Of a stretch of 48,331 bases of DNA, positions 1-48,331 are shown in pieces. Location of the stretch: the NCBI GenBank assembly GCA_903821395.1, contig CAIJLJ010000142.1:1-48331 (forward strand). Direction: 5' to 3'. Position 1 is the stretch's first letter. Each line of letters starts with the position of its first letter. The notes below the pieces were generated by a model, which saw only the letters and a program-made list of their open reading frames with translations, ran no database searches and was not told where the DNA came from. The stretch is from an uncultured Solirubrobacterales bacterium. GTDB taxonomy: Bacteria > Actinomycetota > Thermoleophilia > Solirubrobacterales > Solirubrobacteraceae. A program made the translations under genes and the position numbers.

Positions 1-1277
1 GGGTCCTCTGAAGCTTCGTGGTTGTAGTACTCGTCGCGGTAGATGAACATGACTACGTCTGCGTCCTGCTCGATCTGCCCTGACTCACGCAGGTCGGAGA
101 GCATCGGCCGCTTGTCGGGTCGCGACTCAACTCCACGTGAAAGCTGGGAGAGCGCGATCACAGGAACTTTTAGCTCGCGCGCGAGGATCTTCAGCCCTCG
201 GCTCATCTCGCCCACCTGCTGGACACGGTTGTCGTAGCGACCATCGGCACGCATCAGCTGCAGGTAGTCGATGATGATCAGCCCGAGGCCGCCTTCATCT
301 CGCAGGCTCTGGTGGAGCCGGCGGGCCTTGGCGCGGATATCGAGCAGGCCGATGTCGGATGAGTCGTCGACGTAAAGGTTGGAACGCTCGTATTCGGCTG
401 CGACCTTCAGCACCCGCTGCCATTTTTCGTCGCGGACACGGCCCTTGCGCAGGTCGTCGCCTTTGATCATCGCCTGCGAAGCGATGAAGCGTTGGGCTAG
501 CTCGCCTTCTGACATCTCCAGCGAGAAGAGCGCGACCGGTCGCGGCTTCTTCTTATCGAGCGCGACGCTCTCAGCGATGTTGGTGACTAACGCCGATTTA
601 CCCATCGATGGTCGCGCCGCGATGATGATTAGGTTCCCCGGCTGGAAGCCGCCGGTGATCTGGTCTAGGTCAGCGAAACCGGATGGGATGCCGGTGATCG
701 ACTCGCCGCGCTTTGCCAGCTCGTCCCAGCGCTGCAGCTCCTGGTGGAGAACGTCGCCGACGGGGCGGAAGTCTTGCCCGCCATCGCCCATGCGGATTTC
801 GAGAATTGAGCGCTCTGCTTCATCGACGATCTGCTGCGGGTCGCCATCGCGCGTGTAGACGCTCGACTGAATCCGGTACGAGGTATCGAGCAGTCGCCGC
901 AGGTGGGCCGTCTCGCGAACGATCTCGGCGTAGCGGCGCAGGTTGCCGACCGCTGGGACCGCGGTCACGAGCGCCTGAATCGCCTCCTCGCCTCCGGCCT
1001 CTTCGAGCTTGCCGACAGACTTGAGCTCTTCGGTGACGCTGAGCACGTCAATCTCGCTGCCGCGATCAAAGAGACCGAGCAGCGCCTCAAAGATCACGCG
1101 GTGACGGGCCCTGTAGAAGTCTTCGGCAGTTATCTCCTCTTCAACTACGTAGGCGTAGTGAGCCTTCTCGGAGAGGATGATCGCGCCGAGAATTGCCTGC
1201 TCGGATTCGATCGAGTGAGGCGGTAGCGTGGCCTGCGGATCGGTTGGTGATCCGGGTGGCTGAGCGGTGGTTGCCAT
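1..1277 (-). CDS. dnaB: Replicative DNA helicase DnaB (3' end cut by window)
   Basis: Hexameric replicative helicase that unwinds DNA at the fork. I translated 425 residues from the ATG at 1277 to the window edge. An N-terminal DnaB domain spans roughly residues 20-125, and the RecA-like ATPase core follows a linker. The P-loop is ARPSMGKS (221-228) and Walker B is IIIDYLQLM (334-342). The SQLSRGVE segment and the arginine-rich DLRESGQIEQDADVV segment of the family are present. DnaB is usually about 440-460 residues, so only the last few dozen residues, including the conserved AKQRNGP-type segment, lie outside. No intein is seen in the visible part. It is the last gene of the rpsF-ssb-rpsR-rplI-dnaB cluster, 101 bases after rplI. 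A TAGCTT hexamer 9 bases before the ATG could give it its own promoter. Confidence 0.97.
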   Translation of the reverse strand, partial: MATTAQPPGSPTDPQATLPPHSIESEQAILGAIILSEKAHYAYVVEEEITAEDFYRARHRVIFEALLGLFDRGSEIDVLSVTEELKSVGKLEEAGGEEAIQALVTAVPAVGNLRRYAEIVRETAHLRRLLDTSYRIQSSVYTRDGDPQQIVDEAERSILEIRMGDGGQDFRPVGDVLHQELQRWDELAKRGESITGIPSGFADLDQITGGFQPGNLIIIAARPSMGKSALVTNIAESVALDKKKPRPVALFSLEMSEGELAQRFIASQAMIKGDDLRKGRVRDEKWQRVLKVAAEYERSNLYVDDSSDIGLLDIRAKARRLHQSLRDEGGLGLIIIDYLQLMRADGRYDNRVQQVGEMSRGLKILARELKVPVIALSQLSRGVESRPDKRPMLSDLRESGQIEQDADVVMFIYRDEYYNHEASED

Positions 1278-1321
1278 TACCGATCGAAGCTACCAACGAG
1301 GCCGGGTGTTGTGCACACGCT

Positions 1322-1342
1322 CTTGCCGCAAATGGCGGCAAG
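1322..1342 (-). terminator. Intergenic hairpin between rplI and dnaB
   Basis: A perfect 8-bp inverted repeat (CTTGCCGC / GCGGCAAG, 5-base loop) lies 36 bases after the rplI stop and 44 bases before the dnaB start. On the transcribed strand it is not followed by a T-run, so it is a poor intrinsic terminator. It may act as an attenuator or an mRNA 3'-end stabiliser that lowers read-through into dnaB. The role is inferred; only the repeat is seen. Confidence 0.35.
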
Positions 1343-1378
1343 TTGTTTCAAAGGCACTGCTAGCGAGGTGCGCGGTGG

Positions 1379-1828
1379 TTACTGCTCAGAGACGATCATC
1401 GTGACCGTGGCTTTGATGCCAACGGCGAGATCGATCTCAACACTGTGCGAGCCGATCTCTTTGATCGGCGCCTCGAGGTGAATCTTGCGCTTGTCGATCT
1501 CGACTGCGCGGGCTTCAAGGATTGCGTCGGCGATGTCCTGCGGCGTGACCGAACCGAAGAGGCGGCCGTCTTCACCAGCTGGGGCGGTGATCGTTAGCGT
1601 CGTGGCGCTGAGCAGATCGGCAAGCTCCTGCGAGTCGTTGGCGGCCTGGGCGCGCTCAGCGGCCGCCGCTTCGTAAGCGATTTCGGCTGCGGCGATCGAA
1701 GATTCGGTTGCGACCTGCGCCAGCTTGCGCGGCAGCAGGTAGTTGCGTAGGTAGCCCTTTGAGACGACAACCAGCGAGCCCTTGTGGCCGAGGTTGTCGA
1801 CGTCCTTGAGCAGAATTGCTTCAGGCAT
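1379..1828 (-). CDS. rplI: 50S ribosomal protein L9
   Basis: L9 binds 23S rRNA domain V near the L1 stalk. At 149 residues it has the family's normal length. The N-terminal domain carries the signature GxKGxxVxVxxGYxRNYLLPxxxA region (residues about 14-38). The central helix (about 45-78) is alanine-rich. The C-terminal domain has the conserved GRLFGSVTPQDIADAI segment near residues 88-103. The ATG start overlaps the rpsR stop by one base (TGATG), which suggests translational coupling. It follows ssb and rpsR in the usual bacterial order. Confidence 0.97.
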   Translation of the reverse strand: MPEAILLKDVDNLGHKGSLVVVSKGYLRNYLLPRKLAQVATESSIAAAEIAYEAAAAERAQAANDSQELADLLSATTLTITAPAGEDGRLFGSVTPQDIADAILEARAVEIDKRKIHLEAPIKEIGSHSVEIDLAVGIKATVTMIVSEQ

Positions 1829-2154
1829 CAGTCGCGGTCTCTGTCGCGGTCACGGCCGCGGCGTGGGCGGGTTCCCTCGTTGGCCGGCTCACCGGCGTAA
1901 GGGATTAGCGCCAGTTCACGCGAGCGCTTGACGGCTTCGGCGAGCTGCGTCTGGTGGCGACGGCAGAGGCCTGTCATTCCACGCGAGCGGATTTTCCCGC
2001 GCTCGGAGGTAAAGCGCTTGAGCATCGGCACGTCTTTGTAGTCGATGTGGACGATCTTGTCCTTGCAGCAGGCGCAGGACTTGCGGCGGCCGCTGCTTGG
2101 GCCAGCCTTCTTGTCCTTGCGGCGCGCTGAGTTGGTTTCTTTCTTCTTAGCCAC
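1828..2154 (-). CDS. rpsR: 30S ribosomal protein S18 with charged C-terminal tail
   Basis: S18 pairs with S6 on the small-subunit platform. The core (about residues 20-85) shows the family pattern [19 protein letters not shown], followed by the GLCRRHQ segment. Cysteines in the SCACCKDK segment plus GLCRRH resemble the zinc-binding form of S18. The start is GTG at 2154, with lysine/arginine-rich first residues. The protein is 108 residues, longer than the usual 75-90. The extra is a C-terminal tail ending in alternating Arg-Asp repeats, whose function I do not know. Its stop codon overlaps the rplI start. Confidence 0.96.
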
Positions 2155-2187
2155 TGAGCTGTCTCTGACTCTCGTTCTTCGTGGAAA

Positions 2188-2207
2188 CGCGCGCCGATGG
2201 GCGCGCG
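2188..2207. repeat. GC-rich inverted repeat upstream of rpsR
   Basis: CGCGCGCC / GGCGCGCG arms (8 bp, GATG loop on plus) sit 34-53 bases upstream of the rpsR start. Read in the gene direction the hairpin is followed by TTTCC. It could be a weak terminator/attenuator between ssb and rpsR, or a leader element for the S18 gene. Only the symmetry is seen; the function is open. Confidence 0.3.
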
Positions 2208-2259
2208 CTGGAAAACAGTTTCCTGCAGCTGCGCGAAAAAACGCTGCTACGAGCCAAAG

Positions 2260-2279
2260 AATAGCGCCTTGGCGCTATT
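2260..2279. repeat. Inverted repeat just after ssb
   Basis: A perfect 9-bp palindromic stem, AATAGCGCC / GGCGCTATT with a two-base centre, begins 20 bases past the ssb stop codon. In the gene direction the stem is followed by CTTTGG, so the T-tract is short. It is a plausible partial terminator that would let ssb be expressed above rpsR-rplI. Together with the repeat at 2188-2207 it makes the ssb-rpsR gap unusually structured. Confidence 0.35.
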
Positions 2280-2298
2280 TACTCAGTCCGCTACGAGG

Positions 2299-2766
2299 CT
2301 AGAACGGAATGTCGTCTTCGCCAGCCGCTGCCGGTGCTCCGGCAGGTGCGCTAGCAAAGTCGCTTGTGTCAGCAGGTACATCGGAGGCCGGAGTGAAACC
2401 GCCCTGCCCGCCACCTGTCTCATCACGCGGTCCGCTGAGGAACTGAACGCTGTCAGCAATGATGTCAACGGCCTGGCGCTTGTTGCCCTCAGGCGTCTCC
2501 CATTCGCGCCACTCAAGGCGCCCGTCGACGGCGACGCCGCGGCCCTTGGCGAGGTATTTGGAGCAGTTCTCTCCCTGAGCGCCCCAAACTGTCACGTCGA
2601 AGTAGTTGGGCTTGTCGACCCATTCGCCCGAGGCGCTGTCCTTGCGGCGCGTATTACAAGCGACGCGGAGCTTGCAGACCGAATTGCCGCTCGGCAGCGC
2701 GCGGAGTTCAGGATCGGAGGTCAGGTTCCCGGTGATAATCACTCGGTTGATATTTGAGGCGGCCAT
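2299..2766 (-). CDS. ssb: Single-stranded DNA-binding protein
   Basis: SSB coats single-stranded DNA during replication and repair and recruits partners through its acidic tail. The 155-residue protein has an OB fold over about residues 5-110, with NRVIITGNLTSDPELR near the N-terminus and the VWGAQGENCSKYLAKGRGV segment. A Gly/Ala/Pro-rich linker follows, and it ends in the canonical DDIPF tail. I chose the ATG at 2766 because AAAGGA lies 9 bases upstream. A TTG 18 bases earlier overlaps that ribosome-binding site and would add only MKGPNP. The gene lies between rpsF and rpsR, its usual place. Confidence 0.97.
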   Translation of the reverse strand: MAASNINRVIITGNLTSDPELRALPSGNSVCKLRVACNTRRKDSASGEWVDKPNYFDVTVWGAQGENCSKYLAKGRGVAVDGRLEWREWETPEGNKRQAVDIIADSVQFLSGPRDETGGGQGGFTPASDVPADTSDFASAPAGAPAAAGEDDIPF

Positions 2767-2924
2767 GGGATTCGGTCCTTTCAACGGGCGCTTAGAGCAC
2801 CTGGATCAGTTTCTTTCGTTATGCCGCGAGTCTAAAGCGCAGCTCGGCGACGGTTAGCGATCAAGTCGCAATTTGCGCACTTGTTTTACGGTCGCGTTGC
2901 GATTCGTAAATCTGACAGCGCCGT

Positions 2925-3440
2925 TTAGGCGGCTGGCGGGGTGCTGCCGCTGGCTTCCGACTCGGCGACCGCCTCGTCGACGATCTCCTCAGCGATTGCC
3001 TCTTCGACCACAGCTTCAACTACGGCTTCTTCGACGAGTTCTTCGGCGACCGCTTCTTCAACGGCCTCAGCGGCGACCTCAACCTCAGCGACAACTTCGG
3101 CCTCAGCGACGGCTTCTTGGCGCAAGTCGGGAGGATCGCCAACGCCGGCGCGCAGCTTGATGATTCTGAAGCGAGTTACGCCATCGGTGATCCGAAGCGT
3201 ACGTTGGAGCTGCTCCAGCACGCTGTTGGGGCCGTGAAACTGGACCAGGTCGTACTCGGCGTTGGCTTCGTGGTTGATCTCAAAGGCCATCTTGCGATTG
3301 CCGTAGTCGTGATCGCCAATGATCGTGCCGCCAGCCTCAATCATTGCCTTTACGTCGCCACGTATTTTGGTACGCGTCGCCGGCTCGGCCTTTGGGTCGA
3401 GCATCAGCATCAGATCGTAAGTTGGAGCAGCAGCCACCAT
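2925..3440 (-). CDS. rpsF: 30S ribosomal protein S6 with long acidic extension
   Basis: S6 forms a heterodimer with S18 on the small-subunit platform. The globular domain (residues 1-100) matches the family: TYDLMLMLDPK, the GDHDYGNRKMAFEI strand and the ending GVTRFRIIKL. After residue 108 comes a 55-residue segment made almost only of Ala, Val, Glu and Ile, with about 20 Glu and one Asp, and then a short SGSTPPAA end. Family members are often 95-110 residues, so the extension is real extra material. E. coli S6 receives C-terminal glutamates post-translationally through RimK; here acidity is gene-encoded. The ATG at 3440 is followed by GTG and has no clear Shine-Dalgarno sequence. A TATCGT hexamer lies 10 bases upstream. 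Confidence 0.95.
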   Translation of the reverse strand: MVAAAPTYDLMLMLDPKAEPATRTKIRGDVKAMIEAGGTIIGDHDYGNRKMAFEINHEANAEYDLVQFHGPNSVLEQLQRTLRITDGVTRFRIIKLRAGVGDPPDLRQEAVAEAEVVAEVEVAAEAVEEAVAEELVEEAVVEAVVEEAIAEEIVDEAVAESEASGSTPPAA

Positions 3441-3461
3441 TCGACGCGCGACGATAGCAGG

Positions 3462-3480
3462 GGGCGAAGCTTTCGGGCCC
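3462..3480 (-). promoter_or_regulatory. Possible S6:S18-type leader hairpin before rpsF
   Basis: On the transcribed strand GGGC (3480-3477) can pair with GCCC (3465-3462). It encloses an unpaired CC and a small GAA-AGC-TTC hairpin, so a CCG trinucleotide lies at the bulge. A CCG in a bulge flanked by a stem and a hairpin is the described S6:S18 autoregulatory motif in rpsF leaders of many bacteria. The stems here are only 4 and 3 bp and the transcription start is unknown, so this is a weak candidate. Confidence 0.25.
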
Positions 3481-3540
3481 GTAGCTAAGGGAGTTATCGC
3501 TCGCCGTCGAACATCGCCATCGCTACGAACGTCACTCCAG

Positions 3541-3897
3541 TTGGCCGCCCTTGTCGCGCTGCTCGCGCTGATCTTTGGGATCCCTCGGCTACGTCATCAA
3601 CGAGCCGTGATTCCCGACCCATCGCCGCGGCCGCTGGTTGCCGCCGGCGCCCCTGCGCCAGTGGAGGCCCCAGCCGAAGCGGCGGTGCCAGAACCGCGGA
3701 TTAGGGACCAGACGAATCGTCGCCACCGGCACGGCCAGAAGAGTTCAACCGCGCTGAAGAAGCACAAGCCGGCGAGCCCACACCCGAAATCGGCCTTACC
3801 GCATCGGCCAAAGGTCGTAGTAACTGAAGGCCCGCCATCGGGCGAGCCGTCCAGCTCATCATCGGCGGCAGCGGCAACCGAATTCGGCTGGCCCTAA
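3541..3897 (+). CDS. Hypothetical membrane-anchored Pro/Ala-rich protein
   Basis: I do not recognise this protein. From the TTG at 3541 it has a hydrophobic N-terminal segment (residues about 2-14, Ala/Leu-rich), then a low-complexity Pro/Ala/Lys/His-rich tail with no motif. That suggests one membrane anchor and a disordered outer part. The frame stays open back to 3421 but contains no ATG, GTG or TTG there. An AAGGGAG purine run at 3487-3493 has no usable start codon at proper spacing. Codon use is GC-rich at third positions, like its neighbours. It sits divergent from rpsF and convergent with otsA (7-base gap). It may not be a real gene. Confidence 0.4.
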   Translation: MAALVALLALIFGIPRLRHQRAVIPDPSPRPLVAAGAPAPVEAPAEAAVPEPRIRDQTNRRHRHGQKSSTALKKHKPASPHPKSALPHRPKVVVTEGPPSGEPSSSSSAAAATEFGWP

Positions 3898-3904
3898 CCT
3901 TTGC

Positions 3905-5371
3905 TCAGGTTGCTGCTGCTTCGTTCGCTTCAGCCTTCGAGCGGATGTCGGCCAGCTGGTCGTCGACCCAGTCTCCAGGATCACGCTCGGTGACGATCGC
4001 CTTGAGCCCGTCAATTCGTTCTTTGCGTCGCTCCGGGTCCATTGTCAAGGCGCTGTAGATTGCGTCGGCCAGCTCCTGAATATTGAACGGGTTGACGCTA
4101 ATCGCAAATTCGCCAAGCTCCTCGTGCGCGCCGGTGTTCTCGGAAAGGATTGAGACGCCGTCACGCTGGTTTACCAGCGGACCTTCTTTGGCGACGAGGT
4201 TCATGCCGTCGAACATCGCATTGACGAGCAGCACGTCGTACTGGCGGTAGGAGGCCATCGCCTCTTCGAGGTCATCGCGCAGCTTCAGCTGGATTGGCAT
4301 CCAATCAGGCGTTCCGTGGCGCAGGTTTACAACGGCTACCAGCGCTTCGATCTTCTCGAGGTATTCGGCGTACTCGGGAACGTCGGTCCTTGAGGGCATC
4401 AGCTGAGCGATGAACGACACATGCTCACGGAACTCAGGGTGCTGGTCGAGGAAGAGGTCAAATGCCGTAAATCCACGAAGAACATTCTTCGATAGGTCGG
4501 CGCGGTCGACGCGCAGAATTAGATGCTCACGCCGACGTCGCTCCAGCTCGGCCTCCAGCTCCAGCGTCCTTGGTGAATTGCCGACCTTTTCGGTGGCTTC
4601 GGCGTCGATCGGCAGTGGGTAGGCGCGGATCCAGATCTCGCGGCCGTCGTGGTAGACGATGCCCCGCTCGAAATCGACTTCGAGATCAAGCAGGTCTCGG
4701 CAGCACTGAATGAAGTTGCGACGGTAGGCCTGCGTGTGGAGTCCGATTATGTCGTTGGCGAGCAGTCCGTGATAGAGCTGCTCACGAATCTCGGTCGGCA
4801 GGACTCGCCAGGCATCGGACTGCGGCCACGGGATGTGAATGAAGTGGTGGAGAAATACGTCCGGCCGCGCTGCGCGGACAAGTCCAGGCAGCGTGTAGAG
4901 GTGGTAGTCGTGAACCATCACAACCGGGTCGGGCTTGCCGGCAATCTCCTCGATCACAGCGGTTGCAAGATCTTCATTGACGACCTTGTAGCCGAGCTCA
5001 AAGGCGTCAATCTCCCACTGCCGGACGTCAGGTGCGTTCGAGATATCCCAGAGGTAATGCTGGATAAACCACAGCATTGGGTTGGCAAAGATGTTGTAGA
5101 AGCGATCGAAGGCTTCTGGATCGCTGTCGACCAGTCGTACTTCGTACTCCCCTCCAAAGGGGGACTCGACGGTGAACGGGTGCCCACCCGCTTCGCGCGC
5201 TCGCGCCACGTCGCCGTCGGACATCGCGCTCGCAATCCAAACCGCTTTGCGGTGCGACACAAGGCCAGTCAATGCCGTCACCAAGCCGCCGCCGCCGCGC
5301 GAGATCTCGCCGTCGTCGCTGAACGTCACCGGCCCGCGGTTGGATACGAGTACGAATGGAGTCTCAGTCAC
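3905..5371 (-). CDS. otsA: Trehalose-6-phosphate synthase (GT20 family)
   Basis: GT20 enzymes move glucose from a nucleotide-sugar to glucose 6-phosphate, giving trehalose 6-phosphate, a precursor of a stress protectant. The 488-residue protein shows SNRGP (10-14), a glycine-rich loop GGGGL (26-30) and VHDYHL (153-158). It also has HHFIHIPWPQSDAWRVLP (175-192), the sugar-nucleotide set R290/D292/K295, and LVNAMFDGMNLVAKEG followed by SENTGAHEEL. All are GT20 hallmarks. The start is GTG at 5371, six bases after a TAGGCT -10 box, so it is probably leaderless. No trehalose-6-phosphate phosphatase is adjacent. The exact acceptor (glucose 6-phosphate or another phosphate) cannot be proved from sequence. 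The histidine-kinase gene begins its own minus-strand unit upstream, 50 bases away. Confidence 0.9.
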   Translation of the reverse strand: MTETPFVLVSNRGPVTFSDDGEISRGGGGLVTALTGLVSHRKAVWIASAMSDGDVARAREAGGHPFTVESPFGGEYEVRLVDSDPEAFDRFYNIFANPMLWFIQHYLWDISNAPDVRQWEIDAFELGYKVVNEDLATAVIEEIAGKPDPVVMVHDYHLYTLPGLVRAARPDVFLHHFIHIPWPQSDAWRVLPTEIREQLYHGLLANDIIGLHTQAYRRNFIQCCRDLLDLEVDFERGIVYHDGREIWIRAYPLPIDAEATEKVGNSPRTLELEAELERRRREHLILRVDRADLSKNVLRGFTAFDLFLDQHPEFREHVSFIAQLMPSRTDVPEYAEYLEKIEALVAVVNLRHGTPDWMPIQLKLRDDLEEAMASYRQYDVLLVNAMFDGMNLVAKEGPLVNQRDGVSILSENTGAHEELGEFAISVNPFNIQELADAIYSALTMDPERRKERIDGLKAIVTERDPGDWVDDQLADIRSKAEANEAAAT

Positions 5372-5377
5372 TTGATC

Positions 5378-5383
5378 AGCCTA
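5378..5383 (-). promoter_or_regulatory. -10 box of probable leaderless otsA promoter
   Basis: TAGGCT on the minus strand ends 6 bases before the GTG start of otsA. This is the spacing at which transcription would begin at or next to the start codon. No convincing -35 hexamer is visible. There is no Shine-Dalgarno sequence before this start. Confidence 0.5.
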
Positions 5384-5421
5384 CCCGCCCGTTGTGGCTC
5401 TCGTAAAATCGCGCTGGCAAG

Positions 5422-6840
5422 TTAAGCCGGTAGTTCAATTGCGAAGGTCGTGCGCCCTGGGACGCTTTCGACGCTAAGGGTTCCGCCCATCCGCTCGACT
5501 AGTTCACTTGCGATCGCCAGACCCAGGCCAGCGCCGCGCGTGCCGTCGGAGGTATAGAACGGTTCAAAGGCGCGTTCGATGTCGGCTCGCGGGATTCCTT
5601 CGCCAAAGTCGGTCACGGCAATCCGCGCGCGCTTCTCCGGTTGGCTGGTGGCGACGATCACGTCGGTTCCCTTCGGAGTGTGGGCGACTGCGTTGTCGAC
5701 GAGGATCCGCACGACCTGAGAGAGGCGCTCAGGGTCGCAGCTGGCATATATTGCGTCGGCCGAGATTCGGACCTCGAGCTGCGAATTATGTTCGGTTAGG
5801 GCCGGAACAAACTCATTGGCGACGTCTGTGGCAAGCTTGCCAATATCGGTTCGCTCGCGCTGCAGCTCGACGGCGCCGGCGTCGATCCGGGAGAGGTCGA
5901 GCAAGTCTGTCGTTAGCTTCTCGAGCCGCGCCACACCGTCGCGCAGCTGCCCGAGAAAACGCATCCTTGTCGTCTCGTCCAACTCCTCATCTTCGAGTAG
6001 TTCAACAAAGCCGCTGAGCGAGAAGATTGGCGTGCGTAGCTCGTGCGAGGCGGTGGCAATGAACCTACGTCTGGCGCTGTCGAGCTCTGCCAGCTGAGTT
6101 TGCATTGCCTCCAGCGCCGCAGCGAGCCGCCCGAGTTCGTCGTCGTTGTCAACGGTAAAACGAGCTGAGAGGTCGCCGCCGGCGACCTGCCGGGCAGTCG
6201 TCTCAAGCCGTGAGACGCGCTTTCCAAATGAGCGCGCAACTAGGTAGCCAGCCACCAGCGCAGCGATCAGCCCGATGATCCCCGCGAGCAGGATCCGGTT
6301 GCGTACCAGCGTTACATTTCGCTCGACATCGGCAAGTGGCGCTGAGAAGACGATCACGTCGCCGAGCACCGGTCGGCCTGTTGTTGGGCTTTTCGAGAAG
6401 AGCGGGATCGCCGCTTCAGCGACGCGGCGCCCGGCGACCGATTCGATTGCTGCTGCGGTCTGCCCCGAACCGATCGCCTGCAGGCCGGCCGGAAACGAAA
6501 GGTTGCCGATAGCGCTCTTGAGGTCGGAGTCGGACTTAACGAAGGGGGCGGTTCCCTTGCCGCTGTTGCCGACGCCGATCAGTGTGACGCGAGCGTTTGC
6601 TTGGTCTGCCGCGGCGCGAACCGCAAGGTCGATCTGATCGACCGGTACGGCGCCTGCGAGTTTCTGTTCGATCGCTGGACCAAAACGCTGCGCGTTTGCG
6701 GCCAACTGCGAGGTTCGCTCATTCGTCAGGTTCGATTCGAGCTCGGGTACCACGCCGACGTAAACGATTGCCATCGCGCCTAACGTGATCACGAAGAAGA
6801 GCAGCGCTAAGCGGTTAGCGATCGAGCGTGGCTCGCGCAT
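5422..6840 (-). CDS. Sensor histidine kinase (HAMP-HisKA-HATPase)
   Basis: Membrane sensor kinase that phosphorylates the response regulator encoded just upstream. Transmembrane segment 1 covers about residues 12-31. An extracytoplasmic sensing region of about 150 residues follows, with no motif I recognise. Segment 2 is at about 183-203 and a HAMP linker at 204-256. The dimerisation domain has H266 in ATASHELRTP, the phosphorylation site. The ATPase domain carries the N box (ILVDNAVAHTP), G1 (DFGEGI), F (FEPFY) and G2 (GAGLGLAI) motifs. Its ATG overlaps the regulator's stop by one base (TAATG), so the two are translationally coupled. The signal sensed is unknown. Confidence 0.95.
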   Translation of the reverse strand: MREPRSIANRLALLFFVITLGAMAIVYVGVVPELESNLTNERTSQLAANAQRFGPAIEQKLAGAVPVDQIDLAVRAAADQANARVTLIGVGNSGKGTAPFVKSDSDLKSAIGNLSFPAGLQAIGSGQTAAAIESVAGRRVAEAAIPLFSKSPTTGRPVLGDVIVFSAPLADVERNVTLVRNRILLAGIIGLIAALVAGYLVARSFGKRVSRLETTARQVAGGDLSARFTVDNDDELGRLAAALEAMQTQLAELDSARRRFIATASHELRTPIFSLSGFVELLEDEELDETTRMRFLGQLRDGVARLEKLTTDLLDLSRIDAGAVELQRERTDIGKLATDVANEFVPALTEHNSQLEVRISADAIYASCDPERLSQVVRILVDNAVAHTPKGTDVIVATSQPEKRARIAVTDFGEGIPRADIERAFEPFYTSDGTRGAGLGLAIASELVERMGGTLSVESVPGRTTFAIELPA

Positions 6841-7553
6841 TAGGATCCGTCTGGCTCGCGGAAGCGGTAACCAACTCCGCGAACAGTGAGAATGTATTTG
6901 GGCTCGCGCGTATCGCTCTCGAGCTTCTCACGGAGGTGGCGGATGTGGACGTCTACGGTCCGTGGGTCGCGGTAATCGCTGTTGCCCCAGACTTGGCTCA
7001 AGAGTTGGTCGCGGCTCCAAACACGACCGGGGCTGCCAGCTAGGGCAAGCAGGATTTCAAACTCGACGAAGGTCAGTTCGACCGGGTCGCCTTCCATCAG
7101 GACGCGGCGCTTGGGCAGATCGATCTGCAACTGATCATTGATGATCGGTTGATCTTCATCGTCACCCGGTTCGCGCGCGAGCGTCGAGCGGCGCAGCAGT
7201 GCTTTAACGCGGCTGCGGAATTCGCGCACTGAGAATGGCTTCGTGATGTAGTCGTCGGCACCAATCTCAAGGCCGACGATCTTGTCGACCTCCTCCGACT
7301 TGGCGGTGAGCATGATGATTGGAACCGTGCTGCGGGAGCGCAGCCGCTGGCACAGTTCGAAGCCATCCATCCGCGGCATCATCACGTCGAGGACGACGAG
7401 GTCGAAGCTCGATTGGCGAAACAGCTCTAAACCTTCGCGCCCGTCGCTTGCTTGGACTACTTCGTAGCCATCCTGTCTCAACGGAAAGGAGAGGAGTTCC
7501 TGTATGGACTGCTCATCGTCAACGAGCAGAATTCGTGCGGTCCGCTCTGTCAT
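6840..7553 (-). CDS. OmpR/PhoB-family response regulator
   Basis: DNA-binding regulator paired with the histidine kinase downstream. The receiver domain (about 7-120) has the acidic pair VDDE (11-14), phospho-acceptor D56 in VVLDVMMP, and the later TAK and ITKPFS motifs with the conserved Thr and Lys. The C-terminal winged-helix domain (about 135-232) ends with RTVDVHIRHLREKLE and the RGVGYRF signature. At 237 residues it has the normal length. It is similar in plan to RegX3/PhoP-type actinobacterial regulators, but the target genes cannot be told. It is divergent from the M28-like gene with only 42 bases between, so it may also control that gene. Confidence 0.95.
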   Translation of the reverse strand: MTERTARILLVDDEQSIQELLSFPLRQDGYEVVQASDGREGLELFRQSSFDLVVLDVMMPRMDGFELCQRLRSRSTVPIIMLTAKSEEVDKIVGLEIGADDYITKPFSVREFRSRVKALLRRSTLAREPGDDEDQPIINDQLQIDLPKRRVLMEGDPVELTFVEFEILLALAGSPGRVWSRDQLLSQVWGNSDYRDPRTVDVHIRHLREKLESDTREPKYILTVRGVGYRFREPDGS

Positions 7554-7595
7554 CTGCGCTTGCCAGCCTAGGCGCTTTACCCTCCCTATTCAGCA

Positions 7596-9362
7596 ATGCT
7601 AGACCCGCGCATCTACCGAACAGCATTTATCCCGGTGCTCTTCGTCCTAATCATCGTCGCCTTCTCGCTTGAGAACCGGCCGCTCGCGCTGCGCTCGCAG
7701 CTCGTTCCCGATGCGTTCGATGGCGCGCGCGCAGCACGGATGTTGAAATCGCTAACCGACCAGTACCCGTCGCGGCGGCCGGGTGGTTCAGGTGATGATG
7801 CACTTGCGAGGCGGGTCGCAGCCGAACTTCGGCTGGTGTTGCCAAAGGTCGTCGTGCACACCAGCATCGTGAAGGACGCCAAGACCGTTGACGGCGAGCG
7901 CGATCTACTCACCGTTCAAGCGACGCAGCCCGGCTCGGCGCCGGCCGCGCAGCTGGTTCTTGTAGCTGGCCGCGACGCACTCGCACCGCGTTCGCCGGCT
8001 GCTCTCTCAGGGACGGCTGCACTCATTGAGATTGCTCGCGTCGTGGCGCTGGCGCGCGGGCAGCGCAGCGTGACTTTCGCCTCGGTCAGCGGATCGACCG
8101 GCGGCCAAGCTGGAATCGCCGAACTAGCGGCGCAGCTCGATCGCCCTGTTGACGCGATGCTCGTGCTCGGGGATATGGCCGGACCTGCAACAAGCGATCA
8201 ACCGGTTGTTGGGTGGTCGACGTCGCCGGGCGCATCGCCGCTGGTCTGGACTCGCACAGTTGCGGCAGCGCTGAAGACGGAGACCGGGCTCAACGCTGCT
8301 CTGCCGCTTGCGCGCAATGAGCTTGCTCGTTTCGCTTGGCCCGTCAGCGTCGGCCAGCAAGGCCCTCCTGTAGCGAGCGGAATTCCTACTGCTCTACTTT
8401 CGGCGAGCGGCGAGCTTCCGCCCGCGGCCGACGCTTCTGTCGACGCGACTCGGCTTCAAGGCTTCGGGCGTGCCGCGCTACGAAGCTTGAATGCGCTTGA
8501 CCAATCTCAGCGTATTTCGGCTGCGAGTCCCAGCGTTGATCTGGTCGTGACGCGCAAGATGCTTCCGGCTTGGGCTATCCGGCTGCTCGTGGCGGCCCTG
8601 CTCCTGCCTGCACTGCTGACTGCCGCCGATGGTTTCGCGCGGCTGCGGCGCGAGCGCTCGCCGGTTGCTCGCTGGTTGGTCTGGGTGCTGGCCGCAGGGT
8701 TGCCGTTTGCGGTTGCCGCGATCTTTGTGCGCGCGCTCGGCCTGCTCGGAGTGCTTAACGCGACGGCTCCACCATCGCCGCCGGGGGCAGTTACGTTCGG
8801 AATGTCGGGCTGGGGAGTCTTGATCAGCGCTGCCGTGATATTTGCGCTCGGCTTCCTCGTGGCCAGGCCTGTGATCAATCGCAGGCTCGGCGTGAGCGAT
8901 TCAAGCGAGCAAGCTGGTGCATCGCTCGCGCCGACGCTGGTCGCTTGCATCGCCTCCGTCGTGATTTGGATCTTTAACCCTTACGCCGCGATTCTGCTCA
9001 TTCTCCCAGTCAATATTTGGTTGCTCGTTGGCTCGCGTGATCTGCCGCTGCGGCGACGCTGGGCAGTCGGTTGGATATTGATCAGCGGGATACCGGTGCT
9101 GCTAGTTGCGTTCGCCTACCTCGAGCAGTTTTCGCTCTCGCTGCCCGAGTTGGTGTGGTTCATCCTGCTGTCGTTGGCGGGCGGGACGCCGTCGCTTCTC
9201 GTTGTTATCGGCTGGTGCGTGGTCTGCGGCGCCGCTGCCGCTGCCTTACTCAGGACTGCTCGCAGCGCCCGCGCGCCGGATCAAGCGATCACGGTCCGAG
9301 GACCGGTCAGTTACGCCGGTCCAGGGTCGCTCGGCGCCGTCGATTCAGCTCGCCGACGCTGA
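7596..9362 (+). CDS. Polytopic membrane protein with degenerate M28 peptidase domain
   Basis: The 588-residue protein starts with a signal anchor (about 8-25). An M28 aminopeptidase-like domain follows (about 40-320), then about eight hydrophobic segments between 325 and 570. The fold is suggested by three blocks matching M28 metal-site regions: LVLVAGRDAL (120-129), ALSGTAALIEIARV (136-149) and FASVSGSTGG (161-170). In active enzymes these carry the His-x-Asp ligand, the Asp of DNASG and the Glu-Glu pair. Here the His, the bridging Asp and both Glu are replaced. The domain is therefore probably catalytically dead and may bind or scaffold at the envelope. The 3' end overlaps thiL convergently by 18 bases. 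Confidence 0.65.
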   Translation: MLDPRIYRTAFIPVLFVLIIVAFSLENRPLALRSQLVPDAFDGARAARMLKSLTDQYPSRRPGGSGDDALARRVAAELRLVLPKVVVHTSIVKDAKTVDGERDLLTVQATQPGSAPAAQLVLVAGRDALAPRSPAALSGTAALIEIARVVALARGQRSVTFASVSGSTGGQAGIAELAAQLDRPVDAMLVLGDMAGPATSDQPVVGWSTSPGASPLVWTRTVAAALKTETGLNAALPLARNELARFAWPVSVGQQGPPVASGIPTALLSASGELPPAADASVDATRLQGFGRAALRSLNALDQSQRISAASPSVDLVVTRKMLPAWAIRLLVAALLLPALLTAADGFARLRRERSPVARWLVWVLAAGLPFAVAAIFVRALGLLGVLNATAPPSPPGAVTFGMSGWGVLISAAVIFALGFLVARPVINRRLGVSDSSEQAGASLAPTLVACIASVVIWIFNPYAAILLILPVNIWLLVGSRDLPLRRRWAVGWILISGIPVLLVAFAYLEQFSLSLPELVWFILLSLAGGTPSLLVVIGWCVVCGAAAAALLRTARSARAPDQAITVRGPVSYAGPGSLGAVDSARRR

Positions 9363-10331
9363 CGGCTCGTCACCGATTCGGTGCTCGTAACCGGATAGCT
9401 CGACCGGCTCGTTGTTTGAGTCGATGAAACTGATTGCCGACGGTCCTTCGCCCACGCGACCTACTTGCGTTAGTCCCGCGACGGAGTCAGCGGACTGATC
9501 GGGCAGGCAAACACAGAGCTCGAAGTCCTCGCCGCCGCTGGCTGCAAACTGGGCTGGGTCGCGCCCCAGCTCAAGCGCAATCTGCTCGACCCCGTCGGCG
9601 AGTGGGATCGCCGCCAGCTCGATCTCAATTGCCACATCGCTGCGTGAAGCAATCTCTCCAGCATCGCTAGCAAGCCCGTCTGAGATGTCGATCAGCGCAT
9701 TGGCGCCCGCATCGAGCAGATCGCGCGCGCAGTCGAAGCGCGGCTCAGGCCGCATCTGCGCGGCGATCAGATTGGCTGTCACGTTTGCTGGCAGGTCTGC
9801 GCCAGCCCCTGCGAGCACCGCGAGTCCTGCCGCTGCGGCGCCGAGCGTCCCGCTGACACAGACCGCATCACCCGGCCTCGCTCCAACTCGGCCGATCAGG
9901 TTGGCGGGGTCATCGCTCCAGCCGACGACGGTGACGGAGCAGAACAGGTTCGGTGAGCGAACTAGGTCGCCGCCGGCGATTGTCGTTCCAGTCGCTTCAG
10001 CCAGCGCTTCCGCGCCGGCGGCGAGGTCGAGGACATCCTGCTCGCTCATCTGGCTCGGGATGCCGAGTGACAGATAGGCCTCACCTGGCTGCGCGGCCAT
10101 CGCCGCTAGATCGGAGAGCGCTACCGCGAGCGCTTTGTGGCCGACGTCGGCGATCTTGACGCGCGGGTCGTCGAGGTTGAAGTGGACACCATCAACGATC
10201 GCGTCAACGCTGGTGACGCAGTAAGGCTCGGAGCGGATTACCGCGCAGTCGTCGCCGATCCAGCTTACGTTGCGAGTTCCGCGCTGAGTGAAAAGCTGCT
10301 CGAAGGCGCCGATGAGCGATCGTTCGCTCAC
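9345..10331 (-). CDS. thiL: Thiamine-monophosphate kinase
   Basis: ThiL phosphorylates thiamine monophosphate to thiamine pyrophosphate using ATP, the last step of cofactor synthesis. The 328 residues fit the family. The N-terminal half has IGDDCAV (25-31) and the SVDAIVDGVHF metal-binding segment, followed by HKALAVALSDLAAMAA and GGDLVRS. The C-terminal half has the ISDGLASDAGEIA motif and the SGGEDFEL motif. These are the conserved acidic and glycine motifs of this AIR-synthase-like fold. It lies 10 bases downstream of infA and follows the penicillin-binding protein gene, so the three are likely cotranscribed. No other thiamine gene is nearby. Confidence 0.95.
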   Translation of the reverse strand: MSERSLIGAFEQLFTQRGTRNVSWIGDDCAVIRSEPYCVTSVDAIVDGVHFNLDDPRVKIADVGHKALAVALSDLAAMAAQPGEAYLSLGIPSQMSEQDVLDLAAGAEALAEATGTTIAGGDLVRSPNLFCSVTVVGWSDDPANLIGRVGARPGDAVCVSGTLGAAAAGLAVLAGAGADLPANVTANLIAAQMRPEPRFDCARDLLDAGANALIDISDGLASDAGEIASRSDVAIEIELAAIPLADGVEQIALELGRDPAQFAASGGEDFELCVCLPDQSADSVAGLTQVGRVGEGPSAISFIDSNNEPVELSGYEHRIGDEPSASAS

Positions 10332-10341
10332 TCAGAACCCT

Positions 10342-10560
10342 CTAGCGGTGGCGGTAGACGATCCGAGCGCGGTCCAGATCGTACGGAGAGACCTCGACAC
10401 GGACGCGATCGCCGGGAAGGATTCGGATTCGGTATCGGCGCATCTTGCCGGCTACGTGGCCGAGCACTAGGTGACCGTTATCGAGCTTTACGCGGAACAT
10501 CGCGTTTGGCAGCGCCTCGACGACGTCTCCTTCGAACTCGACTTTCTCTTCCTTGGCCAT
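10342..10560 (-). CDS. infA: Translation initiation factor IF-1
   Basis: IF-1 binds the ribosomal A site during initiation. The 72-residue protein is a single OB fold with the family core [35 protein letters not shown] and [15 protein letters not shown]. Length and ends are typical. In most bacteria infA lies beside rpmJ or map in the large ribosomal operon. Here it lies between a penicillin-binding protein gene and thiL, so it may be a relocated or second copy. A TACGGT box 8 bases before the ATG might give it its own start, although the gene ahead is only 30 bases away. Confidence 0.96.
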
Positions 10561-10590
10561 CAGGGCTGACCGTAGCAGTCGCTTCGCCCG

Positions 10591-12753
10591 TTAGCCGGGA
10601 CTTACACCGCCGGTGCCCGGGTCTACCGGAACTGGCGTTGGCGTTGGCTTCGGTGTTGGGACCGGTGTTGGAGTTGGCGCTGGGTTCGGCGGTGCTTCGT
10701 ACTTGCCTGGACTGTTCTTCTTGGGATTCTTCGTCTTGCCGTCCTTTGGCTTATTGCTGGCGAGCGGGTCTACCGGGCTTCCGGGCGCGCCGTTGGTCGC
10801 GTATGTGCCAAGGAAGTCTTGCGCTACGAAGGGCTCTTTTGGATCGGGGAATGGGTCGCACGGCCGCCCTTGCATTGCTACCTGCATGAAGTCGTGCCAG
10901 ATTCCCGCCGGCGCGTCGCCGCCAAACATCGTGCCCCATCCGGGAACGGCCGTCATCGAAGTCGTAGCTGCCGGGTAGCCGACCCAGACTGCGGTGTTGA
11001 GCGAGGTTGTGAAGCCATCGAACCAGGCGTCGGTGAAGCTGCTGGTGGTGCCGGTCTTTCCGGCGGCCGGGCAGCTCAGCTGCGCGCGGGTTCCTGTGCC
11101 GCCCTGAACGTTTGCTTCCATCGCCTTGACTGCCTCGTGCGTCTGACCATCGGTGAAGACCTTGACGCGGTCGGTTCGGCCGAGCGAGGTGTCGACGGTA
11201 CCGTCGGCGAACACGACCTTCTTGATCGCGACCGGCCGGATTCGCCAGCCGCCGTTGTTGACCGTTACATAGGCTCGCGTCATCTCGAGCGGCGAGACAC
11301 CGTTTGTGAGACCGCCGAGGCCCTCGGCCGGGTAGGCGTCGAGATGGCTGGTGATTCCCATGTCGTAGGCGGCCTGACGGACTGCTTCTGGGCCAACGTC
11401 GAGATCTAGCTGTTGGAAGACGGTGTTGTCGGAGCGAACTAGCGCGTCGAAGACAGTCGTTGTGCCGGCATATGAGTGGTCATCAGTCTGAACGTCGATA
11501 GGCGTTCCGGTTGCCTTGTCGATGAACTTCAGCGGCTTCGACTCGTAGGTCACCTTGTTGATGTCAACACCCTGGCGGAGCGCTGCCATCAGCACCATCA
11601 CTTTGAAGGTCGAACCAGGTTGGCGCCTGCCTTGCGACGCGAGGTTGAACTTCGACTGCGAGTAGTCGCTCGACGAAGCCATCGCCTTGATGTATCCGCT
11701 GTTTGGATCGATCGAGACCAAGGCTGATGACGGATCACCGGGAACTGGAAGCTGGCCAGCAATCGCGTTTCGCGCAGCCTGCTGAAGTTTTAGGTCGACC
11801 GTCGTGTAGACCTTCATCCCGCCGGCGCGCACGCGGTCTGCCCCGTAACGCTTGATCAGCTCGTTGCGGACGTAGTCAAAGAAGTATCCCTCGCGGCGCT
11901 TGGCGTAGTAGTTGTTGCTCTTTACTCCGAGAGGGGCCTTCTCGGCCGCGGTCTTCTGCGCGTCGGAGATGTACCCCTCGCTTGCCATCTGCCCAAGGAC
12001 CTCGTTGCGGCGCTGCAGCGCCAGCCTCGGCGCGAGGAATGGGTTGTACTGCGACGGTGCCTGGGGTAGGCCCGCGAGCAGTGCAGCTTCGCTGAGCGTT
12101 AGCGCGCTGGCTGGCTTATCGAAGAAGACGCGAGCGGCGGCACTGACGCCGACGGCGGTCTGGCCGCCGACAGTTCCGTAGGGAACGTTGTTGAGGTACT
12201 GGGTAAGGATCCAGAGCTTGCCGGCGTGGCCCGGGTGCTGGCCCTCTAGGTCTGTCGCCAACTTGGCCTCGCGGATCTTGCGCGCGATCGTCCGCTCTTT
12301 GTTGCCCTTGTAAAGGTTTCGTACCAGCTGCATTGTCAGAGTTGAGCCGCCTTGGACGGTCGAGCCATTCGAAATGTTCTTGAGTGCTGCGCGCACCACG
12401 CCCTCGTAGTCGACCCCGTGGTGCTGGTAGAAGCGACGGTCCTCGATTGCGACGGTTGCGTTGCGCATGTCATTGGTCATCGACGCTTGGTCAACCGGTG
12501 TTCGCAAGACATCACCTTGGATGAAGCCGAGGCGCGTTCCGTCGGATGCGAAGACGTCTGAGGTCGCTCCCTGCTCGCTCGGTTTGAGTTCCGAGAGCTT
12601 TGGCGCTGAGGAGGCGACCGACGCTAGATAGCCGAAAGCCCCGAGCGCGCCGATGAAACAGACCGCCCCGCCGACCGCTAGCAGCGCAAAGATCGCTCGC
12701 CCAGCACCAGACTGGCTGCGACGACGACGAAGTTTTCGGCTGCGGAGAGACAT
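10591..12753 (-). CDS. Class A penicillin-binding protein (GT51 + transpeptidase)
   Basis: Bifunctional cell-wall synthase that polymerises lipid II and cross-links stem peptides. It is 720 residues with an arginine-rich cytoplasmic start and one membrane anchor (about 20-45). The glycosyltransferase domain has catalytic E104 in IEDRRFYQHHGVD and the QGGSTLTMQLVRN segment (134-146). The transpeptidase domain has the S381-T-F-K384 motif, the S441-D-N motif and K566-T-G. The last about 60 residues are Pro/Thr/Lys-rich, a low-complexity tail common in actinobacterial enzymes of this class. It is the first gene of a probable unit with infA and thiL and is divergent from the HAD gene. Confidence 0.95.
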   Translation of the reverse strand: MSLRSRKLRRRRSQSGAGRAIFALLAVGGAVCFIGALGAFGYLASVASSAPKLSELKPSEQGATSDVFASDGTRLGFIQGDVLRTPVDQASMTNDMRNATVAIEDRRFYQHHGVDYEGVVRAALKNISNGSTVQGGSTLTMQLVRNLYKGNKERTIARKIREAKLATDLEGQHPGHAGKLWILTQYLNNVPYGTVGGQTAVGVSAAARVFFDKPASALTLSEAALLAGLPQAPSQYNPFLAPRLALQRRNEVLGQMASEGYISDAQKTAAEKAPLGVKSNNYYAKRREGYFFDYVRNELIKRYGADRVRAGGMKVYTTVDLKLQQAARNAIAGQLPVPGDPSSALVSIDPNSGYIKAMASSSDYSQSKFNLASQGRRQPGSTFKVMVLMAALRQGVDINKVTYESKPLKFIDKATGTPIDVQTDDHSYAGTTTVFDALVRSDNTVFQQLDLDVGPEAVRQAAYDMGITSHLDAYPAEGLGGLTNGVSPLEMTRAYVTVNNGGWRIRPVAIKKVVFADGTVDTSLGRTDRVKVFTDGQTHEAVKAMEANVQGGTGTRAQLSCPAAGKTGTTSSFTDAWFDGFTTSLNTAVWVGYPAATTSMTAVPGWGTMFGGDAPAGIWHDFMQVAMQGRPCDPFPDPKEPFVAQDFLGTYATNGAPGSPVDPLASNKPKDGKTKNPKKNSPGKYEAPPNPAPTPTPVPTPKPTPTPVPVDPGTGGVSPG

Positions 12754-12822
12754 TCAGTGGTTGTTCGCTGCAGCTCTACCGGCACCTGCCAAAAGGCCCC
12801 GTATCTGCTGCGAAGAAAGCCG

Positions 12823-12828
12823 ATTCTA
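12823..12828 (-). promoter_or_regulatory. Possible -10 box for the PBP-infA-thiL unit
   Basis: TAGAAT on the minus strand, about 70 bases before the PBP start codon, is a close match to the bacterial -10 consensus. No matching -35 element was found at standard spacing, so the assignment is tentative. Confidence 0.35.
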
Positions 12829-12895
12829 GCTGGTCAGTTGGGCTCACAGCGCCGCTTCAACTGCAGGCTCCGTGGCTACATTGAGGAAGATCACA

Positions 12896-13609
12896 ATGAC
12901 GAGCGCCAACGCACTGCCAGCAGAGCTACCGGAAATCATCTCGCTTGACGCGCTCGGGACGCTAATCGAGGTTGTCGACCCGGTCGGTGGTTTGGTTGAA
13001 GCCCTTGCGACTCGCGGCGTCACGGTAAGCGCGGAAGAGGCATCACAGGGTTTGGCTGCCGAGATGTCTTATTACCGAGCGAACAGCCCGCTGGCGGGGA
13101 GCGAGCAGGCACTCGATCTGTTGCGTGACCGCTCGACTGAGGTGCTCACTGAAGCGCTGCCGCCGTCGGCATCGGTGATTGGCTTTGAGCAGATGCGCGA
13201 GGCTCTCGGCGAGGCGGTCCGCTTCGCTCCGTTCCCTGAGGTGCATTCGGTCCTTGATCGCTTGCGCGCTGAGGGGCTGCGGCTTGTGATCGTCAGCAAC
13301 TGGGACATCTCGTTGCACGATGTGCTTGACGAAACTGGCCTGCGCGAACGAGTAGATGCTGTCGTCACCTCGGCTGAAGAGGGGCTCGCGAAGCCCGACC
13401 CGGCGCTGATCCGCCGAGCGGTCAGACGCGTTGGCGGCGACAGTGAATCGACTCTCTGGCACGTTGGCGACGACCCGGCTTCCGATCTCGAGCTGGCCCG
13501 AGCAGCCGGCGTTCCTGGGGTTTTGATCGATCGCTATCAGCAGTACGGGGATCTCGCCGACGTCGCGGTACTTGATTCGCTCAGCGGTCTGCTGGCTGAC
13601 GGTCGCTAA
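12896..13609 (+). CDS. HAD-superfamily hydrolase (REG-2/HDHD3-like)
   Basis: Predicted Mg-dependent phosphatase of unknown substrate. Motif I is SLDALGTL: the nucleophile Asp is present, but the usual second Asp of DxDGT is Leu, as is seen in the REG-2/HDHD3-like branch. Motif II is VIVSNWD, motif III is the Lys in LAKPDPALI, and motif IV is HVGDDPASDLELARAAG. The cap between motifs I and II is helical (C1 type). I chose the ATG at 12896 because AGGAAG lies 6 bases upstream; a GTG 24 bases earlier lacks this. 237 residues is typical. It is followed closely by the CPBP gene. Confidence 0.85.
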   Translation: MTSANALPAELPEIISLDALGTLIEVVDPVGGLVEALATRGVTVSAEEASQGLAAEMSYYRANSPLAGSEQALDLLRDRSTEVLTEALPPSASVIGFEQMREALGEAVRFAPFPEVHSVLDRLRAEGLRLVIVSNWDISLHDVLDETGLRERVDAVVTSAEEGLAKPDPALIRRAVRRVGGDSESTLWHVGDDPASDLELARAAGVPGVLIDRYQQYGDLADVAVLDSLSGLLADGR

Positions 13610-13620
13610 GGTTGCGAACG

Positions 13621-14532
13621 ATGCCGGATGCCCATCCAGAGCCGCTAGCAGCGCCCTTTTCGCACCCTTCGCCGCCGCTGCTGCCGGAGCTGCCAGACGG
13701 TGTTGAGCCGACCCCGTTGGCTCCACAGTGGCGGGCTTGGACGGCCTTCGCCGCACTGGTCGTCGGCTTCGTCTTTGCGGCCGTCGGCGCAGTTGTACTG
13801 ACCCTAATTGGCGGCGCGTTCAACGGTGCTTCGCTCGCGAGCGGCAAGTTTGCGCACCCCTCCCCAGCGGTCAACATTCTCGCGACCGTCGTTCAGGACC
13901 TCTGCTTGATCGGCGCGGCGGTGATCTTCGCGCGGCTCGCCGGGCGCCCGAGGCCATGGGATTTCGGGCTCCACGGAACGCGCTTCTGGCCGGCAGTTGG
14001 CTGGGGAGTACTCACGTTGACAGCCTTCTGGTTCGTCACCTTGGGATGGGTCAAACTGGTTGGCGCAAGTAATGCGACCGAGAAGCTGCCGACCGAGCTC
14101 GGCGCCGACCAGAGCACGGTGGCGTTGGTCTGCGTAGGCGTTCTTGTCTGCGTCGTTGCACCGCTGGCCGAGGAGTTCTTCTTTCGCGGTTTCTTCTTCA
14201 CGGCGCTGCGCTCATGGAAGGGAATCTGGCCGGCAGCAGTGATCACCGGGTTGATCTTCGGCGCTATCCACGGCGGTTCGTCCGACATCGCTTTCCTTGT
14301 GCCACTGGCCTTCTTCGGTTTCTCACTCTGCCTGCTCTACGCACGAACCCGCTCGCTTTATCCGTGCATTGCAGTTCACGCTTCAAACAACGCGATTGCG
14401 TTTTGTTCATCTCAGGGCTGGGGCTTGACTACCGGCATCGCAGTGCTGGCAGGCGCGCTAGCGCTTGTTGCTCTCGTCTGTTGGCTGGTGAGGCTCGCTG
14501 CAGGGCCAACACCCGCCTGGGCACTGAGCTGA
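13621..14532 (+). CDS. CPBP-family intramembrane metalloprotease
   Basis: Membrane protein of the Abi/CAAX-protease family (type II prenyl endopeptidase-like). After a Pro-rich cytoplasmic stretch (1-38) there are about seven hydrophobic segments. The three signature blocks are EEFFFRG (E184, E185, R189), FGAIH (F213, H217) and HASNN (H253, N256/N257), so the active site looks intact. It is 303 residues from the ATG at 13621, with AAGG 9 bases upstream. A TTG at 13612 would add three residues. Substrates of such proteins are mostly unknown in bacteria. The gap to the HAD gene is 11 bases, suggesting cotranscription. Confidence 0.88.
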   Translation: MPDAHPEPLAAPFSHPSPPLLPELPDGVEPTPLAPQWRAWTAFAALVVGFVFAAVGAVVLTLIGGAFNGASLASGKFAHPSPAVNILATVVQDLCLIGAAVIFARLAGRPRPWDFGLHGTRFWPAVGWGVLTLTAFWFVTLGWVKLVGASNATEKLPTELGADQSTVALVCVGVLVCVVAPLAEEFFFRGFFFTALRSWKGIWPAAVITGLIFGAIHGGSSDIAFLVPLAFFGFSLCLLYARTRSLYPCIAVHASNNAIAFCSSQGWGLTTGIAVLAGALALVALVCWLVRLAAGPTPAWALS

Positions 14533-14555
14533 CGCAAGTACGGGGCACGCGCGCG

Positions 14556-14561
14556 TACAAT
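14556..14561 (+). promoter_or_regulatory. -10 box of probable leaderless L,D-transpeptidase promoter
   Basis: TACAAT, five of six bases to TATAAT, ends 6 bases before the GTG at 14568. Transcription would begin at the start codon, so the mRNA would be leaderless. There is no Shine-Dalgarno sequence. Confidence 0.55.
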
Positions 14562-14567
14562 CGGCCA

Positions 14568-15536
14568 GTGCCTAACCTGCGCCTGATTTTTTGTTCATCG
14601 GTTGCTGCGCTCGCGTTGATGCTTCCGAGTACCGCCCTTGCTCAAGATGCTGTTCCGGCGCCGGCACCGCTGAAGACGACGATCCGCCTCTCGTTTACGA
14701 ATCTCGTCAATCGCGCTGTGCTCAGCGGCAACCCGTGGACGATCAAAGGGTCGGTCAGCGGATACGTGCCTGGGCAGACGGTCAAGCTGACCGTTTTGCT
14801 CGCTGGTCGGACGATCGTCTCAAGGACGCTCGCGATTAGTGCTGCCGGATCTGGCGGCAGCTTCGTCTTGCCGCTGACGCTCGGCGGCGCCGGTCGGCTG
14901 ACAATTCGCGCGAGCCATGCGGCGACCGCAGAGATGGCAGCCACAGAGGCAGCGCCGATGCACGTGACGATCGCTAAGGCTTACGCGCAGGCTGGCTGGC
15001 GCGGACTGGCCGTGACCTACCTCCAGAGCCACCTTGCCGCGCTCGGCTATGTCGTCGGTCAACGTGGCTACTTCGACTCCAGGACCGGGCGCGCTGTGCT
15101 CGCCTTCCGCAAGGTCACGGGTATGGCGCGCACATACGTAGCCAACGGTGAGGTGTTCCGTCGCTTGGCACATGGCTGGGGTCGCTTCAACGTGCGGTAC
15201 AAGAGCCACGGGCGCCACGTCGAAGGTGACCTAACCCATCAGGTGTTGGCGCTGATTGACAACGGTCGGGCGGTACGGATCTATCCGCTCAGCTCAGGCA
15301 AACCTTCGACGCCGACGATTCTCGGCAACTTCCGCGTCTACATGAAGGAGCCCGGCACGAACGGGCACGGGATGATCTATTCCAGCTACTTCATTCGCGG
15401 CTATGCGATCCACGGCTACGTTGACGTGCCGGTCTACGCTGCGAGCCACGGCTGCCTGCGGATTCCGCCCCCCGACGCGATCTCGGTCTACAACTGGGTT
15501 CACCTCGGAACGCGGGTCGACACCTACTACCGATAG
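14568..15536 (+). CDS. Secreted L,D-transpeptidase with peptidoglycan-binding domain
   Basis: Cell-wall enzyme forming 3-3 cross-links or attaching proteins to peptidoglycan. From the GTG at 14568 a signal peptide is evident (residues 1-25, ending STALA before QDAVP). A beta-rich region covers about 30-130 and a peptidoglycan-binding type 1 repeat about 145-205 (LQSHLAALGYVVGQRGYFDSRT). The YkuD catalytic domain covers about 215-322. Catalytic C296 lies in SHGCLRI with H294, and H282 supplies the upstream conserved His. The open frame extends upstream into the CPBP gene, but the signal peptide and the -10 box fix the start. The pyrE gene begins 11 bases after its stop. Confidence 0.92.
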   Translation: MPNLRLIFCSSVAALALMLPSTALAQDAVPAPAPLKTTIRLSFTNLVNRAVLSGNPWTIKGSVSGYVPGQTVKLTVLLAGRTIVSRTLAISAAGSGGSFVLPLTLGGAGRLTIRASHAATAEMAATEAAPMHVTIAKAYAQAGWRGLAVTYLQSHLAALGYVVGQRGYFDSRTGRAVLAFRKVTGMARTYVANGEVFRRLAHGWGRFNVRYKSHGRHVEGDLTHQVLALIDNGRAVRIYPLSSGKPSTPTILGNFRVYMKEPGTNGHGMIYSSYFIRGYAIHGYVDVPVYAASHGCLRIPPPDAISVYNWVHLGTRVDTYYR

Positions 15537-15547
15537 CGTCGCGCGCA

Positions 15548-16096
15548 ATGGATGCTCGCCAGCGCCTAATTGAAGAGCTTCGCACTCACGCTTTGATCAT
15601 CGGCGAGGTCACGCTGACCAGCGGTGCGGTAGCGCAGTACTACGTTGATTCGAAGCGGGCGATCATGCTGCCGGTTGGATTCGCAGCGCTTGGCGAATTG
15701 GTCGCGGCGAAGGCCGCCGAACTCGGGGCGACAGCCGTCGGGGGGATGACGATGGGGGCCGATCCGGTGGCCTGTTCAGCGCTGGCTGCCGGCGCCAACG
15801 TGAAGCTTTTCTTTGTTCGCAAGGAGGCCAAGCAGCACGGCCTTTCGCGCCGAATTGAGGGGCCGCTACTCGACCCTGGTGAGCGCTGCCTTGTCGTTGA
15901 GGACGTTGTCACCAGCGGTGGTTCGACTGTTCGTGCAATCGAAGCGGTTCTCGAAGGCGGCCATCAGGTCGTCGGCGTTGTTTCGGTTCTCGACCGGCTG
16001 GCCGGCGGGGCGGCAGCGATCGAAGCTGCCGGCGGGGCGCCATACACCGCGCTCAGCACAATCGACGACGTTTATCCAGAACGCACCGACCGCTAG
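15548..16096 (+). CDS. pyrE: Orotate phosphoribosyltransferase
   Basis: Joins orotate to PRPP, giving orotidine 5'-monophosphate, the fifth step of pyrimidine synthesis. The 182-residue protein has the substrate loop LTSGAVAQYYVDSKRA (23-38) and the GGMTMGADPVA turn. It also has a flexible RKEAKQHG loop and the PRPP-binding motif VVEDVVTSGGST (116-127). All are characteristic of PyrE. No other pyrimidine gene is in the window. It lies 11 bases after the L,D-transpeptidase and likely shares its transcript. A TAGCGT hexamer 8 bases before the ATG includes the preceding stop codon, so I do not count it as a promoter. Confidence 0.95.
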   Translation: MDARQRLIEELRTHALIIGEVTLTSGAVAQYYVDSKRAIMLPVGFAALGELVAAKAAELGATAVGGMTMGADPVACSALAAGANVKLFFVRKEAKQHGLSRRIEGPLLDPGERCLVVEDVVTSGGSTVRAIEAVLEGGHQVVGVVSVLDRLAGGAAAIEAAGGAPYTALSTIDDVYPERTDR

Positions 16097-16108
16097 CTCG
16101 CTCGAAGA

Positions 16109-16182
16109 TGCCCCGACCTGGATTCGAACCAGGGGCCTGCTCCTTAGGAGGGAGCCGCTCTATCCAGCTGAGCTATCGGGGC
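16109..16182 (-). tRNA. tRNA-Arg (anticodon CCT)
   Basis: A complete cloverleaf can be drawn on the minus strand. The 7-bp acceptor is GCCCCGA/TCGGGGC and the D arm is GCTC/GAGC. The anticodon stem is GCTCC/GGAGC with loop CTCCTAA, giving anticodon CCT, which reads AGG. A short variable loop and T arm CCTGG/CCAGG with TTCGAAT follow. The discriminator base is A and CCA is not encoded. It lies 12 bases beyond the pyrE stop, convergent with it. Confidence 0.97.
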
Positions 16183-16193
16183 TAGGCCTCCAG

Positions 16194-16199
16194 AAGATA
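16194..16199 (-). promoter_or_regulatory. Possible -10 box of tRNA-Arg
   Basis: TATCTT on the minus strand lies 11 bases before the mature tRNA 5' end, a fitting place for a tRNA promoter. TTGCGC lies about 20 bases further upstream, longer than ideal -35 spacing. Confidence 0.4.
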
Positions 16200-16321
16200 C
16201 GCCGCGGCCACGCCGACGTGCGCAAAACACCGATCGGTAGTAGGTTTCGCACTAGGGCTTGATCGTAAATGCCGCAGGGCCGATGGGGGTTGGATATCAC
16301 TGACTTATTGCAAACCGGGGG

Positions 16322-17473
16322 GTGCTGCGCTTGAGTACCGGCGTGCCGCGGTTGATCGAGCCCTCCTCGGGGCTCACCGCCGATGATCCGCTCGAGTTTG
16401 GCGCGATCGCGGGCCGAACCCCTTGGCAACTTTTCTGGCGCAACTTCAAGAAGGATCGCGTTGCTATCGCTGGGCTTATCTTCATTGCGCTGCTGGTGAT
16501 CGCTGCGATCGCAGCTCCACTGATCACCAAGTTGCTCGGAGCTTCGCCGCCAAATCAGATCAACACGTCAGCACTCGATTCGTTCGGCACGCCGACCGGC
16601 CCCAGCTCAGAACATCTCTTTGGCGTTGATCCACTCGGCCGCGACGTCCTGAGCCGAACGCTCTACGGCGCCCGCGTGTCGCTCGAGGTCGCTCTGATCT
16701 CCACCGGGCTGGCAACATTGATCGGCGTCGTGCTCGGCCTTGTCGCCGGTTTCTTCCGCGGCTGGGTTGACTCGGGGATCTCGCGGCTGATGGATGTGCT
16801 GCTGGCGTTTCCCGCCCTACTACTGGCACTTGGCCTCGCTGCGGCGTGTTCTTTGGGAGACGGCTGCGCCATCAGCACGCCTCTGCAAGGGGCCGGGGTC
16901 GCAACGATCGTGGCGGGGCTGATCGGCGCCGCACTCTCGCTCGCTCGCGGCCGCCGCGAGATGGTTGGAGCGTCGCTAATTGTGGTCGGTTTTGGTCTTT
17001 TCTTCCTATTAATCGGGACGTTCTTCACGATCAAGATTGAGCCCGGAGCGGGGGTCGTGATTTTCGTCATCACGCTCGTCAGCTGGACCTACATCGCACG
17101 AATCGTTCGCGGTCAGGTGCTGTCGCTGCGTGAGAAAGAGTTTGTCGAGGCTTCGCGTTCGCTCGGGGCTTCCGACGCGAGAATCGTCTTCAAGGAGATC
17201 CTGCCGAACCTGATTGTGCCGATCATCGTCTACGCGACGCTGATCTTGCCAACGAACATCCTGCTCGAGGCGGCTCTCTCGTTCCTCGGTGCTGGAGTTC
17301 AGCCACCGAACGCGTCCTGGGGCGCGATGATCGCCGATGCGACAGGAGTCTTTGACAGCGCATGGTGGTACATGCTGGTACCGGGGCTGGCGTTGCTCTT
17401 CACAGTGTTGGCGTTCAACGTCGTCGGCGACGGCCTCTCTGATGCCCTTAACCCGCGTCAGGAAGGGTCGTGA
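16322..17473 (+). CDS. Peptide-type ABC transporter permease (DppC-like) with inserted segment
   Basis: Inner-membrane permease of an oligopeptide/dipeptide/nickel-type importer. It has the DppC N-terminal pattern: a hydrophobic segment at about 48-66, then the soluble HLFGVDPLGRDVLSR block (98-112). The EAA loop EFVEASRSLGASDARI is at 273-288 and the ASWGAMI segment at about 331-337. DppC proteins are usually 280-300 residues; this one is 383. An extra stretch at about 176-242 holds two cysteines, a hydrophobic segment, a basic SLARGRREM turn and a further hydrophobic segment. It splits the normal core between LAFPALLLALGLAAA and VSWTYIARIVRGQVLSLR. The start is GTG at 16322. It is the first gene of a five-gene transporter operon. 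Confidence 0.88.
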   Translation: MLRLSTGVPRLIEPSSGLTADDPLEFGAIAGRTPWQLFWRNFKKDRVAIAGLIFIALLVIAAIAAPLITKLLGASPPNQINTSALDSFGTPTGPSSEHLFGVDPLGRDVLSRTLYGARVSLEVALISTGLATLIGVVLGLVAGFFRGWVDSGISRLMDVLLAFPALLLALGLAAACSLGDGCAISTPLQGAGVATIVAGLIGAALSLARGRREMVGASLIVVGFGLFFLLIGTFFTIKIEPGAGVVIFVITLVSWTYIARIVRGQVLSLREKEFVEASRSLGASDARIVFKEILPNLIVPIIVYATLILPTNILLEAALSFLGAGVQPPNASWGAMIADATGVFDSAWWYMLVPGLALLFTVLAFNVVGDGLSDALNPRQEGS

Positions 17474-17501
17474 TGTTCAAAGGTTTTGGTTCAACAACAA
17501 A

Positions 17502-17516
17502 CCGGCCGAAGGCCGG
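17502..17516 (+). repeat. Short hairpin just ahead of the binding-protein gene
   Basis: CCGGCC-GAA-GGCCGG is a perfect 6-bp stem with a three-base loop. It is followed at once by the GGAAGGAAGG ribosome-binding region of the solute-binding protein gene. It may block 5' decay of the downstream transcript, or modulate ribosome access. This role is inferred. Confidence 0.4.
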
Positions 17517-17532
17517 GAAGGAAGGTCTAACG

Positions 17533-19302
17533 ATGAAACCGATTCGCATCTGTTCAGCAGCGCTTCTAGCGCTGATCCTGAGCGTTGCCGTTACTGCTTG
17601 CGGCTCAAGCAGCAGCAGCGACACCGGAACCAAGGTTGGCGCGGTTCCAACAACCCAATCGCTCACCGGCAAAACCGGTGGCGCATTGAAGGTGCTTGCG
17701 AGCTCTGACGTCGATTACATCGATCCAGGGGCTGCCTACTACCAGTTCACGTTCATGGTTAGCTACGCAACTCAGCGGCCGCTCTACTCGTTCGGTCCCG
17801 ATGACGCCGTGAACGCGGTTCCTGACCTTGCGACGCAGGCGCCAGCGGTTTCTTCCGACGGCAAGACGGTGACGGTGCACATCAAGCCGAACGTCAAGTT
17901 CAGCCCCCCGGTCAACCGTGCAGCTACATCGGCCGACGTCAAATACGCGATTGAGCGTGGATTCCTGCCGACCGTCGCGAACGGTTACGCGGGCGCTTAC
18001 TTCGGCGACATCATCGGCGTCAAAGCTTTCCAAGACGGCAAGGCGAGCGAGATCTCAGGGATCGACACGCCGAACTCGACAACGATCGTTTTCAACCTCA
18101 GTCGTGGTAGCGGTGGCGTTGTCGCAGGCGCTCTCGCCCTGCCGCTAAGCGCGCCGGTGCCGAAGGAGTACGCAGCGAAGTTCGATGCTAAGAACCCTTC
18201 GACCTACGGCGTCAACCAGGTTGCGACCGGCCCGTACATGATCCAAGCTGACGCCAGCGGTGCGTTGACCGGTTATGAGCCAGGGAAGAAGATTGACCTC
18301 GTTCGTAACCCGAACTGGAACCGCGCGACCGACTATCGCAAGGCCTACCTCAACACAATCAACATTGAGGAAGGCAACGACGATACGACGGTTGCATCGC
18401 GCCAGATTCTGAAGGGGAACGCGCAGATCAATGGTGACTTCGGTCCGCCTCCGCCGGTTCTCAAGCAGATCGTGAACCAGACTCCCGATCAGCTCGCGCT
18501 GACGCCATCAGGTGGTCTTCGCTACGTATCGATGAACACCACGTTGGCTCCGTTCAACAACCTAAACGTGCGTAAAGCCGTGCTAGCGGTCTTTGACCGT
18601 GACGCGATGCGCGCGACTCGTGGCGGCCCGCTGCTTGGACCGATCGCCAACCATTTCATCCCGCCAGAGATCGGTGGCTTCAACGAGGCCGGTGGGCTCA
18701 ACGGGACGGGAGTTGATTTCCTCAACTACCCGAAGGGCAACCTTGCTCTTGCGAAGGAGTACATGAAGAAGGGTGGATTCCCATCCGGCATGTACACCGG
18801 CAGCCAAGAGCTGTTGATGGTCGGCACCTCGGGCGGCGCGGCGCAGAAGTCGGCCGAGTTGGCTGCCGCACAGTTCGAGAAGCTTGGCTTTAAGCCGAAG
18901 CTTCGACTGGTCACGCAGGACTCGATGTACACAAAGTTCTGCAACGTGCCAAAGGCCAAGGTCGTGATCTGCCCGAATGTTGGTTGGCTGAAGGACTTCG
19001 CCGATCCGCAGACGATTCTCGACCCGACCTTCAACGGGAAGAACATCGTTGACGTCAACAACTCGAACTGGCCTCAGCTCAACAATGCTGCTGTCAACTC
19101 GGCGATGGACAGCGCCGAACTGGTTGTTGGTTCCGGTGCCCGCAATAAGGCCTGGGCAGCGATCGATCGTCAGATCACCGCGCTCGCCCCGGCCGTGCCA
19201 TGGATCTGGGACGACTCGCCGAACATCCGCAGCACCGATGTTGCAGGCGTGATCAACAAGTTCAATGGCAACTGGGACCTCTCCTTCACTTCGCTGAAGT
19301 AG
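17533..19302 (+). CDS. Peptide-type ABC transporter substrate-binding lipoprotein
   Basis: Extracytoplasmic binding protein of the SBP_bac_5 (DppA/OppA) family, delivering substrate to the adjacent permeases. From the ATG at 17533 there is a lipoprotein signal with lipobox VTAC and acylated C23, then a Ser-rich linker. The mature part has the family pattern: VPDLATQAPAVSSDGKTVTVHIKPNVKFS near the N-terminus, a SADVKYAIERGF block, and late IWDDSPNIRS. Total length is 589 residues. AAGGAAGG lies 7 bases before this ATG. A GTG/ATG at 17470-17475 in the same frame overlaps the permease stop and would add about 20 residues ahead of the signal peptide, so I rejected it. The ligand is not predictable. 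Confidence 0.93.
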   Translation: MKPIRICSAALLALILSVAVTACGSSSSSDTGTKVGAVPTTQSLTGKTGGALKVLASSDVDYIDPGAAYYQFTFMVSYATQRPLYSFGPDDAVNAVPDLATQAPAVSSDGKTVTVHIKPNVKFSPPVNRAATSADVKYAIERGFLPTVANGYAGAYFGDIIGVKAFQDGKASEISGIDTPNSTTIVFNLSRGSGGVVAGALALPLSAPVPKEYAAKFDAKNPSTYGVNQVATGPYMIQADASGALTGYEPGKKIDLVRNPNWNRATDYRKAYLNTINIEEGNDDTTVASRQILKGNAQINGDFGPPPPVLKQIVNQTPDQLALTPSGGLRYVSMNTTLAPFNNLNVRKAVLAVFDRDAMRATRGGPLLGPIANHFIPPEIGGFNEAGGLNGTGVDFLNYPKGNLALAKEYMKKGGFPSGMYTGSQELLMVGTSGGAAQKSAELAAAQFEKLGFKPKLRLVTQDSMYTKFCNVPKAKVVICPNVGWLKDFADPQTILDPTFNGKNIVDVNNSNWPQLNNAAVNSAMDSAELVVGSGARNKAWAAIDRQITALAPAVPWIWDDSPNIRSTDVAGVINKFNGNWDLSFTSLK

Positions 19303-19330
19303 AGATTCCGTTAGCAGCTAAATCGCGAAG

Positions 19331-19358
19331 GGTCCCTGCCGCAGTCGCGGCGGGGACC
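19331..19358 (+). repeat. Strong intercistronic hairpin after the binding-protein gene
   Basis: GGTCCCTGCCGC pairs with GCGGCGGGGACC across an AGTC loop: 12 paired positions with one T-G wobble, 28 bases after the stop codon. No T-run follows, so it is unlikely to terminate fully. Such hairpins after binding-protein genes commonly protect the upstream mRNA so the binding protein is made in excess of the permeases. Confidence 0.6.
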
Positions 19359-19384
19359 GGACGCGGCTGCTTGGTCGTGATCGA

Positions 19385-20347
19385 ATGATCCGCTACATCC
19401 TCCGCCGCCTTCTGTGGGTCGTATTCCTGCTCTTCGCAGTCAGCTTCATCACCTTCGTGATCTTCTATCTGCTGCCCTCGGCCGACCCGGCCGCCCTGCG
19501 CGCTGGACGCCAACCGAACCCGGCTCTCGTCGCATCGATACGCCACCAGCTCGGACTCGACCAACCTTGGTACGTGCAGTACGGGCGCTACATGAAGAAC
19601 CTGATCTTCCACTTCGACTTCGGCTTCAGCTACCAGAATGGAGTGCCGGTTCGCCAGCTGATCTTCAGCCGCCTGCCGGCGTCTATCTCGCTTGCAGCCG
19701 GCGCAGCCTTTCTGTGGCTCGTGGTCGGTATCGGTGTCGGCATCATCGCTGCGGTGCGGCCGCGGACGAAGCTCGATCGCGCATCAATGGGGCTAGCGCT
19801 GGTTGGTATTTCGGCCCCGGTCTACTGGCTCGGCCTGGTAGCGCTCTACCTGTTCTCATCCGACATCGGCCTGATCCCGATCCTGCCGGGCGCAAACTCA
19901 TACGTTCCGCTCAGCGACGACCCGGTGGCGTGGTTCACCTCACTGATCATGCCGTGGTGCGTGCTCGCCGTTAGCTTCGCGGCCTTCTATTCGAGATTGC
20001 TGCGCGGCAACCTCACCGAGGTCCTCAGTGAGGATTACATCCGAACTGCTCGGGCCAAAGGGCTCTCTGAGCGCCGCGTCGTATTTCGCCACGGCCTGCG
20101 CTCGGCGATCACGCCGATCGTGACAATTTTTGGACTCGACTTAGGCATTCTGCTCGGGGGAGCAATCCTCACGGAGACGGTTTTTAACATCCCAGGGATC
20201 GGCCGACTCTCGTACTCCTCGATCGTTCGCAGCGATCTGCCAGTGATTCAGGGGACAGTTCTGCTCGGTGCGTTCTTCATCGTCTTCGCCAACCTCTTCG
20301 TTGACATCTTCTACGCCTTCCTCGACCCGCGGGTGCGTTACGAATGA
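19385..20347 (+). CDS. Peptide-type ABC transporter permease (DppB-like)
   Basis: Second membrane subunit of the importer. At 320 residues it fits DppB/OppB. The start MIRYILRRLLWVVFLLFAVSF is a typical first transmembrane segment. The following periplasmic part includes LGLDQPWYVQYGRY. Further hydrophobic segments follow, with the EAA loop DYIRTARAKGLSERRVVFRHGLR at about 217-239. The late GGAILTETVFNIPGIG and the end FYAFLDPRVRY are DppB hallmarks. The ATG lies 26 bases after the intercistronic hairpin, and the gene overlaps the next ATPase gene by 4 bases (ATGA). Confidence 0.94.
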   Translation: MIRYILRRLLWVVFLLFAVSFITFVIFYLLPSADPAALRAGRQPNPALVASIRHQLGLDQPWYVQYGRYMKNLIFHFDFGFSYQNGVPVRQLIFSRLPASISLAAGAAFLWLVVGIGVGIIAAVRPRTKLDRASMGLALVGISAPVYWLGLVALYLFSSDIGLIPILPGANSYVPLSDDPVAWFTSLIMPWCVLAVSFAAFYSRLLRGNLTEVLSEDYIRTARAKGLSERRVVFRHGLRSAITPIVTIFGLDLGILLGGAILTETVFNIPGIGRLSYSSIVRSDLPVIQGTVLLGAFFIVFANLFVDIFYAFLDPRVRYE

Positions 20348-21336
20348 GCGCCCTACTCGCGGTTCAAGATCTCAAAGTCAGCTTCGACACGGAAGACGGC
20401 GTCGTCCACGCAGTTGAGGGGATCTCGTACGAGGTTAAGCCAGGAAAGACGCTTGGCATTGTCGGTGAATCGGGCTCCGGCAAGACGGTCGGCACGCTCA
20501 CGATTATGGGCTTGACGCGCGCGGCCAATACTCAGATCAGCGGTAAAGCGATCTTCGATGGCGAGGATCTACTCAGCGCCACCGAGCAGCAGATGCGTGC
20601 GATCCGTGGCGACGAGATCGCGATGATCTTCCAAGACCCGCTCTCCTCACTGCACCCGTTCTTCACTATCGGCTCGCAGCTAGTTGAGGCGATTCAGGTC
20701 CACAACAAGGTCAGCAAGGCGGCCGCCCGAACGCGTTCAGCCGAGCTGCTGACGATGGTCGGCCTCTCCGACGCGCGCGACCGCCTCAACCGCTACCCGC
20801 ACGAGTTCTCCGGCGGTATGCGCCAGCGCGTGATGATCGCGATGGCGCTCGCGAACGAACCACGCTTGCTGATCGCCGATGAGCCGACGACCGCGCTCGA
20901 CGTGACGGTTCAGGCGCAGATCCTTGAACTGATCGCAGATCTTCAGGCCCAGACTGGGACGGCGATGATCATCATCACGCACGACCTCGGTGTCGTCGCA
21001 GAGGTGGCCGATGAGATCGCCGTGATGTACGCCGGGCGGATCGTCGAACAGGCAAGTGCCACCGAACTCTTTGCCAATCCGCAGCATCCGTACACGCAGG
21101 GGCTTCTGGCATCGATTCCGCGGCTTGACCGTGACCGCACTGCGGGCCTCGACCCGATCGCTGGCCGCCCGCCGAGCTTGATCGCGCCACCGAGCGGCTG
21201 CGCCTTCCATCCGCGCTGTCCTCGCGCTTTCGACCGCTGCTCGGCCGATCTGCCGCCGCTAGAGCGCGCCGCAGCGGGCTCAGAGCACCTCGTCGCCTGC
21301 CTGCTGAGCCCAGAGGAAAGGAGCGTGAAGCGATGA
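20344..21336 (+). CDS. Peptide-type ABC transporter ATPase (DppD/OppD-like)
   Basis: Cytoplasmic ATPase of the importer. At 330 residues it has Walker A GESGSGKT (41-48), the Q loop in [13 protein letters not shown] signature FSGGMRQRV and Walker [13 protein letters not shown]. The switch His is in ITHDLG. The C-terminal oligopeptide-transporter extension holds [14 protein letters not shown] and the cysteine-containing [14 protein letters not shown]. That Cys pattern is usual in this branch and in some members binds an iron-sulfur cluster. Both gene ends overlap neighbours by 4 bases, giving tight translational coupling. Confidence 0.95.
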
Positions 21337-22325
21337 GCGCCGCCGATCCGCTGGTTGAGGTTCGTGACCTTGAGATGCACTTCCCGCTAACGCGCGGCGT
21401 AATCTTCCAACGCCAGTACGGGGCAGTGCGGGCTGTTGATGGAATTTCGTTCAGCGTTGCTCGCGGCGAGACCTTCGGCATAGTCGGGGAGAGCGGCTGC
21501 GGGAAGAGTACGACCGGCAGGCTGATCATGCGGCTGCTCGAACCAACCGCTGGCCAGCTCTTCTTTGAGGGCGAGGAGATCACCCACCACGGGCGCCGCC
21601 AGTTATCGACCTTGCGCCGCGATGCGCAGATGGTTTTTCAGGACCCATACTCATCGCTCAATCCACGCAAGACAGTCGGTTCAATTATCGCCGAGCCGTT
21701 CATCATCCATCGCGAGGCGCGCGACGCCGAGGAGCGGCGCAAGGAGGTACGCGAGCTGATGGATCGCGTCGGCCTCAACCCGGAGCATTACAACCGCTAC
21801 CCGCACCAGTTCTCCGGTGGTCAACGGCAGCGGATCGGGGTCGCGCGCGCGATCGCGCTGAAGCCGAAGTTGCTCGTTGCCGATGAGCCTGTCTCGGCGC
21901 TCGACGTTTCAATTCAGGCCCAGATCATCAATCTGCTGCAGGATCTTCAAAGTGAACTTGGGCTGACACTGATCTTCATCGCTCACGACCTCAGCGTCGT
22001 GCGCCACATGTGTGACCGAATCGCGGTGATGTATCTCGGCAAGATCGCCGAGCTGGCCGAATCAGAGCGCTGCTTCGCGCAGCCTCGCCACCCGTACACG
22101 GGTGCGCTGCTGGCGTCGGTCCCTGTGCCCGACCCGGCGCTCGCGGCGGCAGGTCGCCGGCCTGTGCTCAAGGGTGACGTGCCGTCCCCGAGCGCTCCAC
22201 CGCCCGGCTGCCGCTTCCACACCCGCTGCCCGAAGGCTCAGTCGCTTTGCGCGCAGGAGGAGCCGCCGCTGCGCGAACTGCCCGGCGGCTCCTTCGCCGC
22301 CTGCCACTTCCCGCTCGGCGACTAA
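21333..22325 (+). CDS. Peptide-type ABC transporter ATPase (DppF/OppF-like)
   Basis: Second ATPase, pairing with the one before it. It is 330 residues, with Walker A GESGCGKS (52-59), the [11 protein letters not shown] block typical of OppF, signature [10 protein letters not shown], Walker [13 protein letters not shown] and switch His in IAHDLS. The C-terminal extension has [16 protein letters not shown] and [14 protein letters not shown]. It begins with an ATGA overlap and ends in a four-base overlap (CTAA) with the convergent hypothetical gene. It completes a full import system: two permeases, two ATPases and one lipoprotein. Confidence 0.95.
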
Positions 22326-22936
22326 ACGTCGTCCTCGTAGAGCGACTCGCGCGCGACCTCTTTGCCGCCGCCGTCGTAGCAGGCGATCTCCAGCATGTCG
22401 CCGCGGAAGTCGTCTGGAGCGAGCAGTGTGAAGCGGTCGTCAACGAGTTCGCATTGGTCGACGCAGAGCCCTGCCAGCTCGGCTGTCGCAATTTTCGCTT
22501 CGGCGCCGAGTGGGCGTCCCCAAACGAGCGTCATCGCGGCGACCGAATCGGTTTCTCCGCGCCATGAGCCGACTACCTCTTCGCAGAGATCGATCTTCCA
22601 GTCGGGGTTTTCGCTGGCTGTCTCGGCCGTTACGTCGGCAACGGCCTTGAGATCCTCATCCCCGGCGTCGTTGCGCAGGTGTGCGATGTAGCCGAAAACC
22701 TCTAATCCGTTCGATGTTGTCGCAACCGCCGGGATGTAGCTACGGCCGTGCCAGGTTCGGTCAGGGAACCAGGCGATATCACCGATCTGGCCCAGCTCTT
22801 CGCCATCTTCAGGCTCGATCGAGGCGCACGCTTCAATAAAAACCTGCTGCAGCTTCAGCGCCCAGCGGCCGGAGGGGAGATGTTCATGTGAGGGCTCGGC
22901 CGCGAAGCGCGGCACGAGGCGTTCTTCAGGAGCCAT
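22322..22936 (-). CDS. Conserved-looking hypothetical protein
   Basis: I do not recognise the family. From the ATG at 22936 the protein is 204 residues, acidic and soluble, without signal peptide or membrane segment. Tryptophan and aromatic-rich patches ([17 protein letters not shown] near residues 54-70) and a short C-terminal stretch with [12 protein letters not shown] suggest a folded beta-rich domain. A TTG at 22963 would add nine residues and cannot be ruled out. It lies 45 bases downstream of dtd in the same direction and is probably the last gene of the tlpA-GNAT-AEC-dtd unit. Codon use matches its neighbours. Confidence 0.65.
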
Positions 22937-22981
22937 CTGGGCAGCTTCGCAGGAGAGGCGCAATTAGGTCGTGCGGGCGGC

Positions 22982-23407
22982 TCACGACGGTTCTACTTCA
23001 AGCATCAACGTGACCGGACCATCGTTCACCAGCTCGACCTCCATCGCCGCGCCAAAGACGCCGCTCTCGGCATCCAGCTGCCGGCAGAACCGCTCGTAGA
23101 GCGGTTCGGCGAGCGCCGGCGCTGCCGCATCGGTGAAGCTCGGGCGATTGCCTTTAGCGGTGTTGGCGTAGAGCGTGAACTGACTGACGCATAAAACCTC
23201 GCGCTCGCCAAGCGCTTCGCTCATCTTCCCCTCGCTGTCGTCAAAGATTCTTAGCGCCCGAACCTTCTCGGCGAGCTTGTCGCAGCAGCGCTCGTCGTCG
23301 CCCGGCCCAACGCCCAGCAGGACGCAGAGCCCGTGGCCGATCGCGCCGACCGTTTCCCCATCGACGCGCACCGAGGCGCTGCTGACCCGCTGTATTAGTG
23401 CGCGCAT
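22982..23407 (-). CDS. dtd: D-aminoacyl-tRNA deacylase
   Basis: Removes D-amino acids (and glycine from mischarged tRNA-Ala) attached to tRNA, protecting translation. From the ATG at 23407 it is 141 residues, the normal length. It begins MRALIQRVSSASV as expected. It contains the two active-site motifs SQFTLYA and, near the C-terminus, NDGPVT with the Gly-Pro dipeptide that enforces chirality. The frame stays open upstream for 42 more codons, but these are Ser-rich antisense to the AEC gene and not part of the family. It lies 10 bases after the AEC gene. Confidence 0.96.
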   Translation of the reverse strand: MRALIQRVSSASVRVDGETVGAIGHGLCVLLGVGPGDDERCCDKLAEKVRALRIFDDSEGKMSEALGEREVLCVSQFTLYANTAKGNRPSFTDAAAPALAEPLYERFCRQLDAESGVFGAAMEVELVNDGPVTLMLEVEPS

Positions 23408-23417
23408 CGCCGCCAGC

Positions 23418-24347
23418 CTACAGTCCGCCGGCGAGTTCGACGACGCCCGCAGCGACGATGATGATCGCTGTGCTCCAAGCGATTGCACCGACGATGATCT
23501 TGAGGTTGAGTCCGAAGATGTGTCCAACAGCAAGGCCGGTGATGCCGCTCGCCATCCCGGCCTGAATCAAAAAAGCCGAGGGGACTTCGATCACGAAACT
23601 CGAGAGGCCGAGCATCACGCCAGGGGCAATCAGCAGCCTTAGTCCCAGCGCTGTTAAGACGGGGGCCGTTAGCTCTGGTGGAAAGATCCGCGTCCCCTCC
23701 TGGTCGTGCTCGAGCATCAGGTTGACGCCGACGGCGAAGAAGCCGAGCGGTGCGATAACGACTGCCATCACGGTTGCGATCTCGCGCGCCCAGTCAGGGC
23801 TGAGCCAGCCTGGGGCGAGGATCGCCGCGACAAGTGCGATTAGCGCTGGGTTGCGGATGAAAAAAGTTTTCGTCCTGGCCCTTGCGCCCTCGCCGGCGCG
23901 GGTTCCGAAGGCGGCGCCGATTGCGAAGCCCCCAATCAGTGCGATCGGTGCCGTCACCGTCGTGTCGTAAGTGACGGCGACGCCGATCGAGTCGTTGCCA
24001 AGCAGCAGTGCGGTGAGCGGGATTCCGAGGTAGCCGGTGTTGGCGAGACCGACGGCGATCATCATCGCTCCCGTTCCAGCACGCGGCAGTTTCAAGAGGC
24101 GCGAGCCGATAAACCAAGCCAGCGTGATGACGACAATTCGCTCTGTCCAACCGAAGACGATTCCGGCGCCCAGCCCGGTCGTCAGCTTCAGGTGGCTGAC
24201 TGTGAAGAAGACCACGAGCGGCATCGCGACGTAAGCGAGGGTGTCGAGGACCCTGCGCGAAAGGTTCAGAGCCCCTTCGCCCCAGCGCCGCTCGGATCCG
24301 ACTCCGATCAGCAGTGCAAGCAGACTCGTGAATGCGACTGCGATCAC
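23418..24347 (-). CDS. AEC-family transporter (auxin efflux carrier-like)
   Basis: Membrane permease of the AEC family, whose bacterial members move small organic acids such as malonate or malate. It is 309 residues with about ten hydrophobic segments in two halves around a basic loop (GTRAGEGARARTK near 147-159). Family features include LANTGYLGIPLTALLLG in the first half, an FFIRNPALIALVAA block opening the second half, and FLIQAGMASGITG in the second. The start is GTG at 24347, 13 bases after the GNAT gene. The substrate cannot be assigned. Confidence 0.85.
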   Translation of the reverse strand: MIAVAFTSLLALLIGVGSERRWGEGALNLSRRVLDTLAYVAMPLVVFFTVSHLKLTTGLGAGIVFGWTERIVVITLAWFIGSRLLKLPRAGTGAMMIAVGLANTGYLGIPLTALLLGNDSIGVAVTYDTTVTAPIALIGGFAIGAAFGTRAGEGARARTKTFFIRNPALIALVAAILAPGWLSPDWAREIATVMAVVIAPLGFFAVGVNLMLEHDQEGTRIFPPELTAPVLTALGLRLLIAPGVMLGLSSFVIEVPSAFLIQAGMASGITGLAVGHIFGLNLKIIVGAIAWSTAIIIVAAGVVELAGGL

Positions 24348-24360
24348 TGCCTGGGCCCCG

Positions 24361-24792
24361 TCACTGCAGTTGCTTGCTCATCCAGATGTGCTCAATCCCA
24401 GCATCGGGGAAAGGCTCGCCGTGGGCGACGTATCCCGCCTGTTCGTAAAGCGCTACGGCGTAAGTCTGCGCCGCCAGGCTGATCTGCTCGCCGCCGAGCA
24501 GCTTTGATTGCTGATCGGCAACGCGGAGCATCTCGCTCGCAATCCCCGCGCGTCGGCGCTCCTTCGCGACGACCATTCGCCCGAGCTTGATCGTTGTTCC
24601 ATCAGGCAGTAGGCGACAGGTTGCGACCACCTCCTCGCCGTCGAGCGCAACTAGGTGCGTTGCTTGATCGTCAAGGCCATCGATCTCCTCGGCTAGCGGC
24701 ACGCGCTGCTCTTCGACGAAGACGACGGTGCGCAGCGCCATCGCTGCGTCAATTTGCTCTTGGCGGTCAGCAACTACAACGCTGACCGTCAC
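24361..24792 (-). CDS. GNAT-family N-acetyltransferase (ElaA-like)
   Basis: Predicted acetyl-CoA-dependent acetyltransferase of 143 residues. The N-terminal block RTVVFVEEQRVPLAEEIDGLDDQA resembles the ElaA subgroup. LGRMVVAKERRRAGIASEML supplies the beta-4 strand and the acetyl-CoA pyrophosphate loop (RRAGIA). A late YAVALYEQAGYVAHGEPF matches the usual end of the fold. Its first codon overlaps the stop of the thioredoxin-like gene by 4 bases (ATGA). The substrate is unknown. Confidence 0.88.
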   Translation of the reverse strand: MTVSVVVADRQEQIDAAMALRTVVFVEEQRVPLAEEIDGLDDQATHLVALDGEEVVATCRLLPDGTTIKLGRMVVAKERRRAGIASEMLRVADQQSKLLGGEQISLAAQTYAVALYEQAGYVAHGEPFPDAGIEHIWMSKQLQ

Positions 24793-25382
24793 TTCGCCAC
24801 CAACGCATAACGGTTGATGTCGGCATTTAGGTCACCCGCTTTGAGGTACGGACCGGAGTGGATTATCTGGCGCTTGCCGGAGCGCGAATAGAAAATCGTT
24901 GAGGGAACGCCGGCGAGGTGGTTGTCGCTGAAGACGGTGCCGTCTGGGTCGCCGTAGCTCGGGTAGCTGACAGGAAACTGCGCTAGCAGCCGCTTCGCGG
25001 CCGGAACGTTGTCTTTCAGGTCGACGCCGAGGAACGCAACCTTGCGGCCCCGATCAACTGAAACCTCTTGCAGGACAGGCATCTCCTCGCGGCAGGGCCC
25101 ACACCAAGATGCCCAAACGTTGACGACGACCGGGTAGCCGCGCAGCGCACGTAGCCGCTCGTCCAGCGCGGTCGGGCCGCCGGGGAGCAGCTGGGCGGCT
25201 TGCGCGTGGATCGCCGCGAGCGCGGGCGGCGATCCGATCAGGCGACTCTGCGCTTGGCTTGGCGTCGGTGGAGCGCTCTTGTCGGAGCTCTGACCGCCGT
25301 TTTCACTGCCAGCCTGACGTAGACCGACTACCAAGACTGCGACGAGGGCCAAAATGGCGGCGATTATCGCTGCGATACGCAT
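24789..25382 (-). CDS. Membrane-anchored thioredoxin-like protein (TlpA/ResA type)
   Basis: Envelope thiol-disulfide oxidoreductase, often serving cytochrome c maturation or oxidative folding. It is 197 residues with one N-terminal membrane segment (about 3-21), a Ser/Pro-rich linker and a thioredoxin fold from about 68. The redox motif is WCGPC with C94 and C97. FLGVDLKDN and the cis-proline in GVPSTIF follow, as expected. It is the first gene of a five-gene minus unit. The window also encodes CcmABCD, which makes a role in apocytochrome c handling possible but unproven. Confidence 0.9.
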   Translation of the reverse strand: MRIAAIIAAILALVAVLVVGLRQAGSENGGQSSDKSAPPTPSQAQSRLIGSPPALAAIHAQAAQLLPGGPTALDERLRALRGYPVVVNVWASWCGPCREEMPVLQEVSVDRGRKVAFLGVDLKDNVPAAKRLLAQFPVSYPSYGDPDGTVFSDNHLAGVPSTIFYSRSGKRQIIHSGPYLKAGDLNADINRYALVAK

Positions 25383-25408
25383 CGCACCAGCATTGCACAG
25401 CGGTGCGG

Positions 25409-25415
25409 TACACTA
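25409..25415. promoter_or_regulatory. Possible bidirectional -10 element
   Basis: The seven bases TACACTA contain TACACT on plus (25409-25414) and TAGTGT on minus (25410-25415). Both match TANNNT, between the divergent tlpA-type operon and the helicase gene. One symmetric element could serve both directions. No clear -35 boxes are seen on either side. Confidence 0.3.
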
Positions 25416-25450
25416 CGAGGCACACTGCGTCTGTCTCACCTGCGAGGCTT

Positions 25451-25498
25451 CCAGTGTTCGCTCCGGGCGGTTCCCGGACTGGGGGAAGTGGCGCCAGT
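25451..25498 (+). promoter_or_regulatory. Structured leader candidate before the helicase gene
   Basis: CCAGT (25451-25455) can pair with ACTGG (25478-25482), and CCGGG (25463-25467) with CCCGG (25473-25477). This gives two stacked helices with a seven-base one-sided bulge. The same ACTGG can instead pair with a second CCAGT (25494-25498). Two mutually exclusive folds in a leader of about 130 bases resemble an attenuator or riboswitch. The stems are only 5 bp, so chance is a real alternative. Confidence 0.3.
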
Positions 25499-25537
25499 TC
25501 TTTGCGTTTCGTCCTACCTCTTCATTGCTGACGCAAG

Positions 25538-25552
25538 ATGGCTGATTCCTAA
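25538..25552 (+). other. Four-codon upstream ORF overlapping the helicase start
   Basis: ATG GCT GAT TCC TAA ends in TAATG, whose ATG is the helicase start. This arrangement permits termination-reinitiation. The helicase ATG itself has no Shine-Dalgarno sequence and no close -10 box. With only four codons there is no way to test coding potential, so it is noted as a possible leader peptide only. Confidence 0.25.
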
Positions 25553-28110
25553 TGGCCCAAGCGGCCGGACCGGTACCTACCGGCAAAGAGATAGAGCGCG
25601 CCGAAGCGTTCACGTTAGAAAAGTTCGTCTATCCGGGCGAAGAGACTGACGTTGCCCTAGCGCCGGGAACGCCGCGCGCCCGCGCCCTGCGCTACGCCCT
25701 CGACGAGCTGGATGCCGGGGCAAAACTTCCCTCGACGAAGTGGCGTCGCTCGTGGTCGCTGCTGCTCGGGCTGGAGCGCGTCCTCAGCGAAGAGGAGCCG
25801 CACCTAGCTGATGGCACAGTGCTTAACCCACATCAGGTGGATGCGCTCTCGGGCACGCTGACGGCGCTGCTGGCCGCTCGGATGAAGGTTGACGACCTTG
25901 ACATCGCAGAGCCCGTCTTTGACGTTGACCAAGGGGCTCCAGAGGAGGTTGTAGTAGACGACGAGGAGCTGGCGGCTGAGCTGGCGGCGCTCGACGAGGA
26001 GCACGAAGAGGACGAGGACGATGAAGGCGACGAGGTAATCGAGGAGATCGAAGTTGAGACCGATCTAATCGAATCGCCGGAGGGCACGGACGAGGACATT
26101 GACGCTGAAGCGCTCGATGATCCCAACGCCGACAAGCGCTTCTGGTTTGAGCACGCAACCGGCGCCGGCAAGACCGTCGCGGCGATGGGTTTTGTTGATG
26201 CCTCGCGCACCGGCGGGATCTTGATCCTCACGCACCGCCGCAACCTCGTCGATCAGTTCAACGAGGAGATCCGCACGCGCGGTTATGCCGACCGAATCTC
26301 TGGTCCGCTGCTCGGTGATGACGGTCTCGATCTCAGCGGCCCGGTGACCGTCGAGACCTACCAGTGGTTTGTTCGCCATGCCGGCAACATCTCGAGCGCC
26401 TACACAATCGTTATCTGCGATGAGGCCCACACCGCGCTGGGCGAGAAGACCAGCGCTGCGATCCGCGAGTGGACCGGCCCGGTCTTCATCGGGATGACGG
26501 CGACCGGTGCGCTGATCGCGCGCCACGTAACCGACCTCTTCCCCACCCAGACATCCCGCTTTGACCTTGCCCAGGCGGCTCGTCGCGGCGTTATCTCGCC
26601 GCTTCGCTGCCTGCGAATCCCGCCCGGCCCAGGTGTGCGGACGATCGCCAACGTGCCGCTTCGCAAAGGCGAGGTTGACGTTGAGTTTGACCAGGAGATG
26701 CTCGCTGAGCTGCTTGACCAAGGGCCATTCAACATGGCAATCGCAGACCTTTATAAGACGCGCTTCAACGGCGTTCCCGGCGTCGTCTACACCGCTGGCG
26801 TGCGCCACGCCTACAACGTTGCAGAGGCCTTCCGCAACCTCAACATCAAGGCCGAGGCCGTCTCTGGTGAGACGCCAAAGCGTGAGCTGGCTGAGATTCT
26901 CGCCCGCTATGAGGCCGGCGATATTGACGTTCTGGTCAACGCACAGCTGCTGGCCGAGGGTTGGAACAGCCCTCGCGCGACCGTCTGCATGCACCTCGCG
27001 CCGACCGCTTCAAAGCGGATCTACCAGCAGCGCGTTGGCCGCGTAACGCGCCGCCACCCTGGCAAAGAGGCCGGCGTCGTAGTCGACTTTGTCCATCCGG
27101 CAACCCGTCACGATGATCCCGTTGTGACGCTGCACTCATTGCTTGACCGCGACGTCTACCGCGGCGGTGCGATCGTCGTTGGCCCAGTCCGCCGCGGCCG
27201 CGGGCGCAGGGTACGTGTTGAACGGCGCGTGCTGCCGGTCACCCCGGGCGAAGAGCGGCGCCATGAAGTATTCGAGCGCGAGCTCTGGCGAATTGGCGTT
27301 GAAAATCTTGATTACGGCGAGCAGCACATGTGGGCCGCCTTGGCCGGCGCGCGCGTCGCGCCGAGCGGCTGGCGGCGGGCCCGCGCGATGTTGCAGTTTG
27401 ATCGCAGCGGCGAGCTGAAACGTCGCTTCCTGTTGACAGTTGTTGAACGCAACGATCACCCGGCGCTGCGGATTCGCGCGCTGCAGGAGATCGCTGCGCT
27501 GAAGGACCCTGAGGCATTCGATCTGGCCGTTGACATGATCGAGCCTTGGAATAAGGACCAGCGGCGCGAAGGAGCGAAGGTCTGCCTCCAGGCGCTGGCT
27601 GACAAGCGGATCGGCGGCCGCGACCAGGCAACCGGTTGGATCTGGCGCCTCGCTGACTACACGCGCGAGATGCACGAGCAGTACGCAGTTCAGCGCTGGC
27701 CTGAAACAAAACGCCTGCTTGGACTGCTCGTCAACTCCTCAGGTGCCGCCCACGCGCGCAACGCGCGCAAGCTCGTTCAAGCAATTCGAGAACAGGACCG
27801 TCGCCTCCAGGTAGCAATCCTCGCCTGCGCTGTTGCCCACACTCCAGAGGCCGAAGAGGTCTTGCGCGGAGCGCGCACGCGCCTGGCGCGTAAGCCCGGA
27901 TCTTGCTCGCGTGAACTGCTGCGCAATTTCCCGAAAGGCAAGGGTCGGCGCAAGCGCAGCCGTCGCCGCCGTTCGGGCGGCTCCGGTGCGGGAGCTCCAA
28001 ACCGCCAGCGGGGTAATCAGAAGGAGGGCGCTGCGCCGAGCGAAGCTAAATCCGACGAGCAGCCCTCGGGTGACGACGACGGCAACGCAGAGGATCAGGC
28101 CGCGGCTTAG
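25552..28110 (+). CDS. SF2 DEAH-type helicase with acidic insert and basic tail
   Basis: Nucleic-acid helicase of superfamily 2, 852 residues, with no named family I can assign. The Q-like motif LNPHQVDAL (91-99) is separated from the P-loop HATGAGKT (201-208) by about 85 residues, 40 of them Asp or Glu. In relatives the two motifs are normally close. Motif II is DEAH (290-293) and motif III is MTAT (315-318). The second RecA domain has VVYTAGVRHA (411-420), VNAQLLAEGWNSP (462-474) and motif VI QQRVGRVTR (492-500). About 330 further residues are helical, and the last 80 are Arg/Lys-rich then acidic. No methylase or nuclease gene is adjacent. It overlaps birA convergently by 4 bases. Confidence 0.85.
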   Translation: MAQAAGPVPTGKEIERAEAFTLEKFVYPGEETDVALAPGTPRARALRYALDELDAGAKLPSTKWRRSWSLLLGLERVLSEEEPHLADGTVLNPHQVDALSGTLTALLAARMKVDDLDIAEPVFDVDQGAPEEVVVDDEELAAELAALDEEHEEDEDDEGDEVIEEIEVETDLIESPEGTDEDIDAEALDDPNADKRFWFEHATGAGKTVAAMGFVDASRTGGILILTHRRNLVDQFNEEIRTRGYADRISGPLLGDDGLDLSGPVTVETYQWFVRHAGNISSAYTIVICDEAHTALGEKTSAAIREWTGPVFIGMTATGALIARHVTDLFPTQTSRFDLAQAARRGVISPLRCLRIPPGPGVRTIANVPLRKGEVDVEFDQEMLAELLDQGPFNMAIADLYKTRFNGVPGVVYTAGVRHAYNVAEAFRNLNIKAEAVSGETPKRELAEILARYEAGDIDVLVNAQLLAEGWNSPRATVCMHLAPTASKRIYQQRVGRVTRRHPGKEAGVVVDFVHPATRHDDPVVTLHSLLDRDVYRGGAIVVGPVRRGRGRRVRVERRVLPVTPGEERRHEVFERELWRIGVENLDYGEQHMWAALAGARVAPSGWRRARAMLQFDRSGELKRRFLLTVVERNDHPALRIRALQEIAALKDPEAFDLAVDMIEPWNKDQRREGAKVCLQALADKRIGGRDQATGWIWRLADYTREMHEQYAVQRWPETKRLLGLLVNSSGAAHARNARKLVQAIREQDRRLQVAILACAVAHTPEAEEVLRGARTRLARKPGSCSRELLRNFPKGKGRRKRSRRRRSGGSGAGAPNRQRGNQKEGAAPSEAKSDEQPSGDDDGNAEDQAAA

Positions 28111-28823
28111 TCCTCGGCGGCGGCGAGGTGTACCTCGCCAGCGTTCAGTTCAACCTGCGAACCATCTTCTAGGACCACCAGCAGCCCGCCGCTCTCGCTG
28201 ATGCCGCTCGCCGTGCCGCGCTGCTCAGAGTCGCCTGCAAGCCAACCAATCTCCTGGCCCGTGAGCGCGTCGCGGAGCTTCCAAGCCGCCAGCACCTGAT
28301 CGTTAGGGAGCCTCAGCGTTGATTCGATTGAGCTGACGAGCGCCTCAAGCAGCTGCGCTCGCTGATCACTCTCCAGCCCGAGCGTCGCAGAGCGGCTGCG
28401 CAGCTCATCGGGTAGCTGGTCGAGATCTAGCGCCGCATTTAGACCAACTCCGACGATCGCCCAGTCCTCCTGTGGGCGGCCTTCACAGAGGATCCCGGCA
28501 ACCTTCGCTTGCGGTTTGCCCGGCTCGCCAAGGAGAATGTCGTTCGGCCACTTGATCCGAGCAGCTGGGCCGCAGATCTCAGCGACGGAAATCGCGGCGA
28601 TCAACGGGAGCAGCTCTGGCGGCTGGCGCAGCAGCAACGAGACCAGTAGAGAACTCCCTGGCGGCGCGATCCAGTCGCGCCCTTGGCGGCCACGGCCACT
28701 GCTTTGGAAGTCGGCAGTTACGATCGTGCCGTGCGGCGCGCCGGCCCCGGCCAATTGCCGCGCACGGTTATTCGTCGAGTCAACCGAGCTCAGGTGCAGG
28801 TGCGGCGATCCAAGCGACCTCAT
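28107..28823 (-). CDS. birA: Biotin--[acetyl-CoA-carboxylase] ligase
   Basis: Activates biotin to biotinyl-AMP and attaches it to a lysine of biotin carrier proteins. The 238-residue protein lacks an N-terminal DNA-binding domain, so it is a class I ligase and not a repressor. Key parts are SVDSTNNRA near residue 15, the biotinyl-AMP loop GRGRQGR (43-49), KWPNDI with the catalytic Lys, and the KVAGIL strand. A small C-terminal SH3-like domain ends with VVLEDGSQVELNAGEV. It is the last gene of the long heme/ccm/moa operon, overlapping the SAM hydrolase gene by 4 bases, and its stop interlocks with the helicase stop (TTAG). Confidence 0.95.
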   Translation of the reverse strand: MRSLGSPHLHLSSVDSTNNRARQLAGAGAPHGTIVTADFQSSGRGRQGRDWIAPPGSSLLVSLLLRQPPELLPLIAAISVAEICGPAARIKWPNDILLGEPGKPQAKVAGILCEGRPQEDWAIVGVGLNAALDLDQLPDELRSRSATLGLESDQRAQLLEALVSSIESTLRLPNDQVLAAWKLRDALTGQEIGWLAGDSEQRGTASGISESGGLLVVLEDGSQVELNAGEVHLAAAED

Positions 28824-29623
28824 CGGGGAGTGATGGAGACCTCGTCGTCGATCACCAAGTTGAGCAGCTCGGCGGCCGAGCCGCGGTTAACGGCCACCGC
28901 CAAAGAGCGGTAGGCGTCCTCGTAAACGAGCAGGTCGCCGCTTGGTACGTCGATGTAGCTAGTTACGTACGGTGCGTCGTGGCCGTTGACCGAAAGCAGT
29001 TGCCCAAGCCGTAGGCCAAAGGCGGCAAGCTCCTCGTGCTCGACGTCGAGTGTGACGTTGCCGAAGGTGTCGATCGTCAGCGCGTGGGCGATCAGCTGGT
29101 CGTCTTCGGCGCGAGCGAGTGGCATCTCGAGCACGACCACCTCATCGGGGTCTAGTGGTGTGCCGCAGTCGGCGATGTGGCCGCCGGCTGCGATGTAGCC
29201 CGCTACCGGAGCGAAGATGTCACGGCCGTGGAATGTTGCGGCGGTTGGCTCGAGCCGCTGCGGCGTGCCGGAGATATCGACCGCCTCGACGATGCCACCG
29301 AAGCGCTGCGCGGCAAGCGAGATCAAGCCGTTATCTGGCGCGACGAAGATTCGGTCCTCGTCGGCTGTGCGCACCGCGATGCCACGCCTAGACCCGCCGA
29401 CCTGCGGGTCTACGACCGCAAGGTGAACCCCGGCCGGGAAGTAGGGCAGTGAGCGACGCAGAATCAAGGCGCCGGTGCGAATGTCGTGGCGCTCAATTCC
29501 GTGGGTGAGGTCGAGGATTCGGCTCTGCGGCGCTCGCTCAGCGATCACGGCATGGCAGACGCCGACGTACTCGTCGTCGTAGCCGTAGTCGGTGAGGAAG
29601 GTGACTGGGCGCGCGATTCCCAC
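28820..29623 (-). CDS. SAM hydrolase / hydroxide adenosyltransferase (DUF62)
   Basis: Family that uses water to split S-adenosylmethionine into adenosine and methionine; halogenases form a related branch. The 267 residues show TDYGYDDEYVG (11-21), DLTHGI (38-43), VVDPQVGGSRRG (71-82), APDNGL (95-100) and FHGRDIFAP (131-139). The triad expected in the hydrolase branch, Asp-Arg-His, fits D72, R79 and H132. The usual Gly in VVDPGVG is Gln here. There is no sign of the halogenase-specific insertion. It sits 9 bases after cobA-hemD, whose CobA part consumes SAM, and overlaps birA by 4 bases. Its physiological role in this operon is unknown. Confidence 0.88.
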   Translation of the reverse strand: MGIARPVTFLTDYGYDDEYVGVCHAVIAERAPQSRILDLTHGIERHDIRTGALILRRSLPYFPAGVHLAVVDPQVGGSRRGIAVRTADEDRIFVAPDNGLISLAAQRFGGIVEAVDISGTPQRLEPTAATFHGRDIFAPVAGYIAAGGHIADCGTPLDPDEVVVLEMPLARAEDDQLIAHALTIDTFGNVTLDVEHEELAAFGLRLGQLLSVNGHDAPYVTSYIDVPSGDLLVYEDAYRSLAVAVNRGSAAELLNLVIDDEVSITPR

Positions 29624-29632
29624 CGAGCGAAC

Positions 29633-31102
29633 CTACCTTGTTGCGGCATCGGCGATCAGCGCCGCAACTAGGCCGTCAGGCGTGTGCTCACTCGCCTCGA
29701 TCGCCGGCTCGTAGCCAAGCTCGCGTAGTTGCTCGCTCGTGACCGGCCCGATTGAAACGAGCCGTGGCCCGTCAAGCGTCCCTGCTGCCTCCTGAAAGAA
29801 GCGGGCGGAGGATGCCGAGGTGAAGGTTGCGTAGTCGGCTCCGAGTGCGTCGGCGCGTGCTGCATCGCTAAGCGGCTCGGCAACCGTGCGGTAGAGCGCC
29901 AGCACGTCAACCTCGGCGCCACGGTCGCGCAGCGCGTCAGGGAGCACGTCGCGCGCCTCTTCGGCCCGCGCAATCAGGACGCGCTCAAATGCGACGTCGG
30001 TCAGCGCTTCAACGAGAGCTTCGGCAATCGAGCGATCGGGTACGACGTCGGCCTTGATCCCATGCGCGAGCAAGGCGCGCGCGGTGCCCGGTCCGATCGC
30101 CGCGACCGTCAGCCCCGCTAGGTCGCGCGCGTCGCCGAGCGCCGCAAAGAGCTGCTCGACGCCGTTCGGGCTGGTCAGGCAGAGCAGGTCGTAGTTTCCT
30201 AGGTCGGGTAGCTCGGGGTTGAGCGGTTCGATCTTGATCGCCGGTGCTTCGACCACTTCGGCGCCGAGCGCGCTGAGCCGCGCTGCCAGTGCACTGGCCT
30301 GGGCACGGGCGCGTGTTACGGCGATTGTCCTCCCGGCCAGTGGCCGCGCCGCACTGCGCCAGCCAATCTGTTCGCCGAGCGCTGCAACGTCCCCGATCAC
30401 GCTGATCGCCGGCGCTTTGATCTCATTCTCGCTGGCGATCTGCGCGATCGTCTCAAGCGTGCCGACGACCTCGCGCTGTGCAGGGAACGTGCCGCGCTCG
30501 ATCACCGCAGCGGCCTGATCAGCAGGGCGGCCACCTTCGATCAGCTGCTCTGCAATCCGGCCGAGGCTGCGCACGCCCATGTAGAAAACGAGCGTGCCGG
30601 GGAAGGCGGCTAGCGCCGGCCAGTCGATCTGCGTCTCTGGCTTGTCTGGGTTCTCATGGCCTGTGACGAAGGCGACGGCGCTCGAGACGCCGCGCTGCGT
30701 CACCGGAATGCCGGCATAGGCCGATGCGGCGATTCCGGCCGTCACGCCCGGCACCACTTCGACTGCGATCCCGCGCTCAAGGCAGGCGATCGCTTCTTCT
30801 CCGCCGCGGCCGAAAACGAATGGGTCACCGCCTTTGAGCCTTACGACGCTGCGCCCAGCTAAGGCGTGTTCGATTATTAGCTCGTTCGTCACCTCTTGAG
30901 GAACCTGCTTGCCGCCGCCAATCTTGCCGACGTCAATCAGCTCAGCGTCGTCGCGGGCGCCATCGAGAGCGCGCGGACCGATCAGCTGATCGTGGAGGAT
31001 CACGTCGGCGCTGGCCAGCAGCTCGGCGCCGCGCAGAGTAATGAGCGCTTCATCGCCGGGCCCTGCGCCGACGAGGTAGACGGTTCCGGAAACAGCGCTC
31101 AT
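29633..31102 (-). CDS. cobA-hemD: Uroporphyrinogen-III methyltransferase / uroporphyrinogen-III synthase fusion
   Basis: A two-domain tetrapyrrole enzyme of 489 residues. Residues about 1-248 are the SAM-dependent CobA/SUMT domain: VGAGPGDEALITLRG near the start, LKGGDPFVFGRGGEE (88-102) and PGVTAGIAASAYAGIP. This part makes precorrin-2. Residues about 253-489 are the HemD domain, which cyclises hydroxymethylbilane with inversion of ring D. It has the GRTIAVTRARAQASAL start, a TSPNGVEQLF block and YATFTSASSARFF. CobA-HemD fusions are common in Actinomycetota. It overlaps hemC by 4 bases. Confidence 0.94.
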   Translation of the reverse strand: MSAVSGTVYLVGAGPGDEALITLRGAELLASADVILHDQLIGPRALDGARDDAELIDVGKIGGGKQVPQEVTNELIIEHALAGRSVVRLKGGDPFVFGRGGEEAIACLERGIAVEVVPGVTAGIAASAYAGIPVTQRGVSSAVAFVTGHENPDKPETQIDWPALAAFPGTLVFYMGVRSLGRIAEQLIEGGRPADQAAAVIERGTFPAQREVVGTLETIAQIASENEIKAPAISVIGDVAALGEQIGWRSAARPLAGRTIAVTRARAQASALAARLSALGAEVVEAPAIKIEPLNPELPDLGNYDLLCLTSPNGVEQLFAALGDARDLAGLTVAAIGPGTARALLAHGIKADVVPDRSIAEALVEALTDVAFERVLIARAEEARDVLPDALRDRGAEVDVLALYRTVAEPLSDAARADALGADYATFTSASSARFFQEAAGTLDGPRLVSIGPVTSEQLRELGYEPAIEASEHTPDGLVAALIADAATR

Positions 31103-31965
31103 CGGCCCAGCACCTCCGCTGCACCGCTGGCTAAGAGTCGGTTTCCGACCTCATGGCCAAGAGCTTCGGCGCCGCTGTAGCCGTCGCTGGTTGTGAGCTG
31201 ATCTCGCAGCCAGGCCGAGCCGTCGATCCGGCCTACGAACGCCGTCAGCGTCATCGCCTGGCCGTCGGTTGTCGCGTGGGCGCCTACCGGCGTGTGGCAG
31301 TCGGCCTCCAGCACTTCGATCAATGCTCTCTCTGCGCTGAGGCAGTGGTGCGTGGCTTCGTCGTCGAGCGCGGCGGCCAGCGCGATTGAGTCGACGTCAC
31401 CTTCGCGGGCGGTGATCGCCAGCGTTCCTTGCCCGGCTGCGGGGACCAGCCGGTCGAGCAGCTCTCCGGCTTCGTCTGCGCGGCCTAGCCGCTCAAGCCC
31501 TGCGAGTGCGATCACGATCGCCTCGTAAGCGTCACCTTCGAGTGCCGCCAATCTCGTATCAACGTTGCCGCGGAGCTCGATGATCTCAAGGTCGTCGCGC
31601 AGAGCGCGCAGCTGCGCTGCGCGTCGCAGCGAACTAGTGCCGACTCGCGCTCCGTGAGGCAGTTCGTCCAGTGACCCGGCGCCGCAGAGGGCGTCGAATG
31701 GGTTGGCACGCGCCGGGGTTGCGGCAATCACGATCCCGTCAGCGAGCTTCGCCGGCAGGTCCTTGGCCGAGTGGACCGCCAGCTCAACGCGACCATCGAG
31801 CAATGCTTCGTCTAGCTCACGGACCCAGCGCTCTTTGTCGTCGCTGGCGTCGAAGCTGCGGTCGCCTGAGGTTGTGATCGTCTCTAACTCGGCTCCATCA
31901 ATCGCTGCAGCAACTGTTCCCGCCTGCGCCAGCGCCAATGCGCTGCCACGGGTCCCTAACTTCAC
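31099..31965 (-). CDS. hemC: Hydroxymethylbilane synthase (porphobilinogen deaminase)
   Basis: Joins four porphobilinogens to hydroxymethylbilane on a dipyrromethane cofactor. The 288 residues start with LGTRGSALALAQA and contain LAVHSAKDLP (62-71), VGTSSLRRAAQL (108-119) and RGNVDTRL (132-139). AAGQGTLAI and the cofactor-attachment Cys C223 in ADCHTPVGAHA complete the set. It is slightly shorter than the usual 300-310 because of a compact C-terminus. Four-base overlaps with hemA upstream and cobA-hemD downstream imply coupled translation. Confidence 0.96.
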   Translation of the reverse strand: MKLGTRGSALALAQAGTVAAAIDGAELETITTSGDRSFDASDDKERWVRELDEALLDGRVELAVHSAKDLPAKLADGIVIAATPARANPFDALCGAGSLDELPHGARVGTSSLRRAAQLRALRDDLEIIELRGNVDTRLAALEGDAYEAIVIALAGLERLGRADEAGELLDRLVPAAGQGTLAITAREGDVDSIALAAALDDEATHHCLSAERALIEVLEADCHTPVGAHATTDGQAMTLTAFVGRIDGSAWLRDQLTTSDGYSGAEALGHEVGNRLLASGAAEVLGR

Positions 31966-33317
31966 GACTCGCGCCGCAGCGGGCGGACCTCCGCGGCCTG
32001 GCCGAAGTCGGTGTCAGCGGCAGCGGCGCTCGCTCCTGCAGCCTCTTCTGGGACTTCATCGAGGCCAAAGAGTTCGCGCAGCACGGCGATTCGGCCGTGG
32101 CCGCCGCCCTGCTCCAACGCTTTGGTCCGGATTGTCGGCTCGTGCAGCAGCCTCTGCATCACGGCGCGGGCAATCGCTTCGACTCGAACCACATCGCGCG
32201 ATGAGGCGCTCTCCCAGCGGCCATCATTCTCGGCCAAAACCTGTTCAACGATCGACGAGCCATGCTCGCGCAGAGCAGCGATTGTGGGCGTTGCTCCCTG
32301 CTGAGCCATCCAGCCGGAGAAGCGGTCGATCTCATCCTCGATAATTTCGCAGGCATGCTCACGCTCACCTTCGCGGACCTGCAAGTTGCGAGCTGCGGCA
32401 CTCTGAAGATCATCCATGTTTAGAACTCGTACGCCGGGGATCTCGTCGCAGCCGTCCTCGATGTCGCGCGGCACTGCGATGTCGATCAGCAGCAGTGCTC
32501 GGCCGTCGCGAGCCTCCATCATCATCTCCAACTCGTTGACGCCGATAATCGGATGAGGCGATGAGGTCGAGGCGACGACGATGTCGGCGTCGATGATCCG
32601 TTGCGGCAGCTCTTCGAGTAATCCGACGTCACCACCGAAGCGGGCCGCCAGCTCGCGTGCGCGTTCAATCCTGCGGTTAGCGACGAACATCGTCGTTACT
32701 CCTTGCTCGCTAAGTGCGCGGGCAGTTAGCTCAGCTGTTTCGCCAGCGCCGATTACGACAACCCTGCTCTGGCTCAGGTCGCCGACCGTCTCTTCGGCAA
32801 GCGCAACGGCAATCGACGGGATGCTTACACGCGCCGTACCGAGCGCGGTTTCGCTACGCACCCGCTTGCCGGCCTGGAGTGATGCGCGGAAGAGGCGGTT
32901 GGTGAAGGGCCCGGTAGTGCCCGCGGCGAGCCCCGCTTCATAGGAGCGTCGGACCTGACCTTGGATCTCGTTCTCGCCGACGATCATCGAATCGAGGCCG
33001 GAAGTTACGCGGAAGAGGTGACGCGCGGCATCACAGTTGCGCGGCGAGTAAACGATGTCGACGAGCTCAGTTGGCCGGATCCCCGCCCGTGCTGCAAGTT
33101 TGCCGAGCAGCACGCTCTCGGCGTCCACTGAGTTACGCGCAACGATGTAGACCTCGGTCCGGTTGCAGGTTGAGATCACAACCGCCTCACGAAGTTCTTC
33201 GCTGGCGACCAGCTCGCGCACGAACCGTTCAGCCTCAATCTCAGTAAATGCGACGCGCTCGCGCAGCGCGACCGGCGCTGTTTTGTGCGAGATGCCGATT
33301 GCCAGTAGCTCGCTCAC
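31962..33317 (-). CDS. hemA: Glutamyl-tRNA reductase
   Basis: First committed step of the C5 heme pathway: reduces glutamyl-tRNA to glutamate-1-semialdehyde. The 451-residue enzyme has the N-terminal catalytic domain with C51 in STCNRTEVY and the SGLDSMIVGENEIQGQVR block. The NADPH-binding domain has VIGAGETAELTARAL and FVANRRIERA. The dimerisation helix follows residue 320. An Ala-rich tail of about 30 residues ends the protein. The glutamate-semialdehyde aminotransferase (hemL) and hemB partners are not in the window. It overlaps the CcmD-like and hemC genes by 4 bases each. Confidence 0.97.
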   Translation of the reverse strand: MSELLAIGISHKTAPVALRERVAFTEIEAERFVRELVASEELREAVVISTCNRTEVYIVARNSVDAESVLLGKLAARAGIRPTELVDIVYSPRNCDAARHLFRVTSGLDSMIVGENEIQGQVRRSYEAGLAAGTTGPFTNRLFRASLQAGKRVRSETALGTARVSIPSIAVALAEETVGDLSQSRVVVIGAGETAELTARALSEQGVTTMFVANRRIERARELAARFGGDVGLLEELPQRIIDADIVVASTSSPHPIIGVNELEMMMEARDGRALLLIDIAVPRDIEDGCDEIPGVRVLNMDDLQSAAARNLQVREGEREHACEIIEDEIDRFSGWMAQQGATPTIAALREHGSSIVEQVLAENDGRWESASSRDVVRVEAIARAVMQRLLHEPTIRTKALEQGGGHGRIAVLRELFGLDEVPEEAAGASAAAADTDFGQAAEVRPLRRES

Positions 33318-33505
33318 TGGCTACTCGCTTCGCCGTCGGCTTTGCTGGCCGTCCGCTGCTGTGACTGGACCAAGAGCTCCGCCAGCTCACGCTCAACGCG
33401 CGCGGCGCGGATAGCCATGATCACGATGTAGATCAGCAGGATGAAAAGAAAGACGAGGTAGGCGGCGGCGACGTAGCCGGTGTTGGGCGGCAGCGTGTTG
33501 CTCAT
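33314..33505 (-). CDS. ccmD: CcmD-like small membrane protein
   Basis: A 63-residue protein with one transmembrane helix (about 11-32) led by NTGYVAAAYLVF and followed by a basic/helical RAARVERELAEL segment. That is the CcmD plan: a small subunit that helps release holo-CcmE from the CcmABC heme exporter. The sequence family is poorly conserved, so position counts: it lies directly after ccmC with a 4-base overlap and before hemA with another. Confidence 0.8.
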   Translation of the reverse strand: MSNTLPPNTGYVAAAYLVFLFILLIYIVIMAIRAARVERELAELLVQSQQRTASKADGEASSQ

Positions 33506-34254
33506 TTGACGGCGATCCTTGGCGCGGCGCTGCGAGCGGGTGCTGGCTCGTCGTGCTCGCCGATAAGGCTGCGGCGTAGTGCGGCTAGTTGGGCGCGGCT
33601 GTGCTTCGAGGCCATCTCGTATTTGCAGATCGTGATGAAGAGCAGCGTGATCCCAAGTAGCGCGCTGTAGAAGGCGAGTCGCATGTCATTTGGCAATGAG
33701 CCGCCTGAGCTACCGAGCACGCGAGGATGAATCAGTGGGCTGGCAAGACGGACGGCAATGAAGTTGACCGGCACGAAGACCCCTGCGACGACCGCGAAGA
33801 CGGCCGCGTAGCGCGCTTGGCGCTCAGGGTCCTCAATCGAGAAGCGCAGCGGCTGGTAGGTGCAATAGAGCAGGAAGACGATCAGGAACGAGACCAGCGT
33901 CGGCTCATCCCAAACCCACCACTGACCCCAAGCCGCTTTTGCCCAGATTGACCCGGTGATCAGCGCGCCGATGCAGAAGATCAGTCCTTGGTGGATCGCT
34001 GTGTAGGAGCGCAGGTCGTGGCGCGTGTCCCCGCTCCTGAGGTACTGGATTCCAAAGATCCCGCCGAAGACAAAGCCGCCGAGAGTGACGATTGCCAGCG
34101 GTACGTGGATGTAGAAGATCTTCTGTGAGAAGCCCTGGTCGGCTTCGATCGGCGCGTAGAAGAAGGCCAGCGCGAGCGCTGCTGTTAGGACGATTCCCGT
34201 GGCAATCGCGTAGCCGGTTAGGCGTCTTCCGTAGAGGCTTTTTGTCGTCGGCAT
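33502..34254 (-). CDS. ccmC: Heme exporter subunit CcmC
   Basis: Polytopic protein of the system I cytochrome c maturation pathway that attaches heme to CcmE. At 250 residues it has about six membrane segments. The diagnostic tryptophan-rich WGQWWVWDEP loop is near residue 109, flanked by conserved His in FYIHVPLA (about 48) and in the later PLIHPRVLGSSGG region. Presence of CcmA and CcmB next to it favours CcmC over the related system II protein CcsA. CcmE, CcmF and CcmH are not in the window. It lies 3 bases after ccmB. Confidence 0.94.
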   Translation of the reverse strand: MPTTKSLYGRRLTGYAIATGIVLTAALALAFFYAPIEADQGFSQKIFYIHVPLAIVTLGGFVFGGIFGIQYLRSGDTRHDLRSYTAIHQGLIFCIGALITGSIWAKAAWGQWWVWDEPTLVSFLIVFLLYCTYQPLRFSIEDPERQARYAAVFAVVAGVFVPVNFIAVRLASPLIHPRVLGSSGGSLPNDMRLAFYSALLGITLLFITICKYEMASKHSRAQLAALRRSLIGEHDEPAPARSAAPRIAVK

Positions 34255-34257
34255 ATT

Positions 34258-34952
34258 TCAGTCCTCAACCAAGTAATCGAATAGGGCGTATGCGAGTAGC
34301 CCGAAGATCAGATCGTACAGCCCTAGCAGTGCCAGCCAGCGGCCGACGAGCGTGCCGCCGCCAGCGCTCAGCAACGGCTCGCTTGCCTTCGTTACCGCGA
34401 TCAGTAGCGGGATCAGCAGTGGCAGCGCGAGGATTGAGGTGATTAGGTCGCGCGCGCGGGTCTGAATTGCAATACCGGCGATCAGTGTTCCGACTAGCGC
34501 GATGCCAAGGTCAGCGAGCACGATCAGCAGTGCGAGCGAGCCCCACTGGGAGACGGTTGGCGTCGGGCCAAGCAGCAGAACCGCAAACAGCATCGAGGCC
34601 AGAAGCCCAACTATTAGAAGGAAGATGAAGAGCGTCATTGCCTTCGCGATCAGCAATGCGCTACGCGGGGCGGGAGCCAGCAGGAAGCCGTCGAGGCCTC
34701 CCTCCTCACGGTCGGCGACGAAGCTGCGGCCGATTCCCAGCAGCGCGGCAAGCGTCAGCGTTACCCATAGAACGCCGGATGCGATCGCGCCTTCGATCTC
34801 ATTGCGGCCAAGTGCGAAGTGGAAGATCACAAAGGCGCTGGCGCAGAAGAGCGCCATTGCAGTCAGCGTCTGTGGCGCGCGGCGCTCCAGTGTCAGCTCC
34901 TTGTAAAGCACGGCACGAGCCGCGCTGAGCGTCGATGGTGGGTGGGCGGCGC

Positions 34953-34956
<4 letters not shown>
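34258..34956 (-). CDS. ccmB: Heme exporter subunit CcmB
   Basis: Membrane subunit of the CcmABC complex. It has 232 residues with about six hydrophobic segments. A cytoplasmic N-terminal ARAVLYKELTLERRAPQTL, the FVADREEGGLDGFLLAPAPRSALLIAK segment (about residues 78-104) and GSLALLIVLADLGIALVGTL are typical of CcmB. It overlaps ccmA by 4 bases and precedes ccmC. Confidence 0.92.
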
Positions 34957-35634
<678 letters not shown>

Positions 35635-35648
<14 letters not shown>

Positions 35649-36123
35649 CTGTGCGTCCGCCTTCGCGGCCGATGTGACGGACTGCGTGGCCAAGGATCGG
35701 GGCTAGCACCGGGAAGGCCTCTCCGATCGCCTTCGGGTTGCCGGGCATGTTTACGATCAGCGTGCCGCCGGCAACGCCGCTGGTGGCGCGCGAGATTGCT
35801 GCAGCCGGCGTGAATTGCATTGAGGCAGCGCGCAGCGCCTCGGCTATACCGGGTACCGATCGCTCGATCACTGCTTCGCTGGCCTCCGGGGTTACATCGT
35901 CGGGAGTGAGGCCGGTGCCGCCGCTTGTTAGGACTACGTCGAAGCCTTCTGCGACCAGCTCGCGCAGCCGCGCTTCGATCGCGGCTTGGTCGTCGGCCAG
36001 CACTTCGCGCAGCTCAACGTCGCAGCCCGCGGCGGTGGCAGCGTCGGCAAGCGCCGGGCCGGAGAGGTCTTCGCCTTCGCCCCGCGCAAGGGAGCTGGAG
36101 ATTGTGAGGATTGCGGTGCGCAT
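35635..36123 (-). CDS. moaB: Molybdenum cofactor protein MoaB/Mog family
   Basis: Binds molybdopterin and adenylylates it before metal insertion (Mog-type), or is the related MoaB. It is 162 residues with TSGGTGLTPDDVTPEA (66-81) and the MPGNPKAIGEAFPVLAP region, which mark the pterin-binding site. MoaB and Mog cannot be told apart with certainty here. It lies 9 bases after moaC and overlaps ccmA, so cofactor synthesis and heme export genes are in one transcript. Confidence 0.88.
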
Positions 36124-36132
36124 CGCCCGGCC

Positions 36133-36609
36133 CTAGGACCGCGTCCAGTGGCCAGAGCGGCCGCCGCTCTTTTCGAGCAGCTCAACGCGCTCGATCGTCA
36201 CGCCGCGTTCGAGCCCCTTGACCATGTCGTAAACGGTCAGCGCTGCAATCGAAACGGCCGTCATCGCTTCCATCTCTACGCCGGTCGGCCCGTGGACGGT
36301 CGTGCTGGCGGTCAGGGTGACGGTTCCGGCTTCGGCGTCGATCACGCCATCGACTTCAACGTGGTCGAGCCCCAGCGGGTGGCAGAGTGGGATCAGCTCA
36401 GCGGTCCGCTTGGCGGCCATGATCCCTGCGATCCGCGCGCTGGCGAGCACGTCGCCCTTCGGCGCGTCGCCGGCCGCTACGGCCGCCGCTGTAGTCGGCT
36501 CCATCCGCACAACTGCCCGTGCGACGGCCTTACGGTCGCTGGGCTCTTTGCCCGATACGTCGACCATTCGCGCTTCGCCGTCCTCGTTTAGGTGCGTGAG
36601 CCCGCTCAC
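36133..36609 (-). CDS. moaC: Cyclic pyranopterin monophosphate synthase MoaC
   Basis: Second enzyme of molybdenum-cofactor synthesis, acting with MoaA to make cyclic pyranopterin monophosphate. The 158 residues contain [47 protein letters not shown] and [23 protein letters not shown], the conserved active-site blocks. The start is GTG at 36609, six bases after a TACGCT -10 box and without a Shine-Dalgarno sequence, so leaderless initiation is likely. It is the first gene of the eleven-gene minus operon ending at birA. moaA is not in the window. Confidence 0.95.
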
Positions 36610-36615
36610 GCCGCG

Positions 36616-36621
36616 AGCGTA
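36616..36621 (-). promoter_or_regulatory. -10 box of probable leaderless moaC operon promoter
   Basis: TACGCT on the minus strand ends six bases before the GTG of moaC, in the 28-base gap after the precorrin-2 dehydrogenase gene. It is the most likely promoter for the moaC-to-birA operon, though read-through from upstream is possible. Confidence 0.5.
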
Positions 36622-36637
36622 GCGCGGGACAGGTCCT

Positions 36638-37378
36638 TCAGGCGGGCGCGTGGCTGCGCTGCGCGGCGGCGATTACGTCCTGAACGGCGGCAGCGTCGCC
36701 GTCACGAAGCAGCGCGATCGGGTCAGGCTCGCCATTGACTATCTCTTCGAAGAAGGCCTTGCGGTCTTGATAGGTCGGCAGTGTTCCCTTCGCCCAGCCG
36801 CGCGTTTCGTTGAGCATGATCGCGAGCTGCGCGTACTCCTCGCCGAAGAGCTCCGAGATTTCACGCTTCATCCGCTTTGCCAGAGCCGGTGAGGCGCCGG
36901 CGGTCGAGATCGCAATTGCCAGCGGACCGGTGCGGACGATCGCCGGCAGGATGAAGTTGCAGAGCGGCGGCACGTCAACGATGTTGACCAGCATCGCGCG
37001 CTTCTCAGCGTCCTCGTAGATCTGAATGTTGGTCTCAGTTGAGTCGGTGCAGGCGATCACGATGAAGACGGCCTCAAGGTCCTCGGGGCCGGCGTAGTCG
37101 CGCTGCTCCCAGGTAATTGACCCTTCTGCGGCTAGCGCTTCAAGCTCTGGGCCAGCATCGGGCGAGATCACGGTCACGTCGCCGCCGCAGGCCAGCAGCC
37201 CTTCGCTCTTCTCGAGCCCCATGTCGCCGCCACCGATTACAACGCAGCGCCGCCCTTTCAGCTTCAGGCAGGCGATGTAGAACGGCGTTTCGAGCATGTC
37301 TTTAACGCAGGTCTGGTCACAGATCCCTTTGTTGTATTGGCAGACACACTCTTTTCCGGCATAAGCAGCAGCAGGCAT
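36638..37378 (-). CDS. Precorrin-2 dehydrogenase with N-terminal cysteine cluster
   Basis: NAD-dependent oxidation of precorrin-2 to sirohydrochlorin on the way to siroheme (CysG-N/Met8-like). The Rossmann domain starts at residue about 35 with [18 protein letters not shown]. Family features include [17 protein letters not shown] and [18 protein letters not shown]. The protein is 246 residues and ends with a helical tail of about 80 residues. The first 30 residues are unusual: C11, C13, C20 and C24 (CxC-x6-C-x3-C) lie ahead of the ordinary start region, near M28. This looks like a metal or Fe-S binding site. The ATG at 37378 is preceded by TACGCT (8 bases before) and GGAG. The enzyme complements CobA-HemD downstream. 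Confidence 0.88.
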
Positions 37379-37401
37379 GGTCGCTCCAGCGTAGAGGTTC
37401 G

Positions 37402-37407
37402 TATCGT
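37402..37407 (+). promoter_or_regulatory. Possible -10 box before the DUF2236 gene
   Basis: TATCGT ends 8 bases before the ATG at 37416. Transcription would begin close to the start codon. The promoter shares a 37-base divergent gap with the precorrin-2 dehydrogenase gene. Confidence 0.35.
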
Positions 37408-37415
37408 CTGTACGT

Positions 37416-38303
37416 ATGGCAACGGCATCAAAGCTCAGAGAGATTCCCTTCCGCCCGGCCGGGCCCGGCGAGGGTTACTTCGAAGACGATTCGCTGATCC
37501 GCCGCGTCAACCGTGAGCTGATTGTCGCCTTCTCGGGCGCCCGCGCGCTGCTGATGCAGGCATCCCACCCGGTGATGTTCGAGGGTTTTTTCATTAAAAC
37601 TGAGGCGAAGGATGCAGCGCACGCGCGGCTGGCGCGGACGGCGACGATCATGAACACGATCTACTTTGGCCGCCGCGACGACGCCGATCGAATGACCGAT
37701 CGCGTCCGTGGCGTTCACACGCAGATCAACGGTGTGCTCGAAGAGCCGGCCGGCAAGTACCCGGCAGGCACCCCGTACGCCGCCGATGACCCGCAGTTCC
37801 TGCTCTGGACGCTGGCGGCGCTCGTTGACTCGGCCGACCGGCTCTACCGCCTATATGTCGATGAGCTCACGCGCGACGAGCGCGACGCGCTCTGGGGTGA
37901 CTACCGCCTTGTCGGCAAGCTCTTCGGCCTGCAAGAGGACGAGATGCCAGCCACGATCGAAGGCTTCGACGCCTACATGACCGAGATGGTCGAAGGTGAT
38001 CAGCTGTTCGTCACTGAGAGCGCCCGTGAGGAGAGCCTCTCCGTCGTTCTTAACCCACCGGCGCCGATCTACATGCGTGGGCTGGTCGAGGCCGTCAACT
38101 TCATCATTGTTGGCTCATTGCCGGCGAAGATCCGTCGCGGCTACGGCCTCTCTTGGGATCCACTGCGCGAGTCGATGCGGCTCGGCGGCGCGCTCTACAC
38201 CAAGCGTGTGCTTCTGCCGCTGCTGCCGCAGATGCTTCGTAACACGCCGGTTGCCGGAGGCAAGCTGCTTCCCGGCCCGCCGCGCGCTGCCGCCGCGGCC
38301 TAG
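37416..38303 (+). CDS. DUF2236 (MpaB/latex-clearing-like) oxygenase family protein
   Basis: Member of the DUF2236 family, which includes heme-b proteins such as latex-clearing protein and fungal MpaB. The 295 residues are mostly helical. [14 protein letters not shown] (about 46-59) and [25 protein letters not shown] (about 86-110) carry the conserved His and Arg residues that are heme and fold markers in this family. [19 protein letters not shown] is typical of the core. Most bacterial members have no known substrate. The stop codon interlocks with that of chrA in the four bases CTAG. Its position next to heme genes fits a heme protein but does not prove function. Confidence 0.8.
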
Positions 38304-39466
38304 CCAAGCGCTGGTAACGGCGCGCCGAGCAGAGCCGCCACGGCGCCAGCCGCAGCTGCCAACAGCAGCGTTGGCACTACGCCAAGGCGGGCGCCGAAGA
38401 GCAGCGCCGTTGCCGCCGCCGCGATCACCCACTGCCAGCTAAAGCTCAGTCCCGAGGCGAGCGGGATCAGAGCGCCAAAGATTGCGCCTACAGCGGCGGG
38501 GCCGGCGCCGTCGAGGAAGGCGCGTGCGTCAGTGTTGTTGCGCAAGCTGAGGAAGCGCCCTCCGCCGGCCATGACGAACAGAAACGATGGGGCGAAGGCC
38601 ACGAACGAAGCCAGCAGCGCTCCGCCGAGCCCTGCCGCTGCGTAGCCGACAACGGCGACAGTCTGCACGACCGGTCCTGGTGTGATCTGCCCGAGTGCAA
38701 CAGCGTTGAGGAACTGACCGTCGGTCATCCAGCCGTAAACGCGGACTGCGTCCTCTTGCATAATCGGCACGATCACGAAGCCGCCGCCGTAGGAGAGCGC
38801 ACCGACTTTGAGCGCGGTCCAGGCGAGCTGTGTTTGAGTCGAAGCTGCCGTCGCGGCTGCCAGCAGCAGCGCGAGTGCGGCCGGTGCGCCAAGCGATGAG
38901 AGCGGCGGCGCTTCGGCGCGGCGGATGATCAGCTCGGCTAGGCCGCAGCCGATCAGTGCAAGTACGACGAACGGTCCGACCGCGATAACTGAGATGGCAC
39001 CGATCGCGATGTAGATGGCGGCGCGCCAGCGACGCAGCCCCTCGTGCGGTGCGAGGCTGCTGCGGCTTAGATCCCAGCCGACGCGCAGCACGACTCCGAT
39101 CACGGCCGCGCCAGCTCCGGCGCCAACGCCGCGTAGCCAGTCGGCCGGCGCGCTACTGAGCGAGATCGCCGCCAGCGCAATGATCATCACCAGCCCAGGG
39201 ATGATGAAAAGCAGGCCACCAATCAGCGCCGCCCACTGCCCTCCTGCGCGCAAAGCGCAGTAGATCGCCAGCTGCGTTGAGGCCGGGCCCGGCAGCAGGT
39301 TGCAGGCCGCGTTGGCGTGCTCAAACTCGTCTGGCTGGATCCAGTGTTCGCGTTCAACGCAGAGCTCGCGCAACATTGCGACGTGAGCCTGGGGACCGCC
39401 GAAGCCGGTGAAGCCAAGTCGCGCCCACTCGCGCGCGACCGTTCTGATCGATGTTTGGTTCGCCAT
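38300..39466 (-). CDS. chrA: Chromate-type (CHR family) transporter
   Basis: Two-domain CHR transporter of 388 residues. The N-terminal half has LGFTGFGGPQAHVAML and NLLPGPASTQLAIY. The C-terminal half repeats the plan with GALSYGGGFVIVPIMQEDAV and LGQITPGPVVQTV. About ten hydrophobic segments are present. ChrA exports chromate in some bacteria; many homologues probably move sulfate or other anions, and nothing adjacent (no chrB) points to chromate resistance. It is divergent from the M20 gene with a 51-base gap. Confidence 0.88.
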   Translation of the reverse strand: MANQTSIRTVAREWARLGFTGFGGPQAHVAMLRELCVEREHWIQPDEFEHANAACNLLPGPASTQLAIYCALRAGGQWAALIGGLLFIIPGLVMIIALAAISLSSAPADWLRGVGAGAGAAVIGVVLRVGWDLSRSSLAPHEGLRRWRAAIYIAIGAISVIAVGPFVVLALIGCGLAELIIRRAEAPPLSSLGAPAALALLLAAATAASTQTQLAWTALKVGALSYGGGFVIVPIMQEDAVRVYGWMTDGQFLNAVALGQITPGPVVQTVAVVGYAAAGLGGALLASFVAFAPSFLFVMAGGGRFLSLRNNTDARAFLDGAGPAAVGAIFGALIPLASGLSFSWQWVIAAAATALLFGARLGVVPTLLLAAAAGAVAALLGAPLPALG

Positions 39467-39505
39467 CTAACGCGATATTCGCACCGCATTCACGCTTCTC
39501 TCGTT

Positions 39506-39511
39506 TAGGAT
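39506..39511 (+). promoter_or_regulatory. -10 box of probable leaderless M20 peptidase promoter
   Basis: TAGGAT ends 6 bases before the ATG at 39518. No Shine-Dalgarno sequence precedes this start, and the spacing would place the transcript 5' end at the start codon. Confidence 0.5.
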
Positions 39512-39517
39512 CGGTGA

Positions 39518-40832
39518 ATGGATCAACTCGCCGATCACGCGACGCGCCTGCTTAGCCGTCTGATCGCCCACAACACTGTCAATCCCCCTGGTAACGAGCG
39601 GGCGTTGCAGGAAGAGCTCGCAGCCGATCTGAAGGATGCGGGTTTCGAAGTGACGCTGGTCGGGCGAACTGAAGAGCGTCCTAACCTCGTTGCGCGGCTG
39701 CGCGGCGCCGCCGACGGCCCAACGCTATGCCTCCTTTCGCACTGCGACACGGTGCTCGCCAACCCTGATGAGTGGACCCATGACCCGTGGTGCGGCGATG
39801 TGATTGATGGCGAACTTTGGGGCCGCGGCGCGCTCGACATGAAGTCGCAGACGGCGGCCGAGGTAGCGGCCGGAATTGAGTTGGCGAAGAGTGGCTGGCG
39901 CCCGGCGTCTGGCGACCTGCTGATCGTCTGCGTTGTTGACGAGGAGACCGGCGGTGCTGACGGTGTCGCCTGGCTCTGCGAAAACCATCCCGATCTTGTT
40001 CGCTGCGACTACTCGCTCAATGAGGGCGCCGGCGCCTTCTTTGAGCTCGGTGGCGAGCGGCTCTACGGCGTCTGCGTCGCCGAGAAGGGCGTCTGCCGTT
40101 TCACGATCACGACCGACGGGGTTGCCGGCCACGCCAGCAACCCGCGCTTCGGTGACAACGCGTTGCTGAAGCTCGCTCCGCTAATCACCGCACTAGGTGA
40201 GTGGGATCCGGCTTACGACCTGACCGACGGCGCCAGCGCGCTTATGACCGACCTTGGCGCGCCGGTCGAAGGCGGCGACGTAGGCGCCGCGCTTGATCTC
40301 CTGCGCCAGCGCGAGCCGCTGCTGGCTGCTTTCGTCGAGCCAATGCTCGGCCTCACCTTCGCCCCAACTGTGATCTCCGCCTCAGAGAAGATCAACGTGC
40401 TGCCGTCGCAGGCCCAGCTGCGGGTTGATTGCCGCACGCCGCCCGGCCTTGGCGAAGAGCTGGTCCGCAAACGCGTGACAGAAGTGCTTGGAACCGAGGG
40501 CTATCGGCTGGATTTCACCGAGCAGTCGATCGGCAATGGTTCGCCAGTCGAAAGCCCGCTGATGGATCTGCTCAGTGGCTGGATCGACCGCGAGGACCCG
40601 GGCGCGCGCACAGTGCCGATCGTGCTGCCAGCTTTCACCGACTCGCGGACGATCCGCGCGACCTTCCCCGGACTCCGTCTCCTACGGCTTCTTCCCGATG
40701 CGCCACACCTCGCTGGCAGAGATGTGGCCACTGATCCACGCTCCCGACGAGCGGATCGACGTTCGCGACCTGGCCTTCGCCGCTCACTGCTTCAGCGACA
40801 TCGCGCAGGAGCTACTCGGCTCGGCTTCGTAG
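39518..40832 (+). CDS. M20-family metallopeptidase with apparent +1 frameshift
   Basis: Zinc-dependent amidohydrolase/peptidase of the ArgE/DapE/CPG2 type. Conserved ligands are in LLSHCDTV, GRGALDMKSQ, VVDEETGG and LNEGAG, with a dimerisation domain at about 195-310. In the first frame sense is lost after F383: the expected PDSVSYGFFPMR and PLIHAPDERID, with the last metal His, continue one frame over and end at 40832. Removing one C from the CCCC at 40666-40669 restores a 437-residue protein. Unshifted, the frame runs to 40930 and overlaps the epimerase gene. The cause may be a sequencing error, a true mutation, or +1 slippage at CCC-G. The substrate is unknown. Confidence 0.85.
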
Positions 40833-40845
40833 ACTGCGCAGAAGA

Positions 40846-41256
40846 ATGTTTGATCGCATCGACCATGTGGGCATCGCCGTTGAGGCAATCGACCCTGCGC
40901 TTGAGCTTTACGAAGCCGCCTATGAGCTGAAGCTCGTCCACCGCGAAGTCGTCGAGGAGCAGGGAGTTGAGGCTGTGCTGCTCGACGTCGGCGAGAACCA
41001 CATCGAGCTACTCCAGCCGCTCAGCCCCGACACCCCCGTCGGTCGCTTCCTTGAGCGCAGTGGCCCGGGAATGCATCACATCGCTTACCAAGTCAGCGAC
41101 ATTGACAGCGAGCTTGAGCGGCTGCGCGCTGCTGGAATTGAGCTAATTGACAAGCAGCCGCGGGTTGGTATCCGTGGCTCGCGAGTTGCTTTCGCCCACC
41201 CCAAATACACCGGAGGCGTTCTGACCGAGATCGTCCAGCCGGCGGAGGATCACTGA
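40846..41256 (+). CDS. mce: Methylmalonyl-CoA epimerase
   Basis: Interconverts (S)- and (R)-methylmalonyl-CoA in propionate/succinate metabolism. It is a 136-residue vicinal-oxygen-chelate protein. FDRIDHVGIAV begins with metal ligand H7. GPGMHHIAYQV (about 73-83) supplies a second His, and LTEIVQ near the end supplies E128. The repeat of two beta-alpha-beta-beta-beta units is visible. Methylmalonyl-CoA mutase is not in the window. The gene ends in a one-base overlap (TGATG) with the next small gene. Confidence 0.94.
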   Translation: MFDRIDHVGIAVEAIDPALELYEAAYELKLVHREVVEEQGVEAVLLDVGENHIELLQPLSPDTPVGRFLERSGPGMHHIAYQVSDIDSELERLRAAGIELIDKQPRVGIRGSRVAFAHPKYTGGVLTEIVQPAEDH

Positions 41257-41486
41257 TGGCCAAGGAATCAACTGAAGGCGAGCGCGTAGTGCTCGGGCTA
41301 AAAGGCGGCGGCGCGCTTCCACTGAAACTCAGCGCCAGCGACCGCGAGAAGCTTTTTAGCTCGCTCGAAAAGGGCGGCTGGATCGATCTCAACGATGAGG
41401 ACGGCCCGGTCCGCGTGGATTGCTCGCAGGTCGTGTACGTGCGCAGCGAGAGCGAAGAGCATCGCGTCGGCTTTGGCCTCGGTTAG
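41256..41486 (+). CDS. Small hypothetical protein
   Basis: A 76-residue protein I do not recognise with certainty. It is charged and soluble, with a strand-rich centre (GGWIDLNDEDGPVRVDCSQVVYVRSE at about residues 40-65). Its layout resembles small actinobacterial DUF3107-type proteins that end in a DxxxIxYV strand, but this is only a visual likeness. The ATG overlaps the mce stop by one base (TGATG), so it is almost certainly translated from the mce transcript and is unlikely to be chance. Confidence 0.65.
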   Translation: MAKESTEGERVVLGLKGGGALPLKLSASDREKLFSSLEKGGWIDLNDEDGPVRVDCSQVVYVRSESEEHRVGFGLG

Positions 41487-41532
41487 CCACTCCGGCTTGC
41501 CGAGCCACTCGAACGGATTGCTGAGTTAAGCG

Positions 41533-42612
41533 ATGAAGGTTGGAATCATCGGCATGCCCAATGCCGGCAAGTCGTCGCTCTTCAACGCCCTCACCCAGGC
41601 CGGTGCACAGGCCGCCAACTACCCCTTCACAACGATCGAACCGAACGTCGCCGTCGTCCCTGTAGAGGACGAGCGGATGGTTCAGGTCGCCGAGACGGTT
41701 GGTGCCTCGGAGATTGTCTGGGACACGATCGCCTTCCACGACATCGCGGGGCTTGTAGCCGGCGCACACAAGGGGGAGGGGCTCGGCAATCAGTTCCTCG
41801 CCAACATCCGCGAGACCGACGCGTTGCTGCACGTAGTCCGCGCGCACGGCGATTCGAACGTGATCCACTCCGAAGGCAGCGTCGACCCGCAGCGCGACAT
41901 CGAGATCATCGAAACCGAACTGATCTTCGCCGACCTTGAGCAGGCTGAACGGCGCCACCAGCGCGTCTCCCGCGAGGCTCGCAGCGGCGACGCCCATGCC
42001 GTAGCTGAAGAAGCATGGCTGGCTGCAGTGATCGAGGCGCTCAGCGCCGGTCGTCCTGCTCGTACCGTCCCCGTGCCCGATGACGCGCCGGACGTGATGC
42101 GGCTGCTACAGCCGCTGACCGGTAAGCCGGTGCTCTTCATCGCCAACGTCGATGAAGGTGATCTAGCGGTGCCGGATGTCGTCAGCGCACACGCCGCCAA
42201 AGAGGGCGCTGGCGCCGTTGCGATCTCGTCGCGGCTTGAAGCTGAGCTGTCTGAGCTGAGCGACGAGGACGCCGCCGCGATGCGCGCCGACCTCGAGCTC
42301 GACGAGTCGGGGCTTGAGATGGTCGTCCGTGGTGCCTTTGAGCTGCTTGAGCTCATCGCCTTCTTCACTGCAGGTGAGGCGAAGCCTGCGCAGTCATGGC
42401 ATCTGCGCCGCGGCTCAACCGCTTGGGACGCTGCTGGAGCGATTCACACAGATATTCAGAAGGGCTTTGTTCGCGCTGAGATCATCGGCTGGGATGCTCT
42501 CGTTGACGCTGGCGGCTATTCCGCGGCTCGCGATCGTGGCACGCTGCGGACCGAGGGTCGCGATTACCAAGTAGCCGACGGCGACGTGATCACCGTCAAC
42601 TTCACTCCTTAG
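41533..42612 (+). CDS. ychF: Redox-regulated ATPase/GTPase YchF (OLA1 family)
   Basis: Ribosome-associated P-loop NTPase that hydrolyses ATP more readily than GTP. The 359 residues carry G1 GMPNAGKS (7-14), the NYPFTTIEPN switch region, G3 DIAGLVAGAHKGEGLGNQFL and an altered G4 (NVDE in place of NKxD, as in YchF). A coiled central part follows, then a C-terminal TGS domain ending AEIIGWDALVDAGGYSAARD and YQVADGDVITVNF. All are diagnostic. It overlaps the convergent exonuclease gene by 11 bases. Confidence 0.97.
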   Translation: MKVGIIGMPNAGKSSLFNALTQAGAQAANYPFTTIEPNVAVVPVEDERMVQVAETVGASEIVWDTIAFHDIAGLVAGAHKGEGLGNQFLANIRETDALLHVVRAHGDSNVIHSEGSVDPQRDIEIIETELIFADLEQAERRHQRVSREARSGDAHAVAEEAWLAAVIEALSAGRPARTVPVPDDAPDVMRLLQPLTGKPVLFIANVDEGDLAVPDVVSAHAAKEGAGAVAISSRLEAELSELSDEDAAAMRADLELDESGLEMVVRGAFELLELIAFFTAGEAKPAQSWHLRRGSTAWDAAGAIHTDIQKGFVRAEIIGWDALVDAGGYSAARDRGTLRTEGRDYQVADGDVITVNFTP

Positions 42613-43474
42613 CCCCTGAGGCCACTTCGAGCCGCTCCGCCAGGCGGTTCATCCCAAGCTCCCGCGCCGCCGCCGCGCCGCGCTTTGCGTCGAGCGGCGC
42701 ATCCTTTGGTCGCTTCAGTTTGATCGGCTGTAGCGTCGCCATCTCTTTGAAGGCGCGCAGCAAGTCCGGGTCGTCGGTCAGAGCGGAGCGCGTTCGCTCC
42801 GTCATCTCAGTCGTGGGGTCTCCAGCCGCTGCCAGTACCGCCTCGAGCGAGTCGTACTGCTCCAGCAGCAGTGCCGCCCCTTTCTCACCGATTCCTTTTG
42901 CGCCGGGAATGCCATCTGACGGGTCACCGCGCAGCGCGATCAGGTCGGGAATCTGATTCGGATCAACGCCGCTTCGTTCGCGGACCTCGTCGGGTCCGAT
43001 CAGCTGCGGCCCGCCGCGCGATGGATAGAGCACCGTGACCAGCTTTGAGGCGCATTGGAACATGTCGCGGTCGCCGCTGAAGATCAGCGTCTTGCCGCCA
43101 GCCTTGCTCTCGAGCGCCGCCAGCGAACCGAGCAGGTCGTCGGCCTCGAGGTCGTCGGCATCGAGTGAACTCCATCCGCAAGCGGCGAGGAACTCGGGCG
43201 CAAGTTCCCACTGGTGCGCAAGCTCCGGCGGCATCGGCGGGCGGTCGGCGTGGTACGCGGGGAAGGCCTTGACGCGGTAGGCGCCGGCTTCGGCACCGAA
43301 GCAGCAGACGACTGCCCGTGGGCCGTAATCAGCGACCGCTTGAAGCAGCATGTTGGCCGTTCCGAGCAGGGCGTTGACAGGCTTGCCATCTGCGCCCTTG
43401 ATCGACTTTGGCAGCGCGAAGAAGGCTCGGTAGAGCAGCGACGGCGTGTCGACAGCTAGGAGTGGGGTGGCCAC
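42602..43474 (-). CDS. 5'-3' exonuclease (PolA N-domain-like flap nuclease)
   Basis: Stand-alone nuclease homologous to the 5'-3' exonuclease domain of DNA polymerase I, acting on RNA primers or flaps. It has 290 residues from the GTG at 43474: LLAVDTPSLLYRAFFALP, the DADDLEADDLLGSLA metal cluster, SGDRDMFQ, and ALRGDPSDGIPGAKGIGEKGAA with the helix-hairpin-helix. I rejected the upstream TTG-type extension of 20 residues. The chosen start matches the family N-terminus and lies 7 bases after a TAGCCT box. Actinobacteria often carry such a separate enzyme in addition to PolA. Confidence 0.92.
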   Translation of the reverse strand: MATPLLAVDTPSLLYRAFFALPKSIKGADGKPVNALLGTANMLLQAVADYGPRAVVCCFGAEAGAYRVKAFPAYHADRPPMPPELAHQWELAPEFLAACGWSSLDADDLEADDLLGSLAALESKAGGKTLIFSGDRDMFQCASKLVTVLYPSRGGPQLIGPDEVRERSGVDPNQIPDLIALRGDPSDGIPGAKGIGEKGAALLLEQYDSLEAVLAAAGDPTTEMTERTRSALTDDPDLLRAFKEMATLQPIKLKRPKDAPLDAKRGAAAARELGMNRLAERLEVASGAKE

Positions 43475-43481
43475 GAGCGGC

Positions 43482-43487
43482 AGGCTA
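43482..43487 (-). promoter_or_regulatory. -10 box of probable leaderless exonuclease promoter
   Basis: TAGCCT on the minus strand ends 7 bases before the GTG at 43474. It is part of a compact divergent promoter region with the ABC1 kinase box at 43515-43520. Confidence 0.45.
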
Positions 43488-43514
43488 CCGTGATACCGAC
43501 CAAGCGGCCGCCCG

Positions 43515-43520
43515 TACAAC
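43515..43520 (+). promoter_or_regulatory. -10 box of probable leaderless ABC1 kinase promoter
   Basis: TACAAC ends 7 bases before the ATG at 43528. No Shine-Dalgarno sequence is present. Only 27 bases separate it from the minus-strand box at 43482-43487, so RNA polymerase binding in the two directions is likely mutually exclusive. Confidence 0.45.
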
Positions 43521-43527
43521 GGTCGCA

Positions 43528-44940
43528 ATGCCAATGGCTGACGAAAACCAAGACGACATCAACGAGACCAGCAAGCTGCCCAGCTCAAGGCTGGCGCGGA
43601 CGGCCAAGTTTGGCTCGCTCGTCGGTGGCCAGAGCGCGAAGTGGGCGGCGACCAGCGCGATCAACCGCCTGCGCACCGAGGAACGCGCCGACGAGGCCAC
43701 CCAGGCGCGCGCCTTCGACCTCGCCGACCAGCTCGTCAAGCAGCTCGGCCAGATGAAGGGCGCGGCGATGAAGATCGGCCAAGTGCTCTCAACCGTTGAC
43801 TTTGAGCTGATCCCTGAGGACGACCGCGAGGAGTTCAAAGCACGCCTCGCCGAGCTGCGCGACAACGCTCCGCAGGTCGCCTTCAAGGACATGAAGAAGG
43901 TCGTAGAAGCGGACTATGGCGAGCCGATTAGCGCAGTCTTCGCCAGCTTCGACGAAGAGCCGATCGCCGCAGCCTCGATCGGGCAGGTTTATCGCGCCAC
44001 CACGCACGATGGCGACGAGGTGGCGGTGAAGGTTCAGTATCCCGGAGTTGCCGAGGCGGTCGAGACCGACATGCGCAATGTGGGGATGCTGGTGCCGCTA
44101 CTCAAGCGGCTGGCGCCGGGCATCGACGCCAAGGCTTTGCTTGCCGAGCTGCGTGAGCGGATCGCCGAGGAGCTCGACTACGAACTCGAGGCCGCCAACC
44201 AGCGCCAGATAGCGCGCGCCTACCGCGGCCATCCCTTCATCCGCATTCCTGCGATCTTCGCGTCACTCTCAACCCGGCGCGTGCTCGTCAGCGAGTACGT
44301 CGCAGGACAGAGCTTCGCGCAGATGAAGGATCGAAGCGACGAGGAGCGCGACCTCGCCGGCGAGATCGCCTTCCGCTTCTTCTTCGGCCTGTTGATGCGC
44401 GAGCGGCTCGCGCTCGGCGATCCCCACCCAGGCAACTACATCTTCTGCGACGACGGCCGCGTCTGCTTCCTCGACTTCGGGCTTATTCGCCGCGTTCCCG
44501 AGCAGTACCTCGACGGCGAGCGGGCATTGGCTCGCGCGGTGATCGAAGGCGACGCCGAGCAGACGCACCGCTGGCTCTCCGAGCTTGGCTACCTGCCCGA
44601 GCCCGACCAGTTTGAGCCTGCGCGCGTTCTTGAGCAGCTGCAGACTGCTGGCGAGTGGTACTTCACGACCGGCTACCGAAGGCTCACTCCGGAGTACGTG
44701 CGCAACGCAATCGAGGTTGGAAGTTCTCCCCGCTCTCCCCACTACGACTACATGCGCAAACAGACGCTTCCGCCTGAGGCGCTTCTGATGCGCCGCATGG
44801 AAGGGCTGCTTTTTAGCGTCCTCGGTGAGCTGCGGGCTGGCGGCGACTGGGGTCGACTGTCGCTCGAATACGTCGCTGGCGAGTCGCCATCCACGCCGCT
44901 CGGTGAGCAGGACGCGGACTTTTTTGCCTCGCGTGCGTAG
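43528..44940 (+). CDS. ABC1/UbiB-family atypical kinase
   Basis: Protein-kinase-like ATPase of the UbiB/ADCK family, linked in other organisms to quinone or isoprenoid lipid metabolism. The 470-residue protein has the family KxGQ motif (MKIGQVLST) and the Ala-rich loop AAASIGQVYRA that replaces the Gly-rich loop. It also has VAVKVQYPG with the catalytic Lys, DPHPGNYIF and LDFGLI. The membrane anchor seen in UbiB is not obvious at the C-terminus. The frame is open upstream to 43408, but that stretch lies inside the exonuclease promoter and coding region. I use the ATG at 43528; a second ATG at 43534 is also possible. Confidence 0.9.
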   Translation: MPMADENQDDINETSKLPSSRLARTAKFGSLVGGQSAKWAATSAINRLRTEERADEATQARAFDLADQLVKQLGQMKGAAMKIGQVLSTVDFELIPEDDREEFKARLAELRDNAPQVAFKDMKKVVEADYGEPISAVFASFDEEPIAAASIGQVYRATTHDGDEVAVKVQYPGVAEAVETDMRNVGMLVPLLKRLAPGIDAKALLAELRERIAEELDYELEAANQRQIARAYRGHPFIRIPAIFASLSTRRVLVSEYVAGQSFAQMKDRSDEERDLAGEIAFRFFFGLLMRERLALGDPHPGNYIFCDDGRVCFLDFGLIRRVPEQYLDGERALARAVIEGDAEQTHRWLSELGYLPEPDQFEPARVLEQLQTAGEWYFTTGYRRLTPEYVRNAIEVGSSPRSPHYDYMRKQTLPPEALLMRRMEGLLFSVLGELRAGGDWGRLSLEYVAGESPSTPLGEQDADFFASRA

Positions 44941-44981
44941 GCTTCTATCCCAAGTATTCATTCGGACAAAGAGGAGCACAG

Positions 44982-45434
44982 ATGGCGACACTCAACGGTG
45001 TAGATGAAATGAAGGCCGCAGTTGGAACAGAGCTTGGCGTTAGTGAGTGGTACGAGGTAACGCAGGAGACGATCAACGAGTTCGCTGAGGTAACCGGTGA
45101 TCACCAGTGGATTCACGTCAATCCTGAGATGGCGAAAGAGACCCCCTTCGGCGGCACGATCGCCCACGGCCTCTTCACACTCTCGCTCGGCCCAAAGTTC
45201 ACCTACGAGGTGATGAGCGTTGAAGGCTTCGTATTTGCCGTTAACTACGGCTACCAGAAGGTCCGCTTCCCGGCTCCGCTGATGGTCGGCGCGAAGGTGC
45301 GGATGCGCGCAACGCTTACTTCGGTTGAAGACGTTCCGGGTGGCGTTCAGATGCTGGTCACGCAGACCTTTGAGACCGAAGGCGGCGAGAAGCCTGTCTG
45401 CGTAGCCGAGTCGCTGGCTCGGATGTTCACGTAG
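44982..45434 (+). CDS. MaoC-like (R)-specific enoyl-CoA hydratase
   Basis: Hot-dog fold hydratase of the MaoC/NodN type, hydrating enoyl-CoA or related thioesters. It is 150 residues. The hydratase-2 motif covers about residues 37-65: VTGDHQWIHVNPEMAKETPFG then GTIAHGLFTLSL, with catalytic D40 and H45. NYGYQKVRFPAPLMVG follows, as in the family. The GAGGAG ribosome-binding site 5 bases before the ATG is clear, unlike most starts here. A TATTCA hexamer near 44955 may be its -10. The natural substrate is not known. Confidence 0.92.
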   Translation: MATLNGVDEMKAAVGTELGVSEWYEVTQETINEFAEVTGDHQWIHVNPEMAKETPFGGTIAHGLFTLSLGPKFTYEVMSVEGFVFAVNYGYQKVRFPAPLMVGAKVRMRATLTSVEDVPGGVQMLVTQTFETEGGEKPVCVAESLARMFT

Positions 45435-45473
45435 GGAAGCGACACGAAACTCCCGGCGCCGCTCGCAGCTCGC

Positions 45474-45479
45474 TAATCT
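45474..45479 (+). promoter_or_regulatory. -10 box of probable leaderless aldehyde dehydrogenase promoter
   Basis: TAATCT ends 6 bases before the ATG at 45486, with no Shine-Dalgarno sequence. The spacing is the same as for otsA, the L,D-transpeptidase, moaC and the M20 gene. Confidence 0.5.
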
Positions 45480-45485
45480 CGATCG

Positions 45486-46964
45486 ATGACAACGATTAGC
45501 GCGGCAGACGAACGTTCAGCCCTCGAAACTGTCGAGCGGCGCCTCTTTATTGGTGGCCAGTGGCGCGACGCCAGTAGCGGCGCAACGATGGCCGTCGAAG
45601 ACCCAGCAACCGGCGAAACCTTGGTCGAAGTGGCCGACGCCACACCGGAGGATGCCGACGCCGCTCTGGCCGCAGCCGACGCGGCTTTCGCCAGCTTCCG
45701 CACCATGCCGCCACGCGAGCGCGGCGAGATTCTACGCCGCGCCTACGAGCTGATGACCGAGCGGACCGAGCACTTGGCGCTGATCATGACCCTGGAGATG
45801 GGCAAGCCACTGGCTGAGGCGCGCGGCGAGGTTGCTTATGCAGCCTCGTACCTTCGCTGGTACGCCGAGGAAGCAGTGCGGATCAACGGCCGATTCCAGA
45901 CAGCTGAAAATGGCGGCAGCCGCGTGCTGACGATGCGCCAAGCGGTTGGGCCCTGCCTCTTCATCACGCCATGGAACTTCCCGCTCGCGATGGGCACGCG
46001 CAAGGTCGGCCCGGCAATCGCGGCCGGCTGCACGGTCGTCGTCAAGCCTGCCAAGCAGACGCCGCTCTCGATGCTCGCTATGGCCCAAGTATTTGAGGAT
46101 GCCGGCCTTCCCGCAGGCGTGCTCAACGTAGTCTGCGGCTCGAGCTCCGGCTCGCTGATGGCGCCGCTGATCGCCGATCCGCGGCTGCGGAAGCTTTCCT
46201 TCACAGGCTCGACCGCAGTTGGCAAGCAACTGATCGCGCAGTCAGCCGAGCAGATTCTGCGCGTGTCTATGGAGCTTGGCGGCAACGCCCCGCTGATCGT
46301 CTTTGACGACGCCGATATGGACGTCGCGCTTGACGGCGCAATGATGGCGAAGATGCGCAACGGCGGCGAGGCCTGCACCAGCGCCAACCGTATTCTCGTC
46401 CAGGATTCCATCGCCGACGAGTTTGCGCAGCGGCTCGCCGAGCGGATGGGCGCGATGGTCGTCGCGCGAGGCACCGAAGCCGACGCTCAGGCCGGTCCGC
46501 TGATCGACGACGTTGCGGTCGCCTCAGTCAAAGAGCTCGTTGACGACGCCGTCGCCGGCGGCGCAAAGACGCTTTGTGGTGGCGCGCCGATCGAAGGGCC
46601 CGGTCACTTCTTTGCTCCGACCGTCTTGACCGATGTTCCCGACAACGCGCGGATTCTCGGTGAAGAGATCTTTGGCCCGGTCGCCCCTATCCGGACCTTC
46701 GCAACGGAGGAGGAGGCGATCACTGCCGCGAACGCCACCGAGTATGGGCTCGTCGCCTATCTCTTCACGCGCGACATAGCGCGCGGACTGCGCGTGATCG
46801 AGGGCCTCGAAACGGGCATGATCGGCCTCAACCAGGGGATGGTCAGCAACGCTGGTGCTCCTTTTGGCGGCGTCAAGCAGTCCGGCTACGGGCGCGAAGG
46901 CGGCCACGAAGGAATCGACGAATACCTCTCAACGAAGTACGTCGCGATCAACGTCGCCGAGTAG
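45486..46964 (+). CDS. NAD(P)-dependent aldehyde dehydrogenase (succinate-semialdehyde dehydrogenase-like)
   Basis: Oxidises an aldehyde to the acid with NAD(P). It has 492 residues and all catalytic features: N164 in PWNFPLAM, K187 in VVVKPAK, the FTGSTAVGK loop (239-247), E263 in MELGGNAP and nucleophile C297 in GGEACTSANR. EEIFGPVAPI comes late. The pattern MELGGNAPLIVFDDADMD and the end PFGGVKQSGYGREGGHEGIDEYLSTKYV are closest to GabD-type succinate-semialdehyde dehydrogenases, but the substrate is inferred. It is convergent with fumC with 10 bases between stops. Confidence 0.93.
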   Translation: MTTISAADERSALETVERRLFIGGQWRDASSGATMAVEDPATGETLVEVADATPEDADAALAAADAAFASFRTMPPRERGEILRRAYELMTERTEHLALIMTLEMGKPLAEARGEVAYAASYLRWYAEEAVRINGRFQTAENGGSRVLTMRQAVGPCLFITPWNFPLAMGTRKVGPAIAAGCTVVVKPAKQTPLSMLAMAQVFEDAGLPAGVLNVVCGSSSGSLMAPLIADPRLRKLSFTGSTAVGKQLIAQSAEQILRVSMELGGNAPLIVFDDADMDVALDGAMMAKMRNGGEACTSANRILVQDSIADEFAQRLAERMGAMVVARGTEADAQAGPLIDDVAVASVKELVDDAVAGGAKTLCGGAPIEGPGHFFAPTVLTDVPDNARILGEEIFGPVAPIRTFATEEEAITAANATEYGLVAYLFTRDIARGLRVIEGLETGMIGLNQGMVSNAGAPFGGVKQSGYGREGGHEGIDEYLSTKYVAINVAE

Positions 46965-46974
46965 CGGCGCGGCG

Positions 46975-48291
46975 CTAAACCTCTTCGTTGCCAGCCGCGA
47001 TAACCCGCAGGTTGATCGTCTTGTCGTAGAGCTTGGCGTCAACGCCGTGCTCTAGCGCTACCTCGCGCAGCGGCTGCCCTGTAGCGGTCGCCTGCTTGAC
47101 AATTGCCGCTGCCTTGTCGTAACCGATCGCTCCGTTGAGCGCCGTTGCGACAGCCAGCGTTGAGCCGGCGGAGGCTGCAGCGCCGGCCTTGTTTGGCTGG
47201 ATTCCGTCGATGCACTTCTCAGCGAACATCGTCGAGCTGGTGGTCAATAGGTGGAGCGACTGGATCAGGTTGCGGCCGATCAGTGGGATCCGCACGTTCA
47301 GCTCAAACTGACCTTGCATGCCGCCGATTGTGATCGCCGTGTCGTTGCCGATTACTTGCGCGGCTACCTGCAGCACGACCTCGGGGATCACCGGGTTGAC
47401 CTTGCCGGGCATGATCGAGGAGCCCTTCTGCAGCTCCGGTAGGAACAGTTCGCCGATGCCTGCGCGCGGGCCGGAACCCATCAGCGCGATGTCGTTAGCG
47501 ATCTTCGTTAGCGAAACGGCCAGCACCTTCAGTGCGCCTGAGAGCTCAACCAGTGAGTCGCGGTTGCCCTGTGCTTCGAAGGGGTGGGCCGGCGCGTCGA
47601 TCTTCAGCCCCGTCTCCTTAGTCAGTTCGCGACGGACCTTCTTTGCGAACTGGCGGTGAGTGTTGAGCCCGGTGCCGGTTGCGGTGCCGCCGAGCGGGAT
47701 CTGGCGAACGTGGATCAGTGTCGCTTCGATCCGCTCGCGCGCCAGCGCGATCTGCGTCTCGTAACCGGCGAACTCCTGGCCTAGCGTTACCGGCACGGCG
47801 TCCATTAGGTGCGTGCGGCCGGCCTTGACGATGTTCTTAAAGCTGCGCGCCTTCTTGCCGAGCGAGCGTTCAAGCGTCTGCAGCGCAGGCAGCAGTTCAT
47901 TGGTCGTCATCTCGAGCGCTGCGAGGTGGACGGCCGATGGAAATACGTCGTTCGATGACTGCCCGAAGTTGACGTCATCGTTGGCGTGCGCGCCGGAGAG
48001 GCTGGCAATCACCTCGTTGGTGTTCATGTTCGATGAGGTGCCGGAGCCGGTCTGGAAAACGTCGATCGGGAACTGGCTGTCGTGCTTACCGGCGACGATC
48101 TCGTCGGCGGCCTTGGCGATCTTGCGCGCCGTAGCTGGCTTCAGGAGGCCGAGCTCGCCGTTGACGCGCGCGGCGGCACCCTTGATCCGTGCCAGCCAGT
48201 GGATCACTTGAACCGGCACGCGCTCGCCGGAGACAGGGAAGTTATCTACTGCCTTTGCTGTTTCGCCGCCGTACAGACGCTTAGCTGCCAT
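46975..48291 (-). CDS. fumC: Class II fumarate hydratase
   Basis: Interconverts fumarate and malate in the TCA cycle without an iron-sulfur cluster. From the ATG at 48291 it has 438 residues. It contains QTGSGTSSNMNTNEVIA, HANDDVNFGQSSNDVFPSA, AGRTHLMDAVPVTLGQE with H161, and the fumarase/aspartase signature GSSIMPGKVNP (290-300). AAGGAG lies 5 bases before this ATG. The N-terminus is about 15-20 residues shorter than usual. An upstream TTG at 48321 gives ten more residues that line up loosely with the family, and the frame is open to the window edge, so the true start could be there. Confidence 0.93.
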   Translation of the reverse strand: MAAKRLYGGETAKAVDNFPVSGERVPVQVIHWLARIKGAAARVNGELGLLKPATARKIAKAADEIVAGKHDSQFPIDVFQTGSGTSSNMNTNEVIASLSGAHANDDVNFGQSSNDVFPSAVHLAALEMTTNELLPALQTLERSLGKKARSFKNIVKAGRTHLMDAVPVTLGQEFAGYETQIALARERIEATLIHVRQIPLGGTATGTGLNTHRQFAKKVRRELTKETGLKIDAPAHPFEAQGNRDSLVELSGALKVLAVSLTKIANDIALMGSGPRAGIGELFLPELQKGSSIMPGKVNPVIPEVVLQVAAQVIGNDTAITIGGMQGQFELNVRIPLIGRNLIQSLHLLTTSSTMFAEKCIDGIQPNKAGAAASAGSTLAVATALNGAIGYDKAAAIVKQATATGQPLREVALEHGVDAKLYDKTINLRVIAAGNEEV

Positions 48292-48331
48292 CAGAACTCC
48301 TTCGAAGGGTTGGTCGCTCAATGCTACGACC

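What the first reader, a model, noticed from the sequence alone, without database searches (positions are those of the whole stretch)
40664..40672. Single-base frameshift in the M20 peptidase at TTC-CCC-GGA
The protein is perfect up to F383, then the expected C-terminus (including the last metal-binding His in PLIHAPDERI) continues in the +1 frame to a stop 13 bases before mce. One extra C in a run of four explains it. Slippage of tRNA-Pro from CCC to CCG would give exactly the expected FPDSVSYG, so programmed +1 frameshifting is formally possible. Sequencing or assembly error, or a fresh mutation, is likelier.
Basis: seen in the sequence. Interest (0 to 1): 0.5.

Follow-up and report, generated by a model that had tools for sequence, protein, structure and literature searches.

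The report
Stray one-base insertion in peptidase gene
One peptidase gene in this metagenome-assembled bacterium carries a lone extra base that throws off its reading frame; the related genomes examined do not have it, so it is most likely an assembly error or a fresh mutation rather than a programmed recoding signal.

Summary
The M20-family gene starting at 39518 reads like its orthologues to F383, meets TTC-CCC-GGA at 40664-40672, and its expected C-terminus continues in the +1 frame to a TAG at 40830-40832, 13 bases before mce.

In 28 of 28 orthologous loci read across the site, the gene is in one frame. None of 8 syntenic same-genus genomes covering the site has the extra base. It is the only mid-gene frame break I confirmed in the window. 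In 98.8 kb of the genome's other contigs I found one other frame change specific to this genome, at the very end of a threonine synthase gene. The same nine bases are read in frame 0 in this genome's smc and purQ. Three proline tRNAs and the glycine tRNA for GGA are present, and the local fold is unremarkable. The displaced tail is still largely conserved, so the break is recent or not real. An extra G fits as well as an extra C. Error and recent mutation cannot be separated without reads.

The parts
39518..40669 (+). M20-family metallopeptidase/deacylase, frame-0 part up to the site (residues 1-384)
   Evidence: Pfam Peptidase_M20 and M20_dimer over cut-off; best NCBIfam matches PRK07906, PRK09133 and DapE-ArgE, all below their cut-offs; 86-96% identical in 9 same-genus loci, one of them partial
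40664..40672 (+). TTCCCCGGA, the one-base frame break
   Evidence: extra base relative to 8 of 8 same-genus genomes aligned there
40668..40832 (+). Displaced C-terminal 54 codons plus TAG, in the +1 frame, with the conserved His407
40670..40930 (+). Out-of-frame continuation of frame 0 (residues 385-470), running 85 bases into mce
   Evidence: not the reading of any of the 28 loci read
40846..41256 (+). methylmalonyl-CoA epimerase (mce), downstream neighbour
   Evidence: TIGR03081 145.4 bits, over cut-off 114.95

Best explanation
An isolated, non-programmed one-base insertion, seen only in this assembly, interrupts an otherwise ordinary M20 peptidase gene near its 3' end. It is most likely an assembly or sequencing (consensus) error in a run of C and G; a recent real mutation is the close second. 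If real, frame-0 translation would replace the last 53 residues, including the conserved His407, with an unrelated 86-residue tail and should abolish activity. Shown: the break, its absence from the relatives read, and a largely intact tail. Inferred: the cause and the loss of activity.
For: 28 of 28 orthologous loci that could be read across the site are in a single frame (of the 30 loci, L002 is the window itself and L011 ends before the site). 8 of 8 same-genus genomes aligned across the site lack the base. Only mid-gene break confirmed among 47 genes chosen in the window, 43 of them testable against the best-covering relative. The tail in the +1 frame has no stop and pN/pS 0.03-0.18 against 8 relatives. 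The same 9-mer is read in frame 0 in smc and purQ. tRNA-Pro GGG, TGG, CGG and tRNA-Gly TCC are present. Folds z -1.17 and -0.82.
Against: Frame breaks at C/G runs are not general here: the window has 82 GGGG and 70 CCCC runs and one confirmed mid-gene break, which speaks against a systematic error and leaves a real mutation open. Against the two nearest relatives the tail ratio (0.14, 0.16, on three changes) is above the head's (0.05, 0.06), so slight relaxation is not excluded. No reads were available.
Confidence: 0.93

Rival explanations
1. Sequencing, assembly or consensus error: the cell has an intact 437-codon gene.
For: Single base in a C/G run; seen in one 180-contig assembly only; tail free of stops and largely conserved.
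Against: Few other breaks specific to this genome in the sampled contigs, so the assembly is not generally poor at such runs.
Confidence: 0.57
2. Real, recent frameshift mutation that inactivates the peptidase in this strain or population.
For: Indels in short C/G runs are ordinary mutations (general knowledge). Other sporadic indels exist: a 19-base deletion in surE of the relative G011 and a net two-base loss at the end of this genome's own threonine synthase gene. A young mutation would leave the tail intact.
Against: The gene is held at strong constraint (head pN/pS 0.05-0.15) and present in one frame in all 28 loci read, so a fixed loss would be unusual.
Confidence: 0.36
3. Real mutation partly rescued by spontaneous +1 slippage of proline tRNA from CCC to CCG, giving some full-length enzyme.
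For: CCC is described as a slippery codon; an E. coli rpoB insertion was suppressed at 5% on CCC-AGG-C (PMC7022156, listing and passages). Slipping here would give the orthologue sequence.
Against: In the published case the next codon is AGG, the least used in E. coli. Here it is GGA, 10.9 per 1000 codons in the window's genes, with its own tRNA. The sequences called particularly slippery are CC[C/U]-[C/U]; this is CCC-G (PMC4519876, passages). The same 9-mer is in frame 0 in smc and purQ.
Confidence: 0.05
4. Evolved, programmed +1 frameshifting that regulates the peptidase.
For: Only that a CCC-to-CCG slip would restore the frame.
Against: 0 of 28 orthologous loci have the shift; no strong structure at or after the site; the A-site codon is neither a stop nor without a tRNA; identical 9-mers in conserved genes are read normally.
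Confidence: 0.02

Closest known systems
Sporadic single-base indels (error or mutation) in assembled genes (general knowledge)
   Same: One base, in a short C/G run, in one genome of those read, with the rest of the gene intact.
   Different: Nothing found; the reads behind the base are unknown.
E. coli rpoB +1 frameshift with intrinsic suppression at CCC-AGG-C (PMC7022156; listing and passages seen)
   Same: A one-base insertion with an in-frame CCC where slippage could restore the frame.
   Different: There the CCC is followed by a very rare Arg codon and suppression was measured; here it is followed by GGA and nothing was measured.
Programmed +1 frameshifting of the prfB type (recalled)
   Same: A +1 slip would restore a longer conserved product.
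   Different: No stop in the A site, the shift is absent from the orthologues, and no Shine-Dalgarno-like stimulator was seen by eye just upstream.

Membership tests
Programmed +1 ribosomal frameshifting | Shift arrangement conserved among orthologues | tested here: not met
   0 of 28 loci out of frame at the site
Programmed +1 ribosomal frameshifting | Slip-prone P-site codon with a stop or starved codon in the A site | tested here: inconclusive
   CCC is called slippery, but the next codon GGA is neither a stop nor without its tRNA, and the motif is CCC-G rather than CC[C/U]-[C/U]
Programmed +1 ribosomal frameshifting | Stimulatory RNA structure or upstream element | tested here: not met
   Fold z-scores -1.17 (downstream, 80 nt) and -0.82 (spanning, 101 nt); an upstream element was looked for only by eye
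Programmed +1 ribosomal frameshifting | Both products made in the cell | not testable with these tools
   Needs proteomics or a reporter
Peptidase family M20 | Catalytic and dimerisation domains | tested here: met
   PF01546 and PF07687 over cut-off in the frame-0 part
Peptidase family M20 | C-terminal metal-binding His present in the frame-0 product | tested here: not met
   His407 is invariant in 9 of 9 aligned orthologues; in the window it lies in the +1 frame. It lines up with a His near the end of DapE chain 8f8o_A, in a stretch of 5.5 bits that is not significant by itself (i-Evalue 60). That this His binds metal is recalled.
Transcriptional slippage site | Long A or T run (recalled) | tested here: not met
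   The run is four C

The most novel reading that the evidence does not exclude
The extra base is real and fixed in this species, and ordinary ribosomes slip from CCC to CCG often enough to keep the peptidase working: a newly born recoding site caught before any other genome shows it.
Probability: 0.04. Interest if true: 0.45.

Novelty: not a real feature. Interest (0 to 1): 0.06.

Why it matters
Mainly as a caution: a neat-looking CCC slip site in a single assembly is explained by one stray base, which a check of relatives settles quickly. If the base proved real and rescued by slippage, it would be a natural example of a recoding site at birth.

Tried and rejected
Programmed +1 shifting was tested by orthologues, use of the same 9-mer elsewhere in the genome, the tRNA set, codon use and RNA folding, and rejected. 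An old pseudogene was judged unlikely because the tail is free of stops and largely conserved. A second break at window 2236, suggested, was rejected: it lies between the genes at 1828-2154 and 2299-2784, both on the minus strand. Other pairs flagged were set aside from their positions relative to the genes, not one by one. In one search the three other flagged pairs (G012 at 22985-23533; G004 and G009 at 43408-44937) lie in 5' parts that overlap neighbouring gene calls, so I read them as start mis-calls.

One search listed 64 places where the frame of an alignment changes, in the window and five other stretches; most are seen against a part of the relatives. Six passed a coding test. Besides the M20 site, four were inspected: one is a 19-base deletion in G011's surE, three lie between or at the ends of ORFs. 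The sixth, L104 11272, was looked at by position and lies outside the neighbouring plus-strand ORF. The coding test is blind near gene ends. A protein-level check of the five stretches and a closer look showed one that it missed: L106 at about 921, reported under 'noticed'. I had first taken the other contigs to be free of such changes, and that was wrong. I left the odds as they were, because this change fits error and mutation alike.

A scan of viral contigs for the site found nothing. Reads of this genome could not be consulted and the metagenome collection allowed no scans, so error and mutation could not be separated. One paper search returned one long-read assembly paper, of which I saw only the listing and which I did not use.

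Full report
What is there. The window is the whole of contig C142 of a 1.98-Mb, 180-contig genome assembly (94% complete). Public records with close copies of the gene are metagenome assemblies titled Solirubrobacteraceae, Solirubrobacterales or Actinomycetota, and three titled, oddly, Bifidobacterium breve. The gene at 39518 has the Peptidase_M20 and M20_dimer domains. At 40664-40672 it reads TTC-CCC-GGA, after which frame 0 runs on for 86 residues to 40930, into the next gene, mce (mce named by TIGR03081). The +1 frame from 40668 gives the C-terminus expected from relatives and ends at 40830-40832.

Relatives. A protein search of 41 genomes (own included) gave 30 loci. L002 is the window and L011 ends before the site; the other 28 all read through the site in one frame to a stop at residue 430-447. 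Matches that came without a locus were not read. In the genus, 17 genomes were searched with the DNA around the site: 14 match including the window's own, three (G002, G005, G016) do not. A motif script showed the site in one frame in 8 of the 14 other loci, among them G008, whose gene is split over two contigs; the other six did not fit the motif. Five of those six belong to genomes read, and the sixth is a second, weak match in G012. So 13 of 13 other genus members with a match have been read in one frame.

How often such breaks occur. I chose 47 genes in the window and followed the frame against ten relatives, 216 gene-by-genome pairs. The M20 gene broke against the 9 relatives that align across the site; three other pairs were flagged and read as start mis-calls. 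I then compared five other stretches of the same genome, 98.8 kb from four contigs, with six relatives. Of 64 places where an alignment changes frame, six, the M20 site included, passed a coding test; apart from the M20 site these were a 19-base deletion in G011's surE and places between or at the ends of ORFs. A second, protein-level pass and closer looks brought out one change specific to this genome that the coding test had missed: a net loss of two bases, against 3 of 3 covering relatives, in the last codons of a threonine synthase gene. So such changes are few but not unique to the M20 gene. Stretches with no aligned relative could not be tested, and most of the 64 places were judged by script or by position rather than one by one.

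State of the displaced tail. Between the window and eight relatives, pN/pS is 0.03-0.18 in the tail (54 codons) and 0.05-0.15 in the head. Three residues differ from G012, and each occurs in another relative. Against the two nearest relatives the tail ratio (0.14 and 0.16) is above the head's (0.05 and 0.06), while G012 differs from G011 and from G010 by no residue there; the numbers are small. The gene has not visibly decayed, so the break is recent or not real.

Could ribosomes slip here by design? The same nine bases occur four times in this genome. In smc and purQ they are read in frame 0 (families); the fourth lies in a 100-residue frame with no Pfam match. tRNA-Pro with anticodons GGG, TGG and CGG and tRNA-Gly TCC were found among 43 loci scanned. 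GGA is used 10.9 times and CCC 8.4 times per 1000 codons in the window's genes. Folds of 80 and 101 bases are unremarkable. In published work CCC is slip-prone and a very rare next codon went with 5% suppression in E. coli rpoB (PMC7022156), the sequences CC[C/U]-[C/U] are called particularly slippery (PMC4519876), and tRNA-Pro is unsettled on CCC-U (PMC7577736); of these I saw listings and passages. The site here is CCC-G. Nothing shows that slippage happens at this site.

What would be lost. His407 of the intact orthologue is invariant in nine of nine aligned proteins and lines up with a His near the end of a solved DapE in a stretch that is not significant by itself. In the intact orthologue the Pfam match runs to residue 430; in the window's frame 0 it ends at 379. 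If the base is real, the enzyme is probably dead; this is inference.

Verdict. An ordinary one-base insertion: error about 57%, real recent mutation about 36%, mutation with some spontaneous rescue about 5%, programmed about 2%. These shares are judgement; no reads were seen.

Noticed in passing
L106 (G000:C43:1-20000), minus strand, about 921; ORF 641-2176: A net loss of two bases against 3 of 3 covering relatives (G004, G007, G012) in the last codons of a threonine synthase gene (TIGR00260) removes its stop and fuses it in frame with the next ORF, a ThiS/SAMP1-like ubiquitin-type protein (PF02597, NF041918); in G007 the first gene stops at an overlapping ATGA. A real gene fusion or another indel error.
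   Followed up: partly
L032, L037, L038 (CAMCVN010000018.1, CAMDBT010000010.1, CAMDLG010000021.1): Three public assembly records titled Bifidobacterium breve carry this gene at 86-96% protein identity to the window; the titles look wrong.
   Followed up: no
46961-46970: The window has about ten bases between two convergent genes where G012, G010 and G004 have about 1.6 kb and G007 about 2.5 kb. In G010 that stretch encodes a 530-residue protein that reads like a secreted subtilisin-type protease (named by eye from its motifs).
   Followed up: partly
40668-40829: Synonymous differences are fewer in the last 54 codons of the M20 gene than in the rest, also between relatives (G000/G012 pS 0.18 against 0.45; G012/G011 0.15 against 0.33). 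The sample is small; a constraint near the mce start is possible.
   Followed up: no
16244-22290: No long blastn match in the syntenic contigs of G012 and G010, but from 17291 on it aligns with G001: a block present in some relatives only.
   Followed up: no
L105 about 7822 (against L201, G011): G011 has a 19-base deletion inside surE, which is intact in this genome and in five other relatives.
   Followed up: partly
G018:C33:90212-91349: A more distant relative has an M20 homologue matched in pieces, two of them with a TGA inside.
   Followed up: no
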